DNA from: Acholeplasmataceae bacterium
GTDB taxonomy: Bacteria; Bacillota_I; Bacilli_A; Acholeplasmatales; Acholeplasmataceae
Assembly (NCBI GenBank): GCA_007692425.1
Contig: RECG01000016.1
Span: 1 to 64,000 of the forward strand
Length of the DNA: 64,000 nt
Reading direction: 5' to 3'
The notes beneath the pieces were generated by a model. It made no database searches. It was not told the origin of the DNA and worked only from the letters and a program-made list of their open reading frames with translations. Position numbers and translations under genes: made by a program. The first letter of the stretch is position 1, and each line of letters begins with the position of its first letter. Positions 1 through 64,000 of this stretch are shown here, in pieces.

Positions 1-55
1 GGCTTCATGAAAGGAATTCAAGCCTTTCATGCGTGGGTAGCCGTGGTGCCGAAAA
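1..55. repeat. Partial direct repeat of tRNA-Thr 3' end and downstream flank (second copy 4217-4271)
   Basis: ggcttcatgaaaggaatt(25 nt)tggtgccgaaaa at 1-55 matches ggctttatgaaaggaatt(25 nt)tggtgccgaaaa at 4217-4271 with identical spacing. Confidence 0.6.
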
Positions 56-216
56 GATGATGTTAAATTTATACATAGACTTGTTGTGTTCAGTGGCTTT
101 GTAAAGCTCCAAAGTGACTGTGTTCTGACTTCATCTATATTGTTGCTGTTTGAGTCATGTATTCTGTTAGTAAATCATTGGTATATCGCATTTCGTTATG
201 TTAGAAATGATGATTA

Positions 217-2868
217 TTAATTAAATGGCCTTGTTCCATCGCACGACCCATACTTAAAGGAGTTGCACCCATAGAACAATCCCCATTTTCCTTTCCGCAC
301 AACCATATAGTCGCCGCATAATGGACATTTGATATCGCGCTTGATATTGATTTCTGCAGAATATTCACAATATGGGTAGTTTGAGCATCCATAAAATGCA
401 TAGCTTTCACCCGTGCGTAATATTAGTGTGCCATTACAACGTGGACAGGGCAATCCAGTCTTTTCAGATACACCCCATGTCGATATGCGTGTGGTATCTT
501 TCAATAGTTCGTTGACAAATAAGGAGTACGGAGACTGAACTAGCAAATGACAAGTAAGGCGGGCGCGTGTCACAGCTACATAAAACAACCTTCTTTCTTC
601 TGCGTGTGGATAATGATCTTGTTGTGGTAACACCATTGAAAGTACCGGATCATCAGCAATACCATTAGGGAACCCCAGTGTTGCGTTTCGATTGTTCAAT
701 ATGATGACATGGTCTGCCTCAAGGCCTTTAGCCTTATGAACGGTTAGAAATATCAATTTTATATCATAGAAACGTCGCTTTAGTTCTATTAATACCGCGT
801 TTTGGAGATCAAAACTGTATCTTCCCAATAAAAGGATCTCTTGTGCATGGAAGATCCTTTTGATATTGGATATGATTTTCGCAACGGCTTCCAAACTATC
901 ATCATCGCCTTGCGCATACATGAACACCGGCTTGGCCAATGCATGCTTGGCTTGGATGTTTTTATTTATCTGATTTCTGTTTTTCATGACAAAGTCAGAT
1001 GCAATATCAACAAGTTCTTGAGGATTTCGATATGTGGTTTCTATCTTCTTGATGATTGCAAAATCGTGATTCTTTTTGAAATCTGTAAAAAGACTGATGT
1101 CGCTTCCTGCAAATCGAAAAATGGATTGCCAGTCATCACCGACGGCAAACAATCTCGCCTTGGTTTGCTTGATGATTTCTTGAATGAGTTTGCTTTTGGA
1201 AACTGAAATGTCTTGATACTCATCTATGATGATATGATCGTATTCGCATCTCACTTGTTGATTAGCCAGGGAAACAATAGCTTGATTAATCATGTCCGAA
1301 AAATCGATCTCATTGCGTTGTTTAAGACTATCTTGATAAAACTTGAAAATCGGATATAGGATATCCAGAAACATCTCGGCTCTTCCAAGACTCCCTGGGT
1401 TTTGATGTGCGTGTTTGATTAATAGGTTATCTGTTTTGATAGATGTGTTGCCTGATTCTTTGAGAATTGAAATAAAGGTACATATCAGTTTTTGGAACTC
1501 CTCAAAAAGATAAGTGTCTCGTTCTATGAGTTTTTCGACTATCGCATAGTCCTGAATCGGTTTCAAAGCAATCTGACGCTTGACTAGTTCTTCTTCCAAA
1601 TGTTTAAAAAGCATGTTTTGCTTGGTCATATAAGAAAATGTTTCGATACAATCTGTATGATTTTTTTGATGTGTCTGACGCTTCCATGCCATTGAGTCGA
1701 TATATCTCTGTTCCTCAAAACTGTTCAACCATCGCGCGCGTCCTTCTTGATCCACGCCATAGTGTTCGATGTAAACATCAGCGCTTGGCAAATAGAAATC
1801 GGGTTGATATTGTCGATGTTTTTCATCTGAGACATTGTATTTATAGCTGGCCTCATACTCATATTCTATTCCATGTAAATATAGATAGTTTGCAATCTGG
1901 AGTTCTGCCAAACTTTTGACTCGTTCTCCTTTGATGGTCTGGCGTTCGCTTCCTTGTTCAATGAATTTACTTTTGAGTGTCTCCAAATCATAATTCTTAA
2001 TTTCATCAACAAATTCGGTCTTTGATGAAAAATCCGATTCATCAATAGTCTCGCGCATGTGATAAGCAAAATACTGAATCAATCGTTGTATCGCATCAGT
2101 GTCATTCGGAACGATGTCTTGAAAATATTGTTTAATGGTGGCTTCAAGGAATTTGTCGGGACAAATCAATGATTTGTAGCCCTGTGCTTTTGAGAAAAGG
2201 TCATACCCTAGTTTATGAAATGTGTAGGCGCGTATTTTCTGACCTGTTGTTTTTTCAACTCTTTCTTCCAATTCTCTTGCGGCTTTATCGGTAAATGTAA
2301 TGAGCAGTATTTTTTCTGGGTTTGCTGCTTCATACTTGATAAGATAGCTGACTTTTGCTGCTATGGTCATTGTTTTGCCACTTCCTGCAGCAGCAACCAC
2401 TAGAAGTGCGTTTTCCTCGGTAAGTACGATCTCTCTTTGTTGTCTGTCCAAAGATATTCCGTTCATATTGCTGAAAGAAGCGTCTATTTCTTCTTGTGAT
2501 AGCATCCATTTAAAATATGCGTTGTTAATGATTGCGTGATGATCCGAACGCTTCCATTGTTGATGAAGTTCAAAAAACTTGATAAATGTTTCGTGTTTTT
2601 TTATTAAGCGAATGTATCTATGTGTTAACTTTTTTTGAGTCTCAATGAATGAAGTCAAAATCAAATCTTTTTGTTTCAAAGACAAATACTGTTTGCCTAT
2701 GTTATAGGTGTTCGTTTGTTCAATGATGAGCAACATTTCTGCTAAAAGCTCATTGACCTTATTCTGAACATCTGTACTGTTATCTATATTGCTGCGTCTA
2801 GTGAACAACACAAAAAAAACGATGACAACCACGATAGCGATAATAATATGAACAATATAATCACCCAT
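217..2868 (-). CDS. UvrD/Rep-family superfamily 1 helicase with inserted PD-(D/E)XK-like segment and C-terminal topoisomerase-type zinc fingers
   Basis: Walker A AAAGSGKT, IIIDEYQDIS, GDDWQSIFRFAGSD, VTVHKAKGLEADHVI, VAVTRAR; internal YQPDFYLPSADVYIEHYG; C-terminal CPRCNGTLILRTG...CPLCGDYMVVRKG. Confidence 0.9.
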   Translation of the reverse strand: MGDYIVHIIIAIVVVIVFFVLFTRRSNIDNSTDVQNKVNELLAEMLLIIEQTNTYNIGKQYLSLKQKDLILTSFIETQKKLTHRYIRLIKKHETFIKFFELHQQWKRSDHHAIINNAYFKWMLSQEEIDASFSNMNGISLDRQQREIVLTEENALLVVAAAGSGKTMTIAAKVSYLIKYEAANPEKILLITFTDKAARELEERVEKTTGQKIRAYTFHKLGYDLFSKAQGYKSLICPDKFLEATIKQYFQDIVPNDTDAIQRLIQYFAYHMRETIDESDFSSKTEFVDEIKNYDLETLKSKFIEQGSERQTIKGERVKSLAELQIANYLYLHGIEYEYEASYKYNVSDEKHRQYQPDFYLPSADVYIEHYGVDQEGRARWLNSFEEQRYIDSMAWKRQTHQKNHTDCIETFSYMTKQNMLFKHLEEELVKRQIALKPIQDYAIVEKLIERDTYLFEEFQKLICTFISILKESGNTSIKTDNLLIKHAHQNPGSLGRAEMFLDILYPIFKFYQDSLKQRNEIDFSDMINQAIVSLANQQVRCEYDHIIIDEYQDISVSKSKLIQEIIKQTKARLFAVGDDWQSIFRFAGSDISLFTDFKKNHDFAIIKKIETTYRNPQELVDIASDFVMKNRNQINKNIQAKHALAKPVFMYAQGDDDSLEAVAKIISNIKRIFHAQEILLLGRYSFDLQNAVLIELKRRFYDIKLIFLTVHKAKGLEADHVIILNNRNATLGFPNGIADDPVLSMVLPQQDHYPHAEERRLFYVAVTRARLTCHLLVQSPYSLFVNELLKDTTRISTWGVSEKTGLPCPRCNGTLILRTGESYAFYGCSNYPYCEYSAEINIKRDIKCPLCGDYMVVRKGKWGLFYGCNSFKYGSCDGTRPFN

Positions 2869-2915
2869 TGTTGTATCCTCTTTTGTAAAAAGACACTAGC
2901 TGATGTAATTAAGTT

Positions 2916-3707
2916 CTATTCCGCGGCAGGTTCTATCATGTGCTTATCTAATAATTCTTGAATTGTGCCAATGCGGTTTTGCGACAATTCAACTTTTGAA
3001 CGGTTTTTATGAAATTTGATAGTCTTATGCAGATTTTTGATTTTAGTGATGCTTGTATTTAAGGGCACGTTATCCCGATTCTCGTAAAACGTTTTTTCTC
3101 CTAGTACGACAATGTTGATGAATTCATCAATATTAACGCCCAGAATGCTAGAAAGGGCTTTTATGTGGTTTTCATTTTGCTTGATAGGATTGTAGTATTT
3201 CTCGAAAGTTTGGCCGCTTTCATAATACAGAGTCATGTTGTCTTCTGCCCAATTGCCAGAGATCTTTGCTGAAAGATTTTTCGCTTCAAAAACGTAGATA
3301 CCTGATTCGTCAAGCATGATAAGATCTATTTGAGTGCTAGAACCATCATGACGTGGGCATCGGACATTTCTGAATATTTTCGCTTCAGGATAATTTTGGG
3401 TCAATTCTTTTTCTAAAAGCTTCTCCAAAAACATTTGCTTGACTTCTTGATAGACCTTTGACTTTTCTTTATCTAATTTATCCTCAACTTCTTGTTCTGT
3501 TTCAATTGTTTTCTTGAATTGCTGATTAACTGTAATTTTAAGTGTTATAGACCTCCAAATATAAACCAATTGAAATGTAGAGATGCTAAACATAATAATT
3601 GATACCTCAAAACTGGTTTGTAGTGAAACAAAACCACCATATATAAAGATGAGTGCGATAAAAATCAAATATCCTTCTAAAAACGAGAACACTCTTTGTT
3701 TTTTCAT
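2916..3707 (-). CDS. Membrane-anchored NERD (nuclease-related) domain protein
   Basis: N-terminal hydrophobic segments, then RNVRCPRHDGSSTQIDLIMLDESGIYVFEAKN (D...ExK nuclease-like core). Confidence 0.85.
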   Translation of the reverse strand: MKKQRVFSFLEGYLIFIALIFIYGGFVSLQTSFEVSIIMFSISTFQLVYIWRSITLKITVNQQFKKTIETEQEVEDKLDKEKSKVYQEVKQMFLEKLLEKELTQNYPEAKIFRNVRCPRHDGSSTQIDLIMLDESGIYVFEAKNLSAKISGNWAEDNMTLYYESGQTFEKYYNPIKQNENHIKALSSILGVNIDEFINIVVLGEKTFYENRDNVPLNTSITKIKNLHKTIKFHKNRSKVELSQNRIGTIQELLDKHMIEPAAE

Positions 3708-3843
3708 GTTTCCCTCCGCAACATGGATCTATTGTGAACCGTTGTATATCAACTTAAATTATACCACGACACAAAACAATATAAAAATCACGCTTCTCTC
3801 TAACATTTATTTACCTAAAACTTATACTGCTACAAGACAACTA

Positions 3844-3871
3844 ATGAGTGTTGGGTTCAAACAACACTCAT
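3844..3871. other. 10-bp perfect hairpin
   Basis: atgagtgttg-ggttcaaa-caacactcat. Confidence 0.6.
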
Positions 3872-3913
3872 AATTGACATGTTTATTTGTTTTGTTGTTT
3901 TCAATGTATTGGC

Positions 3914-3931
3914 TCCATCGAATTCGATGGA
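3914..3931. other. 18-bp perfect palindrome TCCATCGAATTCGATGGA
   Basis: read directly. Confidence 0.7.
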
Positions 3932-4179
3932 CTGCAAAAACAACCAACTACAAAACTAAGCCCATGGAAGTCAATGTTTTGATGCTTTTTAACACGGGTT
4001 GATGATTTTGATGGAATCGGATTGCTGTATCTACGGAAATGTCCTAAATATGACAAACTGTATATGTGTAAATTTTGCCTCATCAGCACTTCGTATGACA
4101 AACAACGAACTGACAAAACCTAGACTTCCAATGGTGAAGGCGTTCAAAACGATAATATAGGGCTGATTTTCGCGATAGA

Positions 4180-4217
4180 AATAACAAAAAACCAACCATC
4201 GCTGGTTGATTTTTTTG
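4180..4217. terminator. Bidirectional intrinsic terminator-like hairpin downstream of tRNA-Thr
   Basis: aaaaaac-caacca-tcgc-tggttg-attttttt; T-runs on both strands. Confidence 0.55.
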
Positions 4218-4259
4218 GCTTTATGAAAGGAATTACTTAAAATTCCTATAGATTATTTC

Positions 4260-4336
4260 TGGTGCCGAAAACAGGACTCGAACCTGCGACCTGCTGATTA
4301 CGAGACAGCTGCTCTACCTGCTGAGCTATTTCGGCA
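4260..4336 (-). tRNA. tRNA-Thr (anticodon CGU), CCA encoded
   Basis: Reverse complement tgccgaaatagctcagcaggtagagcagctgtctcgtaatcagcaggtcgcaggttcgagtcctgttttcggcacca; cloverleaf arms and CGT anticodon loop ctCGTaa. Confidence 0.93.
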
Positions 4337-4340
4337 CATC

Positions 4341-5240
4341 TCAAAAATACTTCTTCTTCACCTTGGGGCTGGCATAAACCGGAATTTCTTCTTTAAACAC
4401 TTCGATGACAATATCACCATGATCCGACAGTTCTCCATCTGCGTTCCATGATACATCAGGACTGGTTTTGATATCAAATCTTGAAGCCACAAGATGCTCA
4501 TCTTCTTTTAAACGCTTGCCTCTGCGAAGGAAAAAAGACAATAACCGGAAAGTTCTGAAGAAACGCCGACGTTGAAACAACCTGAACTCAAACAACCCGT
4601 CATTGAGTTTGGAACTTGAGAAATTGGCCAGATGCATGCCACCAACCCGGTTTGAACTCATGCCGAGCGCCAGCATGTATTCGTTCTCAATCTTGTTTTC
4701 GTTATAAGTAATCGTTAACGGAAAACGATAGTCATGAAGCAAATCTTTCATGCCTTCAAACACATAAGCAAGATATCCATATTTCTTCAGACGCCGTCTT
4801 GGGATGTCATAACTGACTCTCGTCAGGATGCCGGCTGCGGCCGTATAGACAAAATAACGGTCATTCATCTGGTTGATGTCCATGAGCACGGGTTGCTCAT
4901 GGAAAAACATTTCAAGTGCCTTTTTGACATTTCTAGGAATCCCTAAGATGGCGGCGATGTCATTGGCCGTACCTGAAGGCAGGATGCCTAAACGGGGGCG
5001 GCTCTTTGTCTTCATGATACCGTTGATGACTTCATTGACGGTACCATCTCCGCCTCCAACCAAAAAGACATCATAGTTTTTCGCTTCCAGACTGGCTTGG
5101 TTTTGGAGATCTTTGGGTGCTTTTGACTCATAAACATCAAGATTCAAACCGTCTGCTTCGAAGCGTTTGACGATGTCATTCAAGTGGCGTTTGAATTGGG
5201 CTCTGCCGGAGACAGGATTGTAAAGCAACAAAAACTTCAT
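4341..5240 (-). CDS. Diacylglycerol kinase/YegS-family lipid kinase
   Basis: MKFLLLYNPVSGRAQF, VGGGDGTVNEVINGI, GILPSGTANDIA. Confidence 0.9.
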   Translation of the reverse strand: MKFLLLYNPVSGRAQFKRHLNDIVKRFEADGLNLDVYESKAPKDLQNQASLEAKNYDVFLVGGGDGTVNEVINGIMKTKSRPRLGILPSGTANDIAAILGIPRNVKKALEMFFHEQPVLMDINQMNDRYFVYTAAAGILTRVSYDIPRRRLKKYGYLAYVFEGMKDLLHDYRFPLTITYNENKIENEYMLALGMSSNRVGGMHLANFSSSKLNDGLFEFRLFQRRRFFRTFRLLSFFLRRGKRLKEDEHLVASRFDIKTSPDVSWNADGELSDHGDIVIEVFKEEIPVYASPKVKKKYF

Positions 5241-5327
5241 AACCCACCTTCCTTCAATCATTTTAGCATAAAATGAATGACAAAAAAAGAGCGACACGCT
5301 TGTTCGCTCTTTTTGTTGATTGTGTCT

Positions 5328-6710
5328 TTACATATGGATGGGCTTGTCAATCGCACCATGCGCGGCTTCCATCATGATTTCTGAAAGCGTAGGATGGGCA
5401 TGGATGGTGCTGGCGATTTCATAAGCGGTGCCTTCAAGTTCAAGGACGACACCGACTTCGGCAATCATCTCAGAAGCGTTATAAGCAAGAATGTGCGCAC
5501 CGATGATTTCCTTGTATGTTTCATCGACGATCAGTTTGACAAAACCATCTTTTTCGTTTTCAGACAAGGCGCGGCCGTTAGCGGCAAGCGGGAAGGTGGA
5601 GACCTTGAAGGTCTTGCCTTGTGCTTTCGCTTCTGCTTCCGTCAGACCGATGGTCGCGATTTCCGGTGACCCGTAGACTGCATTGGGTACACGGCTGTAT
5701 TTCAGGGTTGCCTGCTTGTGTCCGAACAGGTTCTCAACTGCGACCAGTCCTTCCGCTGAAGCAACGTGGGCAAGCATGTATTTGCCGTTGACATCACCGA
5801 TGGCGTAAACGCCGGGGATGTTGGTCTCGAGCTTGTCGTTGGTTTCGATGCCTTGTTTCGAGGTTTTCAGATCAAGGGCTTCGAGTCCACCCAGGTTGGC
5901 GCGCATGCCGACCGAAAGCAGGATGACATCCGCTTTGACGGTGTGGTCCTTGCCTTCATGAGCATAAGTGACTTCTTGATCCTTGACAGCCTTGACTTCA
6001 GCGTTGGCGAAAATCTCGATGCCGTCTTTTTTAAGAATCTTGGTATAGGCATCACGGATATCCTGGTCCATGTTAGGGAGGATGCCGTCAAGCTTTTCGA
6101 TGATGGTCACCTTGGTGCCGAGTGGTGAGAAGATGGTGGCGAACTCGCAACCGATCACACCACCGCCAATGATGACCAGGTGTTTGGGAATGTCATCAAC
6201 GACCAATAACTCGCGGCTGGTCTTGACAATGCCTTTTTCAAGGCCTTCTTTCAAACCTGGAATAGGTGGCACGATGGGACTCGCCCCGGTGGCGATGATC
6301 AGATGTTTGGTTTCCAATGTCTCGTCATTGACAGAGACTTTTTTCGGATCAATGACCTTCGCTTCACCTTTGAAGACATCCACACCGTTTTTCTTGAGCA
6401 GGGCTGACACCCCGCCGGTCAGTCGTTTGACGACCGAATCCTTGCGTTTGAGCATGGCTTTCCAGTCGACTTTGATTTCACCGTCGATGACGATGCCGTA
6501 TTCAAGCGCTTGTTTGACGGTCTTGTAGACCTTGCTGTTTTTAAGTAATGTCTTGGTGGGGATGCAGCCGTGGTTCAAACAGATGCCGCCGACGGCTTCT
6601 TTCTCGATCAAAGCGACCTTGGCACCCAGTTGGGCTGCCTTGATGGCCGCGACATAACCGCCCGGACCGCCGCCGATGACAATCAGATCATAGGTCTTCA
6701 CATGTATCAT
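5328..6710 (-). CDS. pdhD: Dihydrolipoyl dehydrogenase (PDH E3)
   Basis: YDLIVIGGGPGGYVAAIKAAQLGAKVALIE, GGICLNHGCIPTKTLL, C-terminal HAHPTLSE. Confidence 0.96.
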   Translation of the reverse strand: MIHVKTYDLIVIGGGPGGYVAAIKAAQLGAKVALIEKEAVGGICLNHGCIPTKTLLKNSKVYKTVKQALEYGIVIDGEIKVDWKAMLKRKDSVVKRLTGGVSALLKKNGVDVFKGEAKVIDPKKVSVNDETLETKHLIIATGASPIVPPIPGLKEGLEKGIVKTSRELLVVDDIPKHLVIIGGGVIGCEFATIFSPLGTKVTIIEKLDGILPNMDQDIRDAYTKILKKDGIEIFANAEVKAVKDQEVTYAHEGKDHTVKADVILLSVGMRANLGGLEALDLKTSKQGIETNDKLETNIPGVYAIGDVNGKYMLAHVASAEGLVAVENLFGHKQATLKYSRVPNAVYGSPEIATIGLTEAEAKAQGKTFKVSTFPLAANGRALSENEKDGFVKLIVDETYKEIIGAHILAYNASEMIAEVGVVLELEGTAYEIASTIHAHPTLSEIMMEAAHGAIDKPIHM

Positions 6711-6738
6711 GTAAGATTTAAACTGTATTAAGTTAGTC

Positions 6739-8254
6739 CTTAAGACAGATAAATCTTATCTCCTTTCCCACTAATTTAATATACTAATAATGTACTGTGG
6801 ATCTGTGTCATTTGTTTACAGCCTTGACTGTTTTGAGGTGACGCTTACCACGGTCTTTATTTTAATCAGCAATAGTTAGTCAGCGCCAGACGCTTATTAC
6901 ATGATTATGAAAATAAGGACTCGATGGACTTACCACATGTACGAAAACACTTTTAGGAGGTGTGCTTATGATCCATATCGGCATCGATGTCTCAAAGTAC
7001 AAGCACGATTGTTTTATCGCCACCGAAACAGTCAGTCACCAGTTCTCATTTGAGAACAATCAGTCTGGGTTTAAAGAACTGTTAGATAAGCTTAAACCCT
7101 ATTCCAAGCAAGAAATGATAATAGGCTTGGAGGCCACAGGTCACTACGGTGAAAACCTGAAATCATTTCTCACCCTCCATGGCTGTTCGTTCATGGAGAT
7201 CAATCCCTTTCTCGTGAAGAAGTTTGGAGAAGCCAATTCACTGAGAAAGACAAAGACGGACAAGAAGGATGCACAGCTGATTTCAACGTATTTGAGGTCT
7301 GTGGACTACAAAGCCTATCATCATCAATCTTACCACATAAGCGCATTGAAGTCACTGACCAGGTTGCGTTCCAAACTCATCTCGATGCGTACTAGACACT
7401 ACAACATGATGACCAAGGTCCTGGATGTCATCTTCCCCGAGTATAAGCCCTTCATGCATGAACGGGGCTATTCTGAGACATCCTTGTACATCTTGAAGCA
7501 TTATTCGTCCCCGGGTAGAATCGCCAAGCTGAATGATGATCATCACGACAAGCTTCACAGACTTTCAAAGGGCAAATTCAGTTATCCCAGGTTTGTAAAA
7601 CTAAGGGAGCTCGCAAAATCAACCATCGGGGTGGCACAGGATCATCAACTCTTCAAACTCAAAACGTCTATCTCTCACGTTGGGATGTTAACCAAAGACA
7701 TCGATGAGACGGAAAGGCAAATCGCATCATTGATGGACAGGTATCCCACCAAGATCCAAACCATCAAGGGCATCGGCATCATCTCCGCAGCCATCATCCT
7801 ATGTGAATATGGGGATATCTCGCTCTTCTCGAATCCCGCCGGGATGTTATCCTATGCGGGACTCGATTCGACCATCAAGCAATCCGGAACGATGTCTTCT
7901 ACGGGCAGGCTTGTCAAGCGAGGCAGCAAATATCTGCGTGCCGCGCTCATCAACGTCTGCATGATGGTCATGATCTACAATCCCGTGTTCTATGCTTATT
8001 ACTCGAAGAAGAAACAAGAGGGTAAGCATCACCGTGTCGCTCTCGTTCATTTAGCCAAAAAGCTCATAAGAGTGATTCATCACCTTGAAACAAACCAAGA
8101 AGATTTCGATTCGAAGAAGATGAAATGACAAATTACTTAAACTGTGGCGGTTGAGTAAAAGTCATCTAAAACAACAGCTAACCTCTAAAATATTGGGCTA
8201 TGGGAGGTTTTTACTGTGTTATCTATAAAAGTGCTTGACTTTTAATAGTTAGTC
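6739..8254 (+). mobile_element. IS110-family insertion sequence between pdhC and pdhD (boundaries tentative)
   Basis: Intact IS110-type transposase ORF; AGTTAGTC at 6731-6738 and 8247-8254 flanks it; ~220 nt noncoding left segment. Confidence 0.65.
6962..8128 (+). CDS. IS110-family transposase (DEDD + Transposase_20 domains)
   Basis: IGIDVSKYKHDCFI, GLEATGHYG, KTDKKDAQLIS, IKGIGIISAAIILCEYGDISLFSNPAGMLSYAGLDSTIKQSGTMSSTGRLVKRGSKYLRAAL; SD ttaggaggtg upstream. Confidence 0.95.
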   Translation: MLMIHIGIDVSKYKHDCFIATETVSHQFSFENNQSGFKELLDKLKPYSKQEMIIGLEATGHYGENLKSFLTLHGCSFMEINPFLVKKFGEANSLRKTKTDKKDAQLISTYLRSVDYKAYHHQSYHISALKSLTRLRSKLISMRTRHYNMMTKVLDVIFPEYKPFMHERGYSETSLYILKHYSSPGRIAKLNDDHHDKLHRLSKGKFSYPRFVKLRELAKSTIGVAQDHQLFKLKTSISHVGMLTKDIDETERQIASLMDRYPTKIQTIKGIGIISAAIILCEYGDISLFSNPAGMLSYAGLDSTIKQSGTMSSTGRLVKRGSKYLRAALINVCMMVMIYNPVFYAYYSKKKQEGKHHRVALVHLAKKLIRVIHHLETNQEDFDSKKMK

Positions 8255-8257
8255 ACC

Positions 8258-9544
8258 TCAGTTTAATAGTAACATCATCGGGTCGTTTAATAAAGACTTG
8301 ATCGTATTTAAGAATCTGCCGGCATCCGCGCCATCGATGACGCGGTGGTCGACAGCCAGCGACAAGGGCAACATGTAAGCGACCTTGATGGCGCCGTTTT
8401 CAACGACCGGTTTCTGGGCGATCTTGCCGATGCCGAGGATGGCGACTTCAGGATGGTTGATGATGGGTGTGCCGTAAGCAACATCCGCGGCCCCGAAATT
8501 GGTGATGGTGAACGTCGAGTTCTGCAGTTGGCTGAGCTGGACTTTGCGGGCGATGGTGTCGTCGGCGAGACTTCTTAACTCTTTCGCAAGTTCGAGGATA
8601 CTCTTTTGATCGACGTCCTTGATGTTGGGGACGATCAAACCGTCAGGCGTGTCAACCGCCATGCCGATGTTGATGAATTTTTTTAAGACCATACGGTCAT
8701 TTTCAGCATCAAAACTGGCATTGAAGTTCGGATATTGTTTGAGCGCGAGCACGAGAGCACGCATGACAAAAGCCATGTAGGTGACCTTGATGCCTTCGGC
8801 CAAAGGACTGTTTTTGACCTGGTTGCGTAAATCGACCAGTTTATCGACATTGACTTCGTCCATCAAGACGGTGTGCGGGATGATCTGCTTGGCCAGCGTC
8901 ATGCTCTTGACAATGGCCTTGCGTAATTTGGTGATTGGCACCAGCTCGACATCGCCTTGGGTTGAAATCTTCACCTTTGGTGTTGCCGGTGCGGTGGTCT
9001 TGGACGTGGAAGCGAATGCTTCGATGTCTTCTTTGAGAACACGGCCGTTTTCACCGGTGCCAGGCACCTGTCTGATATCGACACCAAGATCCTTGGCGAG
9101 TTGGCGAGCGACCGGTGTGGCGAGGACCTTGCGGTCTTCATCGACAGCGACAGCTGCTTCAAACTCGTTGCTGCTTTCCATGACGTCGGAAGAGACCTCG
9201 ATCTGGCCAATGACACCTTGGTCACCATCGCCTTCAGCGAGTTTTTCTTCTTTTTCAGCCTTTTCTTCGGTTGGTTTTGTTTCTTCTTCTTTAGGTGCTT
9301 CACCACCGGTACCGTCATCGATGATGACAATCGTCTCACCGACATGGATGGTCTCGCCTTCGGCGGCGCCGATCTTGACGATCACGCCATCGGCGGGAGC
9401 CGGTAGTTCGGCATTGACTTTATCGGTTTCAACGACGACGAGCGTGTCGCCTTCCTTGACCTTGTCACCGACCTTGAAATACCATTTCAGCACTTGTCCT
9501 TCGTGGATGCCTTCACCGATATCGGCGAATTTAAAATCATACAT
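8258..9544 (-). CDS. pdhC: Dihydrolipoamide acetyltransferase (PDH E2)
   Basis: Lipoyl domain [19 protein letters not shown]3-binding [18 protein letters not shown]; catalytic [16 protein letters not shown]. Confidence 0.96.
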
Positions 9545-9558
9545 GATGGGTTCCTCCT

Positions 9559-10536
9559 TTAAAATCTGGCGACTTTGACGATTTCAGCCGCGATCCGCTC
9601 TGGTTGGGTGAAATGAAAGTGTTCGCTTCTCGGGAGCGGGACGGTGATATCGAATCCGGTCACACGGGCAGGAGCGGCTTCCAAGTAAAGAAAAGCCTTC
9701 TCATTGACGAGTGAAATGAGTTCAGCGCCTGGTCCATAGGTCTTGACAGCTTCTTGGACAACCAAGAAACGTCCGGTTTTCTTGACGGAGTTAATAATGG
9801 TTTCTTCATCAATCGGATTGATGGTACGCAAATCGATCAGTTCAACGCTGATGTTTTCGTCTTCAATCATTTTCATGGCTTTTTCGACTTCTCTGACAAT
9901 CGCACCCCAGGCGACCACGGTGATGTCTTTGCCAGGTTTGACGACCTTGGCTTTACCAATCGGAATCCGATACATTTCTTCAGGCACTTCCTGTTTACCC
10001 GAGCGATAGATGCGCTTGGGCTCCATGAAAATGACTGGATCAGGATCTTCGATTGCGGAAATCAAGAGACCTTTGGCGTCATATGGCGTTGAGGGGATGA
10101 CGACCTTGAGACCAGGAATGTGTCCGAGCAGGGTTTCCAGGCTTTCCGAATGGTGTTCAAGGGCACGGATGCCGCCACCCGATGGAAAGCGGATGACGAT
10201 CGGCAGTCCGTAACGTCCTCTTGAACGGGTCCGGTAACGGGCCATGTGGGTCACGATTTCGGTATAACCGGGGAAAATGAAACCGTCAAATTGGATTTCA
10301 GCGATCGGGATGAGGCCATTGATGGCCATGCCGATGGCACTACCGGTGATGGCGGCTTCGGCGATCGGCGTGTCAAAGACACGGGCTTCACCGTATTTCT
10401 TTTGCAGACCGGCGGTGACACGGAACACGCCGCCTTCAAAACCGGAGTCTTCACCAAAAACGACAACGCGCTTGTCGTCAGCCATTTTTTGATCGAGTGC
10501 CTGGTTGATGGCTTCTACCATGTTGATGACTGCCAT
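9559..10536 (-). CDS. pdhB: Pyruvate dehydrogenase E1 beta subunit
   Basis: [48 protein letters not shown]. Confidence 0.96.
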
Positions 10537-10538
10537 GA

Positions 10539-11624
10539 TCACTTACCTCCTTCTGCTAAATACTTCTTGTGGGTCTCATACTGCGCTTTGAGCTGCGGGG
10601 TCATTTCCTTGTAGGTGAAGCGGAAGATATCTTCAAGTTTGCCTTCGCCTTTGGCTTCGACTTGCTTGAAGGTCTTACCGACATAGTCGGTTTGTTCTTC
10701 TTGGAGTTTTTGATCTTCTTTCTCGCTCCAGTAACCCTTGTCGATCAGATATTGCTTGAAACGGATCATCGGGTCTTTCTTTTCCCATTCTTTGACTTCC
10801 TCGTCCTTGCGGTAAATGGAAGGGTCATCAGATGTCGTATGGGGTCCAAGGCGGTATGTGACGGCTTCGATCAGGACAGGGCCTTTGCCGGCTCTGGCAT
10901 GATCGACCGCTTCCTTGGTCGCCACATACATGGCGAGGACGTCATTACCGTCGACCTGGATGCCGGGAATACCGAAGGCAACAGCTTTTTGGGCGAGCGT
11001 TTCCGCCCTGGTAGCCTTATGTCTGGGGGTGGAGATGGCATACTGGTTGTTTTGAATGACGACGACCAGCGGCGCATCATAGGTGGCGGCGAAATTGAGT
11101 CCTTCGTAAAACTCGCCATGCGAGGTGCCACCATCGCCGATGGTGGCGATGACGACTTCTTTTTTGTCAAGAATCTTGCTGGCATAGGCCAGACCGGCCC
11201 CATGGTTGATCTGGGAGCCGATGATGACATTGACAGGCAAAACCTTGACACCTTCATCAAAATGGTTGCCCCATTCGTTGCCATACCAGTAAAGATACAG
11301 CTGTTCGAGTGTGACACCTAGATAAAGCATGGCCACCAGTTCTCTGAAAGCGGGTGAGAGCCAATCTTGTTTCTCCAATGCGGCCACCGCACCGACCTGG
11401 GCGGCTTCCTGACCACGGTTGGGTGCATACGTAAGCATGCGCCCCTGTCGCTGGTACTGGAGCGCTTTGATATCAGCGATACGGCCGAGTGACATGGTCT
11501 TATACATGTTCAGCAAGGTTTTTTTGTCAAGTTTGGGTTCCAGATCCTTGTTGGTGACTTTTCCTTTGAGGTCTAGAATATTGAATTGCTTTTTCTTGAG
11601 TGGGTCATAGGTTTTGAAGAGCAT
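10539..11624 (-). CDS. pdhA: Pyruvate dehydrogenase E1 alpha subunit
   Basis: GDGGTSHGEFYEGLNFAATYDAPLVVVIQNNQYAIS, RLGPHTTSDDPSIYR. Confidence 0.96.
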   Translation of the reverse strand: MLFKTYDPLKKKQFNILDLKGKVTNKDLEPKLDKKTLLNMYKTMSLGRIADIKALQYQRQGRMLTYAPNRGQEAAQVGAVAALEKQDWLSPAFRELVAMLYLGVTLEQLYLYWYGNEWGNHFDEGVKVLPVNVIIGSQINHGAGLAYASKILDKKEVVIATIGDGGTSHGEFYEGLNFAATYDAPLVVVIQNNQYAISTPRHKATRAETLAQKAVAFGIPGIQVDGNDVLAMYVATKEAVDHARAGKGPVLIEAVTYRLGPHTTSDDPSIYRKDEEVKEWEKKDPMIRFKQYLIDKGYWSEKEDQKLQEEQTDYVGKTFKQVEAKGEGKLEDIFRFTYKEMTPQLKAQYETHKKYLAEGGK

Positions 11625-11655
11625 CTTGATTTCCTCCTAATATGTTTACATTGGT

Positions 11656-11684
11656 ATTATACTTGACCTGTGGATTATATTCAA
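11656..11684 (-). promoter_or_regulatory. Sigma70-type promoter of pdhABCD
   Basis: Minus strand TTGAAT-17 nt-TATAAT upstream of pdhA. Confidence 0.7.
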
Positions 11685-11756
11685 AAAGTTTGCTTTTTTA
11701 AACTTTGAAAGTAAAGGATATACAAACAATATGTCAAAGTGTGTCAGATATGCGAA

Positions 11757-11778
11757 AAAAAAGAGGCAAGCCTCTTTT
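11757..11778 (-). terminator. Intrinsic terminator downstream of agmatinase gene
   Basis: aaaagaggc-aa-gcctctttt hairpin. Confidence 0.7.
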
Positions 11779-11783
11779 GATGA

Positions 11784-12659
11784 TCATGATCGACGTGTTT
11801 CGCGTTGCTTATGCAACAACAAGATCAATTCTCTCAATGTCTTGACGGCCGCCGCAGTTGAAGCGCCGCTCGGATCGAGCATTGGCGCCAGTTCCACAAT
11901 GTCGGCACCGACAATCTGGTCCAAGGTTTCAAACTGGTCGATGGCCCATAACAATTCCTTATAAGTGATACCACCCGGTTCGGGTGTGCCAGTGCCTGGC
12001 AAGACAGCGGGATCAAGGATGTCAAGGTCGATGGTGATATAGACGGGTTTGTGCTTCAATGTTTTCACGACTTCATCAAGCCCTACAAGGTCGTATTGAC
12101 GGATGGAGACATGGCCTTGGGACGCCCAATCAAATTCGGTCTTGTCACCGCTGCGGATACCGAATTGGAAAATCCGACCATCGCCGGTGAGTGTATGGAC
12201 ATGACGCATGAATGTGGCATGCGACATGGTTCTTCCTAAAAAGGTGGTGCGCAGGTCCGTATGGGCATCAAGGTGGATGATGTGCAAGTCCGGATACTGT
12301 TCAAAAACCGCCTTGATGACCGGATAAGAGATCAGATGCTCACCGCCGACAACCATCGGTGTCTTGCCATCACGCAGGATGTTTTTCGTTGTCTGATAAA
12401 CGATATCAAGGGCGTCTTCAACCGCGCCGACCGGAAGATCAAGGTCGCCGATGTCGGCGGTCTTGTATTGTTTGAGATCGCGGTCACGGTAAGGTGAGTA
12501 CCATTCGATGCCTTTCGAGTCAAGACGGATGGCATTTCCGGCAAAACGGGTGCCGGGACGAAATGATGTGGTCGCATCCATCGGCACGCTGAAAAGCACC
12601 ACATCGGCTTCTTCATAGGTGTGCCCACAGCTTTGGAATGATAAATCGACTTTAGTCAT
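11784..12659 (-). CDS. speB: Agmatinase/ureohydrolase
   Basis: GGEHLISYPVI, HLDAHTDLR, ITIDLDILDPAVLPGTGTPEPGG. Confidence 0.92.
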   Translation of the reverse strand: MTKVDLSFQSCGHTYEEADVVLFSVPMDATTSFRPGTRFAGNAIRLDSKGIEWYSPYRDRDLKQYKTADIGDLDLPVGAVEDALDIVYQTTKNILRDGKTPMVVGGEHLISYPVIKAVFEQYPDLHIIHLDAHTDLRTTFLGRTMSHATFMRHVHTLTGDGRIFQFGIRSGDKTEFDWASQGHVSIRQYDLVGLDEVVKTLKHKPVYITIDLDILDPAVLPGTGTPEPGGITYKELLWAIDQFETLDQIVGADIVELAPMLDPSGASTAAAVKTLRELILLLHKQRETRRS

Positions 12660-14139
12660 TGGCATGGTCTTCCTCCCATTTGAACCACAAATCTTTGTCC
12701 ACGACCTTGATGTATCCGCCTTCGGTGTCGCTCAAGATGACCGATCCGCTGCGTTTATATAAATCAAGGTCTTCAAGAATATCGGCCGTGATGATTTCAC
12801 CCGGTATGACGATTGGAATACCGGGGGGATAGATCATGACCGACTCGGCGGCAATCTCATCCACCGACTGGTCATAAGGCACATACTTCTTGGGTGCGTG
12901 GTAAGCATCACGTGGTCGTGTATAGGCTTCTGGATAGGTGTATGAAAACTTGGCTTGCAGAGGCGGTAGTTGTTGTTTTTGGTATTTTTGGGAAATCTTT
13001 TTCAAGGCATTGACTAAGGCATCGAGATCCGCTTTGGTGGTGCCGATTGACAAGACTGCCAGGATCAGGTGGGTCTCTGCCAATTCGACCGTGACACGAT
13101 GTTCATCAAACAGTTCTTTATAGACATCAAAACCGGTGATGCCGAGATCAGACACCTTGACGATGATTTTCGTCTCATCATAGCCGGTCGCGCCCAGTGC
13201 TTGAAAATAGGCCTTGTCGGCGACGGCAAGCCCGGGAATGGCGGCAATCTTTCTTCTGGCATCAGCTGCCATGCGGATGACCTGGGGTAATTTGACCGGA
13301 CCTTCAAAATAGATGGTCTTGCGGGCGACATCGAGACTGGATAACAGCAAGTTGCTTGGTGAGGTGCTTTGCAGCATGTTGATGGTGGACCGAAGCCGGA
13401 TATGGTCGATGCGCGGCCCTTGGGCGATTAGGATGGAACTCTGGGTCAACGACCCGACTGTCTTATGTAAGGAACATGCACTCATGTCTGCGCCTGCGCG
13501 CATGGATGAAAGCGGAAGCTGCTGACTGAACGGAAAATGTGATCCGTGGGCTTCATCGGTCATGGCGATCATGTCATGTTCATGTGCAAGGTCAACAATG
13601 GCTTTGATGTCACTCGTCACACCAAAATAGGTGGGGTTGATGATGAACACCGCTTTGGCATCAGGATGGTCATGAATGGCTTGGCGGATGTCTTCAAGCG
13701 CCATGTGATTGGCAATACCGAGATGATTATCAAGCTGAGGTTTGATGAAAATCGGCACTGCGCCGCTGAGAATCAGCGCGCTGATGACTGATTTATGCAC
13801 ATTGCGTGGCATGATGATTTTTTCATTGGCGCGACAAATTGACATGATCATGGAAAGAATGCCCATCGTGGTTCCACCGGTTAAAAAATAGGCTTTTTCA
13901 GCATGAAAAGCATCTGCCATGAGTTCAGCTGCTTCTTTGATGACACCGGTCGGTTTGTTCAAGTTGTCAAGCCCGCGTGGTGCGTTCACGTCCATGGTGA
14001 ATGCTTTTTTGCCGATAAAAGATGACAACTCGTTGTCAAGATGACCTTTATGGCCGGGCACGTCATGTTGGACGTGATGACGTTTGACATATGCTTGCAC
14101 TTGATTAAAATAAGGTGTTTTCTTATGATCCATTTCCAT
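12652..14139 (-). CDS. speA: Orn/Lys/Arg decarboxylase, probable arginine decarboxylase
   Basis: DVPGHKG, FLTGGTTMGIL, DEAHGSHF, SLHKTVGSLTQ (PLP lysine); adjacent to agmatinase. Confidence 0.85.
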   Translation of the reverse strand: MEMDHKKTPYFNQVQAYVKRHHVQHDVPGHKGHLDNELSSFIGKKAFTMDVNAPRGLDNLNKPTGVIKEAAELMADAFHAEKAYFLTGGTTMGILSMIMSICRANEKIIMPRNVHKSVISALILSGAVPIFIKPQLDNHLGIANHMALEDIRQAIHDHPDAKAVFIINPTYFGVTSDIKAIVDLAHEHDMIAMTDEAHGSHFPFSQQLPLSSMRAGADMSACSLHKTVGSLTQSSILIAQGPRIDHIRLRSTINMLQSTSPSNLLLSSLDVARKTIYFEGPVKLPQVIRMAADARRKIAAIPGLAVADKAYFQALGATGYDETKIIVKVSDLGITGFDVYKELFDEHRVTVELAETHLILAVLSIGTTKADLDALVNALKKISQKYQKQQLPPLQAKFSYTYPEAYTRPRDAYHAPKKYVPYDQSVDEIAAESVMIYPPGIPIVIPGEIITADILEDLDLYKRSGSVILSDTEGGYIKVVDKDLWFKWEEDHAND

Positions 14140-14277
14140 CTTTGTCTCACCTCTCAAAACATCATCATTGTATCATGTTTATGTGTCAATGCAATTGTTT
14201 TCGTTGATTTGTTGAAATTATCAGTCAAATAGGTTCAAGCATGGTATTTTGCATGGTTCAATGCTATAATAAAAAGT

Positions 14278-15354
14278 GTGAAAGGAGCCTTGTTTATGAA
14301 CATGACTGTACTGTTTCAATCCATGACGACCAATGTGCTTTGGACGATTGGCACCGTGGTAATCCTTTTCGTGATCTTCATGCTGGAAAGAAGTTATTTA
14401 AAGAGAAACGAGGAAACCGTCAGCAAAGTGATGCTGATCCTCGTCTTTATCACCTCATTTGTGTTACTGGCCGCCGGTATCGGTGGTATCCTTTGGGTAT
14501 GGGGGTTTGACCTGGCCACTTATTTTGACGTGTTGGGCGATGATATCATCTTGAAACTCAGCCAAAGTGTCGGCGCCATGGTCAGTTCGGTGGTCGTGTT
14601 GTTTGTGGCATTGTTTCTGCTTCGCATCAGCAAGCTGACCTCGCAAAGAATCATCGCAAAGGCCAATGCCCAGCAGCGTCGCAGAAAAACGGTCGTCCGC
14701 TTGATCCGCAGCATCACCAAATACATTGTCTGGATCACAGCCATCCTCGTCATTTTGTCGATTTGGGGACTTAATGTTGCACCAGCGCTCGCCGGTCTTG
14801 GGATAATGGGACTTGTCATCGGTCTTGGTGCGCAGCGTTTCATCAACGACTTGATCAGCGGCTTCTTCATTGTCTTTGAACAACACTTCGATGTTGGCGA
14901 CAGAATCGAAGTCCAAGGTTTCAAGGGCGAGGTCATCGACATCGGCCTGAAAACCACTAAAATTAGAAACTGGAAGGGCGAAATCAAGATCTTTTCAAAC
15001 GGCGAACTGTCTAATCTCATCAATTTCTCCAAAGAATTGTCCACAGCATTGGTCGAATTTGGCATCGCCTATGGCGAAAACATGCAGTCCACCATTGACA
15101 TGCTCAATGCCGAACTGCCCAAAATGAAACTCGAACATCCGGAAATCGTCGAAGATCCCAAAGTGCTCGGTGTGGTTGATCTGGCTAGCAGCAGTGTCAA
15201 CATGCGTGTCATGGCCAAAACCTTGAACGAGCAACACTATGCCGTTGAAAGGGCGATGCGCAAGCGCATCAAGGAACTTTTAGATGAGCATGGCATCGAG
15301 ATTCCATTTCCACAAGTCGTGGTCCATCAACCAGTCAAGAAAACAGCAAAATAA
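14278..15354 (+). CDS. mscS: Small-conductance mechanosensitive channel, MscS family
   Basis: GLGAQRFINDLISGFFIVFEQHFDVGDRIEVQGFKGEVIDIGLKTTKIRNWKGE. Confidence 0.93.
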   Translation: MKGALFMNMTVLFQSMTTNVLWTIGTVVILFVIFMLERSYLKRNEETVSKVMLILVFITSFVLLAAGIGGILWVWGFDLATYFDVLGDDIILKLSQSVGAMVSSVVVLFVALFLLRISKLTSQRIIAKANAQQRRRKTVVRLIRSITKYIVWITAILVILSIWGLNVAPALAGLGIMGLVIGLGAQRFINDLISGFFIVFEQHFDVGDRIEVQGFKGEVIDIGLKTTKIRNWKGEIKIFSNGELSNLINFSKELSTALVEFGIAYGENMQSTIDMLNAELPKMKLEHPEIVEDPKVLGVVDLASSSVNMRVMAKTLNEQHYAVERAMRKRIKELLDEHGIEIPFPQVVVHQPVKKTAK

Positions 15355-15355
15355 A

Positions 15356-15385
15356 ACAAAGGCGGTCATTTTCGACCGCCTTTGT
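15356..15385. terminator. Bidirectional terminator between convergent genes
   Basis: acaaaggcggtc-attttc-gaccgcctttgt. Confidence 0.85.
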
Positions 15386-16021
15386 CTAATAAATGAATGG
15401 CACCAGCTTTTTCGTCTTTTTCATGTAGTCGGCATATGCCACCGGAAAGAAAGATAATAACATCTTTTCTTCAACCTGGATGCGATAGACAAAGGCCAGG
15501 GTCGGCAAGACAAACGCCAGGAGCGAGGCCAACCAATGATGATAAACAATGGCGACACCGAGAAAAATCATGACTTCTCCCAAATATGATGGGTGTCTGA
15601 CAAACCGGTAGAGTCCTTGTTGATATAGGTTTTTATCTTGGTGGACATCCACGTCCCTTGAGAAATTCTCGCCCAGTTGGCGAATCGCGATGATTCTGAC
15701 AATGATCCCCGCCAGGATGATCACAAGACCGATTTGACGTAACCACCAAAAAGGCTCTTGAAAGGCTTCTCTGGACCCTTCAACCAAAAAAGGACCCGAG
15801 AGCATGCCGGCACTGATGAGGATCACCATGACATATTTTGATCGTCGTTCGATGGCCAATTTGTCTTTGCGGTTTTTATAAAAGATTAGGATGTAGAAGT
15901 CCATGACCACCCAAAGGCCGATCAAGACCCAAAATAGTATGTGCACCTGATGTCCTCCTGATTTTTTACCATTATAACACGATATTGAAATGAAAATCCC
16001 ATGATTTACCATCTTATGCAC
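15386..16021 (-). CDS. Isoprenylcysteine/phospholipid methyltransferase-like membrane protein (start uncertain)
   Basis: YQQGLYRFVRHPSYLGEVMIFLGVAI (ICMT/PEMT motif), TM segments. Confidence 0.8.
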   Translation of the reverse strand: MHKMVNHGIFISISCYNGKKSGGHQVHILFWVLIGLWVVMDFYILIFYKNRKDKLAIERRSKYVMVILISAGMLSGPFLVEGSREAFQEPFWWLRQIGLVIILAGIIVRIIAIRQLGENFSRDVDVHQDKNLYQQGLYRFVRHPSYLGEVMIFLGVAIVYHHWLASLLAFVLPTLAFVYRIQVEEKMLLSFFPVAYADYMKKTKKLVPFIY

Positions 16022-16086
16022 TTGAGAAGATATCTATTCGCATGCATGTTATAATTTTTTTGAATAAAAAAGGGAGTGTGATTATT

Positions 16087-16488
16087 ATGTTGACGTTTTT
16101 GAAACTCTATTTGCTGGCTTTTATCGTGTTTTTTGTGATTGATATGATTTGGCTTGGCCTCATTGCCAAAAATTTGTACCAAAACCAGATTGGTCACCTG
16201 CTCAAGGCCGATGTCAATTGGTACGCGGCCATTTTGTTTTATTTGTTGTTCATCGGCGCGCTTGTCATCTTTGTCTTGATGCCTGCCGTTCAAAATGGTC
16301 AAATCTGGCATGCCGTGTTATACGGTGCGTTGTTCGGGTTCATCACATACGCCACGTATGACCTGACTAATCTTGCCACTTTGAAAGACTGGCCTGTCGT
16401 CATCACCATCATCGACTTGACCTGGGGAACGTTTTTAGGTGCGTCCACAAGCACGTTTGCCTATCTGCTCTACCAATGGTTATTTTAA
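16087..16488 (+). CDS. DUF2177-type membrane protein
   Basis: VFFVIDMIWLGLIAKNLYQNQIG, ATYDLTNLATLKDWP, WGTFLGASTS. Confidence 0.8.
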   Translation: MLTFLKLYLLAFIVFFVIDMIWLGLIAKNLYQNQIGHLLKADVNWYAAILFYLLFIGALVIFVLMPAVQNGQIWHAVLYGALFGFITYATYDLTNLATLKDWPVVITIIDLTWGTFLGASTSTFAYLLYQWLF

Positions 16489-16503
16489 GGAGGAGCCTCA
16501 ACG

Positions 16504-18273
16504 ATGCAAACACAACATTTGTCCAATGACCTGTTATACCAATCGTTTTTGCTCGGTGCCGAAAATGTCATTCGCGAAAAGAACACTTTGAATGCCATCA
16601 ATGTCTTCCCTGTCCCTGACAGTGATACCGGCACCAATCTGGCTGCCATGATGCGCTCGATTATCACGCATGCGAAACAAGGGAAGACACCTAAAGAGAC
16701 GATGGAATCGATCGCGGATGCGGCCATCATGGGTGCCAGAGGTAATTCCGGCATCATTTTTGCTGAATACATCCACGGTTTCGCAGCCGATCTTCCCGAT
16801 GACGAAGTCGGGGTGGATTCATTGATCACAGTAGCGCACAACGCCGCCAAAAAAGCTTATCATGCCATTTCAAAACCGGTCGAGGGAACCATCATCACTT
16901 TGATGCGTACCTGGGCGGGCGCGCTTGACCGTCTCAAGGGTGTCTCGAACAATTTGATCGACCTTTTGGCAAAGGCTTATGATGTGGTGCTCCAAGAGTT
17001 GGATAGAACCCCTGAGATGTTGCCGGTGTTGAAAGAAAACAATGTGGTCGATGCCGGTGCCAAAGGGTTTGTCCATTTCTTGGAAGGCTTTGCCCGGGCG
17101 TTGCGGGGGGAGACGCTTTCGGAAGACCTGAAGATTGATCAAGACAAGCCGGTCATCCATGTCGAGCACCTGGAAGCATCCCAGACACGCTATTGTACTG
17201 AAGCGCTTCTTCGTGGCAAAGACCTCAATGTCGATCAGATTCGTCACATGCTTGAATCGTTCGGTGATTCGGTTGTCGTGGCTGGCAGTGACAGAATGCT
17301 GCGTGTTCATGTCCATACCGATCAACCTGATGAGATTTTTGCTGGACTTGAACCTTACGGACAGATTCTCGAACAAAAGGTCGATGACATGCGACGCCAG
17401 TTTGAGGCGGCCAATCAACGCAAATATGACATTGCCCTTGTCACCGATTCGATTGCTGATCTGCCACAGTCGATGATCGACCAATACCAGATTCACATGA
17501 TTCCCATCGGATTGACCATCAATGATGTCAATTACTTTGACAAGGTCACCATCCAAAGTTCACGTTTCTATGGCATGATGGATTCATTAAAGGTGTATCC
17601 GACATCAAGCCTGCCCAATGAAAAAACACTCGAAGATTTCTTCTCTTTCCTGACAACTCACTACAAAACCATTCTTGTCATGACGGTCTCAAGCCAGATG
17701 AGCGGTACGAACCAGGTTTTTCAAAAGGTTGCCGCCAAATTCCCGGAAACCGACATCAAGGTCATCGATAGCCGTCAAAACTCAGGTGCCCAAGGTTTGT
17801 TGGTCATGACAGCTGCCAAACTGATCGAGGAAGGCTTGCCGGTTGATGAGATTGCGAGTCGTTTGGAAGATCTCCGTCAAAAGACCCGTATTTTAGTCAG
17901 TGTCCAAACCCTGAAATATATGGTCAGGTCCGGTCGTTTGAGCAAAGTGTCTGGACTGATGGGCAAAGTGCTCAACTTAAAACCGGTTGTCTCGATTGAT
18001 GACGAAGGTAAAGGCATCATCTTTGCCAAAGCGCTTTCGATTAAGAAAAGCAATCGTTTGATTGAAGCGCACATGCGTGAGATGGCGGACAAACATGGCA
18101 TTGAAACCTATGCCATTGTTCATGCCAATGCCGACAAGCGGGCGGCTGAGTACGCCCGGATATATGAAAACATGCTTGGTAAACAACCAGCTTATATCAT
18201 GGATATCTCGACCATTGTGGCCATGAATGCCGGGATCGGCACCGTCGCCATCGCTTACATCAGAAAGGACTGA
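16504..18273 (+). CDS. DhaL/DAK2-DegV fusion (fused FakA-FakB fatty acid kinase-like)
   Basis: N-terminal [17 protein letters not shown] and [11 protein letters not shown] (DhaL), C-terminal [42 protein letters not shown]-type DegV motifs. Confidence 0.9.
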
Positions 18274-19061
18274 TGTTGATGTTTTTAATCAATGCACTTG
18301 TCTTATTCGTGTTTTATCAAATCTTTTTCATCCTGGCCCAAATCAAGAAAAACAATGGCATCGCTGATATGGCCTGGGGTCTTGGTTTCGTCGTGATTGC
18401 CTTTTCAAGCCTCATTCAAAGCGGCGAATGGTCACTGATCCCTTTGACCATCACGCTTCTTGTGATGATCTGGGGTTTCAGGTTGTTCTTCTATATCGGT
18501 CTGCGTAACTGGTCAAAGCCTGAAGATCATCGTTATGTCGCCATGCGTAAAGCCTGGAAGACGAAGATCATGCTCAAGGCTTATCTGATTGTCTTCTTGT
18601 TTCAAGGACTGTTGCTCTACATCATTTCCTTGCCGATCCAGTTCGCCATGTGGACCGGTGTCGCTTTGGCTGATACCACCAGCATCATCATTTATGTGGG
18701 TGGTGTCTTGTTGTGGCTGATCGGTTTCTTCTTTGAAGCCGTCGGTGATCATCAGCTCAAGGTGTTCAAGCAAAAACCGGAAAACAAAGGCAAAATCATG
18801 AGTACGGGTTTGTGGCGTTACACGCGTCACCCGAATTATTTCGGTGAAGCCCTCATGTGGTGGGCGATCTGGCTGTTGTCGATTGCCGGCCTTGGTTTGT
18901 TCAACATGACCGGCATCATCGGACCGGTGCTGATTACTTATTTGCTTCTGTTCGTATCAGGCGTGCCTTTGCTTGAAAAACGCTACAAGGACAACGCTGA
19001 TTTCCAGGCTTACGCCAAAAAAACCAGCATCTTCTTCCCTTTGCCCCCTAAAAAGCAATAA
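18273..19061 (+). CDS. DUF1295/steroid 5-alpha-reductase-like membrane protein
   Basis: [63 protein letters not shown]. Confidence 0.9.
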
Positions 19062-19083
19062 GTCATCTGAAAGATGTGAATGA

Positions 19084-19114
19084 AAAAGCGCGATTCAATC
19101 CGAATCGCGCTTTT
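19084..19114. terminator. Bidirectional terminator between convergent genes
   Basis: aaaagcgcgattc-aatcc-gaatcgcgctttt, 13-bp perfect stem. Confidence 0.85.
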
Positions 19115-19250
19115 GTTTGGGTCGCTTTTGTGCGGGTTTGGCATAGGCACAGGTCGCACACGGCTTGTCTTTGTTCTTCCGCATGCCTCTGATGACCAAG
19201 ATGAAGATGATTGCCACCACCAACAAGATGAGTCCGTCAATCCAGGTCAT
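19095..19250 (-). CDS. FeoB-associated Cys-rich membrane protein (51 aa; not in supplied ORF track)
   Basis: Manual translation MTWIDGLILLVVAIIFILVIRGMRKNKDKPCATCAYAKPAQKRPKQKRDSD; one TM + CxxC; directly downstream of feoB. Confidence 0.8.
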   Translation of the reverse strand: MTWIDGLILLVVAIIFILVIRGMRKNKDKPCATCAYAKPAQKRPKQKRDSD

Positions 19251-21229
19251 ATCATCACCTCGATCAACCGGCCGATGTTAAAGACGATGACAGCGAGCAG
19301 CCAGGCCAGTCCGGTTTGGTAGAGTACTGCGAGCAGCATGCGCCGGCTGGAGCCCAGTTCTTGACGCATCGCACCGATGGCGCCGAAACATGGCGCTGAA
19401 AACAAGTTGAAGACCATGAAGGCATAGGCTGATGCCGGTGTGAAGAAGGCGAATGCAGAACTGCCGAAAATCAACATCCCTTCAGTGGTTTCTTCCGAGA
19501 ATCCGGCGATGATGGCCATGGAGGCGACCACTTGTTCTTTGGCGACCAGCCCTTGGAGGGCTGAAACGGTGGCACCCCAGTTCCAGGTGCCGAGCATGGG
19601 ATAGAACAGCCAGGCCATCACATGACCGATACCGGCCAACATGCTTTGGTCGGGGTCGATGCCATATTGAAGACGCCATGAAAAACTGATCAGAAACCAG
19701 ACGACCACGGACGCCATCAAGATGATTGAACCGGCGTGTTTGATGAAGGCCATGGCCTTGCCATAGACATCACGCAAGACATAAGACATGTTGGGCATTT
19801 TATATTGGGGCAGTTCGCTGATGTATCGGCTGCTGTTGCCTTTGAAAAAGATCTTGTTTAAAAGCAAGGCCGAGAAAAAGATGACAAAGATGGCCATGAA
19901 ATAGAGCGAGGCGGCCGCCAGACCGGAACGATTGGTGAAAAAATAGCCGGCAAACAAGACGATGATCGGCAGTTTGGCACTACATGGAACAAAGGGCGTC
20001 AACATGACCGTCATCTTTTTCTCGCGTTCATCATGAATGGCTCTGGACGCCAGGATGGCGGGCACGGAACAACCACTGCCGATAATAAACGGAATCAAGG
20101 ACTTGCCGGAAAGTCCGACCCGTTGAAACACCTTGTCCAAGACAAAGGCGATCCGTGACATGTAGCCGGTCGTTTCCAACAAGGCAATCATGACAAACAA
20201 CATGATCAGCTGTGGCAGAAATGCCAGAATCGCACCGACTCCGGCCAGCATACCGTTGACTACGAGACTGACCGACCAGTCTGACGCACCCAGACCCGAC
20301 AAGCCTGTTTCAACGCTTTCGGATAAGATTTCCATCCACCCTTCGACCAGATCGACCGTCCAGGCACCGAATGGACCGGCTGCCAGATAATAGATGCCGA
20401 ACATGATGATGAAAAACAAAGGTATCGCCAAAAAGCGGTTTAAGAAGATTTTGTCGAGGGTGTCGGTCCATGATTGTTTTTGGTGACGGACCGTGATGGC
20501 TTGATCACGGATCATCTCGATGGTGCGGTACCGTTCATCCGCGATGATTTGTTCCATGTCGCGTTGATATGAGGCGGAAAGACCTTCGATGATGGCGTCA
20601 ATCATCGGTTGGCGGTAAACATCCACATGCGGATTGCCTTCGATCAGACCAATGGCGATATGTCGCGCATGGGGGGGTTCAAGATGTTTTTCAATGTCTT
20701 TCAATGCTTTTTCGATGACGTGATCATAAAAGCGCTCGTGCCGGTTTTTGCGAAATTGACCCGTTTTGATGGCTTGAATCAAATCGTAGATGCCGGTTTT
20801 CTTCAAGGCTGAAATGGCGATGATGGTCGTGTCCAGCTTTTGTTCAAGCGTCGCCAGATCAATGTCAATGCCCCGACTGACCGCGATGTCGCTCATGTTC
20901 AAGACAATCAATACGGGAAGGTCGAGTTCCAACAGTTGCGTGGTCAGATAAAGACTGCGTTCAAGTGCGGTCGAATCGATGATGTTGATGACCAGGTCGA
21001 CACCACCTTCCAATAGGAAGGTTTGAGAAATCTTTTCCTCAATGCCATAAGGGCTCAACGAATAAATACCCGGCAGATCGACCACTTCATGGTCGGTGCT
21101 GCGCAGGATGCCCGTCTTCTTTTCGAGGGTGACACCCGGCCAGTTGCCGATTTTTTGGCTGCTGCCGGTCAGATGATTGAAAAGGGTTGTTTTTCCGGCG
21201 TTGTGGTTGCCGACAAGGGCGATTCTCAT
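19247..21229 (-). CDS. feoB: Ferrous iron transporter B
   Basis: MRIALVGNHNAGKTTLFNHLTG, VVDLPGIYSLSPYG, NMSDIA, Gate/FeoB_C membrane region. Confidence 0.96.
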   Translation of the reverse strand: MRIALVGNHNAGKTTLFNHLTGSSQKIGNWPGVTLEKKTGILRSTDHEVVDLPGIYSLSPYGIEEKISQTFLLEGGVDLVINIIDSTALERSLYLTTQLLELDLPVLIVLNMSDIAVSRGIDIDLATLEQKLDTTIIAISALKKTGIYDLIQAIKTGQFRKNRHERFYDHVIEKALKDIEKHLEPPHARHIAIGLIEGNPHVDVYRQPMIDAIIEGLSASYQRDMEQIIADERYRTIEMIRDQAITVRHQKQSWTDTLDKIFLNRFLAIPLFFIIMFGIYYLAAGPFGAWTVDLVEGWMEILSESVETGLSGLGASDWSVSLVVNGMLAGVGAILAFLPQLIMLFVMIALLETTGYMSRIAFVLDKVFQRVGLSGKSLIPFIIGSGCSVPAILASRAIHDEREKKMTVMLTPFVPCSAKLPIIVLFAGYFFTNRSGLAAASLYFMAIFVIFFSALLLNKIFFKGNSSRYISELPQYKMPNMSYVLRDVYGKAMAFIKHAGSIILMASVVVWFLISFSWRLQYGIDPDQSMLAGIGHVMAWLFYPMLGTWNWGATVSALQGLVAKEQVVASMAIIAGFSEETTEGMLIFGSSAFAFFTPASAYAFMVFNLFSAPCFGAIGAMRQELGSSRRMLLAVLYQTGLAWLLAVIVFNIGRLIEVMI

Positions 21230-21495
21230 GGCATCACCTCGACGGTGATCAAGGCCATGTCCTGCTTGCGGAGACAAAGTTCATATCCTCTCAGTTCAAG
21301 ATCAACAGGATCGCCCAGGGGCGCGATTTTTTTGACTTTGACCAGTACGCCTTCAGTGAGGCCCATGTCGAAAAAGCGCCTTCTGAGGGCCTTGTCTTCA
21401 GGATTGATGTGAACCACTTTGCCTTTCTGATTGATGACAAGTTCGGACAGGCGCACGCGTGCACCGGCCGGATGTCTGGCTGGTTTGATTCTCAT
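21226..21495 (-). CDS. feoA: Ferrous iron transport protein A
   Basis: FFDMGLTEGVLVKVKKIAPLGDPVDLELRGYELCLRKQDMALITVE. Confidence 0.92.
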   Translation of the reverse strand: MRIKPARHPAGARVRLSELVINQKGKVVHINPEDKALRRRFFDMGLTEGVLVKVKKIAPLGDPVDLELRGYELCLRKQDMALITVEVMP

Positions 21496-21587
21496 GTTCA
21501 GTTCTCCATTGTGTTATACACTTTCCATTATAGGAATCAACAAGACAAAGTCAAAGGAAGTTGTAAAGATTATGATTAGCGTTATAA

Positions 21588-21609
21588 ATAAAAAAGGGGT
21601 TTCCCCCTT
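21588..21609 (-). terminator. Terminator downstream of photolyase gene
   Basis: aagggg-tttc-cccctt with T-run on minus strand. Confidence 0.65.
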
Positions 21610-21620
21610 CATATGGTTGA

Positions 21621-23030
21621 TCATGTGTTATTTTCTGTCAATGTGTTGATGCGATCGACATAGGCTTGAATGTTGAATTTGCGTTCCAGACCCTTGTCGT
21701 TCATATAGCGGAGTTTGCCAAAAATGGGTCGTTCGGTCCAAGGTCTGTCGTGCTTGCCGAAACACCAGGCGACACCGGCATAGGAGTTGGGATCACGACC
21801 ATCAATGAAATATTTGTTGTTAAGCGTGATGATGGATTGATAAGCATCCTTATGGGTCAGGCTCCATTCGATGATCTTCTTGGCCCAGTACATCCGCATG
21901 TAATTATGCATATAACCAGTGATGCGCATTTCTGTCATGGCGGCATTGAAATAAGGATCATGGGTCTTGCTTTGGGCGAGTGCTTCCATGTCATATAAGT
22001 GCGGCCTGAAGTCGTTTTCGTGGGCTTTCATGGAGTGATAAGCCCATGGCTCCGTCATGGTCTCGAAGACATCATAACCTTTTTGATAGGTGACATAATT
22101 GAAGGCAAGTTCACGGCGGACCAGCAATTGTTCGATAAAGGCATCAAAGCCTTGACCGTTGATGTGTCCCTGTTCGAGCGCCATGAACATGCGCTCCAAC
22201 AGTTCCAAGGCGGCGATTTGTCCAAAATGAAGATACATGGATAGTTTGGATGTGTATGCGGTGCTTGGGTCGTTGCTTTCATGATAATGGTCAGCCTTTT
22301 CGCGGATGAAGAGATCCATCAGGCGGGAGGCTTCCAAATAGCCGCCATGATACAAAGGGCTGGCGCTGACGGTCTTGTCAATAGGTAATCTTTCAAGAAG
22401 CGCATCGATGTCCAAGAGATCGTCATCGCTTGCAATGTTTTTCAATGTGATGCCTTCATAGTCTGGCAATCTGACAAAATCCCGGAAAGCGGGATACAGT
22501 TTCTTCAGTTTGGGTCTGAGGGTGTACGCCCCATATTCAGCCTTGTCAGAGGCCACGTCGACGGGAACAATTAAATCAGTGTCAACCTTGTCGATTTGAA
22601 GATGCGGGTGGTGTTTATGGGCATGCCCGAGCACCGTTTCACGCCATTGTCTGGGCACTTTGAGATACCCGGCATCCATGACAAGTGTATCCGCTTCAGC
22701 TAAAAGCGGCATGACCGCTTGATCAGGAGAATCCAGTTTGAGGATAAACGTGATACCCAGTTTGCCAAGCAAGGATTTGGTTTCGGCCAATCCTTCAAGC
22801 ATGAAACGATAATGTCTGAGATTGGCATCTGGATATGAGGGCGTCAATCCGAAAACAACCAACAAGGGTAATGCCTTCTGATTGGCGGTTTCAATGGCAT
22901 GGGACAAGGCGTGGTTGACATGGACACGTTGAGCCTGTTGCATCCAATAAAGCACATATGCACCCGTCTTGTCGGTTTGGTTTTGTTTAAGTGTTGTGAG
23001 TCGTCTGGGATTCATGAGTTGGGTCAGCAC
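21621..23030 (-). CDS. phrB: Deoxyribodipyrimidine photolyase (class II-like)
   Basis: GAYVLYWMQQAQRVHVNHAL, YTLRPKLKKLYP, LLVRRELAFNYVTYQKGYD, MRITGYMHNYMRMYWAKKIIEWS, GRDPNSYAGVAWCFGKHDRPWTERPIFGKLRYM. Confidence 0.94.
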   Translation of the reverse strand: MLTQLMNPRRLTTLKQNQTDKTGAYVLYWMQQAQRVHVNHALSHAIETANQKALPLLVVFGLTPSYPDANLRHYRFMLEGLAETKSLLGKLGITFILKLDSPDQAVMPLLAEADTLVMDAGYLKVPRQWRETVLGHAHKHHPHLQIDKVDTDLIVPVDVASDKAEYGAYTLRPKLKKLYPAFRDFVRLPDYEGITLKNIASDDDLLDIDALLERLPIDKTVSASPLYHGGYLEASRLMDLFIREKADHYHESNDPSTAYTSKLSMYLHFGQIAALELLERMFMALEQGHINGQGFDAFIEQLLVRRELAFNYVTYQKGYDVFETMTEPWAYHSMKAHENDFRPHLYDMEALAQSKTHDPYFNAAMTEMRITGYMHNYMRMYWAKKIIEWSLTHKDAYQSIITLNNKYFIDGRDPNSYAGVAWCFGKHDRPWTERPIFGKLRYMNDKGLERKFNIQAYVDRINTLTENNT

Positions 23031-23218
23031 ACAAGGCGGTCATGCCTGCGGCCTGCCTTTCGTGATTGATCAAGTCTACCAAATCAATTGTATCATGATT
23101 CCGGGTGTTCAAGATGAAGACGTGTCACATGCTTCCCACATTTTCACAAATTATGCGGTTGAAGGACCTTGATGCGCGTACGATGGGCGTAAGACTTATT
23201 TATATTTATTATTAGTGT

Positions 23219-23224
23219 TATAAT
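23219..23224 (+). promoter_or_regulatory. Candidate -10 box (TATAAT) of heliorhodopsin promoter
   Basis: tgtTATAATgtgaatg 32 nt upstream of the start codon; -35 weak (ttattt). Confidence 0.5.
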
Positions 23225-23255
23225 GTGAATGAACACAAAAAATTTGGAGGGTAAC

Positions 23256-24059
23256 ATGGAAGAAGCCAAGTATTTACAGAAGGAAAGTTTGCGAAGATTT
23301 AACATGATTATGGGAGGATTGCACCTGCTACAGGGGCTCCTCATGATTGTCTTGTCGTTGTTTGTGCTCGACCAGATCGCCGCGTTTGAGATTACGATCA
23401 CACAAATATTCTTGCGTTATGACATGACACTGCAAGCATTGGTGGTCGATTTCAAGAATCTCTTTAACCTGCCTTTCTACTTTTTAGTCGCGTTGTTCTT
23501 GCTAATTTCGGCTGGCGCACATGCCTTGATTTCGTTTCCGAAAAAGCTGAATGATCTCTACAACGCCGATCTCGACCGTGGCATCAACCGTTTTCGTTGG
23601 TTCGAGTATGCACTCAGCTCTTCGATCATGATCGTCTTGATCGCCACCTTGTTCGGTGTCAGGGACATCGGTTCGTTGGTGTTGATTTTCATTGTCAATG
23701 CCGCGATGAACCTGTTCGGTCTTGATATGGAAATCATCAACTCGGGCAAACAAAAAGACAAGGTCAATTGGGGACCGTTCATCTGGGGAACCATTGCCGG
23801 GCTTGCCCCGTGGATCGTCATCATCACTTATATGGCCGGCAATACTGAAGCGTTGGATCAGGTACCCTGGTTTGTCTGGGCGATTGTCGGAACCTACTTT
23901 GTAGCGTTCAACACGTTCCCGATCAACATGATTTTCCAGTATCTGGGCGTGGGCAAATGGAAGAATTACATTTATGGCGAACGTTTCTACATCATTTTGA
24001 GTCTGGTCGCCAAATCGATTTTGGCTTGGTTGGTGCTGTTTGGCGCCATGCAACCGTAA
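23256..24059 (+). CDS. Heliorhodopsin
   Basis: TM3 RFRWFEYALSSSIM (Glu counterion region) and TM7 LSLVAKSILAWLVL (retinal Schiff-base Lys); ~267 aa, 7 hydrophobic segments; SD ggaggg before ATG at 23256. Confidence 0.93.
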   Translation: MEEAKYLQKESLRRFNMIMGGLHLLQGLLMIVLSLFVLDQIAAFEITITQIFLRYDMTLQALVVDFKNLFNLPFYFLVALFLLISAGAHALISFPKKLNDLYNADLDRGINRFRWFEYALSSSIMIVLIATLFGVRDIGSLVLIFIVNAAMNLFGLDMEIINSGKQKDKVNWGPFIWGTIAGLAPWIVIITYMAGNTEALDQVPWFVWAIVGTYFVAFNTFPINMIFQYLGVGKWKNYIYGERFYIILSLVAKSILAWLVLFGAMQP

Positions 24060-24071
24060 GACACAACAAAC

Positions 24072-24095
24072 AAGACCGGTGAAAGCCGGTCTTTT
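24072..24095 (+). terminator. Intrinsic terminator after heliorhodopsin gene
   Basis: aagaccgg-tgaaag-ccggtctttt. Confidence 0.75.
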
Positions 24096-24110
24096 GCTTG
24101 AGAGGTTTTT

Positions 24111-25070
24111 ATGTTCAAGAAAATCAGACAACCCGAACTGTTTCAAGGGCATCATCGGAAAAACCGCTATTTCGAAGGCTGGTATTTCAAGTCGGTCACC
24201 AAAGATGAGCGCTTGTCTTTGGCGCTGATCCCTGGCATCAGCCTGAATCGTCAAGACCCACATGCCTTCATCCAAGTGTTTATCGCCCGGCACAGTGACG
24301 ATGATGTCGAGCTCAAGACACATTATGTGCGCTATGATGTCGACGACTTCTCCTATAGTCGTGATGTTTTTCGAGTGCAAATCGGCACAAGCATCTTTAG
24401 CGGTGATCACATTGATATCGAGATACAGCATGACAACCTTGACATCAGAGGACGATTGGACATCAAGGACAGGACGCCGATTGAGAAGTCACTTCTGGCA
24501 CCTAACATCATGGGCATCTTCGGTTATGTCGGTTTCATGGAATGTTATCATGGCGTCATCAGCATGTCCCACCGGCTCGAAGGCTCACTCATGATTAACC
24601 ATCAACCGGTTGTTTTCGATGACGGCAAAGGCTATCTTGAAAAAGACTGGGGCAGATCGTTTCCCCGAGCTTATGTATGGATGCAGTCCAACCACTTCAA
24701 ACAACCGGATACATCTTTCATGTGCTCGTATGCGGACATCCCTTTCCTCGGTTTGTTTTTCAAAGGGTTGCTCGCGAATCTGGTCATTGCCGGCAAGGAA
24801 TACCGTTTCGCGACATACAACGGCGCCCGTGTCCTGAAAGAGGAGATAGAAAAAGGCAAGGCCGTTTATCTCATCAAACGTGGTCGTCTGCGTTTGTTGA
24901 TTGAAGCCGTGACCCAAAAAGAAATCGAACTGGCGTCACCGCGGATGGGTGTCATGAACGAGACCATCAAGGAAGGCCTCTCAGGCAAGGTCACCTTGAC
25001 CTTGTGGCGTGGCCGGGAACAAATCTATCACGATACCGGGACAAGCGCCGGCATCGAAATCATGAAATAA
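24111..25070 (+). CDS. Tocopherol cyclase-like family protein
   Basis: NRYFEGWYFKSVTKDERLSLALIPGIS, GFMECYHGVISM, GKGYLEKDWGRSFPRAYVWMQSNHF. Confidence 0.82.
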   Translation: MFKKIRQPELFQGHHRKNRYFEGWYFKSVTKDERLSLALIPGISLNRQDPHAFIQVFIARHSDDDVELKTHYVRYDVDDFSYSRDVFRVQIGTSIFSGDHIDIEIQHDNLDIRGRLDIKDRTPIEKSLLAPNIMGIFGYVGFMECYHGVISMSHRLEGSLMINHQPVVFDDGKGYLEKDWGRSFPRAYVWMQSNHFKQPDTSFMCSYADIPFLGLFFKGLLANLVIAGKEYRFATYNGARVLKEEIEKGKAVYLIKRGRLRLLIEAVTQKEIELASPRMGVMNETIKEGLSGKVTLTLWRGREQIYHDTGTSAGIEIMK

Positions 25071-25098
25071 GACATTTTTATTGTCAGTGCAAACAAAC

Positions 25099-25125
25099 AA
25101 AAGGACATGGTCGACATGTCCTTTT
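25099..25125. terminator. Bidirectional terminator between convergent genes
   Basis: aaggacatg-gtcga-catgtcctt flanked by A/T runs. Confidence 0.75.
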
Positions 25126-25128
25126 CTT

Positions 25129-27453
25129 TCAGGTGGTCTTGACGGTGGTCTCGACCGTATTGAAATGTTGGCTTGCGACCTTGACGGATCCTGTGCCAGG
25201 TTCAACCGCCTTGACCCAAAATGACTGGATGCCACCTTGCATGCTTCTGTGTGCAGGACCGATCAATGTCAGGTTACCGGTGGTTTCAATATGGATGACT
25301 TCCTTGCTGTAATAGGCGCGCTCACCCAGACTGTTGGCCAGTTCGACGGTGATGCGCATGACATCATAGGTCGTTTCAATGTGCATGTCCTTGGCATCTG
25401 TTTTGATCGATAGTTGATAATCGTCATGCTTACCCTTTTGTTCAGTGAGCACTCGTTTGCCTTGTTGATATCCTTCGAAACGCCAGGTTTGTCCCGACTC
25501 GCCCCAGCCACCGATATAGCGGGTATAGAGTTTGACGGCATCTTCATATTTGAGCTTGTATTTGAAGAGAATCCAACCCAGTTTCAGCTTCATGCCAAGC
25601 GACATCTTCAAGTCATTATGCAAGGTTTTCAACATGATGTCCTTGACGGTGTCGGCATCTTTCTTCTTGAACGTCTCGTTGTCGCGGATCAGGTTACCAA
25701 TCAAATCACGGATGATGATGGGCGGATGTGGCAAATGGTGATACAAGGCGTTATCCTTGTTATAGGTTCCAATCAATTGCTCATTTTTATAGAGTTTGAT
25801 CTCATCACAATTGGTCGCAATCATGACTTCTTTGAGCGCACCACCGGGAAGATCGCCAATATGCATCATCGACAAGACTTTCATGTATGGTTTTTCGCCT
25901 TGTGAAGCGTAAACCGAAGCGGCATATTTATCGTTTCGGTTGATATCGAGCACACCATGATGACAGATGTGATCATTGCTGCCGAAATCCTTGTGGGTGT
26001 GGTAATCGTTCATACACCAGCCGATGGCACCCATCAGACCTTTCATCTGATATGCATCATCCAAAACCTTGAAATGGCGATGCGCATGCGTGACTCTTTT
26101 CGTTTCATCATCATATGATTTTGTTGGAAAGACGTGACCATTGTATTCGGTCACCAGATAGGGACTCGATTGTTTGGTCATCTTCTTCTTGGGTGTCAAT
26201 CCTTCGTTGTCGCCATGGTGGACAAAATCATTGACGGTGTAGACATCTTCGTAACGTTTGCTGTGGGCGATGTAACGGACACCACCGGTCGGACGGCTGA
26301 CATCGATACTTTTGGCCAGGTCACGGGTCGCCTGATAAAAGACATCATCATCTGGTGACTCATTGATGCGTGTCCCGATCATGATGACAGACGGATGGTT
26401 GTAGTCACGGATCATCATGGTTTCCAATGACTTGAGCGCATGTGCTTTCCAGGTATCATCACCGATGTGTTGCCAACCGGGAAGTTCGGTGAAGACCAGT
26501 AAACCGATGTCATCACAACGATCAAGAAAATGCCGGCTCGGTGGGTAGTGGGAACTTCTAACGATGTGACAGCCCAGTTCGCGTTTAAGAATATCCGCAT
26601 CTCTGGCTTGTGCTGATTTGGGCATGGCGTATCCGACATAAGGATAAGACTGATGACGGTTCAAACCACGCAAAAAGATTTTTCTGCCATTCAAATATAA
26701 TCCATTTTTGTCGACGGCAATGGTGCGGACACCGAACCTGGTCGAGGCAATGACTTCGTTTTCACACATCAGTTCAGCCTGATACATTTTGGGATTGTCA
26801 ACATCCCACAGCACCAGGTCGTGTGATGTCTTCAAGGTCGCTTTGCCGTTCTCAGCATCAATCCGGAAACGATGATATTCCGTGTCACCTTCTTTGATGA
26901 CAAGGTCCAGAGGTTGCCGGTTTTGGCAACGTCCGTCGATCTCGATGCGGACATTCAATGTCGCGCCATCACCATCAATCAATAAATGTTTGGCAATCAC
27001 AGGACCGGTTTCGATCAGGCTGACTTCACGGTAAATACCACCATAGGTCAGATAATCAATCACACCACCGAACGGAGGATGGTCGCCCGTTTCACGGGAA
27101 TCAACCTTGACGGTCAGAATATTTTGTTCTTTGGCCGACGCTGTCAGTTCGACTTGAAAGGCATCATAGCCACCGATGTGGCCTCCAATATGAGTCCCGT
27201 TCAAATAGATCTCGGCTCTGGCCATCACGCCTTCAAACAACACAAAAAGACGTCTGCCTTTTTCCGGTTTGTAAGTAAATGATTGTTGATAGGTGAAGAT
27301 GCCTTGCGTGATGGTTTCATCGAAATAGCCATCCGCGATTTCCTTGACCGTATGAGGCAGATGCACGGTTTGGCCGGATAGACGCATGTGGGTCCAATCT
27401 TCTTCAAACCCCTTTTGAAAAGACCAATGCATGTTGAGTGGTGTCGTTTTCAT
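25129..27453 (-). CDS. Glycoside hydrolase family 2 (beta-galactosidase/beta-glucuronidase-like)
   Basis: VHLPHTVKE, NRHQSYPYVGYAM, RSSHYPPSRHFLDRCDDIGLLVFTELP, acid/base GTRINES, nucleophile region LVTEYNGH. Confidence 0.88.
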   Translation of the reverse strand: MKTTPLNMHWSFQKGFEEDWTHMRLSGQTVHLPHTVKEIADGYFDETITQGIFTYQQSFTYKPEKGRRLFVLFEGVMARAEIYLNGTHIGGHIGGYDAFQVELTASAKEQNILTVKVDSRETGDHPPFGGVIDYLTYGGIYREVSLIETGPVIAKHLLIDGDGATLNVRIEIDGRCQNRQPLDLVIKEGDTEYHRFRIDAENGKATLKTSHDLVLWDVDNPKMYQAELMCENEVIASTRFGVRTIAVDKNGLYLNGRKIFLRGLNRHQSYPYVGYAMPKSAQARDADILKRELGCHIVRSSHYPPSRHFLDRCDDIGLLVFTELPGWQHIGDDTWKAHALKSLETMMIRDYNHPSVIMIGTRINESPDDDVFYQATRDLAKSIDVSRPTGGVRYIAHSKRYEDVYTVNDFVHHGDNEGLTPKKKMTKQSSPYLVTEYNGHVFPTKSYDDETKRVTHAHRHFKVLDDAYQMKGLMGAIGWCMNDYHTHKDFGSNDHICHHGVLDINRNDKYAASVYASQGEKPYMKVLSMMHIGDLPGGALKEVMIATNCDEIKLYKNEQLIGTYNKDNALYHHLPHPPIIIRDLIGNLIRDNETFKKKDADTVKDIMLKTLHNDLKMSLGMKLKLGWILFKYKLKYEDAVKLYTRYIGGWGESGQTWRFEGYQQGKRVLTEQKGKHDDYQLSIKTDAKDMHIETTYDVMRITVELANSLGERAYYSKEVIHIETTGNLTLIGPAHRSMQGGIQSFWVKAVEPGTGSVKVASQHFNTVETTVKTT

Positions 27454-27493
27454 CGTCTTCTCTCCTTTGAATGACTTGTCATTTGAGACATGG

Positions 27494-29464
27494 TCATGTG
27501 ATGGTGATGCTTTCAAACAGTTTGGCGAACGGACTGTTTCGACGGTAGAAGGCGGCTGGCTTGCCCAATGGCACGTCTACGACATGGGTGCCACCACGAT
27601 AAATTTCATGGCTAAGCAAACGAGCCCAGTCACCTTGAGGCAGGGTGACTTCAAGCGCATGTTGCCCTGGTCGATAGGCCGGTGCGACAAGCAGGTCTTG
27701 CCCGAGCATGAACATCCTTTTTTCGGTCCAGGCGAATGATTCGTCACTATGGAAAAACAAAGGACGATTGATGGGGATGCCTTGATCCTGATAAGCTTGT
27801 TTACAGGCTTCCATGTAAGGTCTCAAGCTGATGTAAAGATGGGTCATGGCTGCGAAATGCTTGAGGACTTCAGGAGAATGATCAAATTGACAATTATCTT
27901 CGGGACGGCTGCCTTCATGACAGCGGAAAAGTGGTGTGAAGACATTCATCTCCGCCCAACGCATGAACAACTCGGGTGATCGCTTCATATGAAGGATGGC
28001 GGTGTAACCGCCGATATCACTATGCATCTGGCCGACACCGATGGTTGCCATGCTGAGTGTCGCCGTGATGACCGACGGCAGGCCATAAGCGTCCGAGAAG
28101 TCGACATGCTGGTCACCGGCCCACATCAGGTTGGCATGGGAGATGGTGCCGGTATGACCGGCACGATTGAAGAAAAAGATTTCGTTTTCTTTACCGGTAT
28201 CACGAATCGCCTCTTGATTGAGTCTGGCCCATAAGACAGGCCAGTGATTGTGCCATGCTTCAGCGTCACCACCGTGAATGCAGGCGTCGGTCGGCAGGTA
28301 TTCACCAAAATCAGCCATCCATCCGCTCATGCCAAGGTCAATCATGTGGGTGATGATCAGTTGTTTGTACCAATCATATGCTTTTGGATGACTCAAATCG
28401 ACAATGCCGGCATTGAAGGTGGTGGATTGGATGCGATACGGTTCACCTTGTTTGTCAGTGACCAGATACCCTTGACGACGCGCTTCGTTGTAAAGCGGGA
28501 CATCCTCCTTCAAAAAAGTGTTGATGTACCCAAGAAAACGGATGCCTTCTTCACGCATGCGGGCAATGGCCTCTTTCAACTTTGGATAGAGCGTCTCATC
28601 GACCTGCCAGTTCCAGTATACCTGGCTGCCGAAGGCGGTCTTGAGTTGGCCGGACCAGTCCTGACACCAGATGCCGACGACCTTGATGCCATGTTCCTTG
28701 GCGGTTTTCAGTTTCCTTATGGCTTGATCAAGGCCACCCTGGGTGGCGATGATCGCACCTGTTCCGGTCCAGTCCGGCAAGGGTTGTTGCCGGCCGACGA
28801 GGTCGGACACTTTCATGGCGAGACGACCCATGTCTTGATCAGCCAGGATGGACATGCGCTTAGGCACATCACGAAAATGAATCATCGTCTCTTCCTTCTT
28901 GAACTGAAAAAAGCCGAAAGCCTCGCTATCGACATGAACAACATAACCTTTGCTTGACATGAAGGTGGGTTGGGCGTGATAAGTCTGATGTTCGCGATAA
29001 GGACCGAGATGACCCGGTCGGACACCAAACAGTTTTTCGAATAGAAACTTTTTGATGAATGTCTTGAGCGAGTGATGCTCACTGACCCATACCTTGACTT
29101 TCTTATTTTTCAAATCAAGGTGGGTGAACTGTTCACCACAACCATAAAAACGTTCATCTTCCGTCGACGGCAAGACAAGCCAGAAACGATTCATCGGCAT
29201 GTTGCAGGTCACATCGATATGAACAGGGTCATCTGTGGTGACCTTGAGGGTGACTTCGTATGCATCATTGGCATAGATGAATGTGTCTTGTTGCCGTTCT
29301 TTGAAGAAAAGACGTCTGATCTCCTTGATTTTGTCTCCGGTTGAAAAACTGCCGCGGCGCATGCGATAAGTGGCGCGACCGTTTCCGACAAACAAGGATA
29401 GATCTGCCATGTTGATACGGATGTCTTCCCTGCCTTTGATGATGAGATGGTGATCTTCGAACAT
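27494..29464 (-). CDS. GH31 glycosidase, YihQ-like but lacking the sulfonate-binding Arg
   Basis: GWMADFGEYLP nucleophile, MWAGDQ acid/base, HSDIGGYT; IWCQDWSGQLKTAFGSQVYWNW (Gln where YihQ-type SQases have Arg). Confidence 0.9.
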   Translation of the reverse strand: MFEDHHLIIKGREDIRINMADLSLFVGNGRATYRMRRGSFSTGDKIKEIRRLFFKERQQDTFIYANDAYEVTLKVTTDDPVHIDVTCNMPMNRFWLVLPSTEDERFYGCGEQFTHLDLKNKKVKVWVSEHHSLKTFIKKFLFEKLFGVRPGHLGPYREHQTYHAQPTFMSSKGYVVHVDSEAFGFFQFKKEETMIHFRDVPKRMSILADQDMGRLAMKVSDLVGRQQPLPDWTGTGAIIATQGGLDQAIRKLKTAKEHGIKVVGIWCQDWSGQLKTAFGSQVYWNWQVDETLYPKLKEAIARMREEGIRFLGYINTFLKEDVPLYNEARRQGYLVTDKQGEPYRIQSTTFNAGIVDLSHPKAYDWYKQLIITHMIDLGMSGWMADFGEYLPTDACIHGGDAEAWHNHWPVLWARLNQEAIRDTGKENEIFFFNRAGHTGTISHANLMWAGDQHVDFSDAYGLPSVITATLSMATIGVGQMHSDIGGYTAILHMKRSPELFMRWAEMNVFTPLFRCHEGSRPEDNCQFDHSPEVLKHFAAMTHLYISLRPYMEACKQAYQDQGIPINRPLFFHSDESFAWTEKRMFMLGQDLLVAPAYRPGQHALEVTLPQGDWARLLSHEIYRGGTHVVDVPLGKPAAFYRRNSPFAKLFESITIT

Positions 29465-29518
29465 AGGGTTGCTCCTTATGGTTTCATGCTTTCATTATAC
29501 ATGTTCTTGTCTGATGAA

Positions 29519-29548
29519 AAAAGCCATGATCTTACGATTCATGGCCTT
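29519..29548 (-). terminator. Terminator downstream of sulfoglycolysis operon
   Basis: aagccatga...tcatggcctt hairpin; minus strand ends in T-run. Confidence 0.65.
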
Positions 29549-29552
29549 GCGT

Positions 29553-30440
29553 CTATTTGGTGACACCGAATGATTCCAAAAGCAATCCGACCTCGCGTGG
29601 TCGTTTGGCGACTTTCGCACCCGCTTTTGTCAAGGCTTTGATTTTGTCTTCGACCGAGCCCTTGCCAGCAGTGATGATGGCACCGGCATGGCCCATTTTT
29701 TGTCCTTTTGGTGCGGTCCTGCCACCCAGGAAGGCAACGAGCGGTTTGGTGAAAAGACCATCTTCAATCGCTTCCGCAACCTCTTCTTCCATGGTGCCTC
29801 CCAATTCACCGATGATGACGACCGCCTCGGTGCCTGGGTCGTTTTCATACATCGAGAGGCATTCGGCGAAACGGGTGCCGGGAACCGGATCACCACCGAC
29901 GCCGATCAAGGTCGATACACCGTATCCCCGTTCGACGATCATGGCAGTGACCTCGTTGGTCAACGATCCGCTTCGCGTCATGACACCGATGGTACCGGAA
30001 CGGTAGACGCGTTCGATCCAATGCGGAAAACTGCCCATCATGGCCTCTTTCGGTGTGATGACACCTGATGTGTTGCCGCCGATGACCATGGCGTGATGTT
30101 CCTTTGCAGCCTGACGGATGCGGACCATGTCATGCAGGGGGATGCCATCAGCGATCATGACGATTTTCTTGATGCCGGCATCAAGCGCCTCCATGACGGC
30201 ATCTCTCGTCATGCGGGGTGGGACAAAAAGCATCGAGGCATCAATGTCATGACTGGCGACCGCTCTTCGGACAGAATGATAAACCGGTCTGCCTTCGACC
30301 GTCTGTCCTTCTTTGCCCGGCGTCACGCCACAGACCACTTGCGTGCCGAGTTCAATCATATGTTTGGTCCAGAAGCTGCCTTCCGAACCGGTGATGCCTT
30401 GGACCAGCACACGTGTCTGTTGATCAATGAAAATGCTCAT
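29553..30440 (-). CDS. ADP-forming acyl-CoA ligase alpha subunit (SucD-like), probable sulfoacetate-CoA ligase subunit
   Basis: [66 protein letters not shown]; operon context. Confidence 0.85.
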
Positions 30441-31561
30441 CGGTGTGCCTCCTTGGCCAGTTTGACTGCTTTTTTAACGGCTTCCTCAGTATCAAACAAA
30501 GGTTCGAGACCGGCTTCTTCAAGCATCTTGACCGCTGCCGCTTCATTCGTGCCGCGGATGCAGGTCACGATTGGCCGGTCTGGTTTCAGCTTGCCAATCG
30601 CTTCTACGATGCCTTCCGCCATGACATCTGCTCTCGCGATGGTGCCGAAGGTCACGATTAAAATGACCTTGGAAGGCACTTTGAGACAAATCTCCATGGC
30701 CTTGACGGCTTTTTTATAATTCGGTCCGCCGAATTCCAAGTAGTTGGCGACGGTGCCGCCTTCATCGTGAATCAGGTCATAGACCGTGGTAGTCAGACCG
30801 GCACCGGCACACATCAGACCGATGTCGCCATCAAACTCAATAAAGGGAATGCCGGCTTGCAGCGCTTCGAATTCGGCTTCGGTGCGTACATCTTCCTGGG
30901 TTTGTTCAAAACGGGTCTGGCGGAAAAGTGCGTTGTCATCAATGATCAATTTGCCGTCTCCGGCGATTAAAGCACCGGATGTGTCGACAAACAACGGATT
31001 GATTTCAACCAGTTCGCAATCAAAACCGGTAAATACCTGGTACAGGTTTTGCAGGAGTTGGCTGAAAGCGCGCGCCTGTTTGCCTTCAAAACCCATTTGA
31101 TAAGCGAGATGGTTGGCTTGAAATGACATCAAGCCTTCACGCATGTCAATGGCTTCTGTGATGATTTTATCAGGTTGTTCGACCGCCAACGTCTCGATGT
31201 CGATCCCACCTTCGGCACTGAGGATGAGCAGGGCTGTGGCGTTGACCGGTTCGATGGTGATGGATACATAGATTTCACGGTCGATGTCGATCGCTTTTTC
31301 AACCAAAAGCGAACCGATCTTTTCGGGGCGCTCAAACAGTTCACCCGCTTCATCAAAGGCTTTTTGGCTGTCTTTAGCGAATACGATCAAACCGGCTTTG
31401 CCACGTCCGCCTGCCAATACCTGGGATTTGAGCACACATGGAACACCGATTGTGTTGATGGCATCCTTGACATCGCCGCCACGGTTGACCAAGACGCTGT
31501 CCGGTACCATGATGCCATGTTCCTTGAAAATAGCTTTCGCTTGATATTCGTATAATTTCAT
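30437..31561 (-). CDS. ADP-forming acyl-CoA ligase beta subunit (SucC-like), probable sulfoacetate-CoA ligase subunit
   Basis: MKLYEYQAKAIFKEHGIMVPDSVLV, KSQVLAGGRGKAGLI, NYLEFGGPNYKKAVKAM. Confidence 0.85.
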   Translation of the reverse strand: MKLYEYQAKAIFKEHGIMVPDSVLVNRGGDVKDAINTIGVPCVLKSQVLAGGRGKAGLIVFAKDSQKAFDEAGELFERPEKIGSLLVEKAIDIDREIYVSITIEPVNATALLILSAEGGIDIETLAVEQPDKIITEAIDMREGLMSFQANHLAYQMGFEGKQARAFSQLLQNLYQVFTGFDCELVEINPLFVDTSGALIAGDGKLIIDDNALFRQTRFEQTQEDVRTEAEFEALQAGIPFIEFDGDIGLMCAGAGLTTTVYDLIHDEGGTVANYLEFGGPNYKKAVKAMEICLKVPSKVILIVTFGTIARADVMAEGIVEAIGKLKPDRPIVTCIRGTNEAAAVKMLEEAGLEPLFDTEEAVKKAVKLAKEAHR

Positions 31562-31564
31562 GGT

Positions 31565-32992
31565 TCACTCCTGTCCATAAGACTTGAGCAATTCACCAAA
31601 AATAGCTTGGTCGGTCGGTCGGACTGGATCAAGATATTCGGAAACCCAGGTCACATTGAGAAAATGTTTGTAATAAATGTTTTCGGTCGTGATGTTACCA
31701 CCCCAGCTGCCACAACCCAGAGACACGGTGGACGGCATACCATTGAAGAATGCCCCGCCATTACCGGCTGCCTGGGGTTGGTTGACCAAAATCCGGCTGG
31801 TGCGCATGTGAAGACCGAGTCTTTCCACATAGGATGGATTGAATGTATGAATGCCGCAGGAGTGTCCTGTGCCCACATGATCGGTCAGTCTCTCCAGGAT
31901 GCGATAACCTTGATCAAAACCCTGGTAGAGGTGAAAGGTCAATACCGGCGACAGTTTCTCTTGTGAGAACAGGTCGTTTTCGATTTCTTTGGAACCTTGG
32001 GCCAGAAGCACCCTTGTATCTGCGGGAACCTTGAGTCCGGCATCCGCGGCGATGACCGCTGCCGATTTGGCGATGATGGCGGGATTCAAGGCTTTCTTGC
32101 CATGTTTGTTGGTCACCCACATGTGTGCTTCAAGACGTGTTTGTTCGTCTTTCTCAAGGCGATAAGCGCCGTGTTTTGCCATCGCTGTAAACATCGCATC
32201 AGCCACGGACGCTTCAATGATGATGGCATTTTCACTTGAACATGACGTCGCATGGTCGAAAGCTTTGCTCATCATGATTTTTTCTGCCGCATCTTCAATA
32301 TCCGCATCTTCAGCGATGATCTGGACCGAGTTACCCGGTCCGACGCCATAGGCTGGCTTCCCGGAAGAGTAGGCGGCCTTGACCATCGCACTGCCTCCGG
32401 TGGCAAGAATGACATCCGCCTTTTGCATCAGCAAATTAGTCGATTCCACGGAAGGTTCTTCAATAACCTGAATCAAATCTTCGGGTGCACCGACCTTGCG
32501 TAATCCCTGACGCATGAATTCCACGGCCAGTCCGGAAGCTTTTTTGGATTTGGGGTGTGGGGCGAAAATGACGGCATTCCGTCCTTTTAGAATGGTAATT
32601 GCATTGCTGGCCGGTGTCGCGGTGGGGTTGGTAACAGGTGTCAAGGCAGCGACGACGCCGACCGGTTTGGCATATTTGCTGATCTTTTTGGTTTCATCCC
32701 GTTCAATCAAACCGACCGAGCGGGCATCTTTGATGTCGTTTAAAACACCGAGCACCTTGTTCTTGTGCTTGGTGATCTTGTCTTTGACATTCCCCATGCC
32801 TGTCTCTTCGACCGCGAGCGTGGCCAACGCCTTGATGTTGCTGTCGTTGTAGACTTCCCAACCGACTGCCACACAGACCTTGTCAATCTCCTCCTGGGTG
32901 TAATGGTTGATTTGCTTTTGGGCGATACGGGCCTTGTTGATTAAATTGTCAATGATGGTTTCAGATGATGACATGTTGATCCGTCCTTTCAA
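31565..32992 (-). CDS. CoA-acylating aldehyde dehydrogenase, probable sulfoacetaldehyde dehydrogenase (SqwD/SauS-type)
   Basis: GVVAALTPVTNPTATPASNAI, VILATGGSAMVKAAYSSGKPAYGVGPGNS, DHATSCSSENAIIIE catalytic Cys. Confidence 0.88.
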   Translation of the reverse strand: MKGRINMSSSETIIDNLINKARIAQKQINHYTQEEIDKVCVAVGWEVYNDSNIKALATLAVEETGMGNVKDKITKHKNKVLGVLNDIKDARSVGLIERDETKKISKYAKPVGVVAALTPVTNPTATPASNAITILKGRNAVIFAPHPKSKKASGLAVEFMRQGLRKVGAPEDLIQVIEEPSVESTNLLMQKADVILATGGSAMVKAAYSSGKPAYGVGPGNSVQIIAEDADIEDAAEKIMMSKAFDHATSCSSENAIIIEASVADAMFTAMAKHGAYRLEKDEQTRLEAHMWVTNKHGKKALNPAIIAKSAAVIAADAGLKVPADTRVLLAQGSKEIENDLFSQEKLSPVLTFHLYQGFDQGYRILERLTDHVGTGHSCGIHTFNPSYVERLGLHMRTSRILVNQPQAAGNGGAFFNGMPSTVSLGCGSWGGNITTENIYYKHFLNVTWVSEYLDPVRPTDQAIFGELLKSYGQE

Positions 32993-34233
32993 TCCACGAA
33001 CAGGCCGAGACCGCCTAATAAGCCGAAGATGGCTGTAAACAACACAGCGGCGAAGGCGACGATGAACAGGTCGCGGAACATTTTCTTTTTATCAAGATCT
33101 TCAGGTGTATTGGCCAGTGCCAAGGCACCCATGGTGGAAAAGGGACTCATGGTCGTCATGTGGGAGCCGACCGCGATGGTCACGGTCAGCAACGCCGGTG
33201 ACACCACGTGTCCAAGCGTTTCTGATAGTTGTACGGTTGTCGGAATGAGCGTCGGCATGACCACACCGACTGCCGATGAGAAAATCGACATGACACCGCT
33301 CAGCACCGCCATGACCGGCACGGCAGTCGTGCGGTTCATCAGACGTGCCAGGAAGGTTGTCAGCATGTTGACACCGCCAAGGGCGTCAACGACACTGACC
33401 AGGACAGCCATGCCGCAAATCAAAATGAGCGTGCTCCACGGGATGTTGAGGATGGCTTGGTTCTGGTCTGCGGCCCTGATCAACAATAGGAAAGCCGCAA
33501 TCACAAAGGCGGCAAATCCGACATTGACACCGCTGATGATGACCCAGAGGACGAGTACAAGAATGCTGATGAGTGTGTAAATCTGCATCTTGTCAAAACG
33601 TCCGGGTTTTGGAATCTGATAATGTTCCCCATTGCGTTTCAAACCACCGAGCACCAAATAAATGATGATGGAAAAAAGCGTGATGGTGACGACATTCGTC
33701 AAGTAGATTGAGAAACCCATCTCACCGACACCATGGAGCTTGGCCAGTTCCAAGGCGACAATCCCGTTCGGTGCCAAAGGTGAAAGACCACCGGCGATCG
33801 AACCGAGAATGATGAGGCTGCTGATCATGAGCATGGAGATACCTGTCTGGGATGCGATCAACAAGCCGATGGGCAACAATAACGCACTGGTGGAGATGTT
33901 GCCTGGCCCGATTGAAGCCAACACCAAGGACAAGACATAAAAAATGATGGGGATGAGCATGCGGTTGCCATGACTTTGATAAATCAACGTTCTTGACAAT
34001 TTGTCAAGCGTGCCATTCAATTTGGCAATGCTGAAAAGCAAGGTCACGCCGACCGTTGTGAAAAATAGACGGAGCGGCCAATAACCGATAATGGTATTGA
34101 CGGGAAGACCGCCGATATAATGTCCCAACACAAGGGCAAACACCAGACCGACGATGCCGACGTTGATGTTGGTCCAGAAACCGATAATAATGGCAAGCAC
34201 GATCGCCAACAGCGCGATGAGTTCAAGTGGCAT
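32989..34233 (-). CDS. Anion permease of the SLC13/MatC-like type, candidate sulfoacetate exporter
   Basis: Multi-TM; GIVGLVFALVLGHYIGGLPVNTIIGYWP, VGVVMPTLIPTTVQL, GSHMTTMSPFSTMGALALA; located between sqwD-like and sqwI-like genes. Confidence 0.75.
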   Translation of the reverse strand: MPLELIALLAIVLAIIIGFWTNINVGIVGLVFALVLGHYIGGLPVNTIIGYWPLRLFFTTVGVTLLFSIAKLNGTLDKLSRTLIYQSHGNRMLIPIIFYVLSLVLASIGPGNISTSALLLPIGLLIASQTGISMLMISSLIILGSIAGGLSPLAPNGIVALELAKLHGVGEMGFSIYLTNVVTITLFSIIIYLVLGGLKRNGEHYQIPKPGRFDKMQIYTLISILVLVLWVIISGVNVGFAAFVIAAFLLLIRAADQNQAILNIPWSTLILICGMAVLVSVVDALGGVNMLTTFLARLMNRTTAVPVMAVLSGVMSIFSSAVGVVMPTLIPTTVQLSETLGHVVSPALLTVTIAVGSHMTTMSPFSTMGALALANTPEDLDKKKMFRDLFIVAFAAVLFTAIFGLLGGLGLFVD

Positions 34234-34255
34234 GTTGTTTCTCCTTGGGTGAATG

Positions 34256-34738
34256 TCAGAGGTGGAAGTTCTTTTTCTCCATATCACGGACGATGGTCCG
34301 TGCCTTTTCGAGGTTCTTGGCGCGCCAATCCTCGAGATTTTGCGTGAAGGATGTGTTTAAGAAGACTTTGGCCATCTCGACACCCATGATCGGTGCGATG
34401 ACCCAGCCGCCCATACAAAGGACATTGGCATCATTGATGGCACGGCACTTTTCAGCAGCATAGACGGATTCACACGCGGCTGCATGTACGCCTTCATGTT
34501 TGTTGGCGACAATCGACATGCCCATGCCGGTTCCGCAAATCAAAATGCCCCGTTCATGAACTTTGTCCTGGATGAGACGGGCGCCTTTCATGGCGACTTC
34601 GAAAAACGGCAATGGTGCATCGGGATCGGTTGTCCCGATGTCATCGATCTGATAACCTTGTTCAATGGCCCAGTTTTTGACAGCGTCCTTCAAGGGAAGA
34701 CCGGACAAGTCCGAGCCGATAAAAATCTGTTTTTTCAT
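34256..34738 (-). CDS. RpiB/LacAB-family isomerase, probable sulfoerythrose isomerase (SqwI-like)
   Basis: FIGSDLSGLPLKDAVKNW, ICGTGMGMSIVANKHEGVHAA, RAINDANVLCMGG. Confidence 0.85.
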   Translation of the reverse strand: MKKQIFIGSDLSGLPLKDAVKNWAIEQGYQIDDIGTTDPDAPLPFFEVAMKGARLIQDKVHERGILICGTGMGMSIVANKHEGVHAAACESVYAAEKCRAINDANVLCMGGWVIAPIMGVEMAKVFLNTSFTQNLEDWRAKNLEKARTIVRDMEKKNFHL

Positions 34739-34746
34739 GGTTTTCC

Positions 34747-35703
34747 TCATTTCTGTTTGTTTTGTTTGGCAGCCAGGACAGCATGGACTGCCACGACGAT
34801 GTTTTTGGCCTTCAGGCCGAATTTTTCCATCAGGAAATCTTTCTTGCCCACTTCGCCGAAATGATCCTTGACGCCGACACGTTGCATCGGCACCGGATGA
34901 TGCTCGACCAGCACTTCGGCAACCGCACTGCCCAAACCATTGATGATGTTGTGGTTTTCAGCTGTGACGACCGCGCCGGTCTTGCGGGCGGCTTCGACGA
35001 TGGCTTCGACGTCAATCGGTTTGATGGTATGGATATTGATGACGGCAGCTTCAATGCCTTCATCTTTGAGCATGGCGACCGCATCCACGGCCTCTTTGAC
35101 CATGATGCCGGTTGCGAAGATGGTGACGTCTTTGCCTTCGATCACGGTTTTGGCCTTACCGAGTTCAAAGGTTGTTCCCTCTTCGAAGATCGGATCGAAC
35201 TCCTGTCTGAGCAGACGGGTGTAGACCGGGCCGACATGATTGATGATCTGTGGAAAGATATTGGCCAGCTGGACGCCGTCGACCGGTTCAAAAATGACCA
35301 TGGTCGGCAAGGTGCGCATCAGTCCGACGTCTTCCATAGACATGTGGGTGCCACCGTTGAGTTGGGCCATGATGCCAGGATCGGATCCTGTCATTTTGAC
35401 ATTGAGTCCGGCATAGGTCACAGACAAGGTGACCTGGTCGAACACCCGCCTGGTGGCGAATGGTGTGAATGTGTGGGTGAAGGGGAGCTTGCCCATGTTG
35501 CTCAAGCCTGCGGCCACGCCGATCATATTGGCTTCCGCCACACCGACATTGACGGTTCTTTCCGGATACTTTTCATAAAAGAGTGTTGTCTTGGCTGCCT
35601 TCATCAGGTCAGCTTCGACAATGACAAGTTCGGGATATTGTTCAGCATAGTGGATCAACAGGTCGACGTAGATGTCGCGCATTTGTCTATTTTTCAGTTC
35701 CAT
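34747..35703 (-). CDS. Transketolase C-terminal subunit, probable SqwH-like
   Basis: IVEADLMKAAKTTLFYEKYPERTVNVGVAEANMIGVAAGLSNMGKLPFTHTFTPFATRRVFDQV. Confidence 0.9.
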   Translation of the reverse strand: MELKNRQMRDIYVDLLIHYAEQYPELVIVEADLMKAAKTTLFYEKYPERTVNVGVAEANMIGVAAGLSNMGKLPFTHTFTPFATRRVFDQVTLSVTYAGLNVKMTGSDPGIMAQLNGGTHMSMEDVGLMRTLPTMVIFEPVDGVQLANIFPQIINHVGPVYTRLLRQEFDPIFEEGTTFELGKAKTVIEGKDVTIFATGIMVKEAVDAVAMLKDEGIEAAVINIHTIKPIDVEAIVEAARKTGAVVTAENHNIINGLGSAVAEVLVEHHPVPMQRVGVKDHFGEVGKKDFLMEKFGLKAKNIVVAVHAVLAAKQNKQK

Positions 35704-36517
35704 CTCGGTCCAACCTTTCTATGGCTTCCCTGGCCATCTCCATGGTGACGGGCATGTTGTGGGATGCCGGATCGCCTTCACAGAAGAAAGCCCCTTTGCC
35801 TTTGATGGTGTTCATGATGATCATCGAAGGCATCCCTTCGGTCTTCTTCGCAATCTCTATGGCATCAATCAAGGCCATGACATCATGTCCGTCAACCACT
35901 TGGACATGCCAGTTGAAGGCTTCCCACTTCTTGTCAAGCGGGCTGACATCATTGAAAGTTGAGATGTTGCCATCAATCTGCATCTTGTTGTAATCCGTGA
36001 ATGCAATCAGGTGGTCGAGCTTGCGGTTGCCGGCGAACATCGCGGCTTCCCAGATTTGCCCTTCCTGGCTTTCGCCGTCACTGATGATGGCATACACCTT
36101 GAATGGTGCCTTGTCCATCTGGGCGGCCAGCGCCATGCCGACCGCGACTGAAAAGCCTTGACCGAGTGAACCGGTGGTCATGTCAATGCCCGGTGTCTTG
36201 TTTTTGTCCGTATGACTGGGCAGATTGGTGTTGGGTTGATTCAAGGTATTCAAAAGATCAAGGTTGAAATAGCCCTTGAGGGCCAGGGCAGCGTAGACCG
36301 CCGGACCCGCATGTCCTTTGGATAGGACAAAACGGTCACGCATCGGCATGCCGGGGTTCTTGGGGTCAATCTTCATTTGATCGAAATAAAGCACAGCCAG
36401 AATATCCGCGATCGACAGACTGCCGCCGATATGACCGACACCGAGCGTACCGATGGCCTCCAGGGTCAGTTTGCGGATGGTGTTGGCTTGTTTTTCCAAA
36501 TAAGTTCGCTTATCCAT
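35687..36517 (-). CDS. Transketolase N-terminal subunit, probable SqwG-like
   Basis: GVGHIGGSLSIADILAVLYFDQM, LSKGHAGPAVYAALA, GSLGQGFSVAVGMALA, ISDGESQEGQIWEAAMFAGN. Confidence 0.9.
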   Translation of the reverse strand: MDKRTYLEKQANTIRKLTLEAIGTLGVGHIGGSLSIADILAVLYFDQMKIDPKNPGMPMRDRFVLSKGHAGPAVYAALALKGYFNLDLLNTLNQPNTNLPSHTDKNKTPGIDMTTGSLGQGFSVAVGMALAAQMDKAPFKVYAIISDGESQEGQIWEAAMFAGNRKLDHLIAFTDYNKMQIDGNISTFNDVSPLDKKWEAFNWHVQVVDGHDVMALIDAIEIAKKTEGMPSMIIMNTIKGKGAFFCEGDPASHNMPVTMEMAREAIERLDRDGTEK

Positions 36518-37868
36518 GTTGTTTGCACTCCTTCGGGGTGATGACCGGCAAACCGAGCATGCCGGCAAGATCAATCAAAGCCTCGCTCACATCATCATAG
36601 AGCACCACGAAATGGGGCTCCCATCCGTCTGTGACGAGCATGTTGATCAGTTTTTCGACCGGGGGACCGACCTTGGCGACCAGGCTGGTGCCGAGAAATT
36701 GTTGTGGTTTATCGAGAATTTCGGCTTTGGCAATGAAGAAACGGAACGTACCGTCCGGCAGACGGCCGACCCTGAACAGGGTGGCTTTCTTCCCTGGTTT
36801 GAGTCCGAATTCCATGGTGGGGCCGATTTGGCGGTTGGGATGGACACCGGTCACCGCGCCAAGATCAGCTCTGGCCAATGAGCAGGCGGCAGTACCGCAA
36901 TGCCAGAATGTAATCGTGTTTTCTGCTTTGTCGATGGAGACCGGGTCACCGAGATAAGTCGGTTTACCCGTCAGGAACTGTCCGATATACATCGACAAGG
37001 CGCCATAGGCATCGGCTTCGCAGGCGGCTGCGACCATCTGGTCGTTGAGCAATCCCAGCACACTGCAGACCGGTGTCCCGTAATCGGTGAAGAAATCCGG
37101 CCAGCACCGTGAAGCGATGGCTTTGATGCCATGTGTCTCCACATAGGTCTTATAAACATGATAGAGTTTGATGAAAGCATCGCGATTTTCCGTGGGAACG
37201 GTATCGAGTCCTTTCATCTTGGTGTGGGCTTCTTGGCTTGCTTTTTCAGCTATATTTAGATCGAGTTGACGGGCCTGTTGGGTCAATTCTCTCGATTCGA
37301 TGGTCAATAACTCCACACCAAAGGTGCGGGCCATTTCGGTGTCGATGGCCTGACCAAAGCCGAAGCCTTGGGGCGGATGACCGATGGAAGCCAGTTTGAG
37401 ATGACGCAAATCAGCCTTGGCCTGGACAGCTTTGACAAATGTCTCCAACGAACTGATGAGTTGAGGATCATCAGGTCCACCGACCAGGTGTTTGATATAT
37501 CCGCCATGACAGGCCTTGAATGCATGGCCGGCTGAAAAAGCGCCCGTCAGCGAATTCAGACGGAGCCTTCCCCCGTCGATGACCGGTTCGGGCAGCGTCC
37601 ACAAAAAGACCGGTGCCTTGCTATGACGGAACACAGCGGTGGCAAAAGCGGCATTGGCGAATGTCACATGTTGCAAAATGATGCCATCGGGATGTGCGGC
37701 TTTGACAAACGTCTCGACATCCTGAGTTGAAAACAGGATGCCTTTAGGATGAATGATATCCGGCACGATTGCCTTGACACATGCCAGGGATGCCTTGAAA
37801 GCGGCTTCGGCGGAAGGCATGTGAAAGGTCGGCACACCAATGGGTACGTATATGATATTGTTTTTCAT
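36510..37868 (-). CDS. L-fucose isomerase-like protein, probable sulfoquinovose isomerase (SqvD-like)
   Basis: IASRCWPDFFTDYGTPVCSVLGLLNDQMVAAACEADAYGALSMYI, FWHCGTAACSLA; next to split transketolase + RpiB-like genes. Confidence 0.85.
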   Translation of the reverse strand: MKNNIIYVPIGVPTFHMPSAEAAFKASLACVKAIVPDIIHPKGILFSTQDVETFVKAAHPDGIILQHVTFANAAFATAVFRHSKAPVFLWTLPEPVIDGGRLRLNSLTGAFSAGHAFKACHGGYIKHLVGGPDDPQLISSLETFVKAVQAKADLRHLKLASIGHPPQGFGFGQAIDTEMARTFGVELLTIESRELTQQARQLDLNIAEKASQEAHTKMKGLDTVPTENRDAFIKLYHVYKTYVETHGIKAIASRCWPDFFTDYGTPVCSVLGLLNDQMVAAACEADAYGALSMYIGQFLTGKPTYLGDPVSIDKAENTITFWHCGTAACSLARADLGAVTGVHPNRQIGPTMEFGLKPGKKATLFRVGRLPDGTFRFFIAKAEILDKPQQFLGTSLVAKVGPPVEKLINMLVTDGWEPHFVVLYDDVSEALIDLAGMLGLPVITPKECKQHG

Positions 37869-37897
37869 AAAATCTCCTTTCAGTTTGCTTTTTGATG

Positions 37898-37917
37898 GCG
37901 TTCTGTCATCAGAACGC
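37898..37917. other. 8-bp hairpin between SBP and isomerase genes (attenuator/processing candidate)
   Basis: gcgttctg-tcat-cagaacgc. Confidence 0.5.
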
Positions 37918-38051
37918 GATGAAAAAACAACCTGACGGCAATGATGAGGTGCCACCGGAACCGGCAGCACCTGTCATCAATGTTCAATGCCGTGATGGCG
38001 TTGATAAGTCAGACATCAACAAGGATGTCCGCTTGGTGTCAAAGTTGACAA

Positions 38052-39272
38052 TTACTCGTCTTCCATGGCAGCCAGGATGGTTGTTTCCAACGCTTCCAAA
38101 ATCGCAAGGGCTGTCATTTCACCTGCACTGGCACGGTTGGTCATCAGGTTGATCATCGGATAGATACCCGGAACCTGTGTCATGAGGAGCCAGTCTGATA
38201 CGAATGAAACCGGGGTGTGATTGATTTCATCCTGGAAGACATCGAGGGCATGTGCCAAGTCGCCAAAGTCGATTTCAGCACCGATACGGGCACTCAGGAA
38301 AGGCACATAATTGTTGTATTCATCATGGTTCTCGGCTTGAGCCAACCAGGTGATGAACGCCTTCGCTTCTTCTTCATTACCGGAATCCTTGAGCGCGCTC
38401 ATGGACTTGCCGCCGAGCACGGTGGCACGTTGTCCTTCAGGACCGGTCGGCATCGGCACGACAGTCCAGTCGAAGTCGAGGTCGGCAGTGTGATATCTGC
38501 CTGCAAACCAGTTGCCTGACATGTGGAAACCGTAACGGCCGCTTTCAAACAATTCAGCTGCGTTGGTCGTGAAGACTTCCTTGCTGATCATACCGTTGTC
38601 ATAGAAGTCGATCAACAGTTGCAGGGCGGCTTGCGCACCTGCGCTGGTCAGGTTGGTATCAGTGAACGCATCTTCCCAGATATGGACGCCATGTTGATAA
38701 ATCAAAGGCATGAAACGATGTCCCTGGAAGTCAAAGAGCCCTGGGTTGGTGACATCATCTTGGCCTCTGAGCTTGTCCATTTCGGTTTCAAATTCCGCCC
38801 ATGTCCAAATGTCTTCATCGCCCAATACCGGATAGTTGACACCATACGCATCGAGCAAATCGAGGTTGACATACAGACCGTTGGCGGTGACATCCATCGG
38901 CAGGCCGATCGGCTTGCCATCAGCATTGTAGAAAATGTTCGTGAAATTGGCTTCCGTGAACACACCGTCAAGTTCGACAAGATGGGTCTTGAAATTATTC
39001 ATGACCCCTTCGGTCGTACGGATCAATGCCGGTTGGTCGCCACCATCAATCATCTGGCCCAGGCGGGTTTCATACTCGTTCCAGCCGATGACCAAAAGTT
39101 CAATCTCGACACCTGTCTCGTCATAGTAACGGTCGAGCAGGGTCTGCATGACTTCACCTTCGATACCATCGCTGAACCACATCATTTCCAACATGACTTC
39201 TTCACGAGGTCCGCATGCCGAGATGACAAACATCGCCATCAACATCATGCTCAAAACAAATAGTTTCTTCAT
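38052..39272 (-). CDS. ABC transporter sugar-binding lipoprotein
   Basis: MKKLFVLSMMLMAMFVISACG lipobox; YETRLGQMI, TVVPMPTGPEGQRATVLGGKSMSAL. Confidence 0.92.
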   Translation of the reverse strand: MKKLFVLSMMLMAMFVISACGPREEVMLEMMWFSDGIEGEVMQTLLDRYYDETGVEIELLVIGWNEYETRLGQMIDGGDQPALIRTTEGVMNNFKTHLVELDGVFTEANFTNIFYNADGKPIGLPMDVTANGLYVNLDLLDAYGVNYPVLGDEDIWTWAEFETEMDKLRGQDDVTNPGLFDFQGHRFMPLIYQHGVHIWEDAFTDTNLTSAGAQAALQLLIDFYDNGMISKEVFTTNAAELFESGRYGFHMSGNWFAGRYHTADLDFDWTVVPMPTGPEGQRATVLGGKSMSALKDSGNEEEAKAFITWLAQAENHDEYNNYVPFLSARIGAEIDFGDLAHALDVFQDEINHTPVSFVSDWLLMTQVPGIYPMINLMTNRASAGEMTALAILEALETTILAAMEDE

Positions 39273-39437
39273 AAATCCTCCTTTATTTTTTCTCTCTGTA
39301 ATCAACCTATAACGGGTCCCACCCATTCAATAATCTATTGGTTGCGGCCATCAATGCCGCATCTGAAAATCTTGTCCCTCCTTTGATATAATTTTGCATT
39401 TGTGGGTCCCATGCAAAAACCAATAAAAGCAGTTTTG

Positions 39438-40256
39438 TCAGCCTTTCATGCCAGTTTCCACCGTGCCTTGAACGAAATAACGTTGGAAAATCAGAAAGAC
39501 AATCAACATCGGCACCATTGAGATGGTGGTCATCGCCAGCAGGGAAGACCAGTCTGTCGTGTACTGTCCACCAAGTGTGCTGATGCCAAGTTGCAATGTA
39601 TACAACCTGGGTGAGCGAATGGCAATCAACGGCCAGACATAATCATTCCAGCGCCACATGAACGAGAAGATGGCGATGGTCGCGATGGCGGGTTTGGCGT
39701 TTGGCACGATGATACTGTAGAAAATCCGCCATTCGGATGCGCCATCAATCCGTGCTGATTCGATCAAGTCATCCGGAATGGTTAACAGGAATTGACGCAT
39801 CAGGAAGATGCCTGCAGGCGTCGCGGCCGGGGGAATGATCAATGCCCAAAGCGTGTTATAAAGACCGAAAATGCGGATGATACGGGAAATCGGAATCATG
39901 ATGACTTCAAGCGGCAACATGATGGTCGACAAGATGATGATCAAGATGACCGTGTCACCTTTGAAGCGGAATTTCGCCAAGGCATAACCGGCCATGGTAT
40001 TAATCAAAATAGCCAACGCCGTGCTCGACACGGCCACAATCAATGAGTTGAGAATATAATTTTGGAAACTGCCTAGCTGGGTGACGTGGATGAAGTTTCT
40101 GAGTGTCCAATCTTTGGGAAAGAAGGTCGGAATATGCATCCGCAACTCCGAAGCCGGCTTAAATGAAGAAAAGACGACATAAAGGACCGGCCAAAGAAAG
40201 AATACGACGAGCAGGGCGGCGATGACATAGGTCAGGATCGGCACACGGTTTCTCAT
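39438..40256 (-). CDS. Carbohydrate ABC transporter permease (MalG/UgpE-like)
   Basis: EAA-like loop LIESARIDGASEWRIFYSIIVPNAKPAIATIAIF. Confidence 0.93.
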   Translation of the reverse strand: MRNRVPILTYVIAALLVVFFLWPVLYVVFSSFKPASELRMHIPTFFPKDWTLRNFIHVTQLGSFQNYILNSLIVAVSSTALAILINTMAGYALAKFRFKGDTVILIIILSTIMLPLEVIMIPISRIIRIFGLYNTLWALIIPPAATPAGIFLMRQFLLTIPDDLIESARIDGASEWRIFYSIIVPNAKPAIATIAIFSFMWRWNDYVWPLIAIRSPRLYTLQLGISTLGGQYTTDWSSLLAMTTISMVPMLIVFLIFQRYFVQGTVETGMKG

Positions 40257-41167
40257 ATGGCACCACTCCTTTTCGCCAGATACAGGTTGACACCGGTGAA
40301 AGCCATGACAATGATGATCATCACAACAGACATGGCTGACGCCATGCCGACCTGCCGGAAGGCAAAGGCGGTTTCATAGATATACCTGACAGCGAACTGT
40401 GTCGTATACGTGTTGTTGGCAAATGGTCCTCCGCTCGTAAATGTTTCCACCAACGGATAGATCTTGAAGATCTCCATGCCAGCCAGAATGAACACCATCA
40501 AACGAACAGGGCGCAGTGAAGGATAGGTGATGTACATGAACTTCTGCAGTTTGTTGGCACCATCCATTTCGGCCGCTTCATAAAGAGACACAGGAATGCT
40601 TAACAAGGCCGCCATGAACATGATCATATAATAACCCGCCCTGGACCAGGTGAAGATGAAGACGACGGACCACCAGGCGAATCTCGGATTCAAAAGGGTT
40701 TCAATCCTATTTAAGCCGATCGTTTCAAGAAAACCATTGAGAAAACCCATCGAGTCTCTTAAAATCCAGCGCCACATCAAACCGACGACGATGAAACTGA
40801 TCATGACAGGCCAATAATAGATGGCTCTGACCACGCCACGTGCCCTGAGCGGCTGAACCAGGACGATGGCGAGCAGCAAGGCGAACCAGAAGACAATCGG
40901 CAATGTTGCCGCCACCAACAAGATGGTATTCCAAATGGCTTGGAACAACTCAAAATTGGAAAACAATTCAATGTAATTGGCCAAACCGACATATTGAGGG
41001 GTGTCACCCAGGCCACGGAAACGGGTCAATGAGAAATAGACCCCCATAATGGCCGGTGTGATGATGAAAATCAAAAAGATCAGCATGTTGGGAAGCAAAA
41101 AGAAATAGGGGACGATCTTTTGCTTCATGATGTACCATTTATAAGTCTGTTGCTTTGCCATCGGCAT
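40253..41167 (-). CDS. Carbohydrate ABC transporter permease (MalF/UgpA-like)
   Basis: LYEAAEMDGANKLQKFMYITYPSLRPVRLMVFIL. Confidence 0.93.
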   Translation of the reverse strand: MPMAKQQTYKWYIMKQKIVPYFFLLPNMLIFLIFIITPAIMGVYFSLTRFRGLGDTPQYVGLANYIELFSNFELFQAIWNTILLVAATLPIVFWFALLLAIVLVQPLRARGVVRAIYYWPVMISFIVVGLMWRWILRDSMGFLNGFLETIGLNRIETLLNPRFAWWSVVFIFTWSRAGYYMIMFMAALLSIPVSLYEAAEMDGANKLQKFMYITYPSLRPVRLMVFILAGMEIFKIYPLVETFTSGGPFANNTYTTQFAVRYIYETAFAFRQVGMASAMSVVMIIIVMAFTGVNLYLAKRSGAI

Positions 41168-43172
41168 ACTCCTGTCGTTGTCGGTAAGTTTGGGTCACAT
41201 CATTGAATAACGGGGCAAAAGTGGATTGTTTGCGGTAGAATACGGGCGGTTGTCCGATCGGGGCAGGGATGGCGGTTTCGCCGCCTTGGTAGGCTTCGCC
41301 ACTCCATAGATGAATCCATTCATCGTTCGGAAGATTGACAATCTGGGTGGTGGCAAAAGGTTCAATCACCGGTTTCACATACAGATCCTGGCCGAACAAG
41401 AATGCATAGGTCGTTTCATAACTGATGGTTTCATCCGGATAATGGAGGAACAAAGGGCGTTGTAAAGGATAACCGTGTTTAACCGCTTCATCCACCATAT
41501 GAACGATATAAGGTTTGAGATCCTGACGGACTGAAGTCATGCGTGCCATCAATGAAAGTGTTTCATGATCCCGGTAGAATTGGAAGTTTTGTTCGGGACG
41601 GTTGCCTTCATGCGTCCGCATGAACGCACTAAAGACGGAAAATTCAAGCCATCGTTCAAAGAGTTCCTTGGTACGGATGTTTCCATAGAGACTGGTGTAT
41701 CCGCCGATGTCGCTGTGCATATAAGGGTTACCGATGATGCCGGCCGACAAAGTGGCGGGAATGACGGATGCGATGCCATCATGTTTTTCCCAGTTGACAC
41801 TTTGGTCGCCCGTCCATAAGGCGGTGGCGTACGTTTGAGAGCCATGACCGCCGGCACGCATGAAGTAGACGATTTCTCCTAGCTTGCCACTTTCCTTGAC
41901 CGCCTCGTAATTGCAGCGAGCCCAGAGCACCGGCCATTGGTTATGCATGTGCATCGGATTCTCGCCATTGTGAAGACGGCAATCAATTGGCAGATATTCG
42001 CCGAAGTCGGCCATCCAACCGGCAAAGCCCATGTCAATCAGATGGGTCTTGATGACCTGTTTGTACCAGGTGAATGCACCCGGGTGAGTCAGGTCGACCT
42101 GGCTACCTTCGATTTCACCGAAATCGTCGATATAGGGCTCACCTTTTTCATTTTGAATCAAATATCCTTTGCTAGCGGCCTCATTGAAGAGGCTTTCACC
42201 TTTGAGCAGATGGGGACTGATGTATGCCATGAATCGGATGTTTTGGGCTTTCAATGTCTTGATGTGTTGTTTGAGATCGGGATAAAGCGTCTCGTTCCAC
42301 AACCAGTTCCAAAACAATCGTTTGCCAAAGGTGGTGTATTTGTGTCCGACCCAATCTTGGCACCAAAGACCATTGACCTTGACACCGGCGGCTTGTGCCT
42401 GACGAAGATAACTCAGGACCACTTCGGTGCCTCCTTGGACACCAAGCATGATGCCATCATGAAGGTCGTCAGGGAGCCGTGGTGGCCGACCGGTATACGC
42501 CGTCAAGTGGGTCATGAGCGCCAGATGTGTATCCGTTTTGCCGAGAACCAATCGTTCCGGCACTTCCCATACATGCAGTTCATGGTAATCGTCATGCCGG
42601 AAATTGAATTCTGCAAAGGCATATGTTTCGACATGGGTCCAATAACAGCGTGATGAGACAAAGGTGGTATCCGGGTGTCCGGTGGTATGATAATGGCCAC
42701 CTGCACGGTCGTGCAGGTTGGCATGGAAGGTCGTCAATGAGCGTGGATCACGCCCCACACCTGGTTCTGATGCCCACAAGGGACATTGACGATGGCGGAG
42801 ATTGAAATACGAATATTGTTGACCACAGCCATAAATCTTTTCATCACGTTCGGCATGCAGACGCATCCAAAATCTTTCATAAGGCTGATCAGCTTCAAAA
42901 TGGACGGTCAAACGATCGTATTCGTCACAAAAAGTGACTTTCAGTTGATGGCGGTCCTTATGAAACAGCAAGGTGTTCCCATCGATGTCGACATGCTCCA
43001 ACGGAATGCGGCTGTCGACATGATCACGGATGTTGTAATTACCCCGGTATGTCTTGATGGTGGCATGACCGGATCCGACAAAGAATGACGGTCGCATCCT
43101 GGTATGGTTGAACACAACATGTTGTTTGTAGAGGACTTCGAGTCCTTCTTCGGTGTTGCGAAATTGAATCAT
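41139..43172 (-). CDS. GH31 sulfoquinovosidase-like glycosidase (complete QQRWY residue set)
   Basis: LGVQGG, LWCQDWVGHKYTTFGKRLFWNW, GWMADFGEYLP, ALWTGDQ, HSDIGGYT; spacing matches YihQ Q262/Q288/R301/W304/Y508. Confidence 0.92.
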   Translation of the reverse strand: MIQFRNTEEGLEVLYKQHVVFNHTRMRPSFFVGSGHATIKTYRGNYNIRDHVDSRIPLEHVDIDGNTLLFHKDRHQLKVTFCDEYDRLTVHFEADQPYERFWMRLHAERDEKIYGCGQQYSYFNLRHRQCPLWASEPGVGRDPRSLTTFHANLHDRAGGHYHTTGHPDTTFVSSRCYWTHVETYAFAEFNFRHDDYHELHVWEVPERLVLGKTDTHLALMTHLTAYTGRPPRLPDDLHDGIMLGVQGGTEVVLSYLRQAQAAGVKVNGLWCQDWVGHKYTTFGKRLFWNWLWNETLYPDLKQHIKTLKAQNIRFMAYISPHLLKGESLFNEAASKGYLIQNEKGEPYIDDFGEIEGSQVDLTHPGAFTWYKQVIKTHLIDMGFAGWMADFGEYLPIDCRLHNGENPMHMHNQWPVLWARCNYEAVKESGKLGEIVYFMRAGGHGSQTYATALWTGDQSVNWEKHDGIASVIPATLSAGIIGNPYMHSDIGGYTSLYGNIRTKELFERWLEFSVFSAFMRTHEGNRPEQNFQFYRDHETLSLMARMTSVRQDLKPYIVHMVDEAVKHGYPLQRPLFLHYPDETISYETTYAFLFGQDLYVKPVIEPFATTQIVNLPNDEWIHLWSGEAYQGGETAIPAPIGQPPVFYRKQSTFAPLFNDVTQTYRQRQEYADGKATDL

Positions 43173-43184
43173 GATGCGCCTCTT

Positions 43185-43853
43185 TCAGTAGTTGATCTCG
43201 ATGTTGGGTCCTTTGATTCCGATAATCGCGCCTGATTCAATCGCTTGACGGTTTTCCGGATGGGCCAACAGCCACTTGTTCTTTTTGAACAACCATCGAT
43301 CCTCTTGATGAAGATAAACGGATGCCTTGCTGGTTTCGGTGTTTGTTCCCCAAGGCAGGATGATTGCGGCCTTGAAACCGGCTGGTTCGATCTTGCACGG
43401 GGAGAAATGAAGGGTGCTGCCAAACAATTCCAACACTTGACCGGGTTCGACGTAAACGGCAATCAGTTTGTTTGAATCATACATGTCATCGATGATGTCT
43501 TCCGTCTTGCCCAGCAACAAGACCATGCCGGTGGCGGCGACCACGATTTCTGAAGATTTGTGATATTCCAACGCATTCAAACGGCTGTTGTAACCGTTGA
43601 CATAGCCAATCTGGATCTTCAGATCTCCGAAACATTGGTGTTGGATCAGCGCCATGTCGAGACATGCGGCCAGTTTGGAATCGTGGGGCACATAGCGGTT
43701 GCCTTCTGCCGGCATCGGTACTGCATCAAGCAGATGTTTGATGACTTGTTCGAACGGTTCATGTGTCATCATCCGGCCATATGAACGAAAGCGTTGATCC
43801 GTGAGTGCCATGATGGTGAGATGAGGGTTGAGGGTTGACAGGTATTTGAGCAC
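43185..43853 (-). CDS. DUF4867-like protein (cupin-like), GTG start proposed
   Basis: VLKYLSTLNPHLTIMALTDQRFRSYGRMM start after SD aaaggaagg; VEPGQVLELFGSTLHFSPCKI, ALEYHKSSEI. Confidence 0.75.
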   Translation of the reverse strand: MLKYLSTLNPHLTIMALTDQRFRSYGRMMTHEPFEQVIKHLLDAVPMPAEGNRYVPHDSKLAACLDMALIQHQCFGDLKIQIGYVNGYNSRLNALEYHKSSEIVVAATGMVLLLGKTEDIIDDMYDSNKLIAVYVEPGQVLELFGSTLHFSPCKIEPAGFKAAIILPWGTNTETSKASVYLHQEDRWLFKKNKWLLAHPENRQAIESGAIIGIKGPNIEINY

Positions 43854-43871
43854 GGCAGGCCTTCCTTTGAA

Positions 43872-43885
43872 TGGTAGCGTTTTCA
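43872..43885 (-). promoter_or_regulatory. Candidate cre (CcpA/LacI-type) operator TGAAAACGCTACCA
   Basis: 13 of 14 positions fit cre consensus TGWAANCGNTNWCA; 19 nt upstream of proposed GTG start. Confidence 0.4.
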
Positions 43886-44119
43886 ACATGATGTCCGATT
43901 TTTCGTCCATCGCCGGGGTTACTCTAACAAACAAAGAGCATACAATGAAAAAACTTGATGTTTTGTCTTGTCCCACTCTTCGTTCTCTTTTTGGCGATTA
44001 ACTTGATTGGTGATACGGTACAACGCATTACATGCTTACTATATATCTTACCATTTTATGATAGTCATGACAAGACCAAACCCCATTTTCCGTGTGTCTT
44101 TTACTCGATTGGCCAGGGT

Positions 44120-44280
44120 TCATGTCAGTTGTTTCAATAATGTCTTACCCACGATATCCCAATCATGGTTGCCTTCAACCTGGATGGCAGGACTGTCCCT
44201 TGAGCGTTTGAGATGACCTGCAGACGTTTCATGCAAGTAGACATGGTCGATTTACCTGTGCCACTGATACCATTGATCAT
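44120..44280 (-). pseudogene. Frameshifted P-loop NTPase remnant
   Basis: Manual translation: MINGISGTGKSTMSTCM in one frame continuing as KTSAGHLKRSRDSPAIQVEGNHDWDIVGKTLLKQLT* in another. Confidence 0.55.
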
Positions 44281-44336
44281 GACTCATCGGATCGGTTTCA
44301 TGTGATCTTCCCATCTTCTTTCGTGTAGCTGTCGAT

Positions 44337-45254
44337 TCAGGGCAGGATAATGGTGCCGGCTTGTTGCTGGAAAGCCAACGCCGCATCATCAAGTGCGGCG
44401 ATGACAGACGGTCTGCCGGTCGCCTTCGTGAAGGCCATGCATGCTTCAATCTTCGGCAACATCGAGCCTTTCTTGAAGTGGTCATCAGCGAGAAAAACAT
44501 CCAGTTCCTCAAGGGTCACTTTGGCTAGTTTGCGTTGGTCAGGCGTATTGAAATCCAGATAGACGGCATCGACGGCGGTCAGGATGACCAGGGCGTCGGC
44601 ACCGATGATTTCCGCCATTTTCGCACTGGCATGATCTTTGTCGATGACGGCATCAACACCGAAAAGCTTCCCTTCTTTTTCAATGACCGGGATGCCTCCG
44701 CCTCCGGCGGCAATCACGATCTGATGTTGATCGAGCAAAGCCAGGATGGCGTCCTTTTCCATGATGTCGACCGGTTTGGGGCTCGGCACGACACGGCGAT
44801 ACCCCCTGCCTGAATCCTCGACCATGACATACCCCGTCGAACGGGCAAGTGTCCGGGCGTCGGTTTCATTGTAAAACGCACCGATTGGTTTCGTGGGTTG
44901 TTGGAAAGCGGGATCCTCAGGATCGACCAGCACCTGAGTCACCACTGTTGAGACCGGTCTGCTGTCGGCGTGGCCGTTCATGATGTTGTGCAAAGCGTTT
45001 TGGATGTGGAAGCCGATATAACCTTGGCTCATCGCGCCACATTCGGCAAACGGCATCATCGGTGTCGATGATGATTCGGTGAACGACAGGTTGATCATGC
45101 CGACCTGGGGACCGTTGCCGTGGACAATGACCATGTCATGACCCGCCTGGATCAAGGGATGGATGGCCTCGGCGACATGTCTGAGCAGTTGTTTTTGTTC
45201 ATCAGCGTTGTTGCCAAGTGCGTTACCACCAAGCGAAATCACGTATCTAGACAT
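44337..45254 (-). CDS. arcC: Carbamate kinase
   Basis: MSRYVISLGGNALGNN, VIVHGNGPQVGMI, AAGGGGIPVIEKEG, AVIDKDHASAKMAEIIGADALVILTAVDAV. Confidence 0.95.
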   Translation of the reverse strand: MSRYVISLGGNALGNNADEQKQLLRHVAEAIHPLIQAGHDMVIVHGNGPQVGMINLSFTESSSTPMMPFAECGAMSQGYIGFHIQNALHNIMNGHADSRPVSTVVTQVLVDPEDPAFQQPTKPIGAFYNETDARTLARSTGYVMVEDSGRGYRRVVPSPKPVDIMEKDAILALLDQHQIVIAAGGGGIPVIEKEGKLFGVDAVIDKDHASAKMAEIIGADALVILTAVDAVYLDFNTPDQRKLAKVTLEELDVFLADDHFKKGSMLPKIEACMAFTKATGRPSVIAALDDAALAFQQQAGTIILP

Positions 45255-46266
45255 GGTTTTCCTCCAATGTGGCCAGCATGACCGCCTTGATGGTATGCAT
45301 CCGGTTTTCCGCTTCCTGGAACACCACGCTTTGGGATGATTCAATGACGGCATCCGTCACTTCCATTTCGCCATGGCGGACAGCGGGATATTGATCGCCG
45401 AACTCGTGTGCGATTTGTGCACCCAGTTCGGTATCCAAGCCATGGAAGGCGGGCAGGCAATGCATGAAAATCGCCTTGGGACTGGCGTTTTTCATCAATG
45501 TCTCATCGATCTGGTATGCATGAAGATCCTGGATTCTTGATAACCAGACATCTTTGGGCTCTCCCATGGAGACCCAGACATCGGTATATAAGACATCGGC
45601 ATTTTTAGCAGCGTTCATTGGATCGGTCGTGAACGTCAAGGTCGCACCGGTCTCTTTGGCAATGTCTCTGCAAGTCTTGATCAAGTCGTCATCCGGCCAT
45701 AACGCTTCCGGTGCCGCAGCGGTGAAATGCATGCCCATTTTCGCACAACCGATCATGAGCGAGTTACCCATGTTGTTGCGTGCATCACCAAGATAGGTGA
45801 ACCGGATGTCTTTCAAATGACCGAACTGTTCCTGGATGGTCAAAAAATCAGCCAGGATCTGGGTGGGATGATAACGATCGGTCAAGCCGTTCCATACCGG
45901 AACACCGGCATGTGCGGCCAGCATCTCCACATCGGTCTGCAGGTATCCTCTGAATTCGATGCCGTCATACATGCGCCCCAGGACACGGGCCGTGTCCTTG
46001 ACCGATTCCTTCTTGCCCATTTGCGAGCCGGTGGGACCAATATAAGTCACACCCATGCCCAGGTCGAAAGCGCCGACTTCAAATGCACAACGGGTCCGGG
46101 TCGAATCCTTTTGGAAAAGGAGCACGACGTTCTTGCCTGTCAAATGCTTATGGGGAACACCTTCCTGCTTCTCTTTTTTGAGACGGGCGGCAAGGTCAAT
46201 CAAATACTGGATTTCCTTAGACGTGAAATCCAACAATGTCAATAAATGTCTGCCTTTCAAGTTCAT
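45247..46266 (-). CDS. arcB: Ornithine carbamoyltransferase (catabolic context)
   Basis: LFQKDSTRTRCAFEVGAFDLG, WNGLTDRYHPTQILADFLT, MHCLPAFHGLDTELG. Confidence 0.95.
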   Translation of the reverse strand: MNLKGRHLLTLLDFTSKEIQYLIDLAARLKKEKQEGVPHKHLTGKNVVLLFQKDSTRTRCAFEVGAFDLGMGVTYIGPTGSQMGKKESVKDTARVLGRMYDGIEFRGYLQTDVEMLAAHAGVPVWNGLTDRYHPTQILADFLTIQEQFGHLKDIRFTYLGDARNNMGNSLMIGCAKMGMHFTAAAPEALWPDDDLIKTCRDIAKETGATLTFTTDPMNAAKNADVLYTDVWVSMGEPKDVWLSRIQDLHAYQIDETLMKNASPKAIFMHCLPAFHGLDTELGAQIAHEFGDQYPAVRHGEMEVTDAVIESSQSVVFQEAENRMHTIKAVMLATLEENHV

Positions 46267-46285
46267 GGTTTTCTCCTTGTTTTCA

Positions 46286-47494
46286 TCAATCTTCACGTTC
46301 CAGCGGCATGCTCATGCAACGGGGGCCTCCCCGTCCGCGGGAAAGTTCGCTCGAGTCGATTTCTAGCACCTCGACACCGGCTTCCCTGAGCATCGCGTTG
46401 GTCACATGGTTACGATCATACACGATGACTTTGCCGGGAGCCACGGCGAGTGTGTTGGCCCCGTCGTTCCATTGTTCACGGACGCTGGTGATGACATCTT
46501 CGCCACCGCAGCGAATCAATTGAATGGGGGTTTTCAAATGTTTTTCCAATATCTTTTCAAGCTCACCCACGACTTTTTGGACATGAAGTCCGTCGTGATG
46601 CCTGGTGATTTCAAACACGGTCAAGGTGTGCTCGATGCCCGGATGGATCGTGAATTTACCGGTATCGACTTGTGTGAAGACGGTATCGAGATGCATGAAG
46701 GCGCGGCTTTTAGGAATATTGAAGGCGAGCACGGTGTCGAAAGATGCATCGGCTTTGAAAAGCTCTTCAGCAAAATGCTCGATCGCCCTGGGATCGGTCC
46801 GTTTGGAAATGCCCATGGCGATGATTTTGCTATTCAAGACCAGAATGTCGCCACCTTCGAGCGGATAACGGTTCAAACGATGATAATAAAAGGGTGGGCG
46901 ATTCTTTTTAAATCGAGGATGATATTGCAAGATGTATTCCGCAAATATCGTCTCGCGTTGCCTGGCTTCTGTCGACATCCTGCCGATCGCGACACCGTGA
47001 CCGACAGATGCAAAGGGGTCACGCTGGAACAGCAGATTAGGCATGGGGTCGGTGAAGAATGGATATTCATCTTCAAGCATGTCCATGATCGAACGGCGCT
47101 TGGGCAGTGCGATATCATGGGTGCGGATACCTTCGATCATCTTGTGGATCATGTCATTGAGCGGAAGGTCGGATAGATATTGATACAATGCGGATTTGAT
47201 GGTATAGGACTTGATTCTGGATTCTTCGATAAAGGCATTGATAAAGTGGTCCAACACTTCGGGATGAGCCGTTAGTGCTTCAGCAATCATATCTGTCAGA
47301 TAGAGCACCTCGACGCCTTCCTGTTTCAATGTCTGGGCGAAAAGATCGTGTTCCTGACGGGCCACCTTCAGATAAGGAATGTCGTCAAAAAGCAGTTTTT
47401 CAAGCAAATCGGGCGTCAGGTTTTCAATTTCTTTGCCCGGCCGATGCAAGAGGACGGATTTCAGTTTGCCGATTTCAGATTTGACGTGGATCAT
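46286..47494 (-). CDS. arcA: Arginine deiminase
   Basis: LKSVLLHRPGKEIENLTP, FQRDPFASVGHGVAIGRM, LEGGDILVL, FMHLDTVFT, SRGRGGPRCMSMPLER. Confidence 0.96.
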   Translation of the reverse strand: MIHVKSEIGKLKSVLLHRPGKEIENLTPDLLEKLLFDDIPYLKVARQEHDLFAQTLKQEGVEVLYLTDMIAEALTAHPEVLDHFINAFIEESRIKSYTIKSALYQYLSDLPLNDMIHKMIEGIRTHDIALPKRRSIMDMLEDEYPFFTDPMPNLLFQRDPFASVGHGVAIGRMSTEARQRETIFAEYILQYHPRFKKNRPPFYYHRLNRYPLEGGDILVLNSKIIAMGISKRTDPRAIEHFAEELFKADASFDTVLAFNIPKSRAFMHLDTVFTQVDTGKFTIHPGIEHTLTVFEITRHHDGLHVQKVVGELEKILEKHLKTPIQLIRCGGEDVITSVREQWNDGANTLAVAPGKVIVYDRNHVTNAMLREAGVEVLEIDSSELSRGRGGPRCMSMPLERED

Positions 47495-48579
47495 CGTGAG
47501 TCTCCTTTCACATATCTGCGTGGCACACGCAGTGAGATGGCGGTCATGATTTCATAGGCGGTGGTGTCAAGATGAAGCGCTGCATCATCCATCGTCACCA
47601 CATCGCCATAGATATCGACCACATCATCAAGGCTGACCGAGTCATCAATTTTGATGAACAAGGCGTCCATGCAAATCGCACCGACCATAGGGTAAATCCG
47701 ACCATTGATGGCGACCTGGTGGTCGCGATAGGCGCGTCTAATGCCATCGGCATAACCGATGGGAACCAGTGCGATGATCTCGTCCTGTCCGGCACAATAG
47801 GATTGTCCATAACCGAGACATTCGCCTTGTTTTAACAACTTGATCTGACTGATGGCGCCACGCAACCGGGTCACCTGTCGAACCGGTGGCTTCGGGTCTG
47901 GCATGTTGACACACCCGTAGAGCGACAAACCCAGACGGACATGTGTGGTCATGGGAATATCCGGTTCAAAACGGAAGGTGCCGGCCGAGTTGGCGAGGTG
48001 AATCATCGGTGGCAGTTCAGGTAATTGTGTCAAAACCTCGACAAATCGTTTGATTTGCCGGTAGACAAATTGTTCATCCTCGTCGGCGGTGGCAAAATGA
48101 CTGAATATGCCCGTCCATTCGATGTGTGGTGATGTCATCAATGTCTTGGCCGCATCCAGGATGTCAGCCGTTTCGACAAAGCCGTATCGGGCCATCCCCG
48201 TATCTACTTTAAGATGGCATTTAAGAGGTCCGTTGAAGGCTTTAGCGGCATCCAGCAATGGCTTGTGATAGATGCTGATATCAAACTGATGTCGACTACA
48301 AATCTCCAAATCCTGAGGTCGGACAGAACCCATGATCAAAATGCCGAGATCCGGAAAGGCGGCACGCAGTTCAAGTGCTTCCTGAAGCATGACCACCGCA
48401 CAGTAACGAATGCCTTTTTCATACAGCCATGTCATGACTTCGATCACACCGTGCCCATAAGCGTTGGCCTTGACGACCGGAATAATCTGTTTCTTGCCGA
48501 TGTGTGCCTGTGCCACCTTGACATTGTGCCATAGGCGATCCAGATCGACATCAGCCCATACAGGTCTGTATTCAATCAC
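47491..48579 (-). CDS. alr: Alanine racemase
   Basis: VVKANAYGHG PLP lysine; LKVDTGMARYGF; GAICMDALFIKID. Confidence 0.94.
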   Translation of the reverse strand: MIEYRPVWADVDLDRLWHNVKVAQAHIGKKQIIPVVKANAYGHGVIEVMTWLYEKGIRYCAVVMLQEALELRAAFPDLGILIMGSVRPQDLEICSRHQFDISIYHKPLLDAAKAFNGPLKCHLKVDTGMARYGFVETADILDAAKTLMTSPHIEWTGIFSHFATADEDEQFVYRQIKRFVEVLTQLPELPPMIHLANSAGTFRFEPDIPMTTHVRLGLSLYGCVNMPDPKPPVRQVTRLRGAISQIKLLKQGECLGYGQSYCAGQDEIIALVPIGYADGIRRAYRDHQVAINGRIYPMVGAICMDALFIKIDDSVSLDDVVDIYGDVVTMDDAALHLDTTAYEIMTAISLRVPRRYVKGDSR

Positions 48580-49621
48580 GATAACACTTCCTCACATAGG
48601 GTGATGTCATCACACGCAAGATGCCTCCATAAGTCAGTTTGAAAGTGATGGTATCACCTGTTTTTAAATCTTGATGGTGCAATCTGACAATCAAGTGGTC
48701 ACTGCTGCACCCCAGTACCTCGACCCCTTCGGGCGGAATCAAATCCTCACAGGCAACGTCCTGCCTGCCGACCGCCAGAATCGCCCTTCGCATGATGCCT
48801 TGGTCGGTGAAATGCACTTGGTTGCCAAATGCATCCATGCCGAGTTCACCTTCCGGCATGGAAGGTTTGTCTTGACATTCAATGATTTCCGCTTCCAAGG
48901 TGATGACATCATCATGCATGCCGGGAATCGGTGTGCCATAAGCGGTTTCACGGCCGAGAATCAAGGCTTCGCCGATTCTGAGATTGTTGACGCCCTTGGG
49001 TTGACGACCTTCGCTCACCAATTTGAATGAAGAGGAATTGCCTCCGGACACCAGGTTGATGTGAACGGGGTGCGCCGTTTCAATGACAGCCTTGATGACC
49101 AGTAGTTTTTCCAAGGTCTCAGGTGTGGGAATGACCCCTCCGAAACAAGTCAGGTTGGTACCGATGCCTTCGAGTTTGATATGCTCGAGTTTGAGAATGT
49201 CGGCAATGACCGGCATGTAATCATGTTGATAATAGATGCCCTCACGCAAATCGCCCAGATCGAACATCAAAATGATGCGATGCGTTCGCTTTAATGCTTT
49301 AGCGGCTTCATCAAGCGCTTTGATGGTGGCGAACCCGCTATTCAGCGAGATATCCGCATATCGGACAGTCTCTTCGACTTCGGTCATGGCCGGCATTCTT
49401 AACAACACTTTTGGTTTGTCGGTCTTGATGGTCTTCAGGTTGTCAATGCGCGAATCGGCGATATATTCGATTTGGCTTTGGTTGATGACATCAATCAGCT
49501 TTTGATCGGCACGAAAGACCTTGGTGACAGCCATCACCGAAGTGCCGTAACGTGTCATCACATCGTGCAGGTGCGCGATGTTTTCCGCGTATTTGGTTGG
49601 ATGGATCCAGGCTTTCGGCAT
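48572..49621 (-). CDS. orr: Ornithine racemase-like PLP amino-acid racemase
   Basis: VMAVTKVFRADQKLIDVI, MFDLGDLREGIYYQ, LVSGGNSSSFKLV, NNLRIGEALILGRETAYG; ornithine cluster context. Confidence 0.85.
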   Translation of the reverse strand: MPKAWIHPTKYAENIAHLHDVMTRYGTSVMAVTKVFRADQKLIDVINQSQIEYIADSRIDNLKTIKTDKPKVLLRMPAMTEVEETVRYADISLNSGFATIKALDEAAKALKRTHRIILMFDLGDLREGIYYQHDYMPVIADILKLEHIKLEGIGTNLTCFGGVIPTPETLEKLLVIKAVIETAHPVHINLVSGGNSSSFKLVSEGRQPKGVNNLRIGEALILGRETAYGTPIPGMHDDVITLEAEIIECQDKPSMPEGELGMDAFGNQVHFTDQGIMRRAILAVGRQDVACEDLIPPEGVEVLGCSSDHLIVRLHHQDLKTGDTITFKLTYGGILRVMTSPYVRKCYRD

Positions 49622-49626
49622 GACGG

Positions 49627-50967
49627 TCATCCTTTCCAACGCAAGGTTTGTTTCAACAAGATCTTGGCAGCCTCGGGGTGATGATGGGACAAGACACCGA
49701 TTGAGGCCAGGATATAATCGTGATCCAGGTAGACGGGTACTGATGGATCAGGGGCGAGCTTGGTGTGGCTGCGTTCCAGATAGGTTTTGATGATGGCGGG
49801 TGCATCATGCTCATAGAGCAAGGCGCCTCCGGTAAGGACGATCATTTTCACCTGGGTGGCATCTTTACCGTCAGGAATGATTTTCACGCCGCTTGACGTG
49901 AAGACGCGACGCAAGTCTCCCACATGTCTGTCCATGGCTTGATAAACACATTGCCTGGTTAAAAGACTGATCAGTTTTTTGCCGGGCTCGGTAACCGGGA
50001 TGAACGGTTCTTCCTGCATCAACACACGGATGTCGTCCATTTTCATGCCCATCAGCCGTTCGAGTTCTCCGGTCTTGAAGCTTTCCATCACATGGCTGCG
50101 GTTGATATAGACACCGAGGTCGCCTTCGACCGTCCGCTTCATCCTGGGTTCTCCTTCCAGGTATTTGCGGTATTCAGGTTTGGGATCGGCGATGGTGTGG
50201 ACATCGGTGGTCGCACCACCGACATCAAGGGTCATGACACCTTCTGACATGTCATCCAACAAGATGGTGGCGTCCATGACGGCTCCGGGTGTGGGGATGA
50301 TGGTGTGGTCGACCATCTCGAAAATGCGTTGCATGCCTGCAGCATGGATGATGTTTTGTTCAAATGTTTCATAGATGGCCTTCCTGAGTGGCAGGATATT
50401 GAAATCATCCACGCGTGGATAGACGTTTTCGACCACGAAAAGGCTCGGATGCTGCAGTTTTTTGATCCGTTCGTGGTTGGCGATGTTGCCGGTGTAGATG
50501 ACTGGGATGCCTAGTTCAATCGAATCCAAAAGATTTTGCCAAGCCACTTCTTTCTCACCGTAGTCGGTCCCTCCGGCAATGACGACCATGTTCGGGCGGA
50601 CCGCTTTGATTTTCTCAATGTGTTCCGGCGTCAGACGGTTGGCCGTAATCAGGTGGATGTTCGCACCTGCACCAAGCGCCGCTTCCTTGGCGGCTCTGGC
50701 CGTCATTTCATAGACGAGGCCGTGCACGGTGATTTTAAGACCTCCTGCCGCACTTGACGAGGCGTACATCGCATCATATTCAAGCGTCTCGACAGCCAGG
50801 TTGTGTTTCAAATCCTCAATCGCGTTCATCAACCCGGTGGTGACATCGGTCTCGACCGTCGTCTGGTGCAAACCGCGCCCCAAAAAAGCCACCTCCTGGT
50901 GGAGATTGAAGGCATTGATGACGGTTGTGGTGCTGCCGATTTCGGCAACCAGGCAATCAACTTTCAT
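49627..50967 (-). CDS. GlmL/MutL-like protein (ASKHA-fold mutase accessory)
   Basis: CLVAEIGSTTTVINAF, MTLDVGGATTDVHTI, VLTGGALLYE. Confidence 0.87.
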   Translation of the reverse strand: MKVDCLVAEIGSTTTVINAFNLHQEVAFLGRGLHQTTVETDVTTGLMNAIEDLKHNLAVETLEYDAMYASSSAAGGLKITVHGLVYEMTARAAKEAALGAGANIHLITANRLTPEHIEKIKAVRPNMVVIAGGTDYGEKEVAWQNLLDSIELGIPVIYTGNIANHERIKKLQHPSLFVVENVYPRVDDFNILPLRKAIYETFEQNIIHAAGMQRIFEMVDHTIIPTPGAVMDATILLDDMSEGVMTLDVGGATTDVHTIADPKPEYRKYLEGEPRMKRTVEGDLGVYINRSHVMESFKTGELERLMGMKMDDIRVLMQEEPFIPVTEPGKKLISLLTRQCVYQAMDRHVGDLRRVFTSSGVKIIPDGKDATQVKMIVLTGGALLYEHDAPAIIKTYLERSHTKLAPDPSVPVYLDHDYILASIGVLSHHHPEAAKILLKQTLRWKG

Positions 50968-53158
50968 GGATCATCCTATGTTTCTTGACGATGAAACTGG
51001 CGACATCCTTGCCCTTGGTGCCGCGGCCGAACCCTTGGTCCATGCCATGCGCCTTGGCGATTTCAGGTGTCACCTGGGTCCCGCCGGCAAGCAAGATCAG
51101 CTTGTCGCGGACACCCTTTTCAACGGCATAATCATGCAATTTTTGCATGTTCTTATAGTGAATGTCATCATGGGAGATGATCAAGGAGATCATGACCACG
51201 GTCGAATGGGTCTCGATGGCGGCATCAATGAATTTCTCGATCGGTACACTGGTGCCCAGATAAGTATAGCTAAGTCCGTATTTTTCAATACCGCCGTGCT
51301 TGATATCGAGAATCTCACGCATGCCGACACTGTGCTCGTCGCTGCCACCGGTACCGGCAATGACCTTGAGTGGATGTGTTTGCATGTAAGCGATCATTTC
51401 ATCTTCTGGTAGTGTTTCTTCTTTTGTGGGTAGTACCAAGGTGGAGGTGTCGATGTCAAACGTGACCGTTCCTTTGATCTGGATGCGCGTGCCTTCGCTT
51501 GGATGCATGACTTCCCTGTGGATGACTTCGACCTGGGTCAGGTTGAGTTGTCTGCCCGCTTCAAGTGCGGCTGCCTCCGCTGTCAAGGGATCGGTCGGGA
51601 AAAAGAGATCGACGGTGATGATGCCATCACCCAGCCACTGGACTTCCGGTTTGAGTTTGAAGGTGCTGCGATAGTCTTCGTTTTCCTCCATACGGACGTT
51701 GACGTTGTCAAAGTGATCAAGTTCATCGATGTATTGGATCATGTCCGGATTTTCGAAGGTCGATCCGCCGATCAGTCTGGCCGGATCATCCTTGCAGGCC
51801 GGATCATACTGTTCGACGTTGTTATCGCCGTAATGGGCGGTGACTGGCGCCATGTAATCCTTGGCACGCTTGATGATCGTGCCGTTGCCGATGCCGCCGT
51901 CAATCTGGCGGGCGATGCCGTCACCGGCGCGTTCGGGATAATAACCGCTATCGACAAACATGCCGGCCTGGACCGCTTGATAATAGCCACCCATGTCGAT
52001 GATTTCTTCAAGCATCAACACGGCACGTTCTTGGAGTTCGCGTTTCGTGTCCGTGAGATAGCCTTCTTTTTTAAAATCCAACATGGACATCAAATCATCC
52101 ATGCCCGTCATGGCCTGTTTGGCGGTGTCGAGCGCTTCGATGTTATAAACATGCCAAGGCACGTTTCTCCCTTCATCAGGGGTGATCGTGCTTTGGATAT
52201 CTGCGGATGTCAACCGCGAGATGACGAGGTTCAAGACATGGGTCACGGTCGCTTCACGGGTCGAGGAATCCATGTATTTGGTGTTCATCTGGGCCCGCAT
52301 CTTGTAAGCGCTGAAAAACTCGCGCAAAGCCAGCGCGTAAGGCAGATTAAGTTTCAAATCAGGGCTGGGCGGCGCCGCCGGTGGCACTGTCGAGAGACAA
52401 ATCAGGTCGGGACGCATGCCGACCTTTTCACTCATCCGGCAGTTGATGGCATGCTGGATCAGTAGTTCGGGCATGACTTTCCAGGCATCCCTGGCAGTCG
52501 CGTTCGCGTTATGGGCGCCATCGATCTGGGCAAGACCGCCATAAGCCATGATGGTCTTGCTTTCAGCCGCGTCAACAAAACTCCTGATCATGTTGATGTT
52601 GCGATACAAGACATTGTATTGCGGATCTTGATGAGCGCCGTTGACGCCTTCTTCGACAAACATGACGGCGATTTCAGGGCCGGCCACACCGGAGACATAC
52701 GAATGATAATTGATCGGACGACCGACTTCATCTTCAATCAGGTCGAGTGCTTTGCGTTGGGCCCTGACCTGTTTTCTGGTGATCGGGACACCGCCGACAC
52801 CCTGGGGTGTGCCTTCCAGCAGGCCATCCATGTGGGACTGTCCGGCGGTGCGGATGACCATGATGTGGTCTGCACCGTGATAAGCCGCCATGCGCATGCG
52901 GCGGATGTCGTCCTCAAAACGTCCGGAGGCGATTTCGGTGGTGATGGTGGCGTCCGGTTGCGGATCGATATGACCCAGATGACGAGCGCTTGGCAACGGA
53001 ATGGTGTTGTTCAATGACGGGCTGGCCTGTTGATATGTGAAAGGTCCGAGCGTCTGGGGTTTGGCGTCCCGCCAGACCCAGCCGCGACGACGGGGCCGAT
53101 ACTTGTCAAGATCGTTGAGCAGAAAACGGATGTCAAGCTTGTAGTTGGGATCAAGCAT
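50957..53158 (-). CDS. oraE: D-ornithine 4,5-aminomutase large (B12/PLP) subunit
   Basis: B12 motif GTGGSDEHSVGMREILDIKHGGIEKYG; large OraE-like N-terminus; oraS adjacent. Confidence 0.92.
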   Translation of the reverse strand: MLDPNYKLDIRFLLNDLDKYRPRRRGWVWRDAKPQTLGPFTYQQASPSLNNTIPLPSARHLGHIDPQPDATITTEIASGRFEDDIRRMRMAAYHGADHIMVIRTAGQSHMDGLLEGTPQGVGGVPITRKQVRAQRKALDLIEDEVGRPINYHSYVSGVAGPEIAVMFVEEGVNGAHQDPQYNVLYRNINMIRSFVDAAESKTIMAYGGLAQIDGAHNANATARDAWKVMPELLIQHAINCRMSEKVGMRPDLICLSTVPPAAPPSPDLKLNLPYALALREFFSAYKMRAQMNTKYMDSSTREATVTHVLNLVISRLTSADIQSTITPDEGRNVPWHVYNIEALDTAKQAMTGMDDLMSMLDFKKEGYLTDTKRELQERAVLMLEEIIDMGGYYQAVQAGMFVDSGYYPERAGDGIARQIDGGIGNGTIIKRAKDYMAPVTAHYGDNNVEQYDPACKDDPARLIGGSTFENPDMIQYIDELDHFDNVNVRMEENEDYRSTFKLKPEVQWLGDGIITVDLFFPTDPLTAEAAALEAGRQLNLTQVEVIHREVMHPSEGTRIQIKGTVTFDIDTSTLVLPTKEETLPEDEMIAYMQTHPLKVIAGTGGSDEHSVGMREILDIKHGGIEKYGLSYTYLGTSVPIEKFIDAAIETHSTVVMISLIISHDDIHYKNMQKLHDYAVEKGVRDKLILLAGGTQVTPEIAKAHGMDQGFGRGTKGKDVASFIVKKHRMIHES

Positions 53159-53513
53159 CTTTGAACACCTCCGTCATCTTGTGCACGGCATCGCCTTCAA
53201 GCAGGTCATGACCGGCTTCACGGATGCTCATGTTGTTATCTTTGGCATGGCGATAGACGACATGACCGGCACCATGAGACAACAGGTTATATTCGAACAG
53301 GCGGTCTGTGATGGCTTTGGCTTCCTGACTGGAAAAACCCATGCGCATCAACACGCTGCGTTCGATGGCCGGCGTGGTATGTGTCTTTGCCATGTCCATC
53401 ATCGGCTGAACCAACTTGTCGGTCAGCTCGAAGAAATAGGTTTTCAGTTGTGCGTCTGTCATGTCGGCAAGATGGGCGCGACGGACATTGAAATCATCTT
53501 GTCTTGGTTTCAT
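53151..53513 (-). CDS. oraS: D-ornithine 4,5-aminomutase small subunit
   Basis: 120-aa; YFFELTDKLVQPMMDMAKTHTTPAIERSVLMRMGFSSQEAKAI; position. Confidence 0.88.
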   Translation of the reverse strand: MKPRQDDFNVRRAHLADMTDAQLKTYFFELTDKLVQPMMDMAKTHTTPAIERSVLMRMGFSSQEAKAITDRLFEYNLLSHGAGHVVYRHAKDNNMSIREAGHDLLEGDAVHKMTEVFKDA

Positions 53514-54901
53514 GCGATTTCCTCCCTGAGTGTGATGACATGTGTTTCCGGGATATTCAATTCTTCGCTTAAATAGCGGATTTCAGCAGGTGTCAAGGCT
53601 TGCTCCTTGAATCGTTTAAGATATGACAACCTGAGTGAATCAAGCGGGATTTCCTGATGTTTCAGGGCATGCCCCCCCTCGGGAAAAACGATGTTCTTAC
53701 CTGGCTGTTCGGTCAAGGGATCGCCGAACATGAGGGTGATGCCATTCTTTTCAGCAAAGGCGACTTGTGCGTTCATGTGTTTGCCGGCACCGGTATATTC
53801 ACTTTCCTGGACGACGATGATGTCATCTTCTTTCATGGTGCGGGCCAGGCTGAAGGCGGCCGCCAGGCTGATGTTGCCGGCCGGACCCCGTTCAAGGCCT
53901 TCCAAAATAGCCAGTGCTTCGGTGATGTAGAAGACACTGCCTTGATTGACCAATACATAACGGTCCATGTAACGCAAAGGTCGGGCTGCGCTTCTCGGAA
54001 CATCACTGCGGTCCGGATAAGTCGAGAAGGGCATGCTGAAGCCGGTATGGCCGGTGGTAAAAGATTTGCGGTTGAAATCACGGTCGCTGGCCATGTGCAG
54101 ACCGCTCAGGTCAACGCTCGCTCCCACCATTTCTGTGAGGTCGGCGCCTGCTTTTCTCATGCCTCTGGCGGTACCGGTGAGATTGCCTCCCCCGGCATTG
54201 GTGGAAATGACCATTTCCGGAAACTTGCCAAGACTCGCCATTGACTCTTGGGCGATTTCATTGCCGAGTGTCTCGATGCCCATGACGCCGTAAGGTGAAT
54301 AAAGTGAAGCGTTGAAATAACCGGTCTCCTCCAACAGGACCAGGAGCTGATAAAACAGTTCCGGTCCGACCGAGAGTTGGACAACCTCGGCACCATAGGC
54401 TTCACATGCACGTGCTTTCTCAATGATTTCGGGTTGTCCGATGCCTTTCGAGTCAAAGCATTCTTGGACAATGATGCATTTGAGTCCGGCCCTGGCGGCA
54501 AGGGCGGCGACAGCGGCACCATAGTTTCCGCTGGTCGAGGCGATGACGCCTTTGTAGCCGAGCTTTTTGGCATGATGAATACTGATGGCGGCCCGACGGG
54601 CTTTGAACGATCCGCTGAGGTTGGTCGCCTCATCTTTAAGAAAGATGCGTGCGCCATATCCCGGATTGGCGAACAAACGGGCATAAGCGGTCATTCGTTT
54701 GAGCTCGATCAAAGGCGTGTTACCGACATTGTTCGTACGTTGGATGGCACTCACTTCTTCGAGCGTGTAACCCGCCTCTTGCATCATACGCTCATAATCA
54801 AAAGCGATGCCAGCTTGTTCATAGCGATCATAATCAAGTTGAAGCGCCTGCTTCATGATGGCGGAACGACGGGCCATCACAGCATCATAGTTTTTTATCA
54901 T
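53510..54901 (-). CDS. ortB: 2-amino-4-ketopentanoate thiolase beta subunit (PLP)
   Basis: NTPLIELKRM, GSFKARRAAISIHHAKK, threonine-synthase-like fold; adjacent ortA/oraSE. Confidence 0.88.
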   Translation of the reverse strand: MIKNYDAVMARRSAIMKQALQLDYDRYEQAGIAFDYERMMQEAGYTLEEVSAIQRTNNVGNTPLIELKRMTAYARLFANPGYGARIFLKDEATNLSGSFKARRAAISIHHAKKLGYKGVIASTSGNYGAAVAALAARAGLKCIIVQECFDSKGIGQPEIIEKARACEAYGAEVVQLSVGPELFYQLLVLLEETGYFNASLYSPYGVMGIETLGNEIAQESMASLGKFPEMVISTNAGGGNLTGTARGMRKAGADLTEMVGASVDLSGLHMASDRDFNRKSFTTGHTGFSMPFSTYPDRSDVPRSAARPLRYMDRYVLVNQGSVFYITEALAILEGLERGPAGNISLAAAFSLARTMKEDDIIVVQESEYTGAGKHMNAQVAFAEKNGITLMFGDPLTEQPGKNIVFPEGGHALKHQEIPLDSLRLSYLKRFKEQALTPAEIRYLSEELNIPETHVITLREEIA

Positions 54902-55194
54902 GCGAGGTCCTCCGTTTCCGATTTGATCAGATCGCGGACACGACGCATGGCTTTGACATGATGCCCGAAACTGTGTGTGAAATGGGGTTCGACTTGTAAG
55001 AGACGGCCGGTTTCAACACGACCGGTCTCGGTCACAATATCGACCTCATCACCGATGTTGCCAGGTGTCAGCAGTTTGCCTTTCAAGCGAAACTCGAAAG
55101 GAACACGCTTGGTGTCCTGTGGCACTTGTGGCGCCCGTTCCTCGGGTTTGAGGATGGTCTTGATGATTTGTACGAACGTCATTTTTTCAATCAT
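54898..55194 (-). CDS. ortA: 2-amino-4-ketopentanoate thiolase alpha subunit
   Basis: ~98 aa, VPFEFRLKGKLLTPGNIGDEVDIVTETGRVETGRLLQVEPHFTHSFG; SD aaaggag before ATG. Confidence 0.85.
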   Translation of the reverse strand: MIEKMTFVQIIKTILKPEERAPQVPQDTKRVPFEFRLKGKLLTPGNIGDEVDIVTETGRVETGRLLQVEPHFTHSFGHHVKAMRRVRDLIKSETEDLA

Positions 55195-55327
55195 ATCGAG
55201 ACTCCTTTGTTTCTTTTTTATCAAAAAGAATCAAACATGTAAACGTGTGTCCATGCTTCATGATACCACACGGAAAACGCGCTTGTATAGGTTCGGATGT
55301 CATTCACAGCGAATCCTGGCCGCAACT

Positions 55328-56374
55328 TCATGCATCTTCCAACAAATCACGCATATCGCCAAGGATGGCGCGGGGAACAGGCAGATCAATCATCGTCTTT
55401 AGCCCCGGTCTGGCATTCAAGACATGAGGAATCATATTGACACACATCGCAATCGTGCCGATACCGCCATCGACTTCGGGCTGGATGGCCATGTTGACGG
55501 CAGGGGTGCCTGTCAGTTTGATGTAGTCACCCGTGTGGGTGCCTTCCATTTCCGGTTCGATTTGCTGGGGATGAAACATGTCGATGAATACTTTGCCATC
55601 AACAAGCCCCTGTCCGGTCATGTTGATGCCTGCCAAGGTACCTTTCTTGGCTTCGCCATATTTGCTCTTGCGGTCAATCGTGGTGACAATCGGTTTCATC
55701 TGCTGCTCGAAACCGTCAAGTTTGACACCTAGTGCATCAGCGATCATCATGACACTCTCTTTAAAGCCGACATGACCGGCGAGGTCATGGCTGGCGGTTC
55801 TGCTTTCGTATGCTTCAAGAGAGATGCCGACACCTTGTTCATGCATGACGACGGGGCCGAACGGACTCAGGCTGTTGACACGCTTGGCTTCGATGTGTGA
55901 CACGTCCGACATGACACCGCTCAAGGCAACGACGAGTAAATCCATGATGAAACCGGGATTGATGCCGGTTCCGAGCACGGTAACGCCATGTTGTTTTGCC
56001 AGACTGTCGATCTTTTTGGCAAGTTCGGGTGCATTGGCGCTTGGATAGGCCATTTCTTCAGCCGTGCTGATGCAATCAATCTTGTGTTCGACAACTTTTT
56101 TGATTTTCGGAAAAGCGCCCGCGACAAAACTGTCTGTGCACAGCAAGGCAATGTCGGGTTTGACGTTCGCCAAAAGCTTGTCGACATCTTGTTCGATGAT
56201 GACTTCGGGATGATCGGTCTTGATGTCAAGGGCGGTTTTGAAATCTTTACCGACCAAGTCGGGATGAATATCGCAGACGCCGACGATTTCGACACCTTTT
56301 TTGGTGAGCAGCATCTCTGCCATGCCTCTGCCCATGGCACCGAAGCCCCAAATGAAAACCTTGATGTTTTGCAT
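55328..56374 (-). CDS. ord: 2,4-diaminopentanoate dehydrogenase
   Basis: VFIWGFGAMGRGMAEMLL Rossmann motif; EEMAYPSANAPELAKKIDSLAKQHGVTVLGTGINPGFIMDLLV. Confidence 0.88.
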   Translation of the reverse strand: MQNIKVFIWGFGAMGRGMAEMLLTKKGVEIVGVCDIHPDLVGKDFKTALDIKTDHPEVIIEQDVDKLLANVKPDIALLCTDSFVAGAFPKIKKVVEHKIDCISTAEEMAYPSANAPELAKKIDSLAKQHGVTVLGTGINPGFIMDLLVVALSGVMSDVSHIEAKRVNSLSPFGPVVMHEQGVGISLEAYESRTASHDLAGHVGFKESVMMIADALGVKLDGFEQQMKPIVTTIDRKSKYGEAKKGTLAGINMTGQGLVDGKVFIDMFHPQQIEPEMEGTHTGDYIKLTGTPAVNMAIQPEVDGGIGTIAMCVNMIPHVLNARPGLKTMIDLPVPRAILGDMRDLLEDA

Positions 56375-56445
56375 GTTATTCTGTTTCCTTTCATTGAATT
56401 GATATCAGCACGTGTGTGCTGTCATGGATAATAATGGTTTGATTG

Positions 56446-56946
56446 TTAATGTGACATCTCCACGATTCTTCCCAGTGTGAAAAGATAATCGGAAATTCGG
56501 TTGATCAGTCCAAGGGTCAACGGATTCAACGGTCGTTCCTTGTTCAGGGTGATCAACTCACGTTCGGCGCGCCTGACCGTGACCCTGGCCAGATTGATCC
56601 AGGAAGCGGTCTTGTTGCCGTCAAGTCTGATGAAACGGGTCAACGGCTCAAGTCGCTTGTCAAGGTCATCGATCCGGCCTTCGATCCACGTGACCATGTC
56701 AGCGGTGATGACAGTCTGTTGTTCATCGTCCAAGGCGATTTCATGAGCTGTGGAAAACAGAAAACCGTGCAACTGATCGAGATCATGGACAATGGTCTCG
56801 TCATTGACGTGATGTTTGCACATCAGGATGAACGCCATGGCCTCATCAATGGCGCCATTCACGGCAATCCGTAAATCAGCCTTGTCCACGCGTTTGCTGA
56901 GCAGGTCTGTTTGTCCTGTATCGCCTCGTTTGGTATAGATTTTCAT
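56446..56946 (-). CDS. Cob(I)alamin adenosyltransferase, PduO type
   Basis: MKIYTKRGDTGQTDLLSKRVDKADLR, NLARVTVRRAERE, INRISDYLFTLGR. Confidence 0.92.
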   Translation of the reverse strand: MKIYTKRGDTGQTDLLSKRVDKADLRIAVNGAIDEAMAFILMCKHHVNDETIVHDLDQLHGFLFSTAHEIALDDEQQTVITADMVTWIEGRIDDLDKRLEPLTRFIRLDGNKTASWINLARVTVRRAERELITLNKERPLNPLTLGLINRISDYLFTLGRIVEMSH

Positions 56947-56971
56947 TGTTTTTCTCCTTGGTTTGTGTGAA

Positions 56972-57325
56972 TCAAAGAAAGACCTGGCATTCAACTAGCA
57001 GACGGTTGGGATCCCGCATGAAAAAATGATAAATACCGAAAGCGTCGTTGACCGACGGTTGTTCCGGTTTGAAGCCATGAGCGAGCATGTGTTGGTACAT
57101 GTCATCGACTGCAGCCTTGCTTTCATAGACCAGGGTGATGCAGCTTTGGTTGACCGGCGCTTTCGGGAAATGCAGGCAGAATCCGATCTTGCCGGTGCCT
57201 TTGGCATCGTAAATCAGACATTGTGTCTGATCTTTGTCAAGTCTGAATCCCAGGATGTCTCCGTAAAAAGCACGGACGGCATCCAGACTTTCGACCCGAT
57301 AAAAATGAATCATGTCTTTCAACAT
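56972..57325 (-). CDS. VOC (glyoxalase/bleomycin resistance) superfamily protein
   Basis: FYRVESLDAVRAFYGDILGFRLD, FFMRDPNRLLVECQVFL. Confidence 0.85.
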   Translation of the reverse strand: MLKDMIHFYRVESLDAVRAFYGDILGFRLDKDQTQCLIYDAKGTGKIGFCLHFPKAPVNQSCITLVYESKAAVDDMYQHMLAHGFKPEQPSVNDAFGIYHFFMRDPNRLLVECQVFL

Positions 57326-57348
57326 TTGGCTTCGCCTCCCTCGGACAT

Positions 57349-58110
57349 TCACGACGTCCGTTTGATTTTCTTGCCCTTTTCCTTCAGCGCCTGGACAGCA
57401 AAGCTTGCCACGTCAAACGCATACTTCTTAGGTCCGAAACCGGCATCATAACCCAGTTCCTTGGCCAAGGCATGATGGATTCTGGGTCCGCCGATGATGA
57501 CAATGAAGTCATCGCGTCTGCCTTCCGCCTCCAACAGTTCAACAAACCGGGTCAAATTATGGATGTGAACATCTTTTTGGGTGACAGTCTGGCTGATCAG
57601 GATGACATCAGCGTGGTGTTTGATGGCTGCTTCCAAAAGGGTTTCATTATCAACTTGTCCGCCAAGATTGATGGCATGGATGCCCTGATAGCGCTCCAGA
57701 CCATAATGACCGGCATAGCCCTTCATGTTCATGATGGCATCAATCCCGACGGTATGGGCATCGGTGCCGGTCGAGGCACCGATGAAGACAATCGGTTCAG
57801 CGAAATGGGTGCTGACATACTGTTCGACTTCTTCCATGCTCATGACATCGGATTCGACCTCAGTCACTTTCAAGGATGAAAGATTGACCTGGTGGCTGAC
57901 GGTGCCATAAATGATATAATGACTGAAATCATCGGACAAGACAGTGCCGTGAACCACGCTGGCATCGTGGATGCCCATTTTCAAGGCCAAGGCTTTGGCG
58001 GCTTCTTCACCCAGTGGACCGTAAGGCATGGGAAGGGTGAACGCCACTTGGATTTTCCCGTCGTTCATGGTGTCGCCATAAGGACGGATCAAGGTGTGTT
58101 TTTTAGCCAT
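57349..58110 (-). CDS. kamE: Lysine 5,6-aminomutase beta (B12-binding) subunit
   Basis: GASTGTDAHTVGIDAIMNMKGYAGHYGLERYQGI (DxHxxG), downstream of kamD. Confidence 0.92.
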   Translation of the reverse strand: MAKKHTLIRPYGDTMNDGKIQVAFTLPMPYGPLGEEAAKALALKMGIHDASVVHGTVLSDDFSHYIIYGTVSHQVNLSSLKVTEVESDVMSMEEVEQYVSTHFAEPIVFIGASTGTDAHTVGIDAIMNMKGYAGHYGLERYQGIHAINLGGQVDNETLLEAAIKHHADVILISQTVTQKDVHIHNLTRFVELLEAEGRRDDFIVIIGGPRIHHALAKELGYDAGFGPKKYAFDVASFAVQALKEKGKKIKRTS

Positions 58111-59671
58111 GTCTTTCCTCCTCGAGCGCACGAAGCAGGCGTTCCATCAGCGGATTTCGATAATCCGCATGTTTGACGAAGACACCGTCAAGACCTTTGC
58201 CGCCGTCTTCATGACGCGGAACACCGGCAAAGGTGCCGCGCGACAACGTTTTAAAAAGCCCTTCTGTTCTGATGTCCGCCAGCAGTTGTCTGGCTTGAAA
58301 CAAGACATCATGGGCGCGCTTGATAATGATGCCGTCCGGACGAAACATGATTTCCTCGCCGAAATCCTTGAATGCTTTTTCAATATACGCGGCATTATCC
58401 AGCGCCATCGCACGGTCGCTGATGAACGGCGTGTGGATGGCTTCGGTCATCATGCCTAGCAAATGAATGGTTTGTCTGGTCGTGACGGCCGTGATATTGA
58501 ATAATGCGTTTTGGACCATCCCCATGAAGACATCACCCGTCATATGCTTTGTCGGAGGCATGTATTTGAGGGGTGCGTCCTTGAAAATCTCACGCGACAG
58601 TTCGGCTTGGGCCAATTCATAGAGAAAGCTGTTCTCCATGCGCGGATCGATTTCATACGCATGGCCCAGGCCCATCAACGCCGGATCCATGCGTGCCAAA
58701 CTGGCAAATTGTTCGTTGATGAACTGTGATGCCAGCACGGTATGGGCGTGTTCAAAAGCATCGGAAGTGGTCAAATAATTATCTTCGCCGGTATTGATGG
58801 TAATGGCCGCATAAGCGCTCAACACCCGTGAAAAATACTGGTCGATGAACGTTCTTTTCATGTTGATGTCGCGAAAAATGATGCCGTAAAGCGAATCATT
58901 AAGCATCATATCGAGGCGTTCGATTGCGCCGAGCGCTGCGATTTCAGGCATGCATAAGCCGGAAGCATAGTTGACCAGACGGATGTAACGGCCTTCTTGA
59001 TCGGAAACGTCATCCAATGCCTGACGCATCAAACGGAAGTTTTCCTGAGTGGCATAGGTGCCGCCAAACCCTTCCGTGGTGACACCGTAAGGGACATAGT
59101 CCAATAGTGATTGCCCGGTGCTTCTGATGACCGCGATCACATCCGCGCCCTTGCGGGCGGCAGAGACCGCCTGCTTGATATCTTCGTAAATGTTGCCGGT
59201 GGCGACAATGACATATTTGAGCGGCGTTGTCTTGGCCGGCGTCTGCAAGATCTTGGCATGACGCATTTGACGCATCTCATCAATCCGGGCAACCATCTTG
59301 TCAAGGTGCGGGGTCAATAGCTCAAGATGCGGACTCAAGGGGAGGTCCGCATATTTGGAGAGGTCTAGCATGCCTGATGCCACACGCAACGCGATGTCTT
59401 GCGGCGACATGCCGGTTTCATGAATGGCATAGGAAAGATAATGGCTGATACCTTTGGTGAGGTCCGCCTTGTGTCTGACGTGATCAACCACGACATTGAC
59501 TAGCGGTACGGCAAAAGCATTGATGCCGTCGATGCCTAATAAACGTAAAAGCGAGCGTTCGACGGAGACGGTCGTATGTTTGTTGATATCGTCCTGGACT
59601 TGTCTGGCAATGGCGCCGGCATCGGTCCGGCACGCTGTGATGAGGTCAGGATTGAGATTTAGTTTTGACAT
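58103..59671 (-). CDS. kamD: Lysine 5,6-aminomutase alpha subunit
   Basis: ~520 aa; VSVERSLLRLLGIDGINAFAVPLVNVVVDHV, RSTGQSLLDYVPYGVTTEGFGGTYATQENFRLMR. Confidence 0.92.
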   Translation of the reverse strand: MSKLNLNPDLITACRTDAGAIARQVQDDINKHTTVSVERSLLRLLGIDGINAFAVPLVNVVVDHVRHKADLTKGISHYLSYAIHETGMSPQDIALRVASGMLDLSKYADLPLSPHLELLTPHLDKMVARIDEMRQMRHAKILQTPAKTTPLKYVIVATGNIYEDIKQAVSAARKGADVIAVIRSTGQSLLDYVPYGVTTEGFGGTYATQENFRLMRQALDDVSDQEGRYIRLVNYASGLCMPEIAALGAIERLDMMLNDSLYGIIFRDINMKRTFIDQYFSRVLSAYAAITINTGEDNYLTTSDAFEHAHTVLASQFINEQFASLARMDPALMGLGHAYEIDPRMENSFLYELAQAELSREIFKDAPLKYMPPTKHMTGDVFMGMVQNALFNITAVTTRQTIHLLGMMTEAIHTPFISDRAMALDNAAYIEKAFKDFGEEIMFRPDGIIIKRAHDVLFQARQLLADIRTEGLFKTLSRGTFAGVPRHEDGGKGLDGVFVKHADYRNPLMERLLRALEEERHG

Positions 59672-60653
59672 GGCCGGTCTCCTTTCTCATGACATCAAAG
59701 ACGGGCAAGGCAGTGACTTTCTGCATCTCTTTGAGAAAGACATCCGCATCATAGTCATGCCCTGTCGGGCTGGTCGGATTGATCGTCAAGGCGACTAAAG
59801 GACAATGATTGATGACATTGAGGGTGATGCCGAGTTTGTGCAAATAATCGAAATATGGTTCGGAAACAAGCAACTTGGTGGCGTCATCACAAATCAAATT
59901 GAAACCACGTAATGATGCCTCGATGAAATAATCAATCAATGTTTCTGTGACCGCACCTTGGACATACATCATCTCAAGCGGTTCATCAAACATCTTGAGG
60001 GCGGCCTGGATGGTCTCGATCCGTTTGTCTTTGAAAGCGACAATATGGGTGGCAGTCTGCAAGATCATGGGGCTGTCTGGCAGACGCTTGAGTTTCGTGG
60101 TTGGCTTGATGGCAAAAGAATCCATCACCCGTTTGGTTTTCGAAATGGTTTTCTTCATATTGTAATGAACACTGGCCCCTGTCGTCAGAATGATGGCATC
60201 AATCTGGTCGAGGCTGACAAAGGTCATGCGGTTGAAGGCGCCGTCGATCAACACCTTCTCGGCATGCTTGCGTAGTTTCTTGATAACCTTGTCTAGTTCC
60301 TTGTTGGTTGTCGGTCCCGCCACGACAAGCTTGCCTTTTGACATGATTTCGATGATCACAACCGGTCCCAATGCCGTCTGCATGCGTGTTTCTTCAATGA
60401 TGCGGTAAACCAGTTTCTTGTCGGTGATGCACTGTTTGGCGGTGGCAATGATCATGCCAGGTCGCAATTTGATGCGTGGTTTAGGCAGTTTGGTGACCTG
60501 GTCGAGTTCCTCGCCGTCGAGACCAATACTGGTCAAACCGATTTTGTCGTCTTTCAATTGTTTGATCAGATGATTCAACGTGGTGGTCTTGCCCGTGTTC
60601 TTGGCCAGGCCGATGATACCGATGGTTTGGTGTCTGCTAATGATTTTTTTCAC
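59646..60653 (-). CDS. kamB: KamB-like P-loop protein of lysine fermentation cluster
   Basis: TIGIIGLAKNTGKTTTLNHLI Walker A; position between kamA and kamD. Confidence 0.8.
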   Translation of the reverse strand: MKKIISRHQTIGIIGLAKNTGKTTTLNHLIKQLKDDKIGLTSIGLDGEELDQVTKLPKPRIKLRPGMIIATAKQCITDKKLVYRIIEETRMQTALGPVVIIEIMSKGKLVVAGPTTNKELDKVIKKLRKHAEKVLIDGAFNRMTFVSLDQIDAIILTTGASVHYNMKKTISKTKRVMDSFAIKPTTKLKRLPDSPMILQTATHIVAFKDKRIETIQAALKMFDEPLEMMYVQGAVTETLIDYFIEASLRGFNLICDDATKLLVSEPYFDYLHKLGITLNVINHCPLVALTINPTSPTGHDYDADVFLKEMQKVTALPVFDVMRKETGHVKTKSQS

Positions 60654-61908
60654 GATCGATCCGTTCTTTTCGCTTCAGGTTACGGGGTTCGAGCGAAATA
60701 TGTTCGCCACTGAGCAATCCGCTGACGCCGTCTAATGGTTGATCACACGCTTCGCACTTGCATCCGGGCGTGTAATGCATCGGTTCACTATACGTGGAAA
60801 TGACACCTTCGAAATTGCGCAAGACAATTTTTCCGGGTGCTGATGAAATGACGTAGTTCGGCATGATGGGAATCTTGCCACCACCACCTGGCGCGTCCAC
60901 GACAAAAGTCGGGACGGCTAATCCGCTAATGTGACCGCGCAAGCCTTCAATGATTTCAATGCCCTTGCTGATGGTGGTGCGGAAGTGCTCGATGCCCATC
61001 GACAAGTCGCATTGATAAAGATAATAGGGGCGGACACGGATGGCGATCAATGTCTTGCATAACCGGCGCATGACATGAACACAGTCGTTGACACCTTTGA
61101 GCAAGACACTTTGGTTGCCGAGCGGAATGCCGGCATCGACCATCTTATCGATGGCCGCCTTGCTTTCCGGGGTGATTTCATCGGGATGGTTATAATGGGT
61201 GTTGACCCAGATTGGATGATAGCGTTTAAGCATGTTGACCAGATCATCGGTGATGCGTTGCGGCATGACGACCGGTGTGCGCGTCCCAATACGGATGACT
61301 TGGACATGGTCGATGGTCCGCAAAGCTTTCAAGATGTATTCGAGGCGTTCGTCACTGACCAGGAACGCATCGCCGCCACTCAGGAGGACATCGTTGACTT
61401 CGGGATGTTTTCTAATGTAATCGATTGCTTGATCGACATGACTCTTGCTCATCTCGTCATCATGTTGTCCGGCAAAGCGACGACGTGTGCAATGACGACA
61501 ATACATGCTGCACATGTCCGTGATTAAAAACAACACGCGGTCTGGATAACGATGTGTCAGTCCCGGTACGGGTGAATCGTGATCTTCTGCCAAAGGATCA
61601 TGCATGTCATTCTGGCCTACCAAAAGTTCGCCGCTGACCGGAATGGCTTGCAATCGAATCGGACAATCCGGATCAAGCGGATCGATCAAAGTCAGATAAT
61701 AGGGGGTGATGGCCATGCGGAAACGGATGAGCACATCCTGGACCATCTTTTCCTCTTCGGGTGTCAGTGTGAGATAGCGCCTCAGTTGTTCGACGGATCG
61801 GATGCGGTGTTTGGTCTGCCATTTCCAATCGGACCAGTCCGTCTCACTCACATCCTTGAAGTAGCGCGTTTTTCTTTCGAGATGTTTCCGGTTCAATATA
61901 TCTTTCAC
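60637..61908 (-). CDS. kamA: Lysine 2,3-aminomutase (radical SAM)
   Basis: CSMYCRHCTRRRFAG, DVLLSGGDAFLV, VPTFVVDAPGGGGKIPIMPNYV. Confidence 0.96.
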   Translation of the reverse strand: MKDILNRKHLERKTRYFKDVSETDWSDWKWQTKHRIRSVEQLRRYLTLTPEEEKMVQDVLIRFRMAITPYYLTLIDPLDPDCPIRLQAIPVSGELLVGQNDMHDPLAEDHDSPVPGLTHRYPDRVLFLITDMCSMYCRHCTRRRFAGQHDDEMSKSHVDQAIDYIRKHPEVNDVLLSGGDAFLVSDERLEYILKALRTIDHVQVIRIGTRTPVVMPQRITDDLVNMLKRYHPIWVNTHYNHPDEITPESKAAIDKMVDAGIPLGNQSVLLKGVNDCVHVMRRLCKTLIAIRVRPYYLYQCDLSMGIEHFRTTISKGIEIIEGLRGHISGLAVPTFVVDAPGGGGKIPIMPNYVISSAPGKIVLRNFEGVISTYSEPMHYTPGCKCEACDQPLDGVSGLLSGEHISLEPRNLKRKERIDREKNH

Positions 61909-61922
61909 GGTATCTCTCCTTT

Positions 61923-62957
61923 TTAAGCGTAACGTTGATAAAACAGGTCGTGCAAAGGTTTGCTTTCACGAATGATATCGAGCGTGATTTGGGCGTGGTT
62001 CTTGGTGTATCCGTTGCCGATGATCATCTTGACATCCTTCCCGACACCTTCCGCACCGAGTGCGGCTTTGGTAAACGATGTGGCCATGCTGAAGAAATAA
62101 ACGATGCCTTCATCGCGTGTGGCCAGTACTGATGACATTTCCGTGTTATCGACATTGACCACGTTGATGGTCACATCGGCTAATCGCCCCTTGGTGCGTT
62201 TTTCTACTTGTTGATAGACCGCTAGGGCATTGGTGGCGTCTGCCAGGATGATGTCATGACACAAACCGAGTGTTTTCAATAATGCTTGCTGGGGTTCTTC
62301 ATTGACAAGTCCGATGATACGACCGCTTTCTCCGACTTCCTTCATGGCCTGGTAAGCGCATAGCAGACCGCTTTTCCCAGCAGCCCCGATAATCAGCACC
62401 GTGTCACCTTCATGACACAGGGCTTTGACTTGGGCTGGTGCACCACAGACGTCCAGAGCCGCCAAGGCGACTTTCTCATCAAGGTCTTCCGGAATGATGG
62501 CGTAGACGCCTGAATCGAATAAAATGGCTTGTCCTTTGATCTTGACCTGATCGTTTTCCAGGTTGATGGAAACGATCTGCTCGATTGTCAAGGGTGTGAG
62601 TGACAGTGAGACAAGGGTGGCGATCTTCATCCCTGTTTTCAGTGACTGGTCATGATGCAAGGGGCCGACTTCCTTGATGGTGCCAATCAACATGCCACCG
62701 CTTTTGGTGACCGGATTTTGCATCTTGCCCTGCTTTTTGACAATCTCAATAATCATCTCTTTCATCTGTTGGGGATGGTGTCCGCATGCTTGTTTGATTT
62801 GATGAAACGAGGCCGAGTCGATGTTTAAAATGTCGACATCGATCAACAGTTCATTGTCTCTGCAGACCGGGGTGGGATCGATGACGAGGGCCGCCTGTGG
62901 CAAGACACCTTTGGGTTCGATCACACGGTGTGATCCATATTTACAAGATACGCTCAT
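61923..62957 (-). CDS. kdd: L-erythro-3,5-diaminohexanoate dehydrogenase
   Basis: SHRVIEPKGVLPQAA, GDTVLIIGAAGKSGLLCAYQAMK, NVVNVDNTEMSSVLATRDEGIVYFFSMATSFTKAALGAEGVGKDV. Confidence 0.93.
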   Translation of the reverse strand: MSVSCKYGSHRVIEPKGVLPQAALVIDPTPVCRDNELLIDVDILNIDSASFHQIKQACGHHPQQMKEMIIEIVKKQGKMQNPVTKSGGMLIGTIKEVGPLHHDQSLKTGMKIATLVSLSLTPLTIEQIVSINLENDQVKIKGQAILFDSGVYAIIPEDLDEKVALAALDVCGAPAQVKALCHEGDTVLIIGAAGKSGLLCAYQAMKEVGESGRIIGLVNEEPQQALLKTLGLCHDIILADATNALAVYQQVEKRTKGRLADVTINVVNVDNTEMSSVLATRDEGIVYFFSMATSFTKAALGAEGVGKDVKMIIGNGYTKNHAQITLDIIRESKPLHDLFYQRYA

Positions 62958-63783
62958 GGTCAAACTCCTTCATGCCGAGAATGCGTCTCGCTTCTTTGGG
63001 TGTCGCAATCGGGCGGCCATGTCGTTTGGCCATGTCCACCACTTTTTCAACCAGCTCGCGGTTGCCTCTGGCAAGCACGCCTTTTTCCAAATAGATATTA
63101 TCTTCAAGACCGACACGGACGTGCCCGCCATGCTTGATGGCAAGTTCAGCAAGGGGAAACTCATATTTGCCGATGCCGACCACGCCATATGTCGCATCTT
63201 CAGGAATGCTTTCCCGCAAGAAATGAAAATCGCGGTCTTCGCCTGTCATGCCGCCATGGACGCCCAGCACGAAACTGAAGTGAAGGGGTGCATGGATGAA
63301 CCCTTGACGATATAATCTAAGCACCAGGTCGACATGTCCTTTTTCAAAACATTCCAACTCAGGAAAGATGTTTCTTTCCTTCATGACTTGGGCAAAATAT
63401 TTGATGTCGTTTTCGGTATTGACGAAAATATCATCACCACCGAAATTCAAGGTGCCACAATCCAAGGTTGCCATCTCAATCGGCAGCCCGGTCGGTTGAA
63501 GCCGCGTGTCACGGTCCATGCCGACAGCACCACCGGTCGAAGGTTGGATGATGACATCATCACATCTTGCACGTATGGCTTTGATGACTTCGCGAAATCT
63601 TTCCTTGTCTTGTGTCGGTGTGCCGTCATCATGACGGACATGCAGATGAATGATGGCCGCGCCGGCTTGCCAGGCGGCATGCGCTTCAGCAGCCATCTCT
63701 TCTACCGTATAAGGGACATGGGGATTGTGTGCCTTGGTTGTTTCGGCTCCGGAAATGGCACAGGTGATGATCAACTTATCCAT
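62941..63783 (-). CDS. kce: 3-keto-5-aminohexanoate cleavage enzyme
   Basis: ITCAISGAETTKAHNPHVPYTVEEMAAEAHAAWQAGAAIIHLHVRHDDGTPTQD, GIGKYEFPLAELAIKHGGHVRVGLEDNIYLEKG. Confidence 0.95.
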   Translation of the reverse strand: MDKLIITCAISGAETTKAHNPHVPYTVEEMAAEAHAAWQAGAAIIHLHVRHDDGTPTQDKERFREVIKAIRARCDDVIIQPSTGGAVGMDRDTRLQPTGLPIEMATLDCGTLNFGGDDIFVNTENDIKYFAQVMKERNIFPELECFEKGHVDLVLRLYRQGFIHAPLHFSFVLGVHGGMTGEDRDFHFLRESIPEDATYGVVGIGKYEFPLAELAIKHGGHVRVGLEDNIYLEKGVLARGNRELVEKVVDMAKRHGRPIATPKEARRILGMKEFDHERIL

Positions 63784-64000
63784 GTGAAACCCGCTGCCTC
63801 TCCTTGGGCACGATGCACGTTCCGACGGCTTCAGTCACGAGTTCACGTTTGGCAAGGACTTCCGCGGCCGAAGGTGACAGGTCAGGACGTGCCGTGACAA
63901 CTTTATAGCAGGCGAAATGCATGGTGCGCGAGGTGTTGCCGGTCTTGATGATCTCGCCCTCGACCTCGATGATGTCTCCAGCATGAAGCGGAGCGAGGAA
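63776..64000 (-). CDS. kal: 3-aminobutyryl-CoA ammonia lyase, C-terminal part (runs off window)
   Basis: Manual translation FLAPLHAGDIIEVEGEIIKTGNTSRTMHFACYKVVTARPDLSPSAAEVLAKRELVTEAVGTCIVPKERQRVSHG*; overlaps kce start. Confidence 0.8.
   Translation of the reverse strand, partial: FLAPLHAGDIIEVEGEIIKTGNTSRTMHFACYKVVTARPDLSPSAAEVLAKRELVTEAVGTCIVPKERQRVSHG

Follow-up and report, generated by a model that had tools for sequence, protein, structure and literature searches.

The closest described system to the locus analysed here is that of Trichococcus flocculiformis, in which the heliorhodopsin TfHeR binds the photolyase TfPHR with a Kd of 22 µM, giving about 3-fold more repair and repair in green light. 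R162 and K227 of TfHeR were essential for this binding and E97 helped; the substitution K227Q abolished it (PMC9769723). A link to photolyase had been ascribed to an actinobacterium in a preliminary description of the present DNA. The link exists, but the organism is T. flocculiformis, a member of the Bacillota (PMC9769723); the actinobacterial heliorhodopsin case concerns glutamine synthetase (PMC9529153).

Two further studies are relevant. In a survey of heliorhodopsin neighbours that counted genes of the same operon, photolyase and DUF2177 were among ten frequent groups (PMC11109279). Both are found near the heliorhodopsin described below, and none of the ten groups is a tocopherol-cyclase-family gene. 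Genes for carotenoids and photolyase flank the heliorhodopsins that have a Zn-ribbon (PMC8612252), and such genes are also near several of the heliorhodopsins in the relatives studied here. The function of heliorhodopsins is debated, and most proposals have been built on gene neighbours.

We have analysed a window of 64,000 nucleotides, i.e. positions 1 to 64,000 of contig RECG01000016.1 (assembly GCA_007692425.1) from an Acholeplasmataceae bacterium. With moderate confidence we favour the reading of the locus as a photoprotection cluster that is conserved among wall-less bacteria of the Acholeplasmataceae type, with roles proposed for a class II photolyase (PHR), a heliorhodopsin (HeR) and a protein of the tocopherol-cyclase family (TOC). 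The argument draws on the identities of the genes, the recurrence of their layout, terminators, the absence of the known retinal genes and the polyphyly of the HeRs that occupy the locus, all established at the level of sequence. The link between HeR and photolyase genes is already known (PMC9769723). Of the new findings, the strongest concern the unit of HeR and TOC, with its terminator, and a position between PHR and TOC (the slot) that appears to have been refilled.

The photolyase and heliorhodopsin genes

The central part of the locus comprises the following features.

21621 to 23015, minus strand: class II CPD photolyase (PHR), 464 amino acids from the likely ATG at 23015; the reading frame is open from a GTG at 23030
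23016 to 23255, no strand assigned: divergent intergenic region between PHR and HeR, about 240 bp; the gaps at 11 other loci are 62-263 bp
23216 to 23224, plus strand: extended -10 element of the HeR promoter, TGTTATAAT, read from the sequence
23246 to 23251, plus strand: Shine-Dalgarno GGAGGG for the HeR ATG at 23256, read from the sequence
23256 to 24059, plus strand: HeR, 267 amino acids from the preferred start; the reading frame opens at 23229; PF18761 and NF038020

The top family for the window PHR is TIGR00591, with a score of 456 bits that is below the cut-off of 550; this cut-off was reached in none of 151 genomes of relatives. Among solved structures, the class II enzymes 8oet and 2xry (M. 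mazei-type) are matched with E values of ~1e-91, and class I enzymes with E values of ~1e-5. By this comparison PHR is a class II enzyme, nearer to class II than to class I photolyases. The start at 23015 is likely because MNPRRL aligns with the beginning of a solved class II enzyme.

The electron-transfer triad of class II photolyases is W381-W360-W388 (M. mazei numbering), a chain described as "almost strictly conserved" (PMC5885780). The window PHR has W381 and W388, but W360 is replaced by Phe so that the full triad is not present, and the same replacement is found in 35 of 40 related photolyases. The triad serves photoreduction, and repair by PHR is therefore still to be expected; in the proposed mechanism the enzyme would use blue light to repair UV-induced pyrimidine dimers. 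We note that Trp is kept at position 360 by the photolyases of T. palustris, L053, L060, L097 and L137.

On its other side PHR is adjoined by genes for FeoB (19247-21277) and a FeoA-like open reading frame (21226-21495). The order FeoAB-PHR is retained in many relatives, in some of which a gene for a GGDEF protein lies between FeoAB and PHR; no such protein was found in the window.

The HeR gene is the only one in its genome. In profile searches it scores 303 bits against PF18761 (cut-off 26.7) and 281 bits against NF038020 (cut-off 100). The motifs EYALSSSIM in TM3 and AKSILAW in TM7, reported previously, are both present in the translation. On alignment with TaHeR (6is6) the window HeR keeps the Glu counterion of TM3, the retinal-binding Lys of TM7 and both His residues, and RWFEY and LVAKS are retained. 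The topology is assumed to be inverted, with the N-terminus in the cytoplasm. Unlike the Zn-ribbon HeRs (PMC8612252), the window HeR gave no match to a Zn-ribbon at its N-terminus in the profile search, and its genome lacks phytoene synthase.

There are two candidate starts for HeR. The ATG at 23229 is just 5 nt past the extended -10 element, and thus at or before the expected start of the transcript. The ATG at 23256 is preceded by the Shine-Dalgarno sequence and gives a better match to the N-termini of homologues, and is preferred on all three grounds. The shared intergenic region had been put at about 200 bp; this is correct for the limits of the open reading frames (198 bp), but the preferred starts give ~240 bp.

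In the favoured reading PHR and HeR would be expressed from divergent promoters within this one ~240-bp region, perhaps under the control of light. A TATAAT-like element was found again 5′ of HeR in most of the relatives' loci. A generic promoter scan gave nothing above shuffled sequences, and did not list the HeR -10 because it has no -35 match. Alignment of 12 divergent gaps yielded no shared operator beyond the -10 element, and no conserved light-response operator was recognised in the shared PHR/HeR region. A search of the genome for a CarH/LitR (MerR-B12) regulator found none and returned three B12-binding hits. Two of these lie in the window and resemble aminomutase subunits on reading their sequences; the third is an open reading frame of 140 amino acids on another contig. 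The B12-binding and adjacent proteins of the window (50957-53158, 57349-58131 and 58103-59671) appear ornithine/lysine aminomutase-like.

Recurrence of the layout among relatives

About 100 HeR loci were fetched and their genes clustered. HeR and PHR are found as divergent neighbours in relatives, and the adjacency is not unique to this genome. In 29 of 30 linked loci PHR is encoded 5′ of HeR and on the other strand, although some of these are duplicate records (L095 = L041, L102 = L046 and L106 = L050) and the independent count is slightly lower. The two genes are directly divergent, separated by 62-263 bp, in 12 non-duplicate loci that include the window and L096, which is outside the family. 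Other linked loci have one to four genes between PHR and HeR, drawn from crtI, crtB, CTP_transf-like and DUF92. Beyond the family, a class II PHR gene is adjacent in just two of about 58 other HeR loci, i.e. L096 (divergent) and L097 (same strand), and thus the pairing is not a general feature of HeRs.

A class II photolyase is present in 36 of 40 genomes with HeR and in 9 of 111 without; DUF2177 co-occurs with HeR in 38/40 and with the photolyase in 41/45. The Fisher tests applied to these counts ignore kinship, and draft genomes may miss genes. The co-occurrence of HeR and PHR is partly due to shared ancestry. PHR is retained in genomes whose HeR is disrupted or absent (G034, G051, G048, G075 and others), and TOC is present without HeR in 17 genomes, with HeR lacking TOC in six. 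Neither PHR nor TOC therefore requires HeR. Broken or partial HeR genes occur in L128 (G034), G051, G101 and G028, Acholeplasma laidlawii QMP being included here, and a class II photolyase is kept in all four genomes.

Three further genes in the window belong to the neighbourhood.

16042 to 16488, plus strand: DUF2177 membrane protein, PF09945, 156 bits; it adjoins PHR in other genera
16504 to 18273, plus strand: DAK2/DegV (fatty-acid-kinase-like) protein, between DUF2177 and DUF1295
18273 to 19061, plus strand: DUF1295 membrane reductase/methyltransferase-like protein, PF06966, 255 bits

These three genes, PHR and HeR all lie within 8 kb in the window. The order DUF2177-DAK2/DegV-DUF1295 is found beside PHR in five loci of other genera (L139, L141, L147, L148 and L152). 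On the unrelated Bacilli contig L097 the genes run on one strand in the order DUF1295-DUF2177-HeR-PHR, as a compact operon that includes an overlap of 4 bp and a gap of 34 bp. The compact module of HeR and photolyase described earlier is thus a real and recurrent pair, but the module is larger, with TOC as the closest linked gene and DUF2177 and DUF1295 in the neighbourhood.

Possible coupling of HeR to the photolyase

In the favoured reading HeR would absorb light in the membrane and modulate a cytoplasmic partner encoded in the cluster, the choice of partner being conjectural. The TfHeR system provides one candidate, since in both cases an HeR gene lies beside that of a class II CPD photolyase in a monoderm of Bacillota type (PMC9769723). 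The arrangements differ, however. TfHeR and TfPHR are encoded in a single operon with DUF2238, whereas the window genes are divergent, with ~240 bp between their starts, and have TOC downstream and DUF2177 and DUF1295 nearby.

The residues that matter for binding were mapped through the T. palustris HeR (L125), which stands in for TfHeR and in whose numbering they are D97, K162 and K227. The window HeR has D, K and G at these positions, so that the positive charge at 162 is kept while Lys227 is not. The HeRs of the slot fall into groups A to D, discussed below. Gly is found at 227 throughout clade D (the window, L052 and L053). Clade C has E or S at 162 and G or R at 227, and nearly all sequences of clades A and B have the equivalents of R162 and K227. 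We note that basic residues at 162 and 227 are also common in HeRs unlinked to PHR, so these sites are not a marker of linkage.

Coupling of the TfHeR type, where cytoplasmic loops of HeR bind PHR and widen its action spectrum into the green, is a possibility to be kept in mind for the window rather than one we would expect. It draws on the binding and green-light repair published for T. flocculiformis (PMC9769723), on the residues of clades A and B and on the recurrence of HeR and PHR together. Yet the position at which K227Q abolished binding by TfHeR is Gly in the window, clades C and D deviate, the two genes do not form one operon, the basic residues are not confined to linked HeRs, and the mapping rests on T. 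palustris numbering. The Gly makes direct binding of PHR less likely, which weakens the physical coupling suggested in the preliminary description as far as the TfHeR route is concerned. Since the K227 equivalent is present in clades A and B and lost in C and D, these clades lend themselves to testing the binding model as published.

The HeR-TOC pair and its terminator

Downstream of HeR are two features that recur with it.

24072 to 24101, plus strand: terminator-type hairpin with T tract in the gap from HeR to TOC; each of 23 such gaps has one
24111 to 25070, plus strand: TOC, tocopherol-cyclase family PF14249, predicted AttH/CrtC-type fold, 59 bits (cut-off 26.6 in the profile search)

In 23 non-duplicate loci TOC follows HeR on the same strand after 37-71 bp. 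Downstream of TOC the gene content changes among loci while the HeR-TOC pair is constant, and TOC is the tightest and most constant neighbour of HeR. A hairpin followed by a T tract is found in every one of the 23 gaps, compared with a mean of 0.5 and a maximum of 3 in dinucleotide shuffles. The sequences of the stems vary but the pairing is maintained. The gaps leave scant space for a separate promoter. L140 and L150 have no HeR in the slot, and there PHR and TOC directly face each other; in L150 TOC is preceded by TGTTATAATCAAACTAATC, which is almost the same as the promoter of HeR in L034, TGTTATAATTAAACTAATC. Most simply, TOC would be transcribed from the HeR promoter by read-through of the conserved terminator, which would result in more HeR than TOC.

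A model of TOC calculated from an alignment of five sequences (pLDDT 82.5, pTM 0.83) is all beta, with two domains. In a fold search it matched AttH NE1406 (2ich, the best), the Fsa2/Phm7 pericyclases, CghA, kievitone hydratase and phosphosteroid lyase with E values of 4e-10 to 6e-6 and TM scores of about 0.5-0.58. For the enzymes of the AttH/CrtC/tocopherol cyclase fold (2ich, Fsa2/Phm7 and kievitone hydratase) E is 4e-10 to 1e-8, at an identity of only 10-14%. The TOC sequence gave only a chance-level match to solved structures, and it has no close solved relative. As the fold relatives act on hydrophobic substrates of polyene or terpenoid type, an isoprenoid or lipid is the best guess for the substrate of TOC. 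In the cluster TOC would thus be a predicted two-domain AttH/CrtC-type enzyme that may act on an isoprenoid, polyene or lipid. In the f5 genomes TOC is found on the same contig as phytoene synthase (crtB), within about 3 kb, and these are free of HeR.

It could be that TOC is the true partner, either modulated by HeR or handling a polyene or retinoid that HeR uses, with PHR merely a co-regulated neighbour. In its favour are the closeness and constancy of TOC (23 loci at 37-71 bp), a fold family whose substrates are hydrophobic polyenes and terpenoids (as with pericyclases, kievitone hydratase and phosphosteroid lyase) and a genome that has no retinal-making gene. We nevertheless consider it doubtful, since TOC occurs without HeR in 17 genomes, including near crtB, and HeR without TOC in six, and TOC has no close solved relative. 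TOC is in any event a candidate partner of HeR that was hitherto unreported. Among the open-access papers searched, none was found that treats heliorhodopsin together with tocopherol cyclase, or heliorhodopsin together with Acholeplasma. A more speculative proposal, to which we give rather little weight, is that HeR and TOC constitute a light-controlled unit of two genes, where HeRs of interchangeable lineages modulate, or are supplied by, an AttH/CrtC-type isoprenoid enzyme. This would be an eleventh kind of partner beside the ten of PMC11109279, possibly tied to the acquisition or handling of chromophore in hosts without retinal genes.

Different HeR lineages in the same slot

The set of HeRs linked to TOC and PHR was defined beforehand by neighbourhood, whereas groups A to D were named after viewing the tree. 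Trees were calculated by quick searches with SH-aLRT support. The slot HeRs are scattered over separate parts of the HeR tree. Holding A, B, C and D as one clade was rejected (p-AU 4e-9), as was a clade of A, B and D (p-AU 7e-4). A clade of A and B was not rejected (p-AU 0.69), and we therefore do not claim these two as separate. Within clade D, the PHRs of L053 and the window fall among those of the family; in L052 TOC nests with its own genus (98) and HeR sits in clade D. The HeRs of clade C are just 53-60% identical to sampled HeRs of A, B and D, yet have the same PHR-carotenoid-HeR-TOC layout. Because the slot HeRs are polyphyletic while PHR and TOC group inside the family, it appears that HeRs of different lineages have refilled the slot, through transfer or the loss of alternative old copies.

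That the layout recurs even with an HeR of different lineage points to genes that work together and not to a chance neighbourhood. The contrary view is that the genes are stress genes hitch-hiking in inherited synteny, HeR having no functional connection to the genes around it. The layout is indeed concentrated in one family, tests of presence and absence are confounded by kinship, and HeR is being lost in several lineages. But HeRs of at least three lineages occupy the same slot, L097 holds the same genes in another order and strand, and HeR-TOC stays constant as the genes outside the unit change; we regard hitch-hiking as unlikely. A set of neighbours that survived the apparent replacement of HeR argues more strongly for a working link than shared synteny does, and this supports the reading as a photoprotection cluster.

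Other HeRs of these genomes lie outside the slot. In L054 and L055 (G035 and G045) the slot between PHR and TOC has no HeR, and a clade-C-like HeR is encoded elsewhere in the genome. Extra HeRs that belong to separate clades and are unlinked to PHR or TOC are found at L062-L065, L067, L057 and L133-L135. Seven genomes (G040, G069, G071, G049, G043, G032 and G023) have an extra unlinked HeR beside one of slot type.

Supply of retinal

The preliminary description noted the lack of a retinal biosynthesis gene in the window and proposed a search of the genome for a brp/blh-type oxygenase. None was found, and the observation holds for the whole 1.45-Mb assembly (97.8% complete), from which Blh, RPE65-type oxygenases and phytoene synthase are all absent. 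None of 151 genomes of relatives yielded a Blh above the cut-off or an oxygenase of the RPE65 family; a Blh candidate in G061 is a sub-threshold fragment with two stops and was discounted. Phytoene synthase is present in 27 relatives, several of which have the gene inside the cluster between PHR and HeR, and is missing in 21 of 40 HeR-bearing genomes.

With these genes absent, retinal is not made by the known routes and must come from outside or via an unrecognised route; in the photoprotection cluster HeR would be loaded with retinal in one of these ways. A functional rhodopsin is made by another bacterium in which the known retinal genes are lacking (PMC7734400). A role unrelated to light, as an unlit apo-opsin, would accord with the missing genes in this genome and its 151 relatives, but seems very unlikely given the intact TM7 Lys, TM3 Glu and both His of the window HeR, that precedent, and the probable life of many HeR hosts in mixed communities, from which they could take up retinal.

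In three clusters (L048, L151 and L145) DUF92 and a weak sub-threshold match to CTP_transf_1 occur with crtB/crtI. These two families include phytol-salvage kinases of plants, and salvage of isoprenoid feeding carotenoids in these clusters is a lead.
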